From contig DYIW01000008.1 in assembly GCA_020723465.1 (NCBI GenBank), forward strand, positions 1 to 43,877: a stretch of DNA of 43,877 bases. The letters are read 5' to 3'. The stretch comes from Phycisphaera mikurensis. GTDB lineage: Bacteria; Planctomycetota; B15-G4; JADJEK01. The notes under the pieces were generated by a model. The model ran no database searches, was not told the DNA's origin, and worked only from the letters and a program-made list of their open reading frames with translations. Made by a program: the position numbers and the translations under genes. Shown one piece after another: positions 1 to 43,877 of the stretch (the first letter of the stretch is position 1; every line of letters starts with the position of its first letter).

Positions 1-2
1 AC

Positions 3-896
3 GCGACCGTCAGCCTCTTCGGGTCGGACGTGGACGGCGACGAGCAGCAGGACATCGTGGTGCTGCGCCGCGGCGCGGGCGTGCCGGACAGCTTGCTCGT
101 CTTCCATCTCCCGGCGCAGGTGAACGGCGAGACCGGACCGCCGTTCCGCTCGGATCTCGATGTATCGCCCGCGGACGGAGGCGCGATCCAGGGCGTCTGG
201 CGCCTGAGGTCGGACCTGACGGAGGTCTACCGCGCGCTCTTCCTGATCGCTGCGCCGGCTGGCGTGCAGCGCTTGGAGCTTCGCGACTTCCCGCCCGGGG
301 TCGGCTCGGACGTGGGTGCGCCGCTCTTGACGCACGGCGACCTCACCGTGAGCGGCTACACGATTCCGGTGTTCGGCGCCTTCGGCGCGCGCGACGGCGT
401 CGCTCCGCCCGAGCCGTGGGAGCTGTTCCAGGGCGAGTGGCAGGCCTCCTTCTGGATCGTCTACAAGGACGGCCAGGGCGGCTTCATCGAGGAGTGGCTC
501 GGCCCCTTCCCCGGCGTCACCGGCACGGTCGAGACCTCGCCCTACCCGTACCTGACGCTCGAGTTCCCGCCGGGCACGACCTACGGGATCACGCCCATCG
601 AGGGCTACGTGACCGGCTGGGACGACAGTGACCAGGCGCTCTTCGCCCTGCCCGGCACCGCACAGAGCCCGCAGGTGTGGTACTACCCGCCGATCGAGAT
701 CGGGATCATCACGCTCGGCGACTACATCGACGTCACCTATCCCTGGGGGACGATCTCCAGGCCCGAGGGCCAGTTGCCCGTGATCCAGGGCGGCGTTCCC
801 GACGTGGGCGCGCCCTACATCGGCAACATCTGGCTGCCGGACAACGTCACGGCCATCGCCACGGTCTTCGCCTACAGGTTCGAGCGCGTGCCGTAG
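3..896 (+). CDS. Secreted/extracellular hypothetical protein, FG-GAP/VCBS-like end (5' truncated by window)
   Basis: The frame is open to the window edge (ATVSLFGSDVDGDEQQDIVVLRR...); the DVDGDEQQDIVV motif resembles FG-GAP/VCBS calcium-loop repeats; stop at 894-896. Confidence 0.6.
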   Translation, partial: ATVSLFGSDVDGDEQQDIVVLRRGAGVPDSLLVFHLPAQVNGETGPPFRSDLDVSPADGGAIQGVWRLRSDLTEVYRALFLIAAPAGVQRLELRDFPPGVGSDVGAPLLTHGDLTVSGYTIPVFGAFGARDGVAPPEPWELFQGEWQASFWIVYKDGQGGFIEEWLGPFPGVTGTVETSPYPYLTLEFPPGTTYGITPIEGYVTGWDDSDQALFALPGTAQSPQVWYYPPIEIGIITLGDYIDVTYPWGTISRPEGQLPVIQGGVPDVGAPYIGNIWLPDNVTAIATVFAYRFERVP

Positions 897-1028
897 CGCG
901 GCCGTCCCGCTCTCTCGCCTGCCCGGTTGACTTGTCCGGGGCGCGAGCTAGCAGAAGCGGGTTGCACTGCGCCTCGCTGGACGGCAAGGCCCGCGGCCAG
1001 TCCTCGTTCGCCTCTCGGGAGTCCCGGC

Positions 1029-1922
1029 ATGACCATCGACCGCCCAGTCCTCGCCCTGTTCCTCGTCCTGGCCCTTGCGGCAGGCGCGGCCGCAGGGCCG
1101 GTGAAGGATTTCGAGCAGGCAGCAGAGCAGCGGATCGCGCAGGCGCGCACCGAGCTGACCGCGGCCGCCGCGCAGATGGAGGCGTCGCTCGCTGCTTTCG
1201 AGGCCGGCATCAAGGCGAACAACCTGGACAACGTGCTGATCGACACGCTGCTTGATGACACCCTCGAGTTCCACAGCACCGTCGTGAGCGTGTGGACGGA
1301 GGCGGGCGAGGACCTCGCCGCCCTGGCGAGCGACGGGCTCGAGGAGCTGACGGCCGTCGAGCCCCTGAACGGCATCTACCCCAAGGACTTCCTGGCCGGC
1401 GGCGGCGGAGCCTTCGACCAGGCGGTCAAGAAACTCGGCCAGGAGGTGCGCAAGGCGGTGAAGAAGGCGCGCAAGGCTGCCGCCAAGGCCGTGAAGGGGG
1501 CGGCCAAGTCCGGCGTCGACCTGGTGCTCGACGTGCGTGTTCCCAGGGAGCGGACCTACTCGGTGCCGAACGAGGCCGGCAGCTTCTCGGACGCCGGCAA
1601 CGACCACTACCTCGACGTCTACCTGGTGGGCGCGGTGTCACGACTCGACGTAGCGGAGGATGTGCGCATCTTCGGGGCGGGCGGGATGATCGGCTTCTTC
1701 AACGATGACGCCCACTTCCGGGCCGTGAGCCGCGGCCCGACGGGCTCGACCATCTTCGACTTCGCGGACGCGCCTCCCATCGAGGACGTGGTGCAGGGCT
1801 TCGACGGCTGGAAGGCCATACTCGACGGCGCGGGTTCGGGCCTGCGCGAGGGCAACTGGGTGGTGAGCGCCGCCGGCAAGCCCAGCTACGCCGACGGCGT
1901 CGCGCGGGTCGGGATCCGCTAG
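1029..1922 (+). CDS. Secreted hypothetical protein with signal peptide and Ala/Lys-rich helical segment
   Basis: ATG at 1029 gives MTIDRPVLALFLVLALAAGAAAG (signal peptide); the in-frame ORF extension upstream of 1029 looks non-coding. Confidence 0.6.
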   Translation: MTIDRPVLALFLVLALAAGAAAGPVKDFEQAAEQRIAQARTELTAAAAQMEASLAAFEAGIKANNLDNVLIDTLLDDTLEFHSTVVSVWTEAGEDLAALASDGLEELTAVEPLNGIYPKDFLAGGGGAFDQAVKKLGQEVRKAVKKARKAAAKAVKGAAKSGVDLVLDVRVPRERTYSVPNEAGSFSDAGNDHYLDVYLVGAVSRLDVAEDVRIFGAGGMIGFFNDDAHFRAVSRGPTGSTIFDFADAPPIEDVVQGFDGWKAILDGAGSGLREGNWVVSAAGKPSYADGVARVGIR

Positions 1923-2098
1923 CGCCAGAGCCATCCGCTGTGATCCTCGGGCATCCACCACCGCGCCGTGGCGCGAGTCCGGCGATGCCAGGCAGCACGA
2001 ATCCGGCGAATCTTGAAGCCGTTGGCGCGGCGGCGGGATACTGGTGACCGGAGCCGAACCTCCGGGGCCTCTCGCCGTATCGGGACGCCGGGCAACAC

Positions 2099-5000
2099 AT
2101 GGAAGTGAAGACCCTTCTCACGCACGCCGGTTTCGTCCGGGCGCTGGCGCGGAGCCTGGTCGGGGAAGAGAGCCGCGCGGCGGACGTGGAGCAGCAGACG
2201 TGGCTGGCGGCGCTCGAGCATCCACCCGGGCCCGAGAAGCCGCTTCGCGCCTGGCTTGCGCGCGTGGCCCGGAACTGCGCGCGCCGCGGCTTTCGCGACG
2301 AGACCCGGCGCCGGGCGCGGGAGGCCTCGCTCCGCGGGGAGGCCGTGCCCACGCCCGCGGAGATCCTGGCGCGCGAGGAGGCGCGGCGGCACATGGTCGA
2401 GGCCCTGCTCGACCTGGAGGAGCCGTACCGATCCGCCATCCTGCTGCGCTTCTATGAGGACCTGCCGGTCTCGGAGGTGGCCCTGCGGCTCGGCGTGCCG
2501 CGCGCGACGGTCAAGACGCGCCTCGTGCGCGGCCTGGCGCGCCTGCGCGGCCGGCTGGACGCCCGCTACGGCGGCGACCGGAAGGGGTGGTGCGTCGCGC
2601 TCGGACCTCTTGCCGGGATCGAGGCCGACGCGGCGGTTTCATTGCTCGGCGCGGTGACGGGAGCGCTCACCATGGGTCTCAAAGTGAAGGTCGCCTGCGC
2701 GGCCGTGGTTCTGCTCGGCGGCACGCTCGCTTTCTGGCAGGTGCTTCGCGACGAGCCGGCGTACGAGGCAACGACCGCGCATTCGAGCGCACCGAGCGTG
2801 TCATCCGAGGACCCGGTCGAGAACGGCGGCACGCTCGACGCCGCCGCCGCGGCCGGGGCGCTGGCCGAGGCTCTTCCCGAGCCGGACCGGGCGGCGGTTC
2901 GCGCCACGCCCCAGCTCTCCGGCACGGTCAGGGATCTGACCACGGACGAGCCCGTGCGCGCGTTCGACATCACGGTCCGGCGTCGTGCGCCTGCGAGGAC
3001 CTCGCCGGACGAGGTCGCTCACTGCACCGTGCGCGATGAGAAGGGCGCCTTCTCGATACCCGTGGACGAGGCGGGCCGTTACCTGATCATCGTGCGGTCA
3101 TCGCGCCACCTCCAGCAATCGGTGGACGACCTGGACGTGGGCGAAGAGGGACTCGGAGCGATCCTGGTGCGTCTCGATCCGGGCATGGCCGTCACCGGCC
3201 GGGTCGTCTGCGGCGAGACCGGGGAACCCGTGCCAGGGGCCATCGTGGCCGCGACCGACGTTCCCGGCATGTCGGATCACCTCGAACTCCTCTTGGGCTT
3301 CGACGAGGCCAAAGTGCACGCCACCACGGACGACCAGGGCCGCTTCGTCTTGCAGGGACTCATGCGTCAACAGCAGATCGTCGCCGCCTCGCACCCCGAG
3401 TTCGCCGAGGGCTTTCGCGAGATCGCACCCGACCGGCCGGACGCCGGGGACATCCATCTCGGTCGCGGGCATCATTTGTTCGGCTGCGCCCGCACGGACG
3501 CGGGTGCTCCCGCTGCCGGTGTCGCCATCCACGTCTCCGGAAAGGGGACTCCGTTCACCCGGACCGTGCTGACTGCTTCGGACGGAACCTTTCGCACGCC
3601 CCCGGTCGCGCCCGGGTGGGTGCGGGTGCGCGCCGAGGCCAGCCTGTCGGCTGCCGCGAGCGACGGCCCGGATCGCTTCACCGATGAGCGGAAGAACGTC
3701 GAGGTCGTCGATCGGGACGTCGAGCTCGACTTCGGCGTGACCGACGAGCACGTCACCTGGCGCGGAAGGGTGCTCGACTTCGACGGCGCTCCGGTGGCAC
3801 GCGCCAGGCTCCAGCTCAATCCCCGGGCGCAGGGCAAGAGCAGCTTGCCGGTTCGTAATCAAAGGCACCACGTCTATTGCGGCGAGAAGGGCGAGTTCGA
3901 GGCACGAAAGGTCCTGCCAGGCACCTACGGAGTCGAGATCTGGTTTCGGAAGGGCGGTGGGAAGGTCGACTGGGGCGAGTTGTCCTTCGATGCGCCTGGT
4001 GTCGTGGAGAGAGACGTCCGCATCTCCGGCGGCCTGATTGGTGGTGTCGTGGTGGACGGCCGCACCGGGACTCCGGTTTCGACGCCCAATGGAAACGTGC
4101 TGGCCTCGAGCGGCACGAGTGAGTACCGGATCTTCATGGCGCCGATCGGTCCGGGAGGTCGGTTCCGCCTGACGGGCCTGCCTTCCGGCACCTACAGCGT
4201 CTCGGCTTCAGTTCCGGGATACCCTTGGGAAAGCCTGTCGGGAGTGATCCTCGAGGACAACGAGAAGGTCGACGATCTGTGCATCAAGCTCGAACCCGGC
4301 GGCATTCTCAGGCTGCGCCTCTCCGGGTTCACGCTCGGGGGCGTGCAGCGCTTCGAAGGCGTCCTGAGGGGAGGCCCGTACGGGCTGACCGGGTCCAGCA
4401 GCTTGTCTGGCGACCTGGACCGCGACGGATCCTGCGATCAGGAGTGTCACCTGCACCCAGGGCTCTACCACGCGACCCTCTCCGTGCAGGGCTGCGGCAC
4501 GGTGGAGCGAGATTTCGAGATCACGTGCGGCCAAACGACCGAGCTGCTCTTCGGTCCCGAGGACCTGAAGAGCGCGGTGCGGACGTTCGAGGTCGCTGGC
4601 AGCATCACGCGCTCGGACGGCCTGCCGCTGGCTGGCGCGACGCTTCTCCTCCTGGACAGCAAGGCCGCTCCGGACTCTGCGCGTGAGACCATCCGGTTCA
4701 TCGCGGACTCGGACGGTCGTTTCCAGGCCAGCGGGCTGCCGGCCGGATCCTGGTCCGTGCATGCGACCTTCGCGCAGGGCGGCGAGTTCGTCTTTCCGGA
4801 CCTGACCATCGATCCGAACGGCCCGGATCTCGTCACGCTCGACCTCGTGCTTCCTTCCGGCGAGGTGACAGGGACGCTCCGCGACCGGCATAGCGGGCGC
4901 GAGTTCGACGGCGACGGTCCGGTCTGGTGGGTCGTCTTGCGGGACTCTCGGACGGGCGAACTCGTGACCGAGCTGCAGGGCGGACATAGAGGACGGCGCT

Positions 5001-5383
5001 TCCTCCTGGTGGGCGTGCCGGAGGGCGAGTACGCGGTCGATGTCACTGCGGTGGGGTATCAGGACTACCGGTCAGCGACTTTCGCTGTCGGGCCGGAACC
5101 GCACCTCGAGCTGGGGGACATCGAGCTCATGCCCTCTGGAGTCCTCGACCTCGAGGTCGTGGACCAGCACGGCCGGCACGTCAAGGTGTTCGACATCGAT
5201 TGCGAAGGCGCGGCGCGTATCCGGGGCGAAGATCGTTCGCTCGGTGTCTGCCGGTTCTCGGGCCTGCCGCTCGGGGAAATCACGATCCGCGTCAAGGCGG
5301 AAGGGTTCGTGGATCAGAGCGTGACGACCCGGCTCGAACCAGGGCAGCCCGGCAAGGTGAAAGTCGTGCTGGAGCGGCCGTAA
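2099..5383 (+). CDS. ECF sigma-70 factor fused via a TM helix to CarboxypepD_reg-like repeats
   Basis: The N-terminus has sigma r2/r4 features (DVEQQTWLAALEH, RAWLARVARNCARRGFRDE, LLRFYEDLPVSEVALRLGVPRATVKTRLVRGLARLRGRL); TM MGLKVKVACAAVVLLGGTLAFW; then repeated G.V.....G.PV.GA.V......D..G.F...GL..G.Y.V modules. Confidence 0.85.
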   Translation: MEVKTLLTHAGFVRALARSLVGEESRAADVEQQTWLAALEHPPGPEKPLRAWLARVARNCARRGFRDETRRRAREASLRGEAVPTPAEILAREEARRHMVEALLDLEEPYRSAILLRFYEDLPVSEVALRLGVPRATVKTRLVRGLARLRGRLDARYGGDRKGWCVALGPLAGIEADAAVSLLGAVTGALTMGLKVKVACAAVVLLGGTLAFWQVLRDEPAYEATTAHSSAPSVSSEDPVENGGTLDAAAAAGALAEALPEPDRAAVRATPQLSGTVRDLTTDEPVRAFDITVRRRAPARTSPDEVAHCTVRDEKGAFSIPVDEAGRYLIIVRSSRHLQQSVDDLDVGEEGLGAILVRLDPGMAVTGRVVCGETGEPVPGAIVAATDVPGMSDHLELLLGFDEAKVHATTDDQGRFVLQGLMRQQQIVAASHPEFAEGFREIAPDRPDAGDIHLGRGHHLFGCARTDAGAPAAGVAIHVSGKGTPFTRTVLTASDGTFRTPPVAPGWVRVRAEASLSAAASDGPDRFTDERKNVEVVDRDVELDFGVTDEHVTWRGRVLDFDGAPVARARLQLNPRAQGKSSLPVRNQRHHVYCGEKGEFEARKVLPGTYGVEIWFRKGGGKVDWGELSFDAPGVVERDVRISGGLIGGVVVDGRTGTPVSTPNGNVLASSGTSEYRIFMAPIGPGGRFRLTGLPSGTYSVSASVPGYPWESLSGVILEDNEKVDDLCIKLEPGGILRLRLSGFTLGGVQRFEGVLRGGPYGLTGSSSLSGDLDRDGSCDQECHLHPGLYHATLSVQGCGTVERDFEITCGQTTELLFGPEDLKSAVRTFEVAGSITRSDGLPLAGATLLLLDSKAAPDSARETIRFIADSDGRFQASGLPAGSWSVHATFAQGGEFVFPDLTIDPNGPDLVTLDLVLPSGEVTGTLRDRHSGREFDGDGPVWWVVLRDSRTGELVTELQGGHRGRRFLLVGVPEGEYAVDVTAVGYQDYRSATFAVGPEPHLELGDIELMPSGVLDLEVVDQHGRHVKVFDIDCEGAARIRGEDRSLGVCRFSGLPLGEITIRVKAEGFVDQSVTTRLEPGQPGKVKVVLERP

Positions 5384-5410
5384 AGAGCGGCAGCTCATTG
5401 CGGCGTCCGC

Positions 5411-7963
5411 TCAATACGCCAGCGCCTTCTCCACGCGGTCGAGGTGCAGAGGCTCGCCCTGGTGCTGCGCGCGCGCGATCTGGAACAGCTCGTTGAAGAC
5501 GTGCCAGGGCACGAAGTAGAGGAGCGGCCGCGCACCCTGGACGTCGGCCTCGAGGTAGGGGGAGAGCGGCGCGCGCTCGGCCAGGAGCAGGACCAGCGCG
5601 GCGGCGTCCTCGATGACTCCCTGGGACGCCGCGGCGAGCGCCAGGCCCGCGAGCGCCTCGTTCACGCCGAGCTCGGCCTCGTCCGCGGGCGCCGGAGCGA
5701 GGCGAGCGCGGCCGTAGTAGAAGGCCGCGCCGGAGACGTTCCGCGCCGCGACCTCGGCCCGGCCGCGGAGCAGCAGCGTGCGCCTTCTGCTCTCGTCGAT
5801 GGCGAGGGCGGCATCGAGCAGCTCAATGGCCTGGAAGGGTCGTCCAACGTGGATGTCCACCTCGGCCAGGACCTCGAGCACGGGCGAGGCCGTGGGCGCG
5901 CGGCGCGCCGCCCGCTCCGCCAGGTCGAGGGCGCGCGCCGAGAGGCCCGTGCTCTGCTCGGGCAGGAGGCGCGCGAACTCGAGGATGGCTTTCGCTCCCT
6001 GCGCCAGGAAGAAGGCGTCTTCCTCGTGGCGCTCGAGGCCGAGCCCGAGCTGCCGCCCCAGCTCGAGCACGAGTTCGGCAGGAGCGCGCTCGCCCCCGCG
6101 CCGCGCCTCGCGCACCAGGGCGGCCGCCAACCGGCCGCGGTACTCGGACACCTGGGGCGCCCACTCGGTCGCCTGCGCGAGCAGTCGCGCCTCCTCGGCC
6201 GGGCTGCCGCGCGCCAGGCGGATGACCTCGGCCGAGCGGGCGTTCACGTCCGCGAGCAGGCGGAGCGCGTCGTCGTACGCCAGACGGCAGAAGGCGAGGG
6301 CGGCGAGCGCCGCGAGGGCGATCTTGCCTGCGCGCGGGCGGTCCGGGACGATCCGCTCCGCGCCGCGCGCCGCATCGGCCCGACCCGCTCGCGCCAGCAG
6401 GAACACGGCCGCGGCCACGAGCGCGAGCAGGAGCAGCGTCTCGAGCCGCGCGCGCTCGGCCGCGACCTGTGCACCAAAGGCGGCGCGCGTGGCCGCGCCT
6501 CCCGGATCGAGGAAGAGGTGCAGGCCGAGGAACGGCAGGAACACGGCCGCGGCCGCGCCGAGCGCGCGCGTTCTGCCGGCCGCGGGCAGGAGCAGCAGGA
6601 AGGGCAGTGCCACCCAGAGGTGCGCAAGCGAGCCCAGACTGAAGAGCGCGGCCGAGAGCGCCACGCCGCAGAGGATGCCGCGCGCGGCCGGGCCCGGCTC
6701 GCTGTCCTCCGCCTCGCGCGGGGCGGCGGCTCTCCCGGCGAGCCAGCCGGCCGCGGCGAAGAGCAGCAGGCGCGAGATGGAACCGGGCACGGAGAACAGG
6801 CCGTCCAGGTAGTTGGCGACGAGACCCCCGGCGAGCCCGGCCGCGAGCTGGGCCTCGCCGCCTTGCAGGCCGGCGCGAAGCGACCGGCGCGCGGCGAGGA
6901 GCGCGCCGAGCGCCAGGAGGAGCAGGGCCAGCGGCGCCAGCAGGCCGCGCGTGTAGAGCAGGTCGAGCGGATCGCTGTGCAGGCGATCGACGCGCCGCGC
7001 CCCGCCGAGCCGGCGCTGCAGCTCCGCGCTGATCTGCTGCGTGAACAGCGGTCCGACCGTGTCCGGCCCGCGGCCGAGCAGCAGGTGTTCGGGCTCGGCT
7101 AGCACGGCCGCGGCCGCGTCGCGGTAGATGAGCCCGCGCACCTCCAGCTCGCGGCCGAGGAACTCCGAGGCGATGCGGCTCGGCAGCGAGTCCGCGGGCA
7201 GGAGGCCGCGGAGCGGCGTGCACGCGGCCGCGAGGAGGAGCGCGACGAGCGCGCCCGCGGCAAGAAGCACGACGCGGCGGCGCGCGGGCTCGGCCGCGAG
7301 AGCGACCAGCGCCACGCCCGCGAGCGCGGCGAGGAGCGCCACGCGCGAGCCCGTGAGCAGCAGCCCGGCGGCGAGCACGGCGGCGAGCGCGCCGCCCATC
7401 CGGCCCTGCGCGCGCGCGACCGCCAGCGGCAGGAGCACGGCGAGCTGCGAACCCAGGAACGTCGGCCCGCCGGTGAAGGCCGCGGCGCGCGTGGCCGCGG
7501 CCTGGGAGGCGAAGGGGACCTCGAGGCCAAGCGACTGCGCGCCGCCGAGCAGCGCGGCCGCGGCGCCGCCGAGGAGCAGCACCTCGGCGAAGAGCCGGGA
7601 CAGGCCTGATCTCGTGGCCACGCCCGCGGCCAGCAGGAAGACTCCCATCAGGCCGATGTCGGTCGCAAGGCCGGCCTGGCGCAGGTACTCGCCGGCCATG
7701 GCCGTGGCCGGGATCTCAGAGCCGAGCGCGGCTGAGATCGAGGCCAGCAGGTAGAGGCACGCGGCGAGGAGCGGCAGCCCCAGGCGCGGGAGGAAGGCGG
7801 GACAGAGCAGCACGGTGATCAGGCCGGCGCTGCCGAGCAGGCGCAGGATGATGACGCGGTCCTCCTCGAAGCCGCGGCTGCTGTGCGGATTGGCGAGGAT
7901 CGGCACCACGGCGGCCGCGACCAGCAGGATGGCCGTCCCGGCCCGGCCCGCGGCGCGGCTCAT
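5411..7963 (-). CDS. O-antigen ligase/polymerase-like multi-TM protein with C-terminal TPR-like region
   Basis: Many hydrophobic TM segments; Wzy_C-like region (LLGRGPDTVGPLFTQQISAELQRRLGGARRVDRLHSDPLDLLYTRGLLAPLALLLL) followed by TPR-like helices. Confidence 0.75.
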   Translation of the reverse strand: MSRAAGRAGTAILLVAAAVVPILANPHSSRGFEEDRVIILRLLGSAGLITVLLCPAFLPRLGLPLLAACLYLLASISAALGSEIPATAMAGEYLRQAGLATDIGLMGVFLLAAGVATRSGLSRLFAEVLLLGGAAAALLGGAQSLGLEVPFASQAAATRAAAFTGGPTFLGSQLAVLLPLAVARAQGRMGGALAAVLAAGLLLTGSRVALLAALAGVALVALAAEPARRRVVLLAAGALVALLLAAACTPLRGLLPADSLPSRIASEFLGRELEVRGLIYRDAAAAVLAEPEHLLLGRGPDTVGPLFTQQISAELQRRLGGARRVDRLHSDPLDLLYTRGLLAPLALLLLALGALLAARRSLRAGLQGGEAQLAAGLAGGLVANYLDGLFSVPGSISRLLLFAAAGWLAGRAAAPREAEDSEPGPAARGILCGVALSAALFSLGSLAHLWVALPFLLLLPAAGRTRALGAAAAVFLPFLGLHLFLDPGGAATRAAFGAQVAAERARLETLLLLALVAAAVFLLARAGRADAARGAERIVPDRPRAGKIALAALAALAFCRLAYDDALRLLADVNARSAEVIRLARGSPAEEARLLAQATEWAPQVSEYRGRLAAALVREARRGGERAPAELVLELGRQLGLGLERHEEDAFFLAQGAKAILEFARLLPEQSTGLSARALDLAERAARRAPTASPVLEVLAEVDIHVGRPFQAIELLDAALAIDESRRRTLLLRGRAEVAARNVSGAAFYYGRARLAPAPADEAELGVNEALAGLALAAASQGVIEDAAALVLLLAERAPLSPYLEADVQGARPLLYFVPWHVFNELFQIARAQHQGEPLHLDRVEKALAY

Positions 7964-8832
7964 GCCTCGAGCCCCCGGCGGACGTCAGGCGGGAGCGCGA
8001 AGAGCGCGGCCGCGGCCGGGCCGTCGAGCGAGCGCGGCGACTTCGCCAGGCGGCGGCCGAAGCGCTCGTCCAGGCGCGCCGCGTCGAGAACAAGCGGCCG
8101 GCTCGAGGCGACGAGCACGCCCCACGCGCCGTAGAACGAGGGCACGAAGATGCGGCCAGGCAGCACGTGCGCGAACACCGAGCGCACGCTCGCCAGCACG
8201 CGCGCGGCCTCCCGCACGCTCGCGCCGAAGACCGGGCCGTACTGCATGGCCAGCACGCCGTGCGGCTCGAGCCGCTCCTGCAGCAGGCGCAGGAAGGCCG
8301 GCTGGAACAGGTGCGCGGCCGGGCCGCCCTCGCCCGGATCGACCAGGTCGAAGACGATGGCGTCATGGCGGTCAGCGAACCGGCGCAGGTGCTGCTCCGC
8401 GTCCTGGATGCAGAGGACGGTGCGCGCGTCGTCGAAGGCGCCGGCGTGATGGTCGGGCAGGTGCTTGCGGCAGGCGGCCACGACCCTCCCGTCGAGGTCC
8501 ACCATGACCGCGCGCGCGACGCTCTGGTGGCGCAGAACCTCGCGCAGGGTCGCCCCTTCACCGCCCCCCAGGATGAGCACGCTCCTCGGCCCGGGATCGT
8601 CGAGGAGGAGCAGGGCCGGATGCACCAGCGCCTCATGGTAGACGTGCTCGTCTCGTTCCGCGGACTGCAGGCGGCCGTCGAGCACGAGCGCGCGGCCGTG
8701 CGCCGCGAGGTCGACGATGAGGATCTCCTGGTGCGGCGAACGGGCGGAGTAGAGGACCTCCTTCACCTCGAGCTGGATGACTTCGCCCGGGTCGGCGTCA
8801 TGCAGCAGCAGCGTGGGCGGATAGGACGTCAC
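7960..8832 (-). CDS. speE: Spermidine synthase family protein
   Basis: SARSPHQEILIVD, LVLDGRLQSAERDEHVYHEALVHPAL, VLILGGGEGATLREVLRHQSV, VDLDGRVVAACRKHLPDHHAGAFDDAR, DAIVFDLVDPGE. Confidence 0.9.
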   Translation of the reverse strand: MTSYPPTLLLHDADPGEVIQLEVKEVLYSARSPHQEILIVDLAAHGRALVLDGRLQSAERDEHVYHEALVHPALLLLDDPGPRSVLILGGGEGATLREVLRHQSVARAVMVDLDGRVVAACRKHLPDHHAGAFDDARTVLCIQDAEQHLRRFADRHDAIVFDLVDPGEGGPAAHLFQPAFLRLLQERLEPHGVLAMQYGPVFGASVREAARVLASVRSVFAHVLPGRIFVPSFYGAWGVLVASSRPLVLDAARLDERFGRRLAKSPRSLDGPAAAALFALPPDVRRGLEA

Positions 8833-9203
8833 GGCGCCTGCGCGTCCACCACGCCCGCGCCGAAGCCACGCTTGACCTCGACGCGGCGTTGGCGCGTTGC
8901 GCGCAGAGACAGCGCCAGCCGGTCGGCGGCCGCGCGCGCGTCGAAAGCGCTGCCGCAGGTGTAGATGTCGAGCGTGGCCTTGCCGAGGTCGGGCCAGGTG
9001 TGCACCGAGAGGTGGGACTCGGCGATGAGCAGCACGCCCGAGACCGCGGGCGGGTCGAAGGTGTGGAACGCTTCGGCGACGATGGTCGCGCCGCCCAGGA
9101 GCGCGGCCTCGCGCAGGCCGGCCCGGAGCGCGGCGCCGTCCTGCAGGAGCTCGCGCGGGCAGCCGTCGAGGTCCAGCAGCACGTGCGTGCCGAGATCGGT
9201 CAT
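8829..9203 (-). CDS. speD: S-adenosylmethionine decarboxylase proenzyme
   Basis: MTDLGTHVLLDLDGCPRELLQD...SGVLLIAESHLSVHTWPDLGKATLDIYTCG; ES cleavage/pyruvoyl motif present. Confidence 0.93.
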   Translation of the reverse strand: MTDLGTHVLLDLDGCPRELLQDGAALRAGLREAALLGGATIVAEAFHTFDPPAVSGVLLIAESHLSVHTWPDLGKATLDIYTCGSAFDARAAADRLALSLRATRQRRVEVKRGFGAGVVDAQAP

Positions 9204-9301
9204 CGTCGTCTCCGCGTGGCCTTCCGGGTAGAGTCGGGCGAGTCTACCGCAAGCCCGCGCACCGCGGTACGCGCTTCCGGCGCCGGCCGAAGGACGTGAA
9301 C

Positions 9302-10429
9302 ATGCTGCGACCGATCGTGCTTCTGCTCGCTCTCGCCGCGCCAGGCGGAGTGGGCGAAATCGAGAGCGGCGCGCCCTGCGAGCTGAAGCAGCCGCGCGTG
9401 CTCTTCACTGCCACGCCGACGCTCGCAGGCTGCATCCTGGTCGCGGGCGGCCTGAGCAACTCGTCTTCCCCGTTCTCGGCTTGCGGGGATGCGGAGCTGC
9501 TCGATCCGGCGCGCGGCGCGGAGCGCGTCGTTGGCAGCCTGCCCCTGGGGAACGGTCTGCTGCGGGCGCGCGCCTGGCACGCGGCCGCGCCGCTCGACGA
9601 CGGCCGCGTGCTGATCGCCGGCGGGATTGGCCAGGCGTGCGTCCTGGTCTACGAGCCGGACGGCGGCCTGCACGGCGCGTTCGTGTCCGCCGGTCCCCTG
9701 CCCGGCGGGCCGCGCGCGGACCTGACCGCCACGCCGCTCTTGGACGGCCGCGTGCTCCTCTGCGGCGGCATGGACGTCGCGGGCAAGCCGGCGGCGCAGG
9801 CGGACTTCTTCGACCCGGCGACCTCGGCGCTTGCCGCCGGGCCGCCGCTCCTGCGGCCGCGCAGCGCGCACGCCGCCGTGCTGCTCGACGACGGCCGCGT
9901 GCTGATCGCCGGCGGCATCGGGGAGGACACCACCGAGCTGTTCGATCCGGCGGAAAGGAGCTTCGCCGCGGGGCCGCGCCTGCTGCACGTGCGGGACGAC
10001 CTGCGCGCCACCAGGCTGCTGGACGGCCGCGTGCTCCTCACCGGCGGCCAGGACGAGAGCGGGCGCACGACCGCGACCGCCGAGCTGTTCGACCCGGCGA
10101 CCGACGAGCTGACGCGCACCGCCGATCTCCGCGCCGATCGCGCGGACCACGCGCAGCTGCTGCTGCCGGACGGCCGCGTCCTCCTGCTCGGCGGCGAGCA
10201 CGACGACGGGGTGGGCGCGGACTTGGTGCTCGATTCCGTGGAGTGCTTCGATCCGGAGAGCGGGGAGTTCCGGCTGTGTCCGCCCCTGTCCGAGCCGCGT
10301 GACGACCACCAGGCCGTGCTCTTGGCGGACGGCCGCGTGGCCGTGATCGCCGGTCAGGGAAGGGGCGACGTGGCGCTCCGCTCGGTCGAGTTCTACGCGT
10401 CGCCCGTGAAGGAGGCGGCTACTCGATGA
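9302..10429 (+). CDS. Secreted Kelch-repeat protein
   Basis: Signal peptide MLRPIVLLLALAAPGGVG; six repeats with (D)DGRVLI/LxxGG motifs and ELFDPAT spacers. Start at 9302 (ATG) or 9296 (GTG). Confidence 0.8.
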   Translation: MLRPIVLLLALAAPGGVGEIESGAPCELKQPRVLFTATPTLAGCILVAGGLSNSSSPFSACGDAELLDPARGAERVVGSLPLGNGLLRARAWHAAAPLDDGRVLIAGGIGQACVLVYEPDGGLHGAFVSAGPLPGGPRADLTATPLLDGRVLLCGGMDVAGKPAAQADFFDPATSALAAGPPLLRPRSAHAAVLLDDGRVLIAGGIGEDTTELFDPAERSFAAGPRLLHVRDDLRATRLLDGRVLLTGGQDESGRTTATAELFDPATDELTRTADLRADRADHAQLLLPDGRVLLLGGEHDDGVGADLVLDSVECFDPESGEFRLCPPLSEPRDDHQAVLLADGRVAVIAGQGRGDVALRSVEFYASPVKEAATR

Positions 10430-10937
10430 GGGCGATGACGTCGTCGCCGCCGGCCGTGGTCGCCGAGGGCGCGGTCTCGACCTGCCCGTTCGGGCCGGCG
10501 CACAGCGCCACGACGCGCTCGGCGCTGCTGAAGAAGCCGTTCACGTTCACCAGGTAGGCCCGTCCCCAGGGATCGGGGCCGACGTCCGGGGAGAGGTAGG
10601 GCCCCTGCCACCCCTCGCCGGCCATGGTCCCGTCCGTGAGGAAGCGCGCGAGATGCAGGGCCGGGCCGGAGGCGAAGGCGTTGTTCTCCGGCGGCGTGCC
10701 GTCGCTGTAGAGGAAGTGGAAATGCGTGGCGCCGGAGTGCCCGGTGGGAAAGGTGCGCGTGGCCTGGATGTAGCCCTGCACCGCGGTGGCGATGCACCCC
10801 AGGTCGCGATCGACCTTCTCCCACTGGTCGTCGAGCCTCTTCATGGAGACGATCGGCACGACCAGTCCCGCCAGCGCGACCACGATGCCCACGCTCACCA
10901 GCATCTCGACCAGGTTGAACCCGCGGTTCCGCAGCAT
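10419..10937 (-). CDS. Type II secretion/type IV pilin-like pseudopilin
   Basis: N-terminal prepilin motif RNRGFNLVEMLVSVGIVVALAGLVVPIV; C-terminal DPWGRAYLVNVNG as in GspG-like pseudopilins. Confidence 0.85.
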   Translation of the reverse strand: MLRNRGFNLVEMLVSVGIVVALAGLVVPIVSMKRLDDQWEKVDRDLGCIATAVQGYIQATRTFPTGHSGATHFHFLYSDGTPPENNAFASGPALHLARFLTDGTMAGEGWQGPYLSPDVGPDPWGRAYLVNVNGFFSSAERVVALCAGPNGQVETAPSATTAGGDDVIALIE

Positions 10938-11030
10938 GAGAGCCTCCGTCGGGGCCGCTCTTCGCGGCCGGACCCGGCTTCTCTCATCGCGCGATCGCGG
11001 CCGCGGACTTGAGCGGAACCGGCGCGCGCG

Positions 11031-11750
11031 TCACACCAGGCGCAGCTTGAAACGCCCGTCGTAGCTGCTCGAACAGCTCCCGCACGAGGCCATGCGCAGG
11101 CGCCGCTGGCGCGGGTAGCGCTCGCCGCAGGCAGGGCACTGGTAGACGTAGCGCGGCGGCGGCGGCTCGCGCTCGGCCGGATCGAACAGCAGGCGCGCCA
11201 GCACCAGGTCGCGCTCGTCGCGGCCGCGGCGGGCGGACGCGCCGGCGCGGCGGTAGGGCTGCGGCAGGGGACGCAGGCGGTGGTAGAGGACGACCTCTCC
11301 CGGCCGAGCCAGCTCCGGTAGCGCCAGGCCGCTGTCCAGCGCGCGGGCGGCGAGCGCGCGCGCCAGGGAGTCGAAGGCGCGGCCGTGGCAGAGCGGCGCG
11401 GCCGTGCCGTCGAAGGCGCGGTCGATATGCAGCAGCTCGTGCGCCACGTCCTCGGCCTGCTCGCGCGGCGAGAGGAAGAGGAAGCGCGGCAGCACGAAGG
11501 AGATGACGTAGCGGATCTCGCGGCCACGCACGCTGATGAGCGGCAGCTCCCAGCGCCCGTCCGCGGACACGCGCTGCCGCGAGTCGGAGAAGCGCGTGAA
11601 GTGGCAGGCCGCGCGCTTGCCTTCCAGGCCGGCGCGCCCGCGCGTCGCGACCACCAGGATGCGCTCCGCGTCCACGTAGTCGCAAAAGGGCGGCAGGGAA
11701 GCGAAGGCCCGCACGGCGTCGTGCAGAAGGTCGGTGACTGGCGCACGCAT
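11031..11750 (-). CDS. SprT/Spartan-like putative zinc metallopeptidase with C-terminal zinc ribbon
   Basis: HELLH (HExxH), downstream CHGRAFDSLARAL, and C-terminal YQCPACGERYPRQRRLRMASCGSCSSSYDGRFKL, resembling the SprT zinc-ribbon layout. The ORF extends to 11798; ATG at 11750 preferred. Confidence 0.65.
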   Translation of the reverse strand: MRAPVTDLLHDAVRAFASLPPFCDYVDAERILVVATRGRAGLEGKRAACHFTRFSDSRQRVSADGRWELPLISVRGREIRYVISFVLPRFLFLSPREQAEDVAHELLHIDRAFDGTAAPLCHGRAFDSLARALAARALDSGLALPELARPGEVVLYHRLRPLPQPYRRAGASARRGRDERDLVLARLLFDPAEREPPPPRYVYQCPACGERYPRQRRLRMASCGSCSSSYDGRFKLRLV

Positions 11751-11836
11751 TTGGCGGGCGCGGATTGTAGTCTCCTCGGTGCGTTCCCGGCCGGACAAAC
11801 GCCTTGCGGAGCCTGTGGATGCGTGGACACGACTTG

Positions 11837-12700
11837 ATGGCCAGCGCGGCGCGCGCCGGCGCGCTCCTCTTCTTGCTTGCGCTCGGCGCCTGCCGCACCG
11901 AGGGCGAGGGTCTGGACCTCTTCCCGCTGTACCGCAACGTGCGCGTGGGGGAGGCGCGGGAGGTCTCCGTGCTGTTCCCGCTCAGCAACTTCGAGTGGGA
12001 CGAGCAGGAGACGCTCACCTGGACCATCCCCTTCCACGTGCACTGGCGCCGCGGCGCGCACGAGCAGATCACCCTCGTGCCGGTCCTTCCGCTTTACTTC
12101 CACCAGCGCAACCTGCGCGCCGACATCGAGGGCGTGTTCCCGCTCTTCTCGCACTCCGAGGAGGGGCCGCGCACCGAGACCACGCTGCTGGTGCTGCTCG
12201 CCGACTGGGCGACGCGCCGCGGCGACGACGGCCTGGCCGCGCTCTCGGTCTTCCCGCTGTTCCAGTGGCGCAGGGAGGGCGCGGGCGCGCGCTTCAGCCT
12301 GGTGCGCGGCCTCGAGCTTTCCCCGACCGGGCCGATGGTGTCGCTCCTGGACGTGGACTGGACCGGCCTCTGCTACGGCGCGGGCGAGGACGAGCGGGCG
12401 CTCTCCATCGACGCTGGCGCCGTGCTCGGGCGCATCGTCAACCTGTTCCACTGGGGCGACGTGGGCTCGCACACGGAGACGCGCGTGCTGACGCTCCTCG
12501 CCAACGAGGAGTGGTCGCTCTACTACCGGCGGGTGCCGCACGAGGGCGCGCCTGGAGCGGACTCGGGCGGCGGCCCCGAGTGGTCCGTGCTGTTCAACAT
12601 GTTCGGCGTCGGGCAGCGGGACGAGCAGCAGTTCGTCCGCCTGTTCTGGTGGCCCTGGGAGTTCGGAGAAGGCGAGGCGGAGAGCATGGAGGCGAGGTGA
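11837..12700 (+). CDS. Putative lipoprotein, repetitive LFPL motifs
   Basis: Signal peptide with lipobox FLLALGAC; recurring xxFPLF/Y motifs. Start may alternatively be 11819 or 11804. Confidence 0.6.
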   Translation: MASAARAGALLFLLALGACRTEGEGLDLFPLYRNVRVGEAREVSVLFPLSNFEWDEQETLTWTIPFHVHWRRGAHEQITLVPVLPLYFHQRNLRADIEGVFPLFSHSEEGPRTETTLLVLLADWATRRGDDGLAALSVFPLFQWRREGAGARFSLVRGLELSPTGPMVSLLDVDWTGLCYGAGEDERALSIDAGAVLGRIVNLFHWGDVGSHTETRVLTLLANEEWSLYYRRVPHEGAPGADSGGGPEWSVLFNMFGVGQRDEQQFVRLFWWPWEFGEGEAESMEAR

Positions 12701-13815
12701 TGAAGCGCATGACGCGACGGTCCTTCCTCGAGGGCGTGGCCGCGACGGGTGCGGCCGCGCTGGCGCAGCCCGCCTGCGCCGCGAGCAGCCAGAGTGCTCC
12801 TGCGGCCGTGCGCCGCGCGCCGGCGCCGCTCGTCATCGCCAGCGCCAACGGCTGGCGCGGCGCGGCGCGGCCGGGTGACCCCGCCCCGCGCCCGAGCGCG
12901 GTGGAGGCGGCGCTGGCGCGGCTCGGTGATGCTCAGGTCGCGGCCGGCAAGTACGGCCTGCTGGAGGCCGTGGTCGCGGGAGTGGGGGTGGTGGAGGACG
13001 ACCCGGAAGACCACAGCGTCGGCCTCGGCGGGCTGCCGAACGAGGAGGGCGTGGTGCAGCTTGACGCCGCGGTCATGTTCGGCCCCACGCACCAGGCCGG
13101 AGCCGTGGCCGCGCTGGAGAACATCCAGAACCCGGCGCGCGCCGCCATGTACGTGCTGCGCTACACCGACCACGCGCTCATCGTGGGCCCGGGCGCGTAC
13201 CGTTTCGCGCGCGCCTTCGGCCTGCCGCACGCCGAGCTGCTCACCGAGGAGGCGCGCCGCCTGTGGCTCTACTGGAAGCAGCGTGCCAGCGAGCGGGACG
13301 ACTGGCTCACGCCGCCGGAGGAGGACGTGGACGAGAGCACGCGCCAGGCCTCCAGCGGCGGCACGATCCATCTGTCCGCGCTCGACGCGCGCGGCGACCT
13401 GGCGGCCGCCACCACCACGAGCGGCCTGGCCTACAAGATCCCCGGCCGCGTCGGCGACTCGCCGCTCGTGGGCGCGGGTCTCTACTGCGACAACGACGTC
13501 GGCGCCGCCGGGGCCACGGGGCGCGGCGAGGAAGTGATCGTCAACTGCGGCGCCTACGCCATCGTCGCGGCCATGCGGCGCGGCCTGGAGCCGGAGGCTG
13601 CCTGCCTCGAGACGCTGAAGGAGGTGGCGGAGAAGGCGCGGCGGCGTGGCCTGTTCCAGGATGGCAAGCCGTCCTTCGGGCTGACCTTCTACGCCTTGCG
13701 TAAAGACGGCGCCTACGGCGCGGCGGCCATGTTCGAGGGCGGGTCGTTTGCGGTCGCGGACGCGGCCACGGGCGTGGGGCGGCTCGAGCGCTGCGCCTGG
13801 GTCTACGACCGCTGA
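12700..13815 (+). CDS. N4-(beta-N-acetylglucosaminyl)-L-asparaginase/isoaspartyl peptidase family (Ntn hydrolase), Tat-exported
   Basis: Twin-arginine leader MKRMTRRSFLEGVAATGAAALA; GGTIHLSALDARGDLAAATTTSGLAYKIPGRVGDSPLVGAGLYCDNDVGAAGATGRGEE; ATG overlaps the preceding TGA (TGATG). Confidence 0.85.
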   Translation: MKRMTRRSFLEGVAATGAAALAQPACAASSQSAPAAVRRAPAPLVIASANGWRGAARPGDPAPRPSAVEAALARLGDAQVAAGKYGLLEAVVAGVGVVEDDPEDHSVGLGGLPNEEGVVQLDAAVMFGPTHQAGAVAALENIQNPARAAMYVLRYTDHALIVGPGAYRFARAFGLPHAELLTEEARRLWLYWKQRASERDDWLTPPEEDVDESTRQASSGGTIHLSALDARGDLAAATTTSGLAYKIPGRVGDSPLVGAGLYCDNDVGAAGATGRGEEVIVNCGAYAIVAAMRRGLEPEAACLETLKEVAEKARRRGLFQDGKPSFGLTFYALRKDGAYGAAAMFEGGSFAVADAATGVGRLERCAWVYDR

Positions 13816-13844
13816 GCCGCGCGCGCGGTGAGCCGGACGAGCCG

Positions 13845-15170
13845 ATGAGCGCGGACCTGCTGGTCAAGGGAGGCCGGGTCGTGAGCGCGGCCGGCGCCCG
13901 CGCCACGGACATCCTGGTGCAGGGCGGCCGCGTGGCGGCGCTCGGCCAGGACCTCGTCCCGCCGCCTGGCTGTCCCGTGCTCGACGCGTCCGGCAAGCTG
14001 GTCCTTCCCGGCTTGATCGACGCACACGTGCACTTCCGTGAGCCGGGCCTGGAACATAAGGAGGACCTCGCCTCGGGTTCGCTCGCGGCGGTGGCGGGCG
14101 GCGTCACCTCGTTCCTGGAGATGCCGAACACGCGGCCGCCGACCGTCGACCCGGAGGCGCTCGCGGGCAAGCTCCGCCGCGCCGCCTTGCGCGCGCGCGC
14201 CGATCACGCCTTCTTCCTCGGCGCCACGGCCGAGAACGCCGAGCGCCTGGCGGAATGGGAGACCCTGCCGGGGTGCGCGGGCGTCAAGGTCTTCATGGGC
14301 GCCTCGACCGGCAGCCTGCTGGTGGGGGACGACGCCGCGCTCGAGCGCGTGCTGCGCTCTGGGAAGCGGCGCGTGGCGGTGCACGCCGAGGACGAGGCGC
14401 GCCTAGCCGAGCGGCGCGCGGCGCTGGCGCGCGGCGCGCCGGTGAGCGTCCACCCGCAGGTGCGCGACGTGGAGTGCGCACTCCGCGCCACGCGCCGGCT
14501 GCTCGACCTGGCCGAGCGCACGGGCCGCCGCGTGCATCTCCTGCACCTCAGCAGCGCCGAGGAAGTGGCGCTCCTGCGCGAGCGCGACCTCGGCGACCTC
14601 GTCACCAGCGAGGTCACGCCCAACCATCTCTTCCTGGCCGCGCCCGGCTGCTACGCCGAGCACGGCGCGCGTGTGCAGATGAACCCGCCGGTGCGCGAAG
14701 AGCGCCACCGGGAGGCGCTGCGCCAGGCGCTTGCTGAGGGCGTGATCACCTGCGTCGGCAGCGATCACGCGCCGCATACGCTCGCTGAGAAGGCGCGGCC
14801 CTACCCGGAGTCCCCCTCCGGCATCCCCGGCGTGCAGACCACGCTGCCGCTCCTCCTGACCGCGGTGCGGGACGGCTGGCTGAGCGCAGCGCAGATCGTC
14901 GAGCGCTGCGTGCTCGGGCCGGCGGCCGCAAACGGCATCCGCGGCAAGGGAGACCTTGCCGTGGGCGTGGACGCCGATCTCGTGCTCGTCGATCCGCGGG
15001 AGCGCGGGCCGCTCGAGCGCGAGCGGCTTGTGAGCCGCGCCGGCTACAGCCCCTACGAGGGCGTGGAGCTCGCCGGCTGGCCCGTGACCACGGTCCTGCG
15101 CGGCACGATCGTCTTCGACCGGAGCGAGCCGCGGGGCCTTCCCCTCGGCCGGCCGCTCTCCTTCGCCTGA
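13845..15170 (+). CDS. pyrC: Dihydroorotase
   Basis: LVLPGLIDAHVHFREPGLEHKED, GGVTSFLEMPNTRPPT, VHAED, HLLHLSS, GSDHAPH, SGIPGVQTTLPLLL. Confidence 0.93.
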   Translation: MSADLLVKGGRVVSAAGARATDILVQGGRVAALGQDLVPPPGCPVLDASGKLVLPGLIDAHVHFREPGLEHKEDLASGSLAAVAGGVTSFLEMPNTRPPTVDPEALAGKLRRAALRARADHAFFLGATAENAERLAEWETLPGCAGVKVFMGASTGSLLVGDDAALERVLRSGKRRVAVHAEDEARLAERRAALARGAPVSVHPQVRDVECALRATRRLLDLAERTGRRVHLLHLSSAEEVALLRERDLGDLVTSEVTPNHLFLAAPGCYAEHGARVQMNPPVREERHREALRQALAEGVITCVGSDHAPHTLAEKARPYPESPSGIPGVQTTLPLLLTAVRDGWLSAAQIVERCVLGPAAANGIRGKGDLAVGVDADLVLVDPRERGPLERERLVSRAGYSPYEGVELAGWPVTTVLRGTIVFDRSEPRGLPLGRPLSFA

Positions 15171-15239
15171 GAGCGTTGTGGCCGCGCTCGGCGGTATACT
15201 GGGGGCGTTTCTCGGACCTCCTGAATCGGGAACACGGTC

Positions 15240-16763
15240 ATGCGTTGCTCCATTGTTGCCGGTCTGACTCTCATTGCCTTTCTCGCTGCCGACGTCTTTG
15301 CCGCCACGATCACGGTCAGCAAGGGAGGCCCGATCTCCAGCATCCAGGACGGGATCACGCTCGCCGGCCCGGGCGACACGGTGCTGGTCAAGAAGGGCGT
15401 CTACGAGGAGACCGTGGTGATCGGCCAGGGACGCAACGGCCTCAAGCTGCGCGCCCAGGGCGACGTGACCATCGAGGCGTGCCCGTTGGGCTCTCCAGGG
15501 AGCGGGAACGGACTACAGGTGTGGTCCGAGAAGGTCACGGTCTCCGGGTTCCTCATCCAGAACGCGAGGAACGGCAGCGGCGGCGGCGAGACCGCGGTTG
15601 TGGTCTGGGAGGACGATGTGACGTTCGAGGACGTCCGCGTGCGCGGCAGCGCGGCGGACGTCGTCGTCATCCACGGCGACGGGGCACGCGTCGAGCGCTG
15701 CGAGGTGTCGAGCATGCCGTGGGGATATGGCATCGTCGTTTACGGCAACGGCGCGCTCGTCAGCAAGACCACGGTCCAGAACGCGTCCAGCACCGGGATC
15801 TACGTGAAGGGCGACCTGGCGCGCGTCCTCGGCTGCCGCGTGCGCGGGGTCGAGGACGGCTACGGCATCCACCTGGATGGGCACGGGGGACGCATCGAGA
15901 AGAACACGCTCGACTGCATCGACTACTCGGGCATCCTCGTGTACGGGGATTCCTTCACCGTGCGGAACAACAAGGTGCGCGGCGCCGGCGACTGGGGAAT
16001 CGAGATCTTGGGGCACGGCGTGGACGTGCGCCAGAACGAGCTGGTCGGGACCGGCGGGGGGGTGAACGTGCTCGGTGACGTCCCGGAGGTGTGCCAGAAC
16101 GACATCCGCGACTGCCATGGCACCGGCATCGACATTCAGGGCAACGGGGCGGACATCGACGACAACAAGATCACGCGCACGATCGGCGGTTTCATTCGCG
16201 TCGAGGGCGAGGCGCCGAGCATCCTCGACAACTCGTGCGTGGACGCGGTCGGCGACGCGGACGGGATCGCACTCATCGGCCCGGTCACCCTCGGCACCAT
16301 TGCCGGCAACAAGATCACGCGCGCCTCCAGCAGGGGGATCCTGGTGGATCAGAACTGCTCCAACGTGCAGATCGACGACAACGTGGTGGTGTCCTCGGGC
16401 TGCGCCGGTGATCCAGCCTTCCTGCTCTGGGGCAGCGGCCACCAGCTCGCGTGGAACGTCGCGCGCCAGTGCGGCAGCGACGGGTTCCAGGTGGGCGGCA
16501 ACGGCATGCTGCTCGAACACAACAATGCGCTCGACAACCAGCTGGACGGCTTCGACGTGGATTTCGGCTCGGGCAACGAGCTGCGGAAGAACACGGCGCG
16601 GGACAACGGCGCCGAGGGGATCGAGAACAACGGCACGGGCACCACGGTCACCGGCAATACCATGAAGCGGAACCGCCTCGACCTGGCGAACGACGGCACC
16701 GGCACGGAGAGCAACAACAACTTCAGCACCGGTGGTTGGACCGTGCCGCCGGAGATCGACTGA
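15240..16763 (+). CDS. Secreted right-handed parallel beta-helix (NosD/pectate-lyase-like) protein
   Basis: Signal peptide; many short G.G..V..N.I.......GI.V.G....V..N.V coils. Confidence 0.8.
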   Translation: MRCSIVAGLTLIAFLAADVFAATITVSKGGPISSIQDGITLAGPGDTVLVKKGVYEETVVIGQGRNGLKLRAQGDVTIEACPLGSPGSGNGLQVWSEKVTVSGFLIQNARNGSGGGETAVVVWEDDVTFEDVRVRGSAADVVVIHGDGARVERCEVSSMPWGYGIVVYGNGALVSKTTVQNASSTGIYVKGDLARVLGCRVRGVEDGYGIHLDGHGGRIEKNTLDCIDYSGILVYGDSFTVRNNKVRGAGDWGIEILGHGVDVRQNELVGTGGGVNVLGDVPEVCQNDIRDCHGTGIDIQGNGADIDDNKITRTIGGFIRVEGEAPSILDNSCVDAVGDADGIALIGPVTLGTIAGNKITRASSRGILVDQNCSNVQIDDNVVVSSGCAGDPAFLLWGSGHQLAWNVARQCGSDGFQVGGNGMLLEHNNALDNQLDGFDVDFGSGNELRKNTARDNGAEGIENNGTGTTVTGNTMKRNRLDLANDGTGTESNNNFSTGGWTVPPEID

Positions 16764-18336
16764 GACCGCGCGCGATGCCCGCGGCCACGGCGGGCCGGAC
16801 TCGCGCCGGCGGCAGATCGAGGAAGCGGGCGGCCTGCAGCACGGCCTGCTCGCAGAACATGAGCAGGCCGGGGATGGTCTTCCGGCCGGCGCGGCGCGCC
16901 GCCAGCAGGAAGCTGGTATCGAGGGGGGAGTAGACCAGGTCCGCGGCGTATCCCTCGCCGCCGAAGTCGAAGGGGTCGAGCGGCAGATCGTTTCCGGGCA
17001 GGTCGGGAACGGCCTTCACCAGCAGATCGGAGCGCAGCGCCGCGGCGCGCGCCGGCGAGACCGCCTCGATGCCCTGGCCGAGCGCGAGGACCAGCGCGGT
17101 CGTCTTCTCCTGCGAGCGGCCGGTCACGCGCACGCGCACGCCGCGCGTGTTGAGCGCAGAGGCCACGGCGCGCGCCGCCCCGCCCGTGCCGTAGACGAGC
17201 GCCGTGCGCACTTCCCTGCCGCGATGCGGCGCGGCGCACGTTCCGTCCAGCTCGAGGAGCGGGGCGAGCGAACGGCCGAGCTGCACCTCGAGCGCCGCCG
17301 CGGGCCGCGCGAGCGCCAGGTCGAGCGCCGCGAGGAAGCCCGGCGCGTCGGTGCACTCGGCGTGGAAGCGCCCCTCGCCCACGGCCAGCAGCGTGTTCGC
17401 CACACCCGCGGCGCGCGCCTCCTCGCCGGCCGAGGCGGCGAACGTGAGCGCCTCGGCCTTGAAGGGCGCGGTCACCGAGAGCCCGGCGAGCGGCAGCGCG
17501 CGCGCGACCTCCGCCACCTGGTCGAAGGAGCCGGCCGAGAGCGCGGTGTAGACCGAGTCGCGGCCCTCGGCCTGATAGACGCTGTTGTGCGCGCGGGGCG
17601 AGAGGGACGCGGCCACGCTCCTGCCGGCCACGGCGAACACCTGGGTGCGCGGGCCGACCCGCCTGGCGCGGAAGACCTCGAGCGCCTCGTCCACCGTGAT
17701 CTGCCCGGCCGCGGTCTTCCGCGCCGGATGGATGGCCGCGTAGAGGAGCGGCATGCCGAAATACCCGGCGAGCGGCCGCAGGTACCGGCCGGCCTCGCCC
17801 ATGGCGATGGCCGCCACGGGCACTGAGGCAGCGCGCCCGGCGCTCGTCGCTTTCTGCACGAAACGCAGCGCCTCGGCCGGGTCCTGGGCGTCCGCCGCGA
17901 CCTTGACCGCGTCTGCGTCCAGGCCAAGGAGCGCCCGCACGCGCTCCGCGGCGTCGTCTCCAGCGGAGGGGCCGTGCCAGGACACGATGCGCCGCGCCCT
18001 GCCGCGCGGCAACGCGGCCGCCAGGTCGGACTCGAGGTCGATCCAGGCGAAGCCGGCCGCGTCCGCGCGCTCGAGCAGTCGGCGCCGCGCCGGCAGGTCG
18101 CCCGCGAACTCGCCGCCCTGCGCGCTCGTCCGGAGCGTGCACACGGCCGGGCGGCCGATGGCCCGGACCAGCGCGGCGAGTTCCACTGTCTCCGGGTTGG
18201 CGAAGCGATCGAGGCGCACTTCCAGCAGGTCGACCTCGGTGGGGGCGGCGCGCGCGTCGCGCGCGGCCGACTCCAGGTCGCGGGCGCCGCTGCACCCGAC
18301 GAGTAGAGGACCGGCCGCGTCCGTGCGGCCGCTCAT
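16723..18336 (-). CDS. aroDE: Bifunctional type I 3-dehydroquinate dehydratase/shikimate dehydrogenase
   Basis: AroD part: DLLEVRLDRF, IVSWHG, DADAVKVAADAQDPAEAL, GRYLRPLAGYFGMPLLYA, GQITVDEAL. AroE part: VAGRSVAASLSPRAHNSVYQ, SVTAPFKAEAL, AGVANTLL, CTDAPGFLAAL, VYGTGGAARAVASAL. Confidence 0.92.
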   Translation of the reverse strand: MSGRTDAAGPLLVGCSGARDLESAARDARAAPTEVDLLEVRLDRFANPETVELAALVRAIGRPAVCTLRTSAQGGEFAGDLPARRRLLERADAAGFAWIDLESDLAAALPRGRARRIVSWHGPSAGDDAAERVRALLGLDADAVKVAADAQDPAEALRFVQKATSAGRAASVPVAAIAMGEAGRYLRPLAGYFGMPLLYAAIHPARKTAAGQITVDEALEVFRARRVGPRTQVFAVAGRSVAASLSPRAHNSVYQAEGRDSVYTALSAGSFDQVAEVARALPLAGLSVTAPFKAEALTFAASAGEEARAAGVANTLLAVGEGRFHAECTDAPGFLAALDLALARPAAALEVQLGRSLAPLLELDGTCAAPHRGREVRTALVYGTGGAARAVASALNTRGVRVRVTGRSQEKTTALVLALGQGIEAVSPARAAALRSDLLVKAVPDLPGNDLPLDPFDFGGEGYAADLVYSPLDTSFLLAARRAGRKTIPGLLMFCEQAVLQAARFLDLPPARVRPAVAAGIARGLSRSPAARSNHRC

Positions 18337-19244
18337 GGCGCGCGCCGGCGCGCGCCGAGGAGGCGCGCGATCTCTGCGGCCTCCCGGCCCTGCAGGCGTC
18401 CGGACGCGGTCGCGGCCCAGAGCGTGACGCGGGCCGCCAGCCGGTAGGCCGCGAGCAGGTCGGCGGAGACACGCGCGAGCGCCGCGAGGTGCGCGCGCAC
18501 GGTGGTGGCGTCGCCGCGCACGATCGGTCCGGTGAGGGCGCGCGCCGGGCCGAGCCGCTCCAGGTTGTCGAGCGTGCCCCGCAGCAGCGGCCACAGCGGC
18601 GCGGCCGGGTCGCGCGCGAAGGAAGGCAGGGCGCCGAGCAGGGCGGCGGCGAGGTGGGCGACCGCGACCGCGCCGTTCGAGGCCACGGCCGCGGCCGCGT
18701 GGTAGAGCGCCTTCTCCTCGGCCGCGAGGCGTACGGGCCGGCCGCCGGCGAGGCGCGCCAGGGCAGACAGCGCGGCCGCGGTCCCGCGATCGCCCTCGAC
18801 CGCGAAGGTGGAGCCGGGCAGGAGGCGCAGCGCCTGCGCGGGCGAGGCGAAGGTCTGCAGGGGGTGGAGCGAGCCGACCGCCGCGCCTTGCGCACGCAGC
18901 ACCCCAATCGCCTCGCCGGGGAAGGCGCCGGAGCAGTGGAAGGCGATGGTGCCCCGCTGCAGCGGCACGCGCGCGGCGATCTGGTGCGCCGTGCCCTCGA
19001 GCACGCGGTCGATCGTGGCCAGCATGAGCAGGCTGCCGGCCCCGGCCGCGGCCAGGTCGGTCGCGGGCGCGCCCGCGCCGATGAAGCGGCAGGCGCCGCG
19101 CGCGCGCGCCGCGGAGCGCGAGATGACCGCCGCGACCGGCAGGCCGGCCGCGTGCCAGGCTCTTCCCAGGGAACGGCCGACCACGCCTGCGCCCACGATC
19201 ACGAGGCGCCGCCGCGCCAGGCCCCTCGGCATTGCTCCGGCCAT
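18333..19244 (-). CDS. Rossmann-like/DUF2520 domain protein
   Basis: RRLVIVGAGVVGRSLGRAWHAAG, FHCSGAFPGEAIGVLRAQGAAVGSLHPLQTFASP, KALYHAAAAVASNGAVAVAHLAAALL. The ORF extends to 19295; ATG at 19244 preferred. Confidence 0.8.
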   Translation of the reverse strand: MAGAMPRGLARRRLVIVGAGVVGRSLGRAWHAAGLPVAAVISRSAARARGACRFIGAGAPATDLAAAGAGSLLMLATIDRVLEGTAHQIAARVPLQRGTIAFHCSGAFPGEAIGVLRAQGAAVGSLHPLQTFASPAQALRLLPGSTFAVEGDRGTAAALSALARLAGGRPVRLAAEEKALYHAAAAVASNGAVAVAHLAAALLGALPSFARDPAAPLWPLLRGTLDNLERLGPARALTGPIVRGDATTVRAHLAALARVSADLLAAYRLAARVTLWAATASGRLQGREAAEIARLLGARRRAP

Positions 19245-19346
19245 CTCAGCACCGGCCCGCGCCGGGCCGGCCCTCGTCGTCTGTTCTGGCCGCACGCTGC
19301 CGCGCTCCCCTGGCGCTGCAGCGAGTATGCACGGCGCGCGCTCCGG

Positions 19347-19811
19347 CTAGCTCGCCTCGCGCTCGAGCGGCGGCGGCTCGGGATAGTCGCTGAAGTCGTC
19401 GAACTCGTCGATGTCGGGCGCCACGTAGTCGGGCGACTTGGACTTCTCCAACTCGGCGTGGAACGCCTCGAGGATCGACTGCTCGATGAAGCGCCGGCAC
19501 CTCGGGTTGATCGGATGGGAGATGTCGGTGTGCAGCCGCGCCCGCCCGCGGCCGTCCGATCGCGCGCGGTTCGGCGAGAGGCGCGATCCGCACTCGTTGC
19601 AGAACCTCGCCCTGAGGTGGTTCTTGGTGCCGCACTTCTGGCAGCGGTCGGTGAGCTTGCGGCTCGGCATGGCCACGAACGGGCCGTTCGTGCCCTCGAT
19701 GATCTTGATGTCGCGCACCACGAAGTCGTCGTCGAAGGTGATGGTGCAGAAGGCCTGCAGCTTCTCGCTGCGGTTGTCGACGAGCTTCACACGGACTTCA
19801 GAGATCTGCAC
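19347..19811 (-). CDS. spoVG: SpoVG family protein with inserted CX2CX10CX2C zinc ribbon
   Basis: MQISEVRVKLVD...LQAFCTITFDDDFVVRDIKIIEGTNGPFVAMPSRK ... ISHPINPRCRRFIEQSILEAFHAEL is SpoVG; CQKCGTKNHLRARFCNEC is inserted. GTG start preceded by AGGAG. Confidence 0.9.
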   Translation of the reverse strand: MQISEVRVKLVDNRSEKLQAFCTITFDDDFVVRDIKIIEGTNGPFVAMPSRKLTDRCQKCGTKNHLRARFCNECGSRLSPNRARSDGRGRARLHTDISHPINPRCRRFIEQSILEAFHAELEKSKSPDYVAPDIDEFDDFSDYPEPPPLEREAS

Positions 19812-19841
19812 GTGCGTACTCCTCGCACATCTTTCAGCCCG

Positions 19842-20729
19842 TCAGCCGGGCAGGCTTTCGCACAGAAAGATCTCCCCGGCCGCCACAGCCAGGAGTCTGC
19901 GCATGACCTCGACGCCCTGGGCGCGGTCCGCCACCGCCGCGAACATCGCGGAGCCGCTGCCGGTCACGCAGAAGGGCAAGCCCGTCTCACGTGACACTCG
20001 GTCCTGAAGCGCCGCGAGTTGCGGGAATGCCCGGCGGAATGGAACCGCGAGAGCATTTTGAAACCCCGGCGCACCGCGCCCTATCGGACGATCAAGACTC
20101 TTGAGGAACGTTCTTAGGTCGCCCTTAGGTTTTGTCAAGTCTAAGTTTAGGGTTCCGTATACAAGCGCGGTGGAAACGGCGACGCCCGGATAGAGGACGA
20201 CGAAGGTGAAACGGGGACTTCTGTGGCGCGGCAGGGCCTCGATGCGCTCCCCGCGGCCGCGCGCCACCGCCGTGCCGCCGGTCAGAAAAAACGGCACATC
20301 CGAGCCCAGTCCGGACGCGATCTGTTCGAGTCGCGGCTTGGAGAGAGGCTCGCCCAAGAGGTGGTTCACTGCCGCGAGCATGGCCCCTGCATCGGCAGAA
20401 CCGCCCCCCAAACCTGCGCCCAGCGGGATGGTTTTTTGCAGATTCACCGCAAGACCAACGCGCGCGTTCAGCGCAGAGAACAGGGCTTCCGCCGCCCGCA
20501 CCACCAGGTTGGTGCCGTCCGCCGGGCAGGGCCGCCCGGAGACCAGGAGGCGCACCGTTTCGCCCGGGACGCGCTCGACCGCGAGCTCGTCGCACAGATC
20601 GATCGCGTGCATCACGGTCTCGATCTCGTGGAAGCCGTCGGGCCGCTTGCAGAGAACGTCGAGGTAGAGGTTCAGCTTGGCCGGCGCGCGCAGCACCACG
20701 CGGTCGCGGCTCGTCTCGGTGAAGATCAT
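19842..20729 (-). CDS. ispE: 4-diphosphocytidyl-2-C-methyl-D-erythritol kinase
   Basis: LRAPAKLNLYLDVLCKRPDGFHEIETVMHAIDLCDEL, TIPLGAGLGGGSADAGAML, GSDVPFFLTGGTAVARGRGE, FCVTGSGSAMFA. Confidence 0.95.
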   Translation of the reverse strand: MIFTETSRDRVVLRAPAKLNLYLDVLCKRPDGFHEIETVMHAIDLCDELAVERVPGETVRLLVSGRPCPADGTNLVVRAAEALFSALNARVGLAVNLQKTIPLGAGLGGGSADAGAMLAAVNHLLGEPLSKPRLEQIASGLGSDVPFFLTGGTAVARGRGERIEALPRHRSPRFTFVVLYPGVAVSTALVYGTLNLDLTKPKGDLRTFLKSLDRPIGRGAPGFQNALAVPFRRAFPQLAALQDRVSRETGLPFCVTGSGSAMFAAVADRAQGVEVMRRLLAVAAGEIFLCESLPG

Positions 20730-21583
20730 CCGGCGGGCGACCCGAGCAGGGCGTTGTCGATGAGGTGCGTGCCGTCCACGCGCGCGGCCAGGAGCAGGAG
20801 CCCCACGGGCTCGCAGCGCTCGAGGTCCTCGAACGTCTCGGGATCGACCAACGCCAGGTAGTCGACGCTCAGGCCGGGCGGCTCCTCGAGCTCGCGGCGC
20901 GCGCGCGCCAGCAGCGCCGCCGCGCGTCGCTCGCCGCGCGCGTGCTCCGCCCGCGCCGCCGTCAGCGCCCGGCTCAGGCCCAAGGCGCGGGCGCGGCCCT
21001 CCGCGCTCAGGTAGGCGTTGCGGCTGGAGAGCGCCAGGCCGTCCGGCGCGCGCACCGTGGGCAGCACCACGATCTCCACCGGGAAGGCGAGGTCGGCCAC
21101 CATGCGCCGCACCAGCAGGGCCTGCTGCGCGTCCTTCTGGCCGAAGAAGGCCACGTCCGGCTGGACGACGTGCAGCAGCTTCGCCACGACAGTGAGCACG
21201 CCGCGGAAGTGGCCCGGGCGCAGCGCGCCCTCGAAGCGCGCGGCGAGGCGTTCGTTGCTGACGTGCGTGGCGAAGCCGGGCGGGTACATCTCCTGCGCGC
21301 TGGCGCTGAAAATGGCGTCGCAGCCCACCGCGGCGAGCTTGTCCCGATCTCCCTCGAGGTCGCGCGGGTAGCGCTCCAGGTCCTCGCCCGGGCCGAACTG
21401 CAGGGGATTGACGAAGATCGACACCACGACGCGCGCGCAACGCGCGCGCGCGGCCCGCATCAGCGACAGGTGCCCCTCGTGCAGGGCGCCCATGGTCGGC
21501 ACGAAGCCGAGCGACGCCCCCGCGCCGCGCCACGCGCGCGCCAGGCGCGTCATCTCGGCGCAGCCGCGCACGATCGGGATCAT
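20726..21583 (-). CDS. panC: Pantoate-beta-alanine ligase
   Basis: LGFVPTMGALHEGHLSLMRAAR, VSIFVNPLQFGPGEDLERYPR, GHFRGVLTVVAKLLHVVQPDVAFFGQKDAQQ, RAPDGLALSSRNAYLS. Confidence 0.95.
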   Translation of the reverse strand: MIPIVRGCAEMTRLARAWRGAGASLGFVPTMGALHEGHLSLMRAARARCARVVVSIFVNPLQFGPGEDLERYPRDLEGDRDKLAAVGCDAIFSASAQEMYPPGFATHVSNERLAARFEGALRPGHFRGVLTVVAKLLHVVQPDVAFFGQKDAQQALLVRRMVADLAFPVEIVVLPTVRAPDGLALSSRNAYLSAEGRARALGLSRALTAARAEHARGERRAAALLARARRELEEPPGLSVDYLALVDPETFEDLERCEPVGLLLLAARVDGTHLIDNALLGSPAG

Positions 21584-22938
21584 GCGTCCCGGCGCGCGCG
21601 CTGCTCGATGAGCAGCTCGCGGATCGTCTTGCCCGTCACCGGATCGACCATGTCCGGCGCCACGGTGGCGGCCGGCTCGAGGACGAAGCCGCGCTCGCGG
21701 TAGCGCGGGTGGGGCAGCGTCAGGTCGCGCGTCTCGCAAATGGTGCTGCCGTGCAGGATGAGGTCGAGGTCGAGTACGCGCGGGCCGTCCTTGATCGAGC
21801 GGTCGCGGCCGCGACGCGCCTCGATCTTCTGCAGCTCGCGCAGCAGCTCCTCGGGGGCAAGGGCCGTGTCGAGCAGCGCCACGCCGTTCAAGAAGGGCCG
21901 CTGCGCCGGCCCGCCCACCGGCTCGGTCTCGAGCAGCTCGGACACCGCCACGACCTCGGTCCCGCGCAGGCGGCGGAGCTGCCCGAGGGCGAAGCGGATG
22001 TGCGCCTCGCGGTCGCCCAGGTTGGAGCCGAGGGCGACGAGCGCCTCCGTGCCCGCCCCCTCGCCCGCGCCGCGCGGCTCGAGCCCGTTGGGCGCGAAGA
22101 TGCGCCTGCCGGTCATGCGCTCGGCCAGCGCCATGAGCGGCCCGGCCACGGCGTAGCCGCCGAAGCAGAGGAAGAAGAGCGTCTCGTGGTAGGTGGCGGC
22201 GAGGAAGAGGATCACGAGGATGACCACGAGGTGCAGGAAGGGACGCCGCCCGCGGAACCAGCGGCTCACCAGGTGGACGTAGGCGACGCGCGAGATCATC
22301 ATGCCGCCGAGGAGCGGCAGCATCCACAGGTAGGCGCGCACCAGCAGGAGCCGCGTCTCGGCGCTCATGCCCGCGAGCGGCGACTCCTGCTCGAACAGCA
22401 GGAAGGCCGAGGAGGCCACCACGCCGGCGGCCGCGGGCGAGGGCAGCCCGCAGAAGCGTTCGTGCGACTCCTCATCCTCGTCCGTTTCGAGCGTGAAGCG
22501 CGCCAGGCGCAGCGCGGCCGAGATGACGTAGAGCGCGCACAAGAGCAGCACGAACTTCTGGCGGTAGGGCACGCCGGCGCTGGTGAGCGTGTAGTCGTAC
22601 ACCACCTTGACCAGGAAGGCGGGCGCCACGCCGAAGGTGATCAGGTCGGTGAGCGAGTCGAGCTGCGCGCCGAAGTCGGACGACTGCTTGGTCAGGCGCG
22701 CGATGCGGCCGTCGAGCGCGTCGAACAGCATGGCCAGGAGGATCATCCAGGCCGCCCACAGGATGTTGTGCGCGAAGAGCTCGGGCCAGAGCAGCGCGTC
22801 GGCGATCTTGGCGATGGCCAGGAAGCCGCAGAACGTGTTGCCCAGGGTGCAGAGGGTCGGCAGGATGGCGACGGGCTTGAAGCGGGGAGTCATGTTTGTT
22901 CGCGGCGGCCGCGCCGCGTGCCGGGGATCCTCGTCCAT
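21580..22938 (-). CDS. Fusion: CDP-diacylglycerol-serine O-phosphatidyltransferase (PssA) + HPPK (FolK)
   Basis: N-terminal: ILPTLCTLGNTFCGFLAI...LFDALDGRIARLTKQSSDFGAQLDSLTDLITFGVAPAFL (CDP-alcohol transferase motif plus TM segments). C-terminal: VALGSNLGDREAHIRFALGQL...ETEPVGGPAQRPFLNGVALLDT...GRDRSIKDGPRVLDLDLILHGS...LPHPRYRERGFVLEP (HPPK). Confidence 0.9.
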   Translation of the reverse strand: MDEDPRHAARPPRTNMTPRFKPVAILPTLCTLGNTFCGFLAIAKIADALLWPELFAHNILWAAWMILLAMLFDALDGRIARLTKQSSDFGAQLDSLTDLITFGVAPAFLVKVVYDYTLTSAGVPYRQKFVLLLCALYVISAALRLARFTLETDEDEESHERFCGLPSPAAAGVVASSAFLLFEQESPLAGMSAETRLLLVRAYLWMLPLLGGMMISRVAYVHLVSRWFRGRRPFLHLVVILVILFLAATYHETLFFLCFGGYAVAGPLMALAERMTGRRIFAPNGLEPRGAGEGAGTEALVALGSNLGDREAHIRFALGQLRRLRGTEVVAVSELLETEPVGGPAQRPFLNGVALLDTALAPEELLRELQKIEARRGRDRSIKDGPRVLDLDLILHGSTICETRDLTLPHPRYRERGFVLEPAATVAPDMVDPVTGKTIRELLIEQRARRDA

Positions 22939-23004
22939 GTTTCGACGGCCCTTCAGGGTACTGGCCGGCGCCGGGAATATCCACGCGCGCCGCGCCGGAC
23001 CGGG

Positions 23005-23706
23005 TTATCGACCGGCCGCGGCGCGGAACAGGATCGTGTCTCCCGCCTTCACCTTCTCCTTCAGGGAGACGGCGGGCAGGAGGCCGCTGCCCGCCGGCAC
23101 GATCACCTCGGCGTAGGAGCCGAACTTCATCATGCCGATGCGCTGGCCGCGCTCCACCCGGTCGCCCTGCTTCACGTCGAGAACCAGGCGCCGGGCGATG
23201 AGGCCGGCGACCTGGCGCAGAAGGATCCTGCTGCCGTCGTCCAGGCGGATGCCCACGGCGTTGCTCTCGTTCTCGGCCGAGCAGCGCGCGTCGCGCGCGT
23301 CGCGGAAGCGGCCCGGCGTGTAGCGGACCATCTCGACCACGCCGGCCGCCGGGGCGCGATTCACGTGCACGTCCAGGACCGAGAGGAACACGCCCACGCG
23401 CGTTCCCCTGCCCGCAAGGTAGAGCGGCTCGTCGACGTCGAGGACGTTCAGCACCACGCCGTCGGCCGGGCTGACGAGCAGGCCCGCCTCGGCCGGGATC
23501 GTCCGCTCCGGATCGCGGAAGAACCAGAAGACGAACAAGGCGATCACGCAGAGCGGCAGGCCCGCCCACCAGTGTCCGCGGGCGAGGAGGAGCACTCCCG
23601 CGGCGAGCGGCAGCGCGCCGTACAGGATGATCTCGACCGTGCCGAACGACGTGAGCGGAACGCGCGCCATGGGCACACTCCTAACCGTGCGCCGCGGCCG
23701 CGTCAA
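23005..23706 (-). CDS. psd: Phosphatidylserine decarboxylase (short type)
   Basis: FFRDPERTIPAEAGLLVSPADGVV, VGVFLSVLDVHVNRAPAAGVV, ENESNAVGI, GQRIGMMKFGSYAEVIVP (GS processing site). Confidence 0.92.
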   Translation of the reverse strand: MTRPRRTVRSVPMARVPLTSFGTVEIILYGALPLAAGVLLLARGHWWAGLPLCVIALFVFWFFRDPERTIPAEAGLLVSPADGVVLNVLDVDEPLYLAGRGTRVGVFLSVLDVHVNRAPAAGVVEMVRYTPGRFRDARDARCSAENESNAVGIRLDDGSRILLRQVAGLIARRLVLDVKQGDRVERGQRIGMMKFGSYAEVIVPAGSGLLPAVSLKEKVKAGDTILFRAAAGR

Positions 23707-23722
23707 CCGCGGCGCGGGCGCC

Positions 23723-25510
23723 TCAGCGGGCCGCCGCGGGCAGCCCGGTGAGGGTGACGATCCGGTTGTTGCCGTCGCCCAGCGCGAGCGTGCCCGCCTC
23801 CTGCCGCGCTCCGGGCTCGAGCTCTACCGTGCTCTCCACCACGCCGAGGTTGAAGGCGGGCAGGTGCAGGCCCGAGCTTCCCGGCCACTTCAGGTCGACG
23901 AAGTCCTGCTCTCCATCGCGGATATGTGAGCAGACGAACAGCGAGACCGCGTGCGCGCCGCCGAGCGTGTCGCGGGCCGTGAGCCGCGCCACCCAGCCGG
24001 TCGTCACGGGCGTGACATACGGGTTGAACGTGCTGCAGCTGGTGGCGACGTCGACATCGTGGTCGAGTACACAGGTCTCCTGCGTTCCGCAGAGCGCGAA
24101 GGCGTCTCCGGCGGGAGCGGAGAACGACAGCAGCGGCACGGCCGCGGCCGCCCCGTTCCCGGGGACCGCCAGCGCCAGGGCGGCGCCGGAGAAGAGCGGC
24201 CGCTCGGACAAAGAGCCCAGGATCCGGCCCATCCAGGGCGCGGCGTAGCGCTTGCTGCCCGCCACGTAGACCAGCGTCCCGAGCACGCCGCACGAGACCT
24301 CGCCTTCCTCGCTCTCGTACACCATCTGCAGCAGGGGCTCCAGGCTCTCGTACGCTCTCTCCGCGCTGGGAGGGAGGCCGAGCTGCAGCGGAAGCGGGCC
24401 CTGGCTCGCCTCTTCCCCGGAGAACTCCGGCAGCAGCGCACGCCAGTCGAGGAGGGGCCCCGTGAATCCGGCGCACGCCATGGCCGCCAGGTCTTGCAGC
24501 ACGAGAGCATGCTCTCCGCATTCGAAGCTCGCCGGCACCTGCGGCACGGCTTCCAGGGTGAGGGCGAGCAGCATGCCCGGCCGCGTGCGGCCGAGATCCG
24601 GGCTGGCCGCGAGCACGGTCGCGGTTTCTCCCGGCTGCAGCATGCAGCTTCCCGCGACCGTGCAGAAGGCGACGCGCGGCGACTGGATCACCCCGCCGGC
24701 CGCGACCTCCTCCACGCCCTTCTCCGTGGCGATGCGCATGGGCGCGCGCAGGTCGATGTCCTGCAGCGCCTCGAGCCACGCGTCGCGCACCACGAAGCTG
24801 ACCAGCGCTCCGCCGTTCGGGTGGCGGTCGGCGCGGAAGAGGCCCTCCACGCCCACCTTGACCTGCCCGGTCACGGGCTGGTGGATGGCCGCCGCCTCGG
24901 CGATTTCGACGTCGAAGTCCTCCAGGAACGTCCGCCGCGCATACGCCGCCTGGTGCACCGGCATGCCCGAGAGCACGCTCATGCGGAACGACTGCTCCAG
25001 GCGCAGCGTGCCCGCGCGCGCCAGGGCCTCGAGGCGGGCCGAGCCCTCCCGGCCGAGCGCACCGAGCGGCAGGTTGCCGTCCAGAGCCGGCCCCGTGAAG
25101 CCGTAGACGTCCGCCCGCAGCGCGAGGCGCGAGCGCGTGACAAGAGCCACGAAGCCGAGGAGGCGCTCCACCTCGTCCTGCACATCCGGCGGCGCCTCGA
25201 CCACGAGCAGGGTGCGGCCCCCCTCGAAGCCGATCTCGAGCGAGCGGCCGACGTACTCCCATTCCTCGGGCATGATCGTCCTGCGCACCAGGTCGATCAG
25301 CGCGTCTGCACCGAGCGAAATGGAGTCATCCTCCTGCCGCAACATCTCCTCCCCGCGGACAAAACGGTTGGTCAGCGGCTGTGTGTCGATGAGCACGGTC
25401 CCGGCGAAGGGCGGCGGGAGCACGGCGTCCAGAGGATACGCGCGCCGCATGAGGTCGGCGGCGCCGGGTTCGGCCGCCGCGAGCACGAGACACAAGATGG
25501 GTGCGATCAT
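23723..25510 (-). CDS. Secreted protein with secretin N-domain-like segment, otherwise uncharacterised
   Basis: Signal peptide MIAPILCLVLAAAEPGAA; DALIDLVRRTIMPEEWEYVGRSLEIGFEGGRTLLVVEAPPDVQDEVERLLGFV resembles secretin N/NolW-type domains; no secretin pore domain recognised. Confidence 0.6.
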   Translation of the reverse strand: MIAPILCLVLAAAEPGAADLMRRAYPLDAVLPPPFAGTVLIDTQPLTNRFVRGEEMLRQEDDSISLGADALIDLVRRTIMPEEWEYVGRSLEIGFEGGRTLLVVEAPPDVQDEVERLLGFVALVTRSRLALRADVYGFTGPALDGNLPLGALGREGSARLEALARAGTLRLEQSFRMSVLSGMPVHQAAYARRTFLEDFDVEIAEAAAIHQPVTGQVKVGVEGLFRADRHPNGGALVSFVVRDAWLEALQDIDLRAPMRIATEKGVEEVAAGGVIQSPRVAFCTVAGSCMLQPGETATVLAASPDLGRTRPGMLLALTLEAVPQVPASFECGEHALVLQDLAAMACAGFTGPLLDWRALLPEFSGEEASQGPLPLQLGLPPSAERAYESLEPLLQMVYESEEGEVSCGVLGTLVYVAGSKRYAAPWMGRILGSLSERPLFSGAALALAVPGNGAAAAVPLLSFSAPAGDAFALCGTQETCVLDHDVDVATSCSTFNPYVTPVTTGWVARLTARDTLGGAHAVSLFVCSHIRDGEQDFVDLKWPGSSGLHLPAFNLGVVESTVELEPGARQEAGTLALGDGNNRIVTLTGLPAAAR

Positions 25511-25548
25511 CGTTTTCTCCAGGAGCAGTCTTATGCCACTAACCGCCA

Positions 25549-25573
25549 GGATCTGCGCACGGCGCGCAGATCC
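25549..25573. repeat. Perfect 10-bp inverted repeat with 5-nt loop
   Basis: ggatctgcgc-acggc-gcgcagatcc, in a non-coding gap between two minus-strand genes. Confidence 0.7.
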
Positions 25574-25640
25574 CGAGTCTCCTCGCCGAGAGTCGGAGGC
25601 ACACTCGAACGTGTTGAGGCCACCAGTCGTCCGAAGGGTC

Positions 25641-25682
25641 TTCCGGCTTCCAACTACCGACTTCGAACTTCCAACTCGCGGC
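25641..25682. repeat. Degenerate heptanucleotide array, consensus CTTCCAA
   Basis: Six consecutive heptamers: cttccgg cttccaa ctaccga cttcgaa cttccaa ctcgcgg. Confidence 0.6.
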
Positions 25683-25745
25683 GGCGCCGGCCGGACCCGA
25701 CCAGTCAGGGCGGGCTCGTTTGGATGCGGCGCCGCCGCGACGTGT

Positions 25746-27500
25746 TCAGACTCGCGGCAGGGCCTGGGCGAGCAGCCTCGCCAGGCGCGCCTGTTCGCAG
25801 GGCAGCGGCGGTTCGCCGTCGCTTCTCCAGCGCGCGGCGATGACCGCGGCCCGTTCCAGGAGCGGTTCGGCCGTGCTGCGCGCGAGAGGCGCGAGCAACG
25901 TCACGTGCTCGGCGCCGGCGCCCGCGCGGGCCGCGGCGCACAGGATCAAGGCCGCCGCGTCCTGATCGAGGAGCGCGGTCTCGAACACCGTGCCGAGCGC
26001 GCGCGGCCCGTCGAGGGCGCCGGCCTCCGCGAGCCCCAGGGCGGCGCGGGCGCGGCGCGCGGGCTGGCACTCGCGGTCCGCGAACACGGCAGCCAGGCAG
26101 TCGCGGAGCGTCCCGTTCGCGCAGAGCAGGGTCTCGACCAGACGCTCGCCCCAGGGCCCGCGCGCGGCCGCGCGCGCCAGGCGCGGCGCATCAGGGGCCG
26201 CGCGCAGCACGCGCACCATCGCCAGGCGCACGTCGGCACGGGCGGCGGCCGCGTGCGGTCCGCCGGCGCGCGCGTCCGTCTCGACGCCGGCGCCGAGCAA
26301 AGTGTAGAGCGCGGCCGCGCCGCCGATCCGCACCACGGCGTCGAGCGCCGCGCGCCGCAGGCGCGGCGTGGCGAAAAGCGCGCTCAGGGCGGGCAGCGCG
26401 CGCGCACCGCTTTCGTGGGCATAGAACAGGGCGGCCTCGAGCACTTCGGGGTCGGCACAGGCCGAGAGCAGTTCGAGCACCTGCTCGCTGCTCGGCAGGT
26501 CGCGCGCCGCGAGCGCCTGGGCGGCGAACGCGTCGCCGCCGGCGCGGCGCCGCAAGAGCTCGCCCAGGCCGACGTTCCCCATGTCGAGCAGCGCGGTGAG
26601 CGCCAGCTCCCGGACCTCGGGCCGAGCGAGCGCGTCGGCGAGCGTCCGCGCCGCCCGCGGACTGCCGCCGCGCGCCAGGCCGGCCGCCGCCGGCCCGGCA
26701 AGCCGCGCGTCGACCAGCAACCGCTCCAGCCGATCCACCTCCTGATCGCCGGCGAGCTGGCCGAGCGCCACGAGCGCCGCGGGCGCGGTCTCGGCGCGCA
26801 GCGCGGCCTCGCGCAGCGCAGGCACGGCGGCGGTGAGGGAAAGCTCGGCCGCGCCGCGAATGGCGGCCGCGGCGAAGTCCGCGTCCGCGGCCTTGATGGC
26901 CGCGACCACGATGCCCTCGATGGGCCAGTCCTCAGCCGCCAAGGAAGCGGTGCGCAGCTCGAACTCTCCGCGGTAGTCCGCGGCGCAGCCGGCCTGGAAC
27001 AGCGCGTCGTACACGGCACGGCGCGCGGCCTCGAGCCGGGCCGGAGCGACCGCGTCCGCGGGCGCCGGCGGCGTGCCGGCGCACGCGAGCGGGCTGTCGC
27101 TCCGCTCCGCGCCCCTGCCTGGCTGCGGCAGGAAGCACGGGAGCCAGAGCTCGCGCGAGAGCAGCAGGGCAACGGCGGCCGCGGCTGCAACCAGGAACCA
27201 GCGGGCGCGCGACGCGCGTGCCACAGGCGCTGTCTGGGCTCCGCTCGGCGCCGCGGCGTCGATGCGGCGGAGCACGCCGGCGGCGATGCGGTCCTCGAAG
27301 CCGCTGTCCGGTTCGAGCCCGCAGGAGCGGTGCAGCAGCTCCTCCACCTGCAGGTGGAAGTCGACGGCCTCGCGGCAGAGGGAGCAGCCCTCGAGGTGCG
27401 ACTCGAAGGCGATGCGCGGGGCCGCGGGCAGCTCGCCGTCGACGTGCAGGAGCAGTCGCCCGCGCCAGGCGCGGCAGCCGACCTTATGCGGCCTTTTCAT
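25746..27500 (-). CDS. Anti-sigma factor-like zf-HC2 protein with TM helix and extracytoplasmic HEAT-like repeats
   Basis: HVDGELPAAPRIAFESHLEGCSLCREAV (zinc finger), TM RWFLVAAAAAVALLLSRELWL, then Ala-rich HEAT-like helices. ATG at 27500 overlaps the sigma gene stop by 4 bp. Confidence 0.75.
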   Translation of the reverse strand: MKRPHKVGCRAWRGRLLLHVDGELPAAPRIAFESHLEGCSLCREAVDFHLQVEELLHRSCGLEPDSGFEDRIAAGVLRRIDAAAPSGAQTAPVARASRARWFLVAAAAAVALLLSRELWLPCFLPQPGRGAERSDSPLACAGTPPAPADAVAPARLEAARRAVYDALFQAGCAADYRGEFELRTASLAAEDWPIEGIVVAAIKAADADFAAAAIRGAAELSLTAAVPALREAALRAETAPAALVALGQLAGDQEVDRLERLLVDARLAGPAAAGLARGGSPRAARTLADALARPEVRELALTALLDMGNVGLGELLRRRAGGDAFAAQALAARDLPSSEQVLELLSACADPEVLEAALFYAHESGARALPALSALFATPRLRRAALDAVVRIGGAAALYTLLGAGVETDARAGGPHAAAARADVRLAMVRVLRAAPDAPRLARAAARGPWGERLVETLLCANGTLRDCLAAVFADRECQPARRARAALGLAEAGALDGPRALGTVFETALLDQDAAALILCAAARAGAGAEHVTLLAPLARSTAEPLLERAAVIAARWRSDGEPPLPCEQARLARLLAQALPRV

Positions 27501-28081
27501 GGTCCTTCTCCGAGCAGGTGCTCGCAGCGGCGCCGCAGGGACTGGCGCGCGAGCGAAACGTACACGCGGGCCGCGCCCGGCGTCGTGCCGAGGACCGCCG
27601 CCACCTCGGCGTACGCCAGGCCTTCGTAGACCTTCAGGAGGAGGGCAGCCTTCTGCCGCGGCGGCAGCTCCTCGAGGACTCTCTGCAGGTGCTCGGCGTC
27701 GTCGCGCGCCGCGGCGTGCCGTGCGGGACCGGCCGCGGGGCAAGGGAGGGCCGCGCCATCGTGCCCGCCTCTCCCGAACGTGCGCTCGCGTCGCGCCCGC
27801 TGGCGAATCTGGTCCTGTGCGAGGTTGAACGTGATGTGCAGGATCCAGGTCTTGAACGAGGCATGCCCGCGAAACGACGCCAGCGCCAGGAAGGCGTTTG
27901 TAAAAGCATCCTGGACAACGTCTTCCGCGTCCTCGCGGCTCTCGAGCAGGCGCGAGGCGATGCGGGCCGCGGCGCGCGCGTGTCGCCGTACGAGCTGCTC
28001 GAAGGCGCTCCGGTCCCCGGTCCTGGCAGCGGCCAGCAGGAGCGCGTCCTCGCCCGTCAAGGCCATCGCCGCCGTTCTCAT
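27497..28081 (-). CDS. ECF RNA polymerase sigma factor
   Basis: GDRSAFEQLVRRHARAAARIASRLLESREDAEDVVQDAFTNAFLALASFRGHASFKTWILHITFNLAQDQIRQRARRE ... LEELPPRQKAALLLKVYEGLAYAEVAAVLGTTPGAARVYVSLARQSLRRR. Confidence 0.93.
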   Translation of the reverse strand: MRTAAMALTGEDALLLAAARTGDRSAFEQLVRRHARAAARIASRLLESREDAEDVVQDAFTNAFLALASFRGHASFKTWILHITFNLAQDQIRQRARRERTFGRGGHDGAALPCPAAGPARHAAARDDAEHLQRVLEELPPRQKAALLLKVYEGLAYAEVAAVLGTTPGAARVYVSLARQSLRRRCEHLLGEGP

Positions 28082-28265
28082 GCGGAAACTCCGAAGCGTG
28101 CAGACGCTCGGCGCCGCCCGACGTTAATGGCTTTCCCGGCCGGCGCGGCCCGATTCTTCCTAGCGCGCGGCGCGCGAGTGGTGACGGACGCGAGCGCCCG
28201 CGGATTTCTCGCGGCGGCGGGAGTGGCGCGTTCGTTTCCCACCACCTCGCACTATCATCGCACTC

Positions 28266-29462
28266 GTGATCCCCGCGGAACGAACGCACAACCCTCGCGT
28301 CATCGCCGGCACGCTGGCCGGCTTCGAGGGGTTCGGCCGCTTCCACTCGGCGGTGTTTGATCCGCTGCGCTCCCTGCTGCCGGTGGCGGTGGAAGTCGAA
28401 GCAGTGCCGGCGGAGTCCTTCTCGCTCTACGCCGACTCGTTCCGCGCTCGCGGCTTCGTGCTCGACGAGCGGCCGCTGGAGCGCGGGCGCATGGCCTTCG
28501 CCGGGCCGTTCGCCCAGTTCTCGCTTCTTGCCGGCGTCGAGGAGGAGAGCCCGCCCGGCTTCAAGGAGCTGGCGCACGCCGTGGCCCGCGCCGTGGCGTG
28601 CCGCTTCACCGAGGAATTCGAGGTGCCGGCGCGCAAGCGCGTGCTGCGCTTCGGCCGGCGGCCGCTGATCATGGGCGTGCTGAACGTCACGCCCGACTCG
28701 TTCTCGGACGGGGGCTGGTTCGTACAGCCCGACGAGGCCATCGCGCGCGCCTTCCAGATGGTCGAGGAAGGAGCGGACATCGTCGACGTGGGCGCGGAAT
28801 CGACGCGGCCGGGTGCTGCTCCGGTGGAGGCGGAGGAGGAGATGCGGCGCCTGCTGCCGGTCATCAAGGTGCTGGCCGAGCAGCTTCCCGCGCCGCTCTC
28901 CCTCGACACCATGAAGAGCCGCGTGGCGGAGCGCTTCCTCGACATGGGGGTGGACCTGATCAACGACACCAGCGGGCTTGAGTTCGACCCGCGCCTGGCC
29001 GAGGTCGCCGCGCGCCGCGGCTGCGCGCTGGTGATCAACCACATGCGCGGGTCTCCGCGCACCATGCAGCAGGCGCCGCGCTACGATGACGTGGCGGCGG
29101 AGGTCTGCCGGAGCCTCCGCGAGCGCCTCGAGCGCGCGCTGCGGGCGGGCGTCTTGGAAGAGAGGGTGATCCTCGATCCGGGAATCGGCTTCGGCAAGCG
29201 CGTCGAGGACAACCTCGATCTCCTCGCCAGGATCGAGGAGCTCCGGTCGCTCGGGCGGCCCGTGCTCATTGGCTGCTCGCGCAAGTCGTTCCTGGGCGAG
29301 TTGACTGGACGCGCGCCGGGCGAACGGCGCGCGGCCACCACGGCCACGACCGCTCTGGCGGCGCTGCGCGGCGTGAAGATGGTGCGCGTACACGACGTAC
29401 GCGACGCGGTGGACGCACTCAAGGTGCTGGACGCGATCGATGAGCGTCATCGAGTGGCATAA
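28266..29462 (+). CDS. folP: Dihydropteroate synthase with about 125-aa N-terminal extension
   Basis: PLIMGVLNVTPDSFSDGG, ADIVDVGAESTRPGAAPV, LIND, LVINHMRGSPRTMQ, LDPGIGFGK, GCSRKSFLGELTG. GTG start. Confidence 0.93.
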   Translation: MIPAERTHNPRVIAGTLAGFEGFGRFHSAVFDPLRSLLPVAVEVEAVPAESFSLYADSFRARGFVLDERPLERGRMAFAGPFAQFSLLAGVEEESPPGFKELAHAVARAVACRFTEEFEVPARKRVLRFGRRPLIMGVLNVTPDSFSDGGWFVQPDEAIARAFQMVEEGADIVDVGAESTRPGAAPVEAEEEMRRLLPVIKVLAEQLPAPLSLDTMKSRVAERFLDMGVDLINDTSGLEFDPRLAEVAARRGCALVINHMRGSPRTMQQAPRYDDVAAEVCRSLRERLERALRAGVLEERVILDPGIGFGKRVEDNLDLLARIEELRSLGRPVLIGCSRKSFLGELTGRAPGERRAATTATTALAALRGVKMVRVHDVRDAVDALKVLDAIDERHRVA

Positions 29463-30597
29463 GCTCGTAGAGATCCTGATCTTCTGGCTCGGGATCTACT
29501 TGATCCTGCGCTCGCTCCGGCGCACGCGCGGCCTGGGGGTCTTGAAGGGCGGCGTGGCCTTCATCGTCGGCATCTACCTGTTCTCGAAGCTGCTCGAGAC
29601 CAAGGGCATCGAGATGTCGCGTCTGAACTTCGCCATCGAGAACCTGGTCACCGTCGCCTTGATCGCCTTCGTCATCATCTTCCAGCCGGAGCTGCGGCGC
29701 GGCTTGACGCGCCTGGGCGAGAAGCCCTTCTCCTGGCTGGCCGGACCGGCGGCGGGACGGAGCGTCTCGCCCATCGTCGAGGCGGCGGGCCACATGTCGC
29801 GGCGCCGCATCGGCGCGCTCGTCGCGATGGAGCGCAACGTCGGCATCGGCGGCATCATCGAGAGCGGGGTGCCGCTCTCGGCCGAGGTCACGGCGCCCCT
29901 GCTCGAGTCGATCTTCTATCCGAACGCGCCGCTGCACGACGGCGCGGTGGTGGTGCGCGGCTCGCGCGTGGTCGCGGCGCGCTGCCTCCTGCCCCTGTCC
30001 GACAGTCCGGATCTGGGGCCGGAAGTGGGCACGCGCCATCGCGCCGCGGTCGGCCTGACCGAGGAGACCGACGCCATCGTCGTCGTCGTGTCGGAGCAGA
30101 CCGGCCGCATCTCGGTGGCGCACTACGGCACGATCCGGCCGATGCGCGACATGCGCGAGCTGGAAGAGGCCATCACCAGGATCCTGGATGGCGGGCGGCT
30201 GGAGCCGGTGGCGGGCGAGCGGCCGGCGGAGCATCAGGAAGCAAAGAGCGGCTTCTGGACCAGGGCCGGGGCCCCGGCGGACGGCGAGCGCGAGTCCGCT
30301 TCGACGGCGGCGGTCCGGGACCGCTCCGGGGCGGTCCCGCCCGGCGAACGGACGGTGCGCGTCGAGCGGCCCGTCCGAGACCGATCCGCCGCCGGCACGC
30401 CGGTGCGGAATCCCGCGGCTCAGCCGCCTGCGGGCGAGGAACCCGGCCGCAGGGAGCGGGGCGCGGCGGACGCGCCGGCGGGCGGCGAGGCGGCGGACGC
30501 GGGGCCGGCCGCCCGCCCCCGGGTCGAGGCGCTGCGCGTGCGGAAGGACGCTGCCGCCGGTTCGCAGGACACGGAGGCCGGGCCGGCGCCCGCGTAG
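29440..30597 (+). CDS. cdaA: Diadenylate cyclase (CdaA/DacA type) with long low-complexity C-terminal tail
   Basis: Three N-terminal TM segments; DAC motifs PLHDGAVVVRG and GTRHRAAVGLTEETDAIVVVVSEQTGRISVA; next to ybbR-like gene and glmM. Confidence 0.93.
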   Translation: MSVIEWHKLVEILIFWLGIYLILRSLRRTRGLGVLKGGVAFIVGIYLFSKLLETKGIEMSRLNFAIENLVTVALIAFVIIFQPELRRGLTRLGEKPFSWLAGPAAGRSVSPIVEAAGHMSRRRIGALVAMERNVGIGGIIESGVPLSAEVTAPLLESIFYPNAPLHDGAVVVRGSRVVAARCLLPLSDSPDLGPEVGTRHRAAVGLTEETDAIVVVVSEQTGRISVAHYGTIRPMRDMRELEEAITRILDGGRLEPVAGERPAEHQEAKSGFWTRAGAPADGERESASTAAVRDRSGAVPPGERTVRVERPVRDRSAAGTPVRNPAAQPPAGEEPGRRERGAADAPAGGEAADAGPAARPRVEALRVRKDAAAGSQDTEAGPAPA

Positions 30598-30604
30598 GTG
30601 AGGC

Positions 30605-31744
30605 GTGTTGTCCAGGGCGAGACACTTGTGGGTGCGTTTGACGCGTGGTCTCTGGCGCGAGCGCATGAGCGTCTTCGTGTCTCTGCTCGGCGCCGTCATG
30701 CTCTGGTACTTGCTCGACAAGAAGGTGGTGAAGGAGCAGGTGTTCACTCTCGATGTGGACCACGTGGCGGAGGGGGACGTCTGGCCGCAGGTGCCCGGGC
30801 TCTACCTGCGCATCCCGAACGGGCTGGCCTACCAGAGCGTGAAGCCGGATAGGGTCGACGTGCTGGTCGAAGGCACGGCGGAACACCTGGCGCGTCTCGA
30901 GGACACGCTGCGCGGCCAGTTCGACGTTCCCGAGGACTTTCTTGGCGGCGAGCCCTTCTGCACCAAGGACTTGGTAGTGGACCAGGCCTTCTCCTTCCCG
31001 GCGCGCGAAGCCATGCCTGGTCTGCGCATCGTGTCGCCGGGCACGATCACTCTGACCCTGTCGCGGCGCATGGAGTTCATGCTCTCGCTCGACGCCAGCA
31101 ACCTCGAGTTCGAGGACGCGAAGATGGCGGAGTCCGTGGACGTGCGCTTCAGCCCCAGCAGCGTGCGCGTGTACGGTCCGGTGCGGGGCATCGACCTGCT
31201 GCAGTCCAGGCCGGATCTCTTCAAGCTGGCGCAGATCGACGCCCGGAACTTCGAGAACGCCCTGCGCAGCGGCCTGTCGGCCCGCGCGCGCCACCGCCGC
31301 TTCCTCGAGGACAACGACGCGCTCAAGAACCTGGAGGTCGTGAACGACACGATCACGATCACTTTCGAGCGGCGTGAGAAGTTCATCGAGCGGGTGCTCG
31401 AGAACGTCGAGGTCATGCACTTGATCCCGGCCGAGGCGCGTCCCGAGGGCCTCGACCCGGACAGCCCGCTGAGCATCGACCCACCCGCCGTCACCCTGCG
31501 TCTCAAGGTGCCCGAGAGCTACTTCGCCGCCGACCGCACGGAGGCGAGCCTGCGGCGCGACCTGGACGTGTACGTCGACCTGGGTGACATGCCGTCCAGC
31601 GTGCATGCCGCCAGGCTCGAACCGCGTGTGCACGGCCTGCCCGCGGGCGCCTCCTGCGTGGTCGAGCCCGCGCTCATCGACGTGGTCTGGAACATCCCGG
31701 ACGTCGATACCGAGGGCGGCGCCCCGGAGTCGGACTCGCAATGA
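30605..31744 (+). CDS. cdaR: YbbR/CdaR-like protein
   Basis: N-terminal TM (MSVFVSLLGAVMLWYLLDKKVV), repeated beta-rich YbbR-like modules, position between cdaA and glmM. TTG start at 30605 or ATG at 30665. Confidence 0.8.
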   Translation: MLSRARHLWVRLTRGLWRERMSVFVSLLGAVMLWYLLDKKVVKEQVFTLDVDHVAEGDVWPQVPGLYLRIPNGLAYQSVKPDRVDVLVEGTAEHLARLEDTLRGQFDVPEDFLGGEPFCTKDLVVDQAFSFPAREAMPGLRIVSPGTITLTLSRRMEFMLSLDASNLEFEDAKMAESVDVRFSPSSVRVYGPVRGIDLLQSRPDLFKLAQIDARNFENALRSGLSARARHRRFLEDNDALKNLEVVNDTITITFERREKFIERVLENVEVMHLIPAEARPEGLDPDSPLSIDPPAVTLRLKVPESYFAADRTEASLRRDLDVYVDLGDMPSSVHAARLEPRVHGLPAGASCVVEPALIDVVWNIPDVDTEGGAPESDSQ

Positions 31745-33111
31745 CGAGACCGCGGCACTTCGGCACGGACGGGTTGCGCGGCGTGGCCAACACCGGCATG
31801 CTCGCTCCCGAGCAAGTGGTTGCGCTGGGCCGGGCCATCAGCCGCCTGGTGCGCCGGGAAGGCGGGGGGAGCGCCGCCCTGGCGCGCGACCCGCGGCGCT
31901 CCTCGCCGCTGCTCGCGGCGGCGGTGGCGGCCGGGATCGTCGCTGAGGGGGTGGACGTTCTCGATCTGGGTGTGCTGCCCACCCCGGCGCTCGCGGCCCT
32001 GCTGCCCTCCCTCGGCGCGACGCTGGGCGTGGTCGTCTCGGCCTCGCACAATCCCATGCAGGACAACGGCATCAAGGTGCTTGGGAAGGACGGCGCCAAG
32101 CTCGACGACGCGCTCGAGGCGTGGCTCGAGGAGCAGATGGCCCTGCCTTTGCCCGCAGAGGCGCTGGTCGGCGCGGCCGTGGGCGACGTGCGCATTCTGG
32201 AGCGACCGGTCGAGCGCTACCTCGAGCATGTCGGTTCGCTCTTCCCGGGCCTCGACCTGCACGGGCTCAAGCTCGTCGTCGATTGCGCGCACGGCGCGAC
32301 CTCGGCGGCCGCGCCGGCGCTGCTGAGGCGGTTCGGCGCGGAAGTCGTGGCCCTTTTCGCCCAGCCGGATGGCCTCAACATCAACGCCGAATGCGGCGCT
32401 GTTCATCCGGAGCGCATGGCTCGGGCGGTGCGGGAGCGCTCCGCCGACGCGGGCGTGGCGCTCGACGGCGACGGGGACCGCGCCATCCTCGCGAGCAGCG
32501 ACGGCTCGATCCAGGACGGGGACCGCGTGCTGTTCGCCTGCGGCGGCCGTCTGCTCGAACAGGGACGGCTGAAGGACCGGGTCGTGGTCGGGACGGTGAT
32601 GACGAACTTCGGCCTGGAACTGGCGCTCGCGCGCCTCGGCGCGCGCCTGGTGCGCACGCCGGTGGGTGACCGCCACGTGGCCGCCGCCCTGCGCGCGAAC
32701 GGCTGGTCCCTGGGAGGGGAACCCTCCGGGCACATCATCTTCGGCAGCGAGAACGCCTTCATCGGCGACGGGCTGGTCACTGCCCTCAAGGCCTGCGCGC
32801 TCATGCGCCACAGCGGCGCCCCGCTGCATGTGCTGGCCGCGGGGCTCGAGCCCGTGCCGCAGGTGCTCCTGAACGTCCCGGTGGAGCAGAAGCCGCCCAT
32901 CGAGTCCCTGCCCTCGGTCATGGAGTGCATCGGGGCGGCAGAACGGGAGCTGGCCGGCTCCGGGCGCGTGCTGGTGCGCTACTCAGGCACCGAGAAGCTG
33001 CTGCGTGTCATGGTGGAGGGCACGGACGGCGCCGTCGTCAGGCGCTGCGCGGCGAGCATCGCCGAGGCCGTCAGGGAGCGGATCGGCGCCGCCGGAGGGC
33101 CGCAGCCATGA
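31741..33111 (+). CDS. glmM: Phosphoglucosamine mutase
   Basis: FGTDGLRGVANTGMLAPE, VVVSASHNPMQDNGIKVLG, ALDGDGDRAI, GEPSGHIIF, VRYSGTEKLLRVMVEG. Confidence 0.95.
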   Translation: MTRPRHFGTDGLRGVANTGMLAPEQVVALGRAISRLVRREGGGSAALARDPRRSSPLLAAAVAAGIVAEGVDVLDLGVLPTPALAALLPSLGATLGVVVSASHNPMQDNGIKVLGKDGAKLDDALEAWLEEQMALPLPAEALVGAAVGDVRILERPVERYLEHVGSLFPGLDLHGLKLVVDCAHGATSAAAPALLRRFGAEVVALFAQPDGLNINAECGAVHPERMARAVRERSADAGVALDGDGDRAILASSDGSIQDGDRVLFACGGRLLEQGRLKDRVVVGTVMTNFGLELALARLGARLVRTPVGDRHVAAALRANGWSLGGEPSGHIIFGSENAFIGDGLVTALKACALMRHSGAPLHVLAAGLEPVPQVLLNVPVEQKPPIESLPSVMECIGAAERELAGSGRVLVRYSGTEKLLRVMVEGTDGAVVRRCAASIAEAVRERIGAAGGPQP

Positions 33112-33845
33112 TCGCGCTCGGCCTGGAGGCTTCGGCGCGCGTCGGCTCGGTGGCGCTCTACCGCGGGGAAGAGGGCCGGCGCGGTCAGACCGTCGAGGTG
33201 GAGCTCGGCGAGGAGCGCGGCCACGCGCGCGCCCTCGCTCCGGCCATCCAGGACCTGCTCGCGCACCACGGAGTCGGGCCGCGCGATCTCGACTTGATCG
33301 TCGTCGGCCTCGGCCCGGGCGGCTACACGGGAGTACGCCTGGCCCTGGCCACGGCCAAGACGCTCTCCGCCTGCCTCGAGAAGCCGCTCCTTGGCGTGCC
33401 GTCGACCGCCGTGCTCGCGGCGCACCCGCGCGTGCCCCCGGGCGCCGTGCTCGCCGCCGTGGACGCGCGCCACGGGCTGGTCTACGGCGGCCTGTACCAC
33501 AAGGACGAGCACGGCCTGCCGAGCGAGGTCGAGGCGCCGTTCCTGCGGCCCGCCGCGGAGCTCCTGGCGGCCCTCGCTCCCGCGACCTTCGTGGCCGGCG
33601 ACGGCTGCGCGGTGCTGCAGCGCGCGGCTGGCCGGGCCGTGCCAGGCGACGCGACGCTGATGCCGCGCGCCGGCGACCTCCTCGCCCTCGGCCTGGCGCG
33701 TCGCGCGCGTGGCGAGAGGGACGAGGAACGAACCCTGCTGCCGCTCTATCTACGTCCGTCCGAGGCCGAGATCCGCTACGAGCGGCTGCGGCGCGAGGGG
33801 CGCGTGTCTGCGCGCAGCGAACCGGAGGAAAGGCGCGAACGATGA
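33108..33845 (+). CDS. tsaB: tRNA threonylcarbamoyladenosine biosynthesis protein TsaB
   Basis: LGLEASARVGSVALYRG, HARALAPAIQDLL, GLGPGGYTGVRLALATAKTLS, VDARHGLVYGGLY. Confidence 0.9.
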   Translation: MIALGLEASARVGSVALYRGEEGRRGQTVEVELGEERGHARALAPAIQDLLAHHGVGPRDLDLIVVGLGPGGYTGVRLALATAKTLSACLEKPLLGVPSTAVLAAHPRVPPGAVLAAVDARHGLVYGGLYHKDEHGLPSEVEAPFLRPAAELLAALAPATFVAGDGCAVLQRAAGRAVPGDATLMPRAGDLLALGLARRARGERDEERTLLPLYLRPSEAEIRYERLRREGRVSARSEPEERRER

Positions 33846-35044
33846 AGAAGTGGCCGCGTGTCTGGGCTGAAGTGGACCTGTCGGCGATCTCGCACAACCT
33901 GGCGGTGATCCGCAACCGCCTGCGAGGCCGGCGCAGGATCATGCTCGTGCTCAAGGCGGACGCGTACGGCCACGGCGCCATCGCCGTGGCGCGGCACGTC
34001 CTGGCGCGCGGCGAGGCGCAGGCCTTCGGCGTGGGCGACTCCCAGGAGGCGCTGGAGCTGCGTCAGGCCGGCGTCGACGCGCCGCTGCTCATCCTCGGCG
34101 CCATCGTCGACGGGGAGATGAAGGAGGTCATCCAGAACGACGTCGCGGTGTGCGTGCACTCGCGCAGCCGCGTGCGCCTGCTGGAGCGCGAGGCGCGGCG
34201 CCAGGGCAGGAAGTGCCGCGTGCACGTCATGGTGGACACCGGCATGGGCCGGCTCGGCCCGTTCCCGGAGATGGCGCTCGAGGTCGCGCGCGCCGTGGCC
34301 GCCTCCGAGTGGCTCGAGCTGGAGGGCATCGCCACGCACTTTTCCAGCACGCAGAGCGCCGACGACTCTTTCACCCGGCAGCAGCTCGGGCGTTTCAGCG
34401 AGTTCCGCCGCAGCGTCCTGCAGTCCGGGATCGCGCTGCCCATCTGCCACGCCGCCAACAGCGGCGCCGTGCTCTTCGAGGAGCAGAGCGCCTTCGACCT
34501 GGTGCGCGTCGGGGCGGCCGCCTACGGCATCTTCGCGCGCCGCGAGGGCGACGCCAGCCAGTTGCGGCCGAGCCTGTCGCTGCACACGCAGGTGATCTAC
34601 CTGAAGGACGTGCCCGCGGGCACGCCGATCAGCTACAACCGGCTGTTCACTACCCGGCGCAAGACGCGCATCGCCACCTTGCCCGTCGGCTACAACGACG
34701 GCTTGAGCTACGGTCTCTCCAACCGCGGACATGTCCTGATCCGGGGCAGGAAGGCACCCATCGTCGGCGCGGTCTCCATGGATTACTGCATGGTGGACGT
34801 CGGTGAGGTGCCGGGCGTGCGCGCCGGGGATCCGGTCACCGTGATCGGCAGCGACGGCGCGGAGAGCATCACCGTGCCGGAGATGGCGGCGATGCTCCAG
34901 ACCGTTCCCTACGAGATCACCTGCCGCCTGGGCAGGCGGGTCAAGCGCGTCCACCTGCCCGCGCGCAAGCACCCGTCCCTGGCGGCCGCGATCGGCCCGC
35001 GCGAGGAGCCGGTCGTCGCGGCCGAGCGGGTCGCAGAGCATTGA
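33842..35044 (+). CDS. alr: Alanine racemase
   Basis: WAEVDLSAISHNLAVIRNRL, LVLKADAYGHGAIAVAR, VDTGMGRLG, HAANSGAVL, VRVGAAAYGI, VPVGYNDG-like (LPVGYNDGLSYGLSN), GAVSMDYCMVDVG. Confidence 0.95.
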   Translation: MKKWPRVWAEVDLSAISHNLAVIRNRLRGRRRIMLVLKADAYGHGAIAVARHVLARGEAQAFGVGDSQEALELRQAGVDAPLLILGAIVDGEMKEVIQNDVAVCVHSRSRVRLLEREARRQGRKCRVHVMVDTGMGRLGPFPEMALEVARAVAASEWLELEGIATHFSSTQSADDSFTRQQLGRFSEFRRSVLQSGIALPICHAANSGAVLFEEQSAFDLVRVGAAAYGIFARREGDASQLRPSLSLHTQVIYLKDVPAGTPISYNRLFTTRRKTRIATLPVGYNDGLSYGLSNRGHVLIRGRKAPIVGAVSMDYCMVDVGEVPGVRAGDPVTVIGSDGAESITVPEMAAMLQTVPYEITCRLGRRVKRVHLPARKHPSLAAAIGPREEPVVAAERVAEH

Positions 35045-38000
35045 TGATCCGCCGCCTCGTCAAGGTGCTGGTCGCGCTCGCCGTCGCCTGCGGAGTGCTG
35101 CTGGGCGCGGTCTGGGTGCTCGAGGCGTGCGGCTTCTTCGCCGGGAAGATCCGCACGGCGCTGCTCTGCTACACGGACGGAGTCATCGACGTCGGCGGCG
35201 CCGACCTCGACCTGCTGCCCCTCACGGTGCACGCGACCGACCTGACGCTCGGCCCAGCGGAGGGCAGCGGAGGGAGCCTCCTCCTGCCGCGCGCCGAGTT
35301 CCACCTGCCGTTCCGCCTCGGCGGCGACCTCGTGCCGGAGCGCGTGGAGGTCGTCGCGCCGCTCCTGCGCCTGCGAGAGCGCGCGGACGGCAGCCTCTCG
35401 CCTCTGGACCTGCTCAAGCCCTGGGTGCCCACGACGGAAGTGCCGGTGGTGACCGTCTCCGGCGGCAGCGTCGTCCTGGAGGGCGAGGGCCAGCTCTGCG
35501 TCCTGCTCGGCCTCCTGCTGCGCGCGGATCTCGAACGCCGCGTCGAGGACGTGCACCTCGTGACGTTCCCGCAGGCGTCCGCCTCGCCCGAGCTGATCGG
35601 CCTGAGCGGGACGCTGGCGCTGCCCGGGACCGGGACCGTCGCGCTGAGTGGAGGGCTCGCGCGCGACGAGTCGTTCCGCCTGACGGCCGCGTTGCGGGGG
35701 CTGGACCTCGCCTCCGAGCGGCTGCTCGCCGCGCTCCACCCGCGCCTGCGTGCCTTCCTCGCTGACCACGGCGTGCGCGGGACGGTCGACCTCTCGGCGG
35801 CGCTCGAGGGGACGGTCAAGAACGCCGCCGTGGCCGCGGCGGCCGAGGCGGAAGAGCCCTCCGTGCGCGCCTGGCTGGCGCTGCGCGACGGCTCCTTCCG
35901 GCACGAGGCCTTCGCCACACCCATCGCGGTCCCGCGCGGAGAGGCATCCTTCGCTGGAGCCAGCTTGGCGCTGCACGAGCTGCTCATCGCCAACGGGGCG
36001 TCCGCGCTGGTCGCGGACGGCCTGTGGCACGACGTGCTGCATGACGGCGCCTGGCGCCTCACGCTCAACTCCCTTTCCGTGACGCCCCAGGATCCGCTGG
36101 TGCAGGGGCTCGTCCATCCCGGAATCCGGCGGGCGATCGACGACTTCAGTCCGGAAGGGACGTTCGCGTTGCGCTGCGAGGTGGCGCGCCCGGCCGGCGG
36201 CGCGCCGGCGGCGCGCTGGGGCATCGAACCCGGAGCCGCCAGCGCGTCGTTCACCGGCCACGCTGACGCGGCGCGGCCAGGTCGCTGGATCGGTTTTCCC
36301 TATCGCCTGCGCGAACTCACCGGCGAGGTGAGCGGAGAGGACACCCTGATCCACATCCGCTCGCTGCGCGGCCGCCACAACGGCGGCGGCCAGGCCGTGA
36401 TCGATGGGTTCGTCGACGTGCGCGCCGAGGGCACGGCCTACCAGGTGCGCGTGGCCGGCGACGCCGTGCCGGTCGATGCGACGCTGCGCGACGCCTTGGA
36501 GCGCACCGCGCCGGGCTCGGGAGCCGTGATCGACCGGTTCGCTCCCGCGGGCGCCGTGGACCTCGATGTCGTCGTGTGGGCCGCGGCCGCGGACGCGGAG
36601 GCGACCGTGCGCGGGCGGGTGGCCGCGCGCGGCGGAACGGTGCGGCTGGCGGACTTTCCGCTGCCGCTCGGCAGCGTGTCCGGCGCCGTGGAGTTCGACG
36701 GCGACGTCTACCGCATCGACGGCGTGAGCGCCGAGCACGGCGAGACGCGCGTGCGGGTCACCGGCACGGTCGATGCGCGCGGCGACGACGTGGGCCTCGA
36801 CCTGCAGATCAGCGCCACGTCGCTGCGCGCGGACGACGCCGAGTTCCGCGCGGCGCTGGAGCACGCGCTCGCGGGCGCGCCCGCGGACTGCCGCGGCCTC
36901 TTCTCCCTGCTGGATCTCTCCGGTTCCTTCGACCTCGAGCTCGAGGTCCTGAAGGACCCGGGCGGCGAGACGCGCTTCCGCGCCATTGTCTTCCCGCGCG
37001 ACATGGAGCTGATCCCTTCCTGGCTGCCCATCCCGGTGAAGGGCGTCTGGGGACGCGTCGTCCTCGGCAACCTGCATGACCGGGACCGCGACGACGCGCG
37101 CTTCTACGTGCACCTGGACGAACTGTGTGGGCGCCTGGGCGAGGCCGACGTTTTGGGGTGGGGGTGGCTGGGGGAGGGCATGGGGCAGTCGGTGCACGTG
37201 GTGGGACGAAACGCGCTTCTGTCCGAGTTCCTTCTCGGGCAGCTGGTCGACGCGGCCGGCAAGGCGGTCGCGGGGGAGGGACGAGGGGCAGTGAGCATGC
37301 TGCGCGGCGCGTCGGCGAGCGGCAGCGTCTCGTTCCACTACCGGCACGACACCGCGCAGGAGGATGAGCCGGCCCGAGACACGCTCGACCTGCGCTTCGA
37401 AAACGTGACCTGTGTGTCGGAGGTGCTGCCGGGCGGGACGCTGCGCGAGCTCAAGGGCCGGGCGCTGGTGGACTTCGGCCGCGGCCAGGTCGATCTCGAG
37501 GGGCTGGACGGGCGTCTGGCCGACCCGCTCGGCAGGGTGGGGTCGAAGCGCCTGCGCCTGAACCTGGGCGAGACCTGCGTCCGTCTCTCGGGCGACATCG
37601 ATCTCGAGACCAAGCCGTTCACGCCCGCGCTGTCGCCCCTCGTGCCGCCGGGCCTGCGCGAGTTTTTCCGTTCGCGCCAGCCGTCCGGGAGCTTTCGCTC
37701 GCAGTTGTCGAGCTTCGACGCGGAGCTGCTCTTCCCCGGCGACGGCCAGCCCGCGGCGCTGGGGGGGATGTCGTTCGCGGGCGAGACGGTGTTCACCGAT
37801 TGCCGCATCGGGCGCCCGCTGGCTCTCGAGGGGATCAGCGGACGACTCGAACTCTCGGGCAGCGGCTCGCTCGCGCCGCAGGGCGAGTGCCGCATCGAGG
37901 GGCGTCTCACCGACCTGGCGCTGCGCATCGGAGTGCTTTCGTTTCACGGCCTCGGCGCTGGCCTGTCTGCGAGCAAGGACGTGGTCGAAGTGACGGGCCT

Positions 38001-38694
38001 GCACGGCGCCTTCGCCGGCGGCCTGCTCCCGGAGGGAGAGAACCACCTGCGCGTCGAGACCACGCCGCAGGGCCGGATCGAGGGCACTCTCACCGTGCAG
38101 GACGCCGACCTCGCGCTTCTGGCGCGGGAGGTGGTCCAGCTTCCGGGCGAGATCAGCGGGAGCGTCTCCCTGGAGTTCCGCTTTCAGGGCGCGGGGGAGA
38201 GCCTCGGCGCCATCACCGGCGGCGGCACGATCACCATCGAGGATGGCCGGCTCTGGGAACTGCCGCTGCTCGCCCGGCTCTACGAGTCGAGCCTCGGGTT
38301 GGCCCTTGGCGCGGCAGAGAAGCCGACTTTCAAGAAGGGGCTCATCGAGTACCGGCTGGCCGAGGGAATGCTGGTGCTCGACAACTTCGAGCTGCGAGCG
38401 CCGGTCGCGCTCGCGCCCGTGGGGCTGACTCTGTCCGGCCGTGGGGTGGTCGGACCGACCGGCGTCGACCTGCGCGTCGTGCCGCAGGTGATCTCCTTCA
38501 GGCTGCCCTTCCTCTCGCCGGCGCTGGACCTGCTGAAGCGCGGCCTGATCAACTACCGCATCTACGGCCCGCTGGGAAATCCGAGGGTGTCCTACTGGAA
38601 CGCCGCCATCGACGTGATGGCACCCAACCAGGACGTGACCCGCCTGCCGCGCCTGGCGCCGCGAAAGGCCGCGGACTGGAGCCGGCGCTTCTGA
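35041..38694 (+). CDS. AsmA/YhdP-like large envelope protein (AsmA-like C-terminal)
   Basis: Single N-terminal TM, about 1200 aa of beta-rich repeats, C-terminal GGGTITIEDGRLWELPLLARLYESSLGLALGAAEKPTFKKGLIEYRLAEGMLVLDNFELRAP as in AsmA-like C-terminal domains. Confidence 0.75.
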   Translation: MMIRRLVKVLVALAVACGVLLGAVWVLEACGFFAGKIRTALLCYTDGVIDVGGADLDLLPLTVHATDLTLGPAEGSGGSLLLPRAEFHLPFRLGGDLVPERVEVVAPLLRLRERADGSLSPLDLLKPWVPTTEVPVVTVSGGSVVLEGEGQLCVLLGLLLRADLERRVEDVHLVTFPQASASPELIGLSGTLALPGTGTVALSGGLARDESFRLTAALRGLDLASERLLAALHPRLRAFLADHGVRGTVDLSAALEGTVKNAAVAAAAEAEEPSVRAWLALRDGSFRHEAFATPIAVPRGEASFAGASLALHELLIANGASALVADGLWHDVLHDGAWRLTLNSLSVTPQDPLVQGLVHPGIRRAIDDFSPEGTFALRCEVARPAGGAPAARWGIEPGAASASFTGHADAARPGRWIGFPYRLRELTGEVSGEDTLIHIRSLRGRHNGGGQAVIDGFVDVRAEGTAYQVRVAGDAVPVDATLRDALERTAPGSGAVIDRFAPAGAVDLDVVVWAAAADAEATVRGRVAARGGTVRLADFPLPLGSVSGAVEFDGDVYRIDGVSAEHGETRVRVTGTVDARGDDVGLDLQISATSLRADDAEFRAALEHALAGAPADCRGLFSLLDLSGSFDLELEVLKDPGGETRFRAIVFPRDMELIPSWLPIPVKGVWGRVVLGNLHDRDRDDARFYVHLDELCGRLGEADVLGWGWLGEGMGQSVHVVGRNALLSEFLLGQLVDAAGKAVAGEGRGAVSMLRGASASGSVSFHYRHDTAQEDEPARDTLDLRFENVTCVSEVLPGGTLRELKGRALVDFGRGQVDLEGLDGRLADPLGRVGSKRLRLNLGETCVRLSGDIDLETKPFTPALSPLVPPGLREFFRSRQPSGSFRSQLSSFDAELLFPGDGQPAALGGMSFAGETVFTDCRIGRPLALEGISGRLELSGSGSLAPQGECRIEGRLTDLALRIGVLSFHGLGAGLSASKDVVEVTGLHGAFAGGLLPEGENHLRVETTPQGRIEGTLTVQDADLALLAREVVQLPGEISGSVSLEFRFQGAGESLGAITGGGTITIEDGRLWELPLLARLYESSLGLALGAAEKPTFKKGLIEYRLAEGMLVLDNFELRAPVALAPVGLTLSGRGVVGPTGVDLRVVPQVISFRLPFLSPALDLLKRGLINYRIYGPLGNPRVSYWNAAIDVMAPNQDVTRLPRLAPRKAADWSRRF

Positions 38695-38908
38695 TGCCGC
38701 GCCGGCGCGCGGCCCTGTCCGCCAGCCAAGATCCTGGCGGCGAACCGCACACGAGTCGTGCACGCCGGGCATCCGGCGGTCTATACTGCCAGCGCCGCGC
38801 TTTCGCCGTGGTCCCACGTTCCATGCGCAGGGACATCGGCGGCGGGCGCGGCGGGCTGGGCGGAGCGATGGTTCCGCGCTCGAGGTCCACGGAGTGGGAG
38901 TGCCGAGC

Positions 38909-39982
38909 ATGCTGCACGCCGTCATCATGGCAGGGGGAGCAGGGACCAGATTCTGGCCGATGAGCCGGGCCGCGCTGCCGAAGCAGATGCTGGCCCTGGT
39001 GACGGAGCGGCCGCTCCTGGCGGACACGGTAGAGCGGCTCGAGGGGCTCATCCCGGGCGAGCGCGTGCACGTCATCACGAATGCGGCCTACGCCGAGTCG
39101 GTGCGCGCTCTCCTGCGCGGCGTGCCGGCGCGGCAGGTCGTGGCCGAGCCGTGCGGCCGCGACACAGCGCCCTGTATCGGACTGGCCGCGGTGCTGATCG
39201 CGCGCCAGGATCCGGCGGCGGTCATGGCGGTGCTGCCGGCGGATCATGTGGTCCATCCGCCGCAGGTCTTCCAGCAGGCGCTGGCGCGCGCGGCCGCGGT
39301 CGTCGAGGAGAGGCCCGGCGCGTTGATCACCTTCGGCATCACGCCGACGCGGCCGGCCGTCGGCTACGGCTACATCGAGCGCGGCGCCGAGCTGGGACGA
39401 CTGGACGGGATTCCCTTCTTCAAGGTCGACTCCTTCCGGGAGAAGCCGAACCTGCGCGTGGCGCGCGAGTTCCTGGCAGCGGGCCGGTTCTCGTGGAACG
39501 CCGGCATTTTCGTCTTCCGGGCGCAGGCCATTCTGGAGCGCATCGAGCGCCATCTGCCGGAACTCGCCGCGGCCCTGCCGGCGCTGGCGGATGCCTACCT
39601 GCGGCAGGGTGCGATCCCCGAGTCCGCCTACCGCCTGTTGCCGCGCATCTCCATCGACTACGGCGTGTTCGAGAGGGACGAGGACGTCGTGATGCTCGAG
39701 GCGTCGTTCACCTGGGACGACGTCGGCTCATTCGCTGCCCTGGAGCGCGTCCTGCCGAAGGACGCCCAGGGGAACTGCGGCGTGGGCCTGTCCACTCTGC
39801 TCGACGCCCGCAGGAACATCGTCGTGTCGGGCAAGAACCATCGCATCGCGCTGATCGGCGTCGAGGGACTGATCGTGGTGCACAGCGACGACGCCACGCT
39901 CGTGTGCCGGGCAGAGGACGCCGAGCGGGTGAAGGAGCTGGTCAACCTGCTGCAGTCGAAGGGGCTCGCGGACCTGCTTTAG
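38909..39982 (+). CDS. manC: Mannose-1-phosphate guanylyltransferase
   Basis: HAVIMAGGAGTRFWPMSRAALPKQMLAL, EPCGRDTAPCIGLAAVLI, VLPADHVV, GYGYIERG, FREKP, WNAGIFVFRA, ISIDYGVFE, FTWDDVGSFAAL. ORF may start at GTG 38894. Confidence 0.93.
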   Translation: MLHAVIMAGGAGTRFWPMSRAALPKQMLALVTERPLLADTVERLEGLIPGERVHVITNAAYAESVRALLRGVPARQVVAEPCGRDTAPCIGLAAVLIARQDPAAVMAVLPADHVVHPPQVFQQALARAAAVVEERPGALITFGITPTRPAVGYGYIERGAELGRLDGIPFFKVDSFREKPNLRVAREFLAAGRFSWNAGIFVFRAQAILERIERHLPELAAALPALADAYLRQGAIPESAYRLLPRISIDYGVFERDEDVVMLEASFTWDDVGSFAALERVLPKDAQGNCGVGLSTLLDARRNIVVSGKNHRIALIGVEGLIVVHSDDATLVCRAEDAERVKELVNLLQSKGLADLL

Positions 39983-40027
39983 CAGCCCGTCGCAGAAGTC
40001 ATCCTGCCTGCGGCGGCGGTCGCGCGT

Positions 40028-41365
40028 TCAGTCCTCCGCGGCGCCTTCCTTCCCGGAGTCTTGCTCGACGGCGCGCACCTCCACCCGCTTGACGCGGCGC
40101 TCGTCCGCGTCGAGCACCCTGATCTCGACTCCCTCCAGGACCAACGTCTCCCCGGCCTTGGGCACGCGGCCCAGCACCGAGGAGACGAATCCGCCCACGG
40201 TGTCGAAGTCCTCGCTCTCGGGCAGGGCGATGCCCAGGGCCTCGTTGACCTCGTCGATGTGCACGCGCGCGTCCACTCGCGCGTGGCCCGGTCCGAGCAG
40301 CTTGAGCTCGCGGCGCTTCCTGCTCACGTCGTACTCGTCGTCGATCTCGCCGACGATCTCTTCCAGGATGTCCTCGATGGTGATCAGGCCGGAAGTGGCG
40401 CCGTACTCGTCGACGACGATGGCGATGTGGAGGCGGTTCTCGCGGAACTCCTGCAGCAGCTCGCTCACCTTCTTGTTCTCATGCACGTAGTACGGCTTGC
40501 GGCACACTGCCCGCACCGGCTGGTTCTGCGCGTCGACATCGGCCAGCCGGTCGACCACGTCGCGGATGTAGAACACGCCGATGATGTGGTCGCTGTCTCC
40601 TTCGCCGACGGGCAGGCGCGAGTGCCGCCTCTCGGCGGCGACGCGCAGGGCCTGGTAGACCGGCGTGTCCGCGTCGACCCAACTGATGTCGGCGCGCGGC
40701 GTCATCACTTCGCTGACCTCGAAGGCGCCCAGCTCGACGACGTTCTCGATCATGTCCGCCTCCTTCTCGCTGACCACGCCCTCGCGCTCGCCGGCGGCCA
40801 CGGTGGCGATGATCTCCTCCGCGATCGACTCGTCCGCGCTCGCGGCATCAGGACGGCCGGAGACGGAGTCGAGCAGGCGCGCCAGCCCGAGCAGGGGCGC
40901 CGCCAGCGGCAGCAGCACCAGTCCCACCGCGTGCAGCGCGGGCAGGAGCGCCTGGAAGCGCTCCTCGCCGGCGGCGCGCGCCGCGCTGCCCGGCAGGATG
41001 TGGCACAGGGGCACCACGCACAGCGCGTAGAACGAGGCGGCGAGCAGCAGCGGACCGGCGCCGAAGGGCCGCGGAGCGGCGAGCAGGCGCGCGCAGAGCA
41101 GCAGCAGGAGCGCGGCGAGCAGCGCCTCCGCGGCCGCCTGCACCAGCGCCAGGGCGAGTCTGGTGCGGTCGCGAGCCTCGAGGCGGCGCGCGCAGCGGGC
41201 GCGCGTCGCCTCCTCGGCAAGACCATGCAGCACGCGCGCGGCGGAGAGCGATTCCAGCCCAATCCGGCAGGTGCCCGCTGCGCTGGCGAGCACGGCGAGC
41301 GCCGCGCCCAGCAGGAAGAGGTATGGCCCTTGCGGCAGCGAGGAGCCGGGGTCTCCTTGGATCAA
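40028..41365 (-). CDS. CorC/HlyC family (CNNM + CBS pair + CorC_HlyC) membrane protein
   Basis: N-terminal TM region; ENVVELGAFEVSEVMTPRADISWVD, SRLPVGEGDSDHIIGVFYIRDVVD, HIAIVVDEYGATSGLITIEDILEEIVGEIDDEYD. Confidence 0.93.
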   Translation of the reverse strand: MIQGDPGSSLPQGPYLFLLGAALAVLASAAGTCRIGLESLSAARVLHGLAEEATRARCARRLEARDRTRLALALVQAAAEALLAALLLLLCARLLAAPRPFGAGPLLLAASFYALCVVPLCHILPGSAARAAGEERFQALLPALHAVGLVLLPLAAPLLGLARLLDSVSGRPDAASADESIAEEIIATVAAGEREGVVSEKEADMIENVVELGAFEVSEVMTPRADISWVDADTPVYQALRVAAERRHSRLPVGEGDSDHIIGVFYIRDVVDRLADVDAQNQPVRAVCRKPYYVHENKKVSELLQEFRENRLHIAIVVDEYGATSGLITIEDILEEIVGEIDDEYDVSRKRRELKLLGPGHARVDARVHIDEVNEALGIALPESEDFDTVGGFVSSVLGRVPKAGETLVLEGVEIRVLDADERRVKRVEVRAVEQDSGKEGAAED

Positions 41366-41424
41366 GAACAGGTCTCCAGGCGGCGGACGCCGGCTGCCCG
41401 CCGCGGCCGGGTATCCGCGACGGG

Positions 41425-41433
41425 ATTATAGCA
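41425..41433 (-). promoter_or_regulatory. Extended -10 promoter element TGCTATAAT (TGn-TATAAT), predicted for the CorC-like gene
   Basis: Plus strand attatagca = minus strand tgctataat, about 60 bp upstream of the CorC-like start codon. No good -35 match seen. Confidence 0.5.
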
Positions 41434-42976
41434 GGGTCTCGGCGGACGGTTCGCGCACATCGGCGCCACGCAGGTGGACCGTCACCGTGCGCCCCTCGCC
41501 GATCTGCTCATCGGTGTCGATGGAAACGCCGTGGGCGGCCGCGTCCGCGGCGAACAGGCTGCGCTCGGCGTGCCGCAGGGCGCGTTCGAACTGGCTGGCG
41601 TCCGCCTCGCGCTTGCTGCCCTGCACCATCTCCTCCACGCCGCGCGAGCTCAGGCCGGCGCTGTTGTCCCGCAGGACGATGCTCACCCCCGCGCCGTAGC
41701 TGCGTGTCTCGATGCTGAGCCGCCGCGGCAGAGGCGCCCGGCGCAGCGCGGCGCGCGCGCGGCGCAAGAGCCGCGCCAGCAGACGCTCCAGCATGCCCGC
41801 GTCCATGAGGATCTCCGGCAGGTCGCGCCCGAGCGCCAGCCGCACCTCGATGCCCGCGCGCTTCAGGTCGGGGACCGCGAGATCGAGCGCCGCCACGAGC
41901 GCGTCGTTCACCTGCTGGCGGCTGGGGCGGCCGCCGCGGCGGCCGAGGTTCTTCAGCTCGGCGCAGCACTCCCGGATCTGCAGTAGACATCCCTTGAGCC
42001 GTTCCAGGTTGGCGGCGATGGGGGAGACCGCGTCGCCCGAGCCGAGGCCGCGGGCGATGCGGCGCACGGCCTCGAGCGCGGCGGCGATCGGGCCGGAGAG
42101 GGCGCTGTCGGCCGCCTGACCCACCACGGTCGCCTGTTCCATGGCACGCGCGCGCGCCAGCCGCGAGCCCGAGACGCGCAGCTCGCGGTAGGCCCGGCGC
42201 AGGGCGCGCTCTTTGCCCTCCAGCTCGTCGAGGAGCCTGAGCCCGTTCAGCGCCGCGCCCAGTCGATCGGCCACGGCCAGGAGCTGCGCCTGCTCGTGCT
42301 CGGCCAGGTCGCCAGCACCGCAGAGAACGATCGCGCCGACCGCGTCCCCGCCCGCGCGCACGAGACAGGCGTGCATGCCCGCGCGCACCGCGTCCGAGCG
42401 CACGCCGCCGGCTCCGAGGGAGGCGGCCGCCGCCAGGGCCTCCTCCGCGCAGCGCTGCGCCTCGCGCGGGACTGCCGCCGTCAGGGGGCAGACGCCGCGC
42501 CGGACCAGGGCGGCGGAGTCCGAGTCCTTGAGGTAGACGCAGCCCGTGGCGAAGGGAATGCGCTCGCGCACCTTCTCCAGCACACAGAGCAGCGCGCTTT
42601 CGATGCGGTCGCGCCGCTCCAGCTCGCGCGCCACGTCCAGCACCAGGCGCAACTCGTCGGCGCGGACGCGTTCGAACTCGGCGCGCGCCTCGGCCTGGAC
42701 GGCGGCGGCCCGGATCCGCTCGAACCTGCGGTCCCGCGCCCAGGCGTCGAGCAGGAACAGGCCGACCAGCGTGGCCACGTACAGGGTGACGAGCCGCGGC
42801 TCGAAACCGCGTCCGAGCCGTTCCACCACGGTCTCGGAGATCGCCGGATAGAGGGCCATGATGCCGCCCGCGAGCGCCGCCGGCACGAGAGCGCGCAGCA
42901 GCCTGCGCGCCGCCTGCGCGTGCGCGCCCGGCGCGGGCGTGCCGTCTGTTTCCAGGGGGCCGAGAGGTGCTTCCAA
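41426..42976 (-). CDS. Membrane GAF-domain protein with degenerate histidine-kinase-like C-terminus
   Basis: TM segments, GAF region (RIESALLCVLEKVRERIPFATGCVYL...AVGAIVLCG), then DHp/HATPase-like layout (VVGQAADSALSGPIAAAL; NDALVAALDLAVPDLKRAGIEV; LMDAGMLERLLARLLRRARAAL; VLRDNSAGLSSRGVEEMV). Confidence 0.7.
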   Translation of the reverse strand: MEAPLGPLETDGTPAPGAHAQAARRLLRALVPAALAGGIMALYPAISETVVERLGRGFEPRLVTLYVATLVGLFLLDAWARDRRFERIRAAAVQAEARAEFERVRADELRLVLDVARELERRDRIESALLCVLEKVRERIPFATGCVYLKDSDSAALVRRGVCPLTAAVPREAQRCAEEALAAAASLGAGGVRSDAVRAGMHACLVRAGGDAVGAIVLCGAGDLAEHEQAQLLAVADRLGAALNGLRLLDELEGKERALRRAYRELRVSGSRLARARAMEQATVVGQAADSALSGPIAAALEAVRRIARGLGSGDAVSPIAANLERLKGCLLQIRECCAELKNLGRRGGRPSRQQVNDALVAALDLAVPDLKRAGIEVRLALGRDLPEILMDAGMLERLLARLLRRARAALRRAPLPRRLSIETRSYGAGVSIVLRDNSAGLSSRGVEEMVQGSKREADASQFERALRHAERSLFAADAAAHGVSIDTDEQIGEGRTVTVHLRGADVREPSAETLL

Positions 42977-43114
42977 CCGACTCCTCGAGTACGGGGCAGG
43001 GGCGGTCGCGACGTCCTTCGAGTTATCGAGAGGAAGGGCGGCCTTGCTTGACGACCTGGCCGCGAATCCGCCGCTGCCGCGGCCGGACAGCGGTGAAGGA
43101 ACGTACGCGCGCCG

Positions 43115-43142
43115 CTGGCAGGAACGCGGCCGGCGTTACAAT
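43115..43142 (+). promoter_or_regulatory. Putative sigma-70-like promoter CTGGCA-N16-TACAAT upstream of hutI
   Basis: ctggca at 43115-43120, tacaat at 43137-43142, 10 nt before the hutI ATG. Confidence 0.3.
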
Positions 43143-43151
43143 CGTCCCTTC

Positions 43152-43877
43152 ATGGAGCGCTGCGACCTGCTGATCCGGAACGCCGCCGAGGTGGTGACCC
43201 TCGCGGGCGCGGCGCCGCGCGTGCGCGCGGCCCTGGACCGGCCGGAGATCCTGGCGCGGGGCGCGGTGGCGGTGGCCGGCGGGCAGATCGCGGCGGTGGG
43301 CAGCGCCGCCGAGGTCGAGGCACGCTTCCAGGCGGACGCGGTCCTGGACGCACGCGGCGGTGCGATCGTGCCCGGCTTCGTCGACGCGCACACGCACCCC
43401 GTGTTCGCGGCCACGCGCGAGGCGGAGTTCGACCTGCGCCTGCGCGGCAAGAGCTACCAGGAGATCAGCGCGGCAGGCGGCGGCATCTTCTCCTCGGTGC
43501 GCGCGCTCCGCGCCGCCAAGAGCGCGGAGCTGGCGCGGCTGGTGCGCTCTCGGTTCGACCGCTTCCTCGCGGCCGGAACGACCACGATCGAGGCCAAGTC
43601 GGGCTACGGGCTGAACCTCGAGGACGAGATCCGCTCCCTGGAGATCCTGCGCGACGCGGCGGCCGAGCATCCGCTGGAGGTGCTGCCGACTTTTCTCGGC
43701 GCGCACCAAATGCCGCAGGAGTACGCCGCGGCGCGTGCCGACTACCTCGACTTCGTCATCCAGCGGGTCCTGCCGGAGGTGCGGGCGCGCGGGCTGGCCG
43801 CGGCGTGCGACGTCTTCTGCGACCAGGGGGCCTACACCGTGGCCGAGTCGCGCCGGTTGCTCGCCGCGGCGCGCAAC
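43152..43877 (+). CDS. hutI: Imidazolonepropionase (3' truncated by window)
   Basis: CDLLIRNAAEVVTL, GAIVPGFVDAHTHPVFAATREAEFDLRLRGKSYQEISAAGGGIFSSVRALR, GTTTIEAKSGYGLNLEDEIRSL, PTFLGAHQMPQEY, DVFCDQGAYTVAES. The frame stays open to the window end. Confidence 0.93.
   Translation, partial: MERCDLLIRNAAEVVTLAGAAPRVRAALDRPEILARGAVAVAGGQIAAVGSAAEVEARFQADAVLDARGGAIVPGFVDAHTHPVFAATREAEFDLRLRGKSYQEISAAGGGIFSSVRALRAAKSAELARLVRSRFDRFLAAGTTTIEAKSGYGLNLEDEIRSLEILRDAAAEHPLEVLPTFLGAHQMPQEYAAARADYLDFVIQRVLPEVRARGLAAACDVFCDQGAYTVAESRRLLAAARN

Follow-up and report, generated by a model that had tools for sequence, protein, structure and literature searches.

A family of ECF sigma factors in Planctomycetota predicted to be fused to a membrane helix and extracytoplasmic CarboxypepD_reg-type modules

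ECF sigma factors that carry a transmembrane (TM) segment and an outside domain on the same polypeptide are an already known kind, and IutY, ECF48, ECF52 and ECF53 also possess a fused anti-sigma-like portion. IutY of Pseudomonas putida (ECF243) joins an ECF sigma factor to a membrane-spanning, extracytoplasmic part without a separate anti-sigma factor, and it is activated by Prc and RseP cleavage (PMC8999054, PMC7593790). The protein contains its own FecR-type anti-sigma portion and serves in an iron/siderophore cell-surface signalling system with a partner outer-membrane receptor. ECF48, ECF52 (SCO4117 of Streptomyces coelicolor) and ECF53 are arranged as sigma, TM segment, spacer and extracytoplasmic domain; in SCO4117, the outside part consists of a proline-rich region and a carbohydrate-binding domain. 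These actinobacterial proteins have a zinc-finger anti-sigma-like domain, and their extensions reach about 400 residues at most (PMC8999054). In planctomycetes, the WD40-fused ECFs (ECF57 and relatives) have many paralogues and are extended at the C-terminus by long repeat regions (PMC8567305, PMC8999054). Finally, the SigI/RsgI sets of cellulolytic clostridia comprise paralogous, autoregulated alternative sigma factors, each with an extracytoplasmic sensory module (PMC6056542); here, the sigma factor is not an ECF and the sensor is located on a separate anti-sigma factor, RsgI.

The window, meaning the whole stretch of DNA that was analysed, is the 43,877-nucleotide contig DYIW01000008.1 of Phycisphaera mikurensis. 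Like IutY, the fused protein encoded near its start (Table 1) combines an ECF sigma factor and a predicted membrane-spanning, extracytoplasmic part in one polypeptide. Unlike IutY, it has no detectable anti-sigma domain, and the outside part is a CarboxypepD/transthyretin chain. The order of sigma, TM segment, spacer and extracytoplasmic domain is likewise that of ECF48, ECF52 and ECF53, but the protein lacks a zinc finger, extends about 880 residues past the TM segment and belongs to the Planctomycetota. It shares a long C-terminal repeat extension and many paralogues with the ECF57-type proteins; however, its repeat fold is another one, and a conserved single TM segment follows straight after sigma4. 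The Pfam families listed for the fused proteins include CarboxypepD_reg, Big_1, SdrD_B and similar families, and WD40 is not among them. The SigI/RsgI sets are closest in logic to the fused family, in which sensor and sigma factor would be one protein. The same genome also encodes signal-anchored surface proteins with CarboxypepD_reg modules (PF13620), which similarly have a TM-like anchor, an Ala/Pro-rich spacer and beta modules, but carry a short cytoplasmic tail in place of the sigma head, and their genes lack the sigma-type promoter.

Table 1. Features of the fused sigma factor gene and its upstream region (window coordinates)
Feature	Position	Residues	Strand	Basis or remark
-35-like element TGAAGCC	2014..2020		+	de novo motif from 91 upstream regions, exact site
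-10-like element GCGGGAT	2033..2039		+	12 bases past the -35 element; ends 59 bases before ATG
Fused sigma-TM-CarboxypepD_reg protein	2099..5383	1094 aa	+	ATG start
Sigma70 region 2	2120..2311	8-71	+	Pfam Sigma70_r2
Sigma70 region 4	2396..2545	100-149	+	Pfam Sigma70_r4_2
Linker motif GGDRxxWxxALxPLA	2570..2614	158-172	+	family conservation; predicted helix 161-172 after sigma4
Single predicted transmembrane helix	2690..2746	198-216	+	hydrophobicity, family alignment, structure models
Ala/Pro/Glu-rich spacer, low confidence	2747..2896	217-266	+	amino-acid composition of the 60 residues past the TM segment across the family; pLDDT mostly <50
Predicted extracytoplasmic CarboxypepD_reg/transthyretin-like beta-sandwich chain	2897..5380	267-1094	+	Pfam; AlphaFold2 all-beta; Foldseek

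The original prediction had described this open reading frame (ORF) as sigma regions 2 and 4 followed by a single hydrophobic helix and repeated CarboxypepD-regulatory-like modules, and all of these parts were recovered. In addition to the Pfam matches to both sigma regions at the N-terminus, the NCBIfam model TIGR02937 (sigma70-ECF) scores 66.9 bits, above its cut-off of 42.9, and no NCBIfam sigma subfamily exceeds its cut-off for this ORF. The reduced, two-domain head (sigma2 plus sigma4) is that of an ECF sigma factor (group 4 sigma70), and Foldseek places it near ECF sigma factors that include SigL of Mtb. CarboxypepD_reg matches at 1.7e-63 across six to eight stretches, and the weaker Pfam matches in the C-terminal part are to related beta-sandwich families. 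An AlphaFold2 model of the full protein (49 homologues; mean pLDDT 76) has a confidently modelled sigma head, helices at residues 161-172 and across the hydrophobic segment, a low-confidence spacer until about residue 266 and then nearly all beta strands. In a second model, restricted to the N-terminal 242 residues (86 homologues; pLDDT 88), one long helix (176-217) extends into the membrane segment. The nearest Foldseek matches of the outer part are surface beta-sandwich chains, namely a Bacillus TIE protein, streptococcal pilins, Robo2 and contactin.

An assembly or frame artefact is ruled out as the source of the fusion by a full-length orthologue and 91 homologous fused ORFs. The same-genus orthologue is 76% identical over residues 1-1094 and is free of stops, and homologues are not consistently split after the TM segment, such a break being found in 1 of about 92. 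The proposed architecture is thus shared with related genomes: 91 ORFs composed of a sigma head, a hydrophobic segment and a long tail were gathered from 15 Planctomycetota genomes. CarboxypepD_reg is present in 84 of the 91 by Pfam, a share that may be inflated because the family was collected with the window protein as query. An FGE-sulfatase domain occurs in two of the first 49. A profile of the linker and TM segment matches 35 of 149 sampled Planctomycetota genomes in about 20 families, with at least 35 matches in some genomes, and nearly all of the matches listed sit in long open frames. Copies per genome often number 10-35.

A census over the individual genome stretches found 57 sigma genes in the genome to which the window belongs. 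Of these, 15 are fused (13 intact, one interrupted by a TAG codon and one truncated at a contig end), and about 42 are stand-alone sigma genes. In the TAG-split paralogue (C428), the in-frame TAG lies between sigma4 and the TM segment, and the same-genus counterpart is without it. When 51 sigma factors of this genome were analysed in a tree, all 15 fused ones formed one clade (support 97/95; 98% of bootstrap trees). A single origin of the fusion, followed by multiplication, is therefore most likely, and the same tree rules out repeated fusion events in this genome, despite the existence of two promoter classes.

The linker between sigma head and membrane is conserved across the family as LDxxxGGDRxxWxxALxPLA, with R161 and W164 near-invariant. 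The strongest hydrophobic segment of the ORF (Kyte-Doolittle 2.03) begins slightly later than claimed, at residues 198-216 rather than 192-213. Among the 91 fused ORFs, the onset of this segment is a median of 24 residues past sigma4 (interquartile range 20-27.5), the Ala/Pro/Glu-rich stretch comes after it and only two ORFs contain a further strongly hydrophobic segment. Net charge is more positive before the TM segment than after it in 69 of the 91, equal in 13 and not in favour of an N-in orientation in 9; simple K/R counts around the segment have no bias in the same set. Evidence independent of the family alignment is provided by non-sigma CarboxypepD_reg frames of the same genome, of which 20 of 24 sampled have a signal peptide or signal anchor at the N-terminus according to a simple rule. 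One of the remaining four is open at the 5' end, and two have a signal-peptide-like start without positive charge. The anchored proteins mostly possess a similar Ala/Pro-rich spacer and often start in the same style, for example, MNARTARSLVGLIVLLAFASVLLLLRDGEPDLPAVP...

From the single TM segment, the charge bias and the anchored non-sigma proteins, the topology is in all likelihood N-in/C-out, with the sigma head in the cytoplasm and the modules outside. The comparison of 91 ORFs and of the anchored proteins thereby supports the earlier proposal that the modules lie outside the cytoplasm and that the sigma factor is tethered. With its predicted TM segment and extracytoplasmic domain on the same polypeptide as the sigma factor, the protein is of the membrane-fused ECF type. 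Because the non-sigma CarboxypepD proteins are mostly N-terminally anchored, the sigma head looks like a cytoplasmic part added to a signal-anchored surface protein. A different arrangement, in which the hydrophobic segment does not span the membrane and the beta chain acts as a cytoplasmic protein-protein interaction platform, would resemble the WD40-fused ECFs reported from a planctomycete, some ECFs of which are found in detergent-soluble fractions (PMC8567305); the moderate hydrophobicity of the window segment would also fit. This arrangement is very improbable, however, as the hydrophobic 19-mer is near-constant in place in 91 members and followed by the Ala/Pro-rich spacer, most non-sigma proteins with the same modules in this genome have an N-terminal anchor, and the nearest folds are those of surface proteins and receptors.

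The separate, adjacent anti-sigma gene of canonical ECF loci is missing from this locus, as originally noted. Downstream lies a convergent gene for a Wzy_C protein, and the other neighbours encode spermidine synthase, AdoMetDC and proteins without a Pfam match. Within the ORF itself, Pfam detects no anti-sigma domain, neither zf-HC2 nor FecR. The four zf-HC2 proteins encoded in the genome all have a stand-alone ECF as direct neighbour (C145, C84, C3 and the window pair near 27.4-28.1 kb), and none is next to a fused gene. A nearby or fused anti-sigma factor is ruled out by the Pfam scan together with this placement. Furthermore, a search for conserved operon partners found no family of neighbouring genes at more than 5 of the 91 loci, and a dedicated protease gene adjoins none of the fused genes across these loci.

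Upstream of the ORF, a candidate ECF-type promoter (2014-2039) is located within a block conserved with the same-genus orthologue, in an upstream region that otherwise differs in large part. The underlying motif, TGAAcCG-N12-GCGGCAT, was derived de novo from the 91 upstream regions with a log-likelihood of 318 (60-69 for shuffled sequences); its spacing is near-fixed, and it usually precedes the ATG by 36-46 bases. In a leave-one-genome-out test, 39 of 91 genes reach a score of 12 or more, compared with 0.7% of background windows. In the genome of the window, a score of 10 or more is reached by 9 of the 13 intact fused genes and by none of 44 other sigma genes, a group that includes the TAG-split and contig-cut paralogues. 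The main motif is missing in three or four of the 13, largely members of a second subclade in which the TM segment lies about 41-51 residues past sigma4. This subclade shares a different element, ACGTTT ... CG(T/A)CAA at about -39 to -42. The promoter was found before none of 18 non-sigma anchored CarboxypepD genes of the same genome, and these genes are thereby ruled out as its regulon.

Promoter columns and sigma residues covary in a set of 67 genes with a promoter site. Among pairs with z >4, the -35 columns pair 15 times with sigma4 and 3 times with sigma2, whereas the -10 columns pair 10 times with sigma2 and once with sigma4. The best pairs are residue 140 with -35 column 3, residue 139 with column 7, residue 136 with column 5 and residue 63 with -10 column 24. 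Residues 136, 139 and 140 fall within the predicted last helix of sigma4 (135-156), the recognition helix. ECF sigma factors read the -35 element with this last helix. For the four best pairs, the own promoter is concordant in 208 of 223 cases (0.93), as opposed to 0.645 +- 0.035 when sibling promoters are swapped within a genome. Since these four pairs were picked from the same data, the test was repeated on held-out genomes. When the rules from one order were applied to other orders, concordance was 0.73 versus 0.53, a value reached in 0 of 2000 permutations. In the other direction, all rules gave 0.64 versus 0.58 (0 of 2000), and the strong rules (z>=5) gave 0.60 versus 0.53, a weak result that 63 of 2000 permutations equalled or exceeded. 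Within-genome permutation and held-out tests were used because the sigma tree has few supported branches, which leaves a test on independent pairs underpowered.

An ECF-type promoter whose bases covary with the residues that the encoded sigma factor uses to read DNA, including in held-out genomes, suggests that the head works and regulates itself. The sigma heads are very probably functional, each driving its own gene, and positive autoregulation of the fused gene by its own head is quite likely on this comparative evidence. One could instead regard the head as a relic and the protein as merely a surface protein, since no regulon was found and the ectodomain resembles the other anchored CarboxypepD proteins of the genome; yet the sigma2 and sigma4 residues are conserved and the DNA-reading residues covary with the own promoter in held-out genomes, which leaves this idea with hardly any likelihood. 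Another possibility is that a single master sigma factor reads the shared promoter of all fused genes. The motif is a family-wide consensus, and some cross-talk from sibling sigma factors is likely. Against a single reader, promoter bases track the own sigma factor better than those of siblings (0.93 vs 0.65; 0.73 vs 0.53 held out), and the second subclade has a different promoter, so that this possibility is improbable.

Taken together, the features of the locus probably describe a one-protein transmembrane signalling sigma factor. In this scheme, a complete ECF head would lead through the short GGDRxxW linker into one N-in/C-out helix, a flexible spacer and an outside beta-sandwich chain. 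The outer chain may sense a surface or periplasmic cue (a ligand, a polymer or tension) and so take the place of a separate anti-sigma factor; that the sensor is built into the sigma factor, as first suggested, is supported by the comparative evidence. The tether would hold the sigma factor at the membrane until a signal arrives. The signal would then free it, most likely by two-step proteolysis at site 1 and then by an M50 protease at site 2. With RNA polymerase, the freed sigma factor would switch on its own gene and a putative wider regulon, and activation would thus constitute positive feedback on the receptor's own gene. A single-protein version of the sigma/anti-sigma relay would be the simplest reading.

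As for activation, release by regulated proteolysis, modelled on IutY and SCO4117, is an even proposition and is favoured over action in situ. Site-2 proteases of the M50 family are encoded in the genome, but they also occur in 14 of 14 control genomes, and their universal presence is not a specific argument for proteolysis. Alternatively, the sigma factor may act in situ and uncut, in the manner of ToxR or CadC, with the ectodomain acting through the linker helix on clustering or on how sigma2 and sigma4 are arranged, and with RNA polymerase recruited to the membrane. The conserved GGDRxxW helix straight after sigma4 and the long helix into the TM segment could relay such a conformational change, and a dedicated protease gene adjoins none of the fused genes. 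On the other hand, a tethered sigma factor would need release from the elongating polymerase or would have to travel with it, and IutY, the membrane-fused ECF that has been studied experimentally, is switched on through cleavage by Prc and RseP (PMC8999054). Action in situ is a somewhat doubtful option, although one to be taken seriously. We know of no precedent for a membrane-tethered sigma factor that acts uncut.

More tentatively, part of the Planctomycetota (with at least 35 copies in some genomes) might hold a repertoire of receptors, built on a common sigma-linker-TM chassis with variable outer modules and insulated by their own co-evolved promoters. The members would act from the membrane without a separate anti-sigma factor, possibly even without proteolysis, and the receptor would itself be the sigma subunit.

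Neither a signal nor a partner nor a regulon beyond the own gene emerged from a genome pattern search and the 91-locus neighbourhoods. The search with a degenerate promoter pattern returned 31 matches compared with 17 for a reversed-pattern control, a noisy enrichment of about twofold. Besides other fused sigma genes, the matches are isolated candidates, for example upstream of a TolC-like lipoprotein gene.

A literature search, which did not take in the 2021 ECF classification (Casas-Pastor et al.), found no paper joining CarboxypepD_reg with sigma70. The proteins are best filed as a little-described Planctomycetota family of membrane-fused ECFs without a recognisable anti-sigma domain. Beyond the original prediction, the sequences point to a large, single-origin family and, in most fused genes, to an own promoter that co-evolves with the sigma head. 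Membrane-fused ECFs were previously scattered cases with a fused anti-sigma portion, and here they constitute a large family in about one quarter of the sampled Planctomycetota genomes. As each member seems to activate the gene that encodes it, one protein may both sense outside signals and change gene expression. Moreover, because the own promoter tracks the DNA-reading residues of the sigma factor, the promoter specificity of each receptor should be readable from sequence, which makes both the sensed cue and the switching-on of the tethered sigma factor testable with simple reporters.

CarboxypepD modules and site-2 proteases also meet genetically as products of adjacent genes, though not with a sigma-fused member. 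An M50 protease gene directly follows a CarboxypepD gene both in the genome of the window and in another genus, and in the latter the preceding CarboxypepD gene encodes a signal-anchored protein.

The CarboxypepD_reg domain is strongly expanded in the genome to which the window belongs, with at least 149 domain matches spread over dozens of ORFs; among the matches listed, the majority of the proteins are signal-anchored and lack a sigma domain. In two genera (L253 and L282), a gene for an M50 site-2-type protease begins a few bases downstream of a CarboxypepD_reg gene, and the CarboxypepD_reg protein of the pair in G002, a genome of another genus, is signal-anchored. This gene order suggests a possible link between CarboxypepD_reg modules and intramembrane proteolysis.

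The window also encodes a stand-alone ECF sigma factor, whose immediate downstream neighbor is a zf-HC2 anti-sigma gene. The open frame that holds this anti-sigma is very long (1249 aa, extending to 25746), so the protein might likewise carry a large outer domain.

Features in the window and in fetched DNA stretches (L numbers)
Feature	Location	Positions	Strand
Convergent cluster: Wzy_C O-antigen-ligase-like protein, spermidine synthase, S-adenosylmethionine decarboxylase	window	5411-9203	minus
Classical stand-alone ECF sigma gene with zf-HC2 anti-sigma	window	27372-28081	minus
CarboxypepD_reg gene with adjoining M50 gene	L253	1-2509	
CarboxypepD_reg gene with adjoining M50 gene	L282 (G002:C651)	3752-4495 (M50 gene)	
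Second fused-sigma subclade	L080, L082, L083, L084, L260-L278		
Divergent, back-to-back fused sigma genes	L129	1-2190; 2465-6229	minus; plus

Members of a second fused-sigma subclade place the transmembrane helix 41-51 aa past sigma4 and share the promoter ACGTTT...CG(T/A)CAA, unlike the main family motif. A good copy of that main motif lies 42 bases 5ʹ of a TolC/NodT-like outer-membrane lipoprotein gene (L177, G000:C45:4089-4114), a candidate regulon member. Within the divergent pair, the minus-strand fused sigma is of a distant type. The sigma-TM protein of L076 (G000:C107) contains a Pro/Glu-rich spacer and a region that starts like an FGE-sulfatase (formylglycine-generating enzyme-like) domain; this Pfam domain occurs in two of the 49 fused-sigma members scanned.

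In one paralogue from the window's own genome (L070, G000:C428), an in-frame TAG separates sigma4 from the transmembrane helix, with the junction near 5459. Read as a stop, it would yield a free sigma factor and a separate anchored ectodomain; it may reflect a pseudogene, an error, or a real split. The same-genus counterpart has no such stop.
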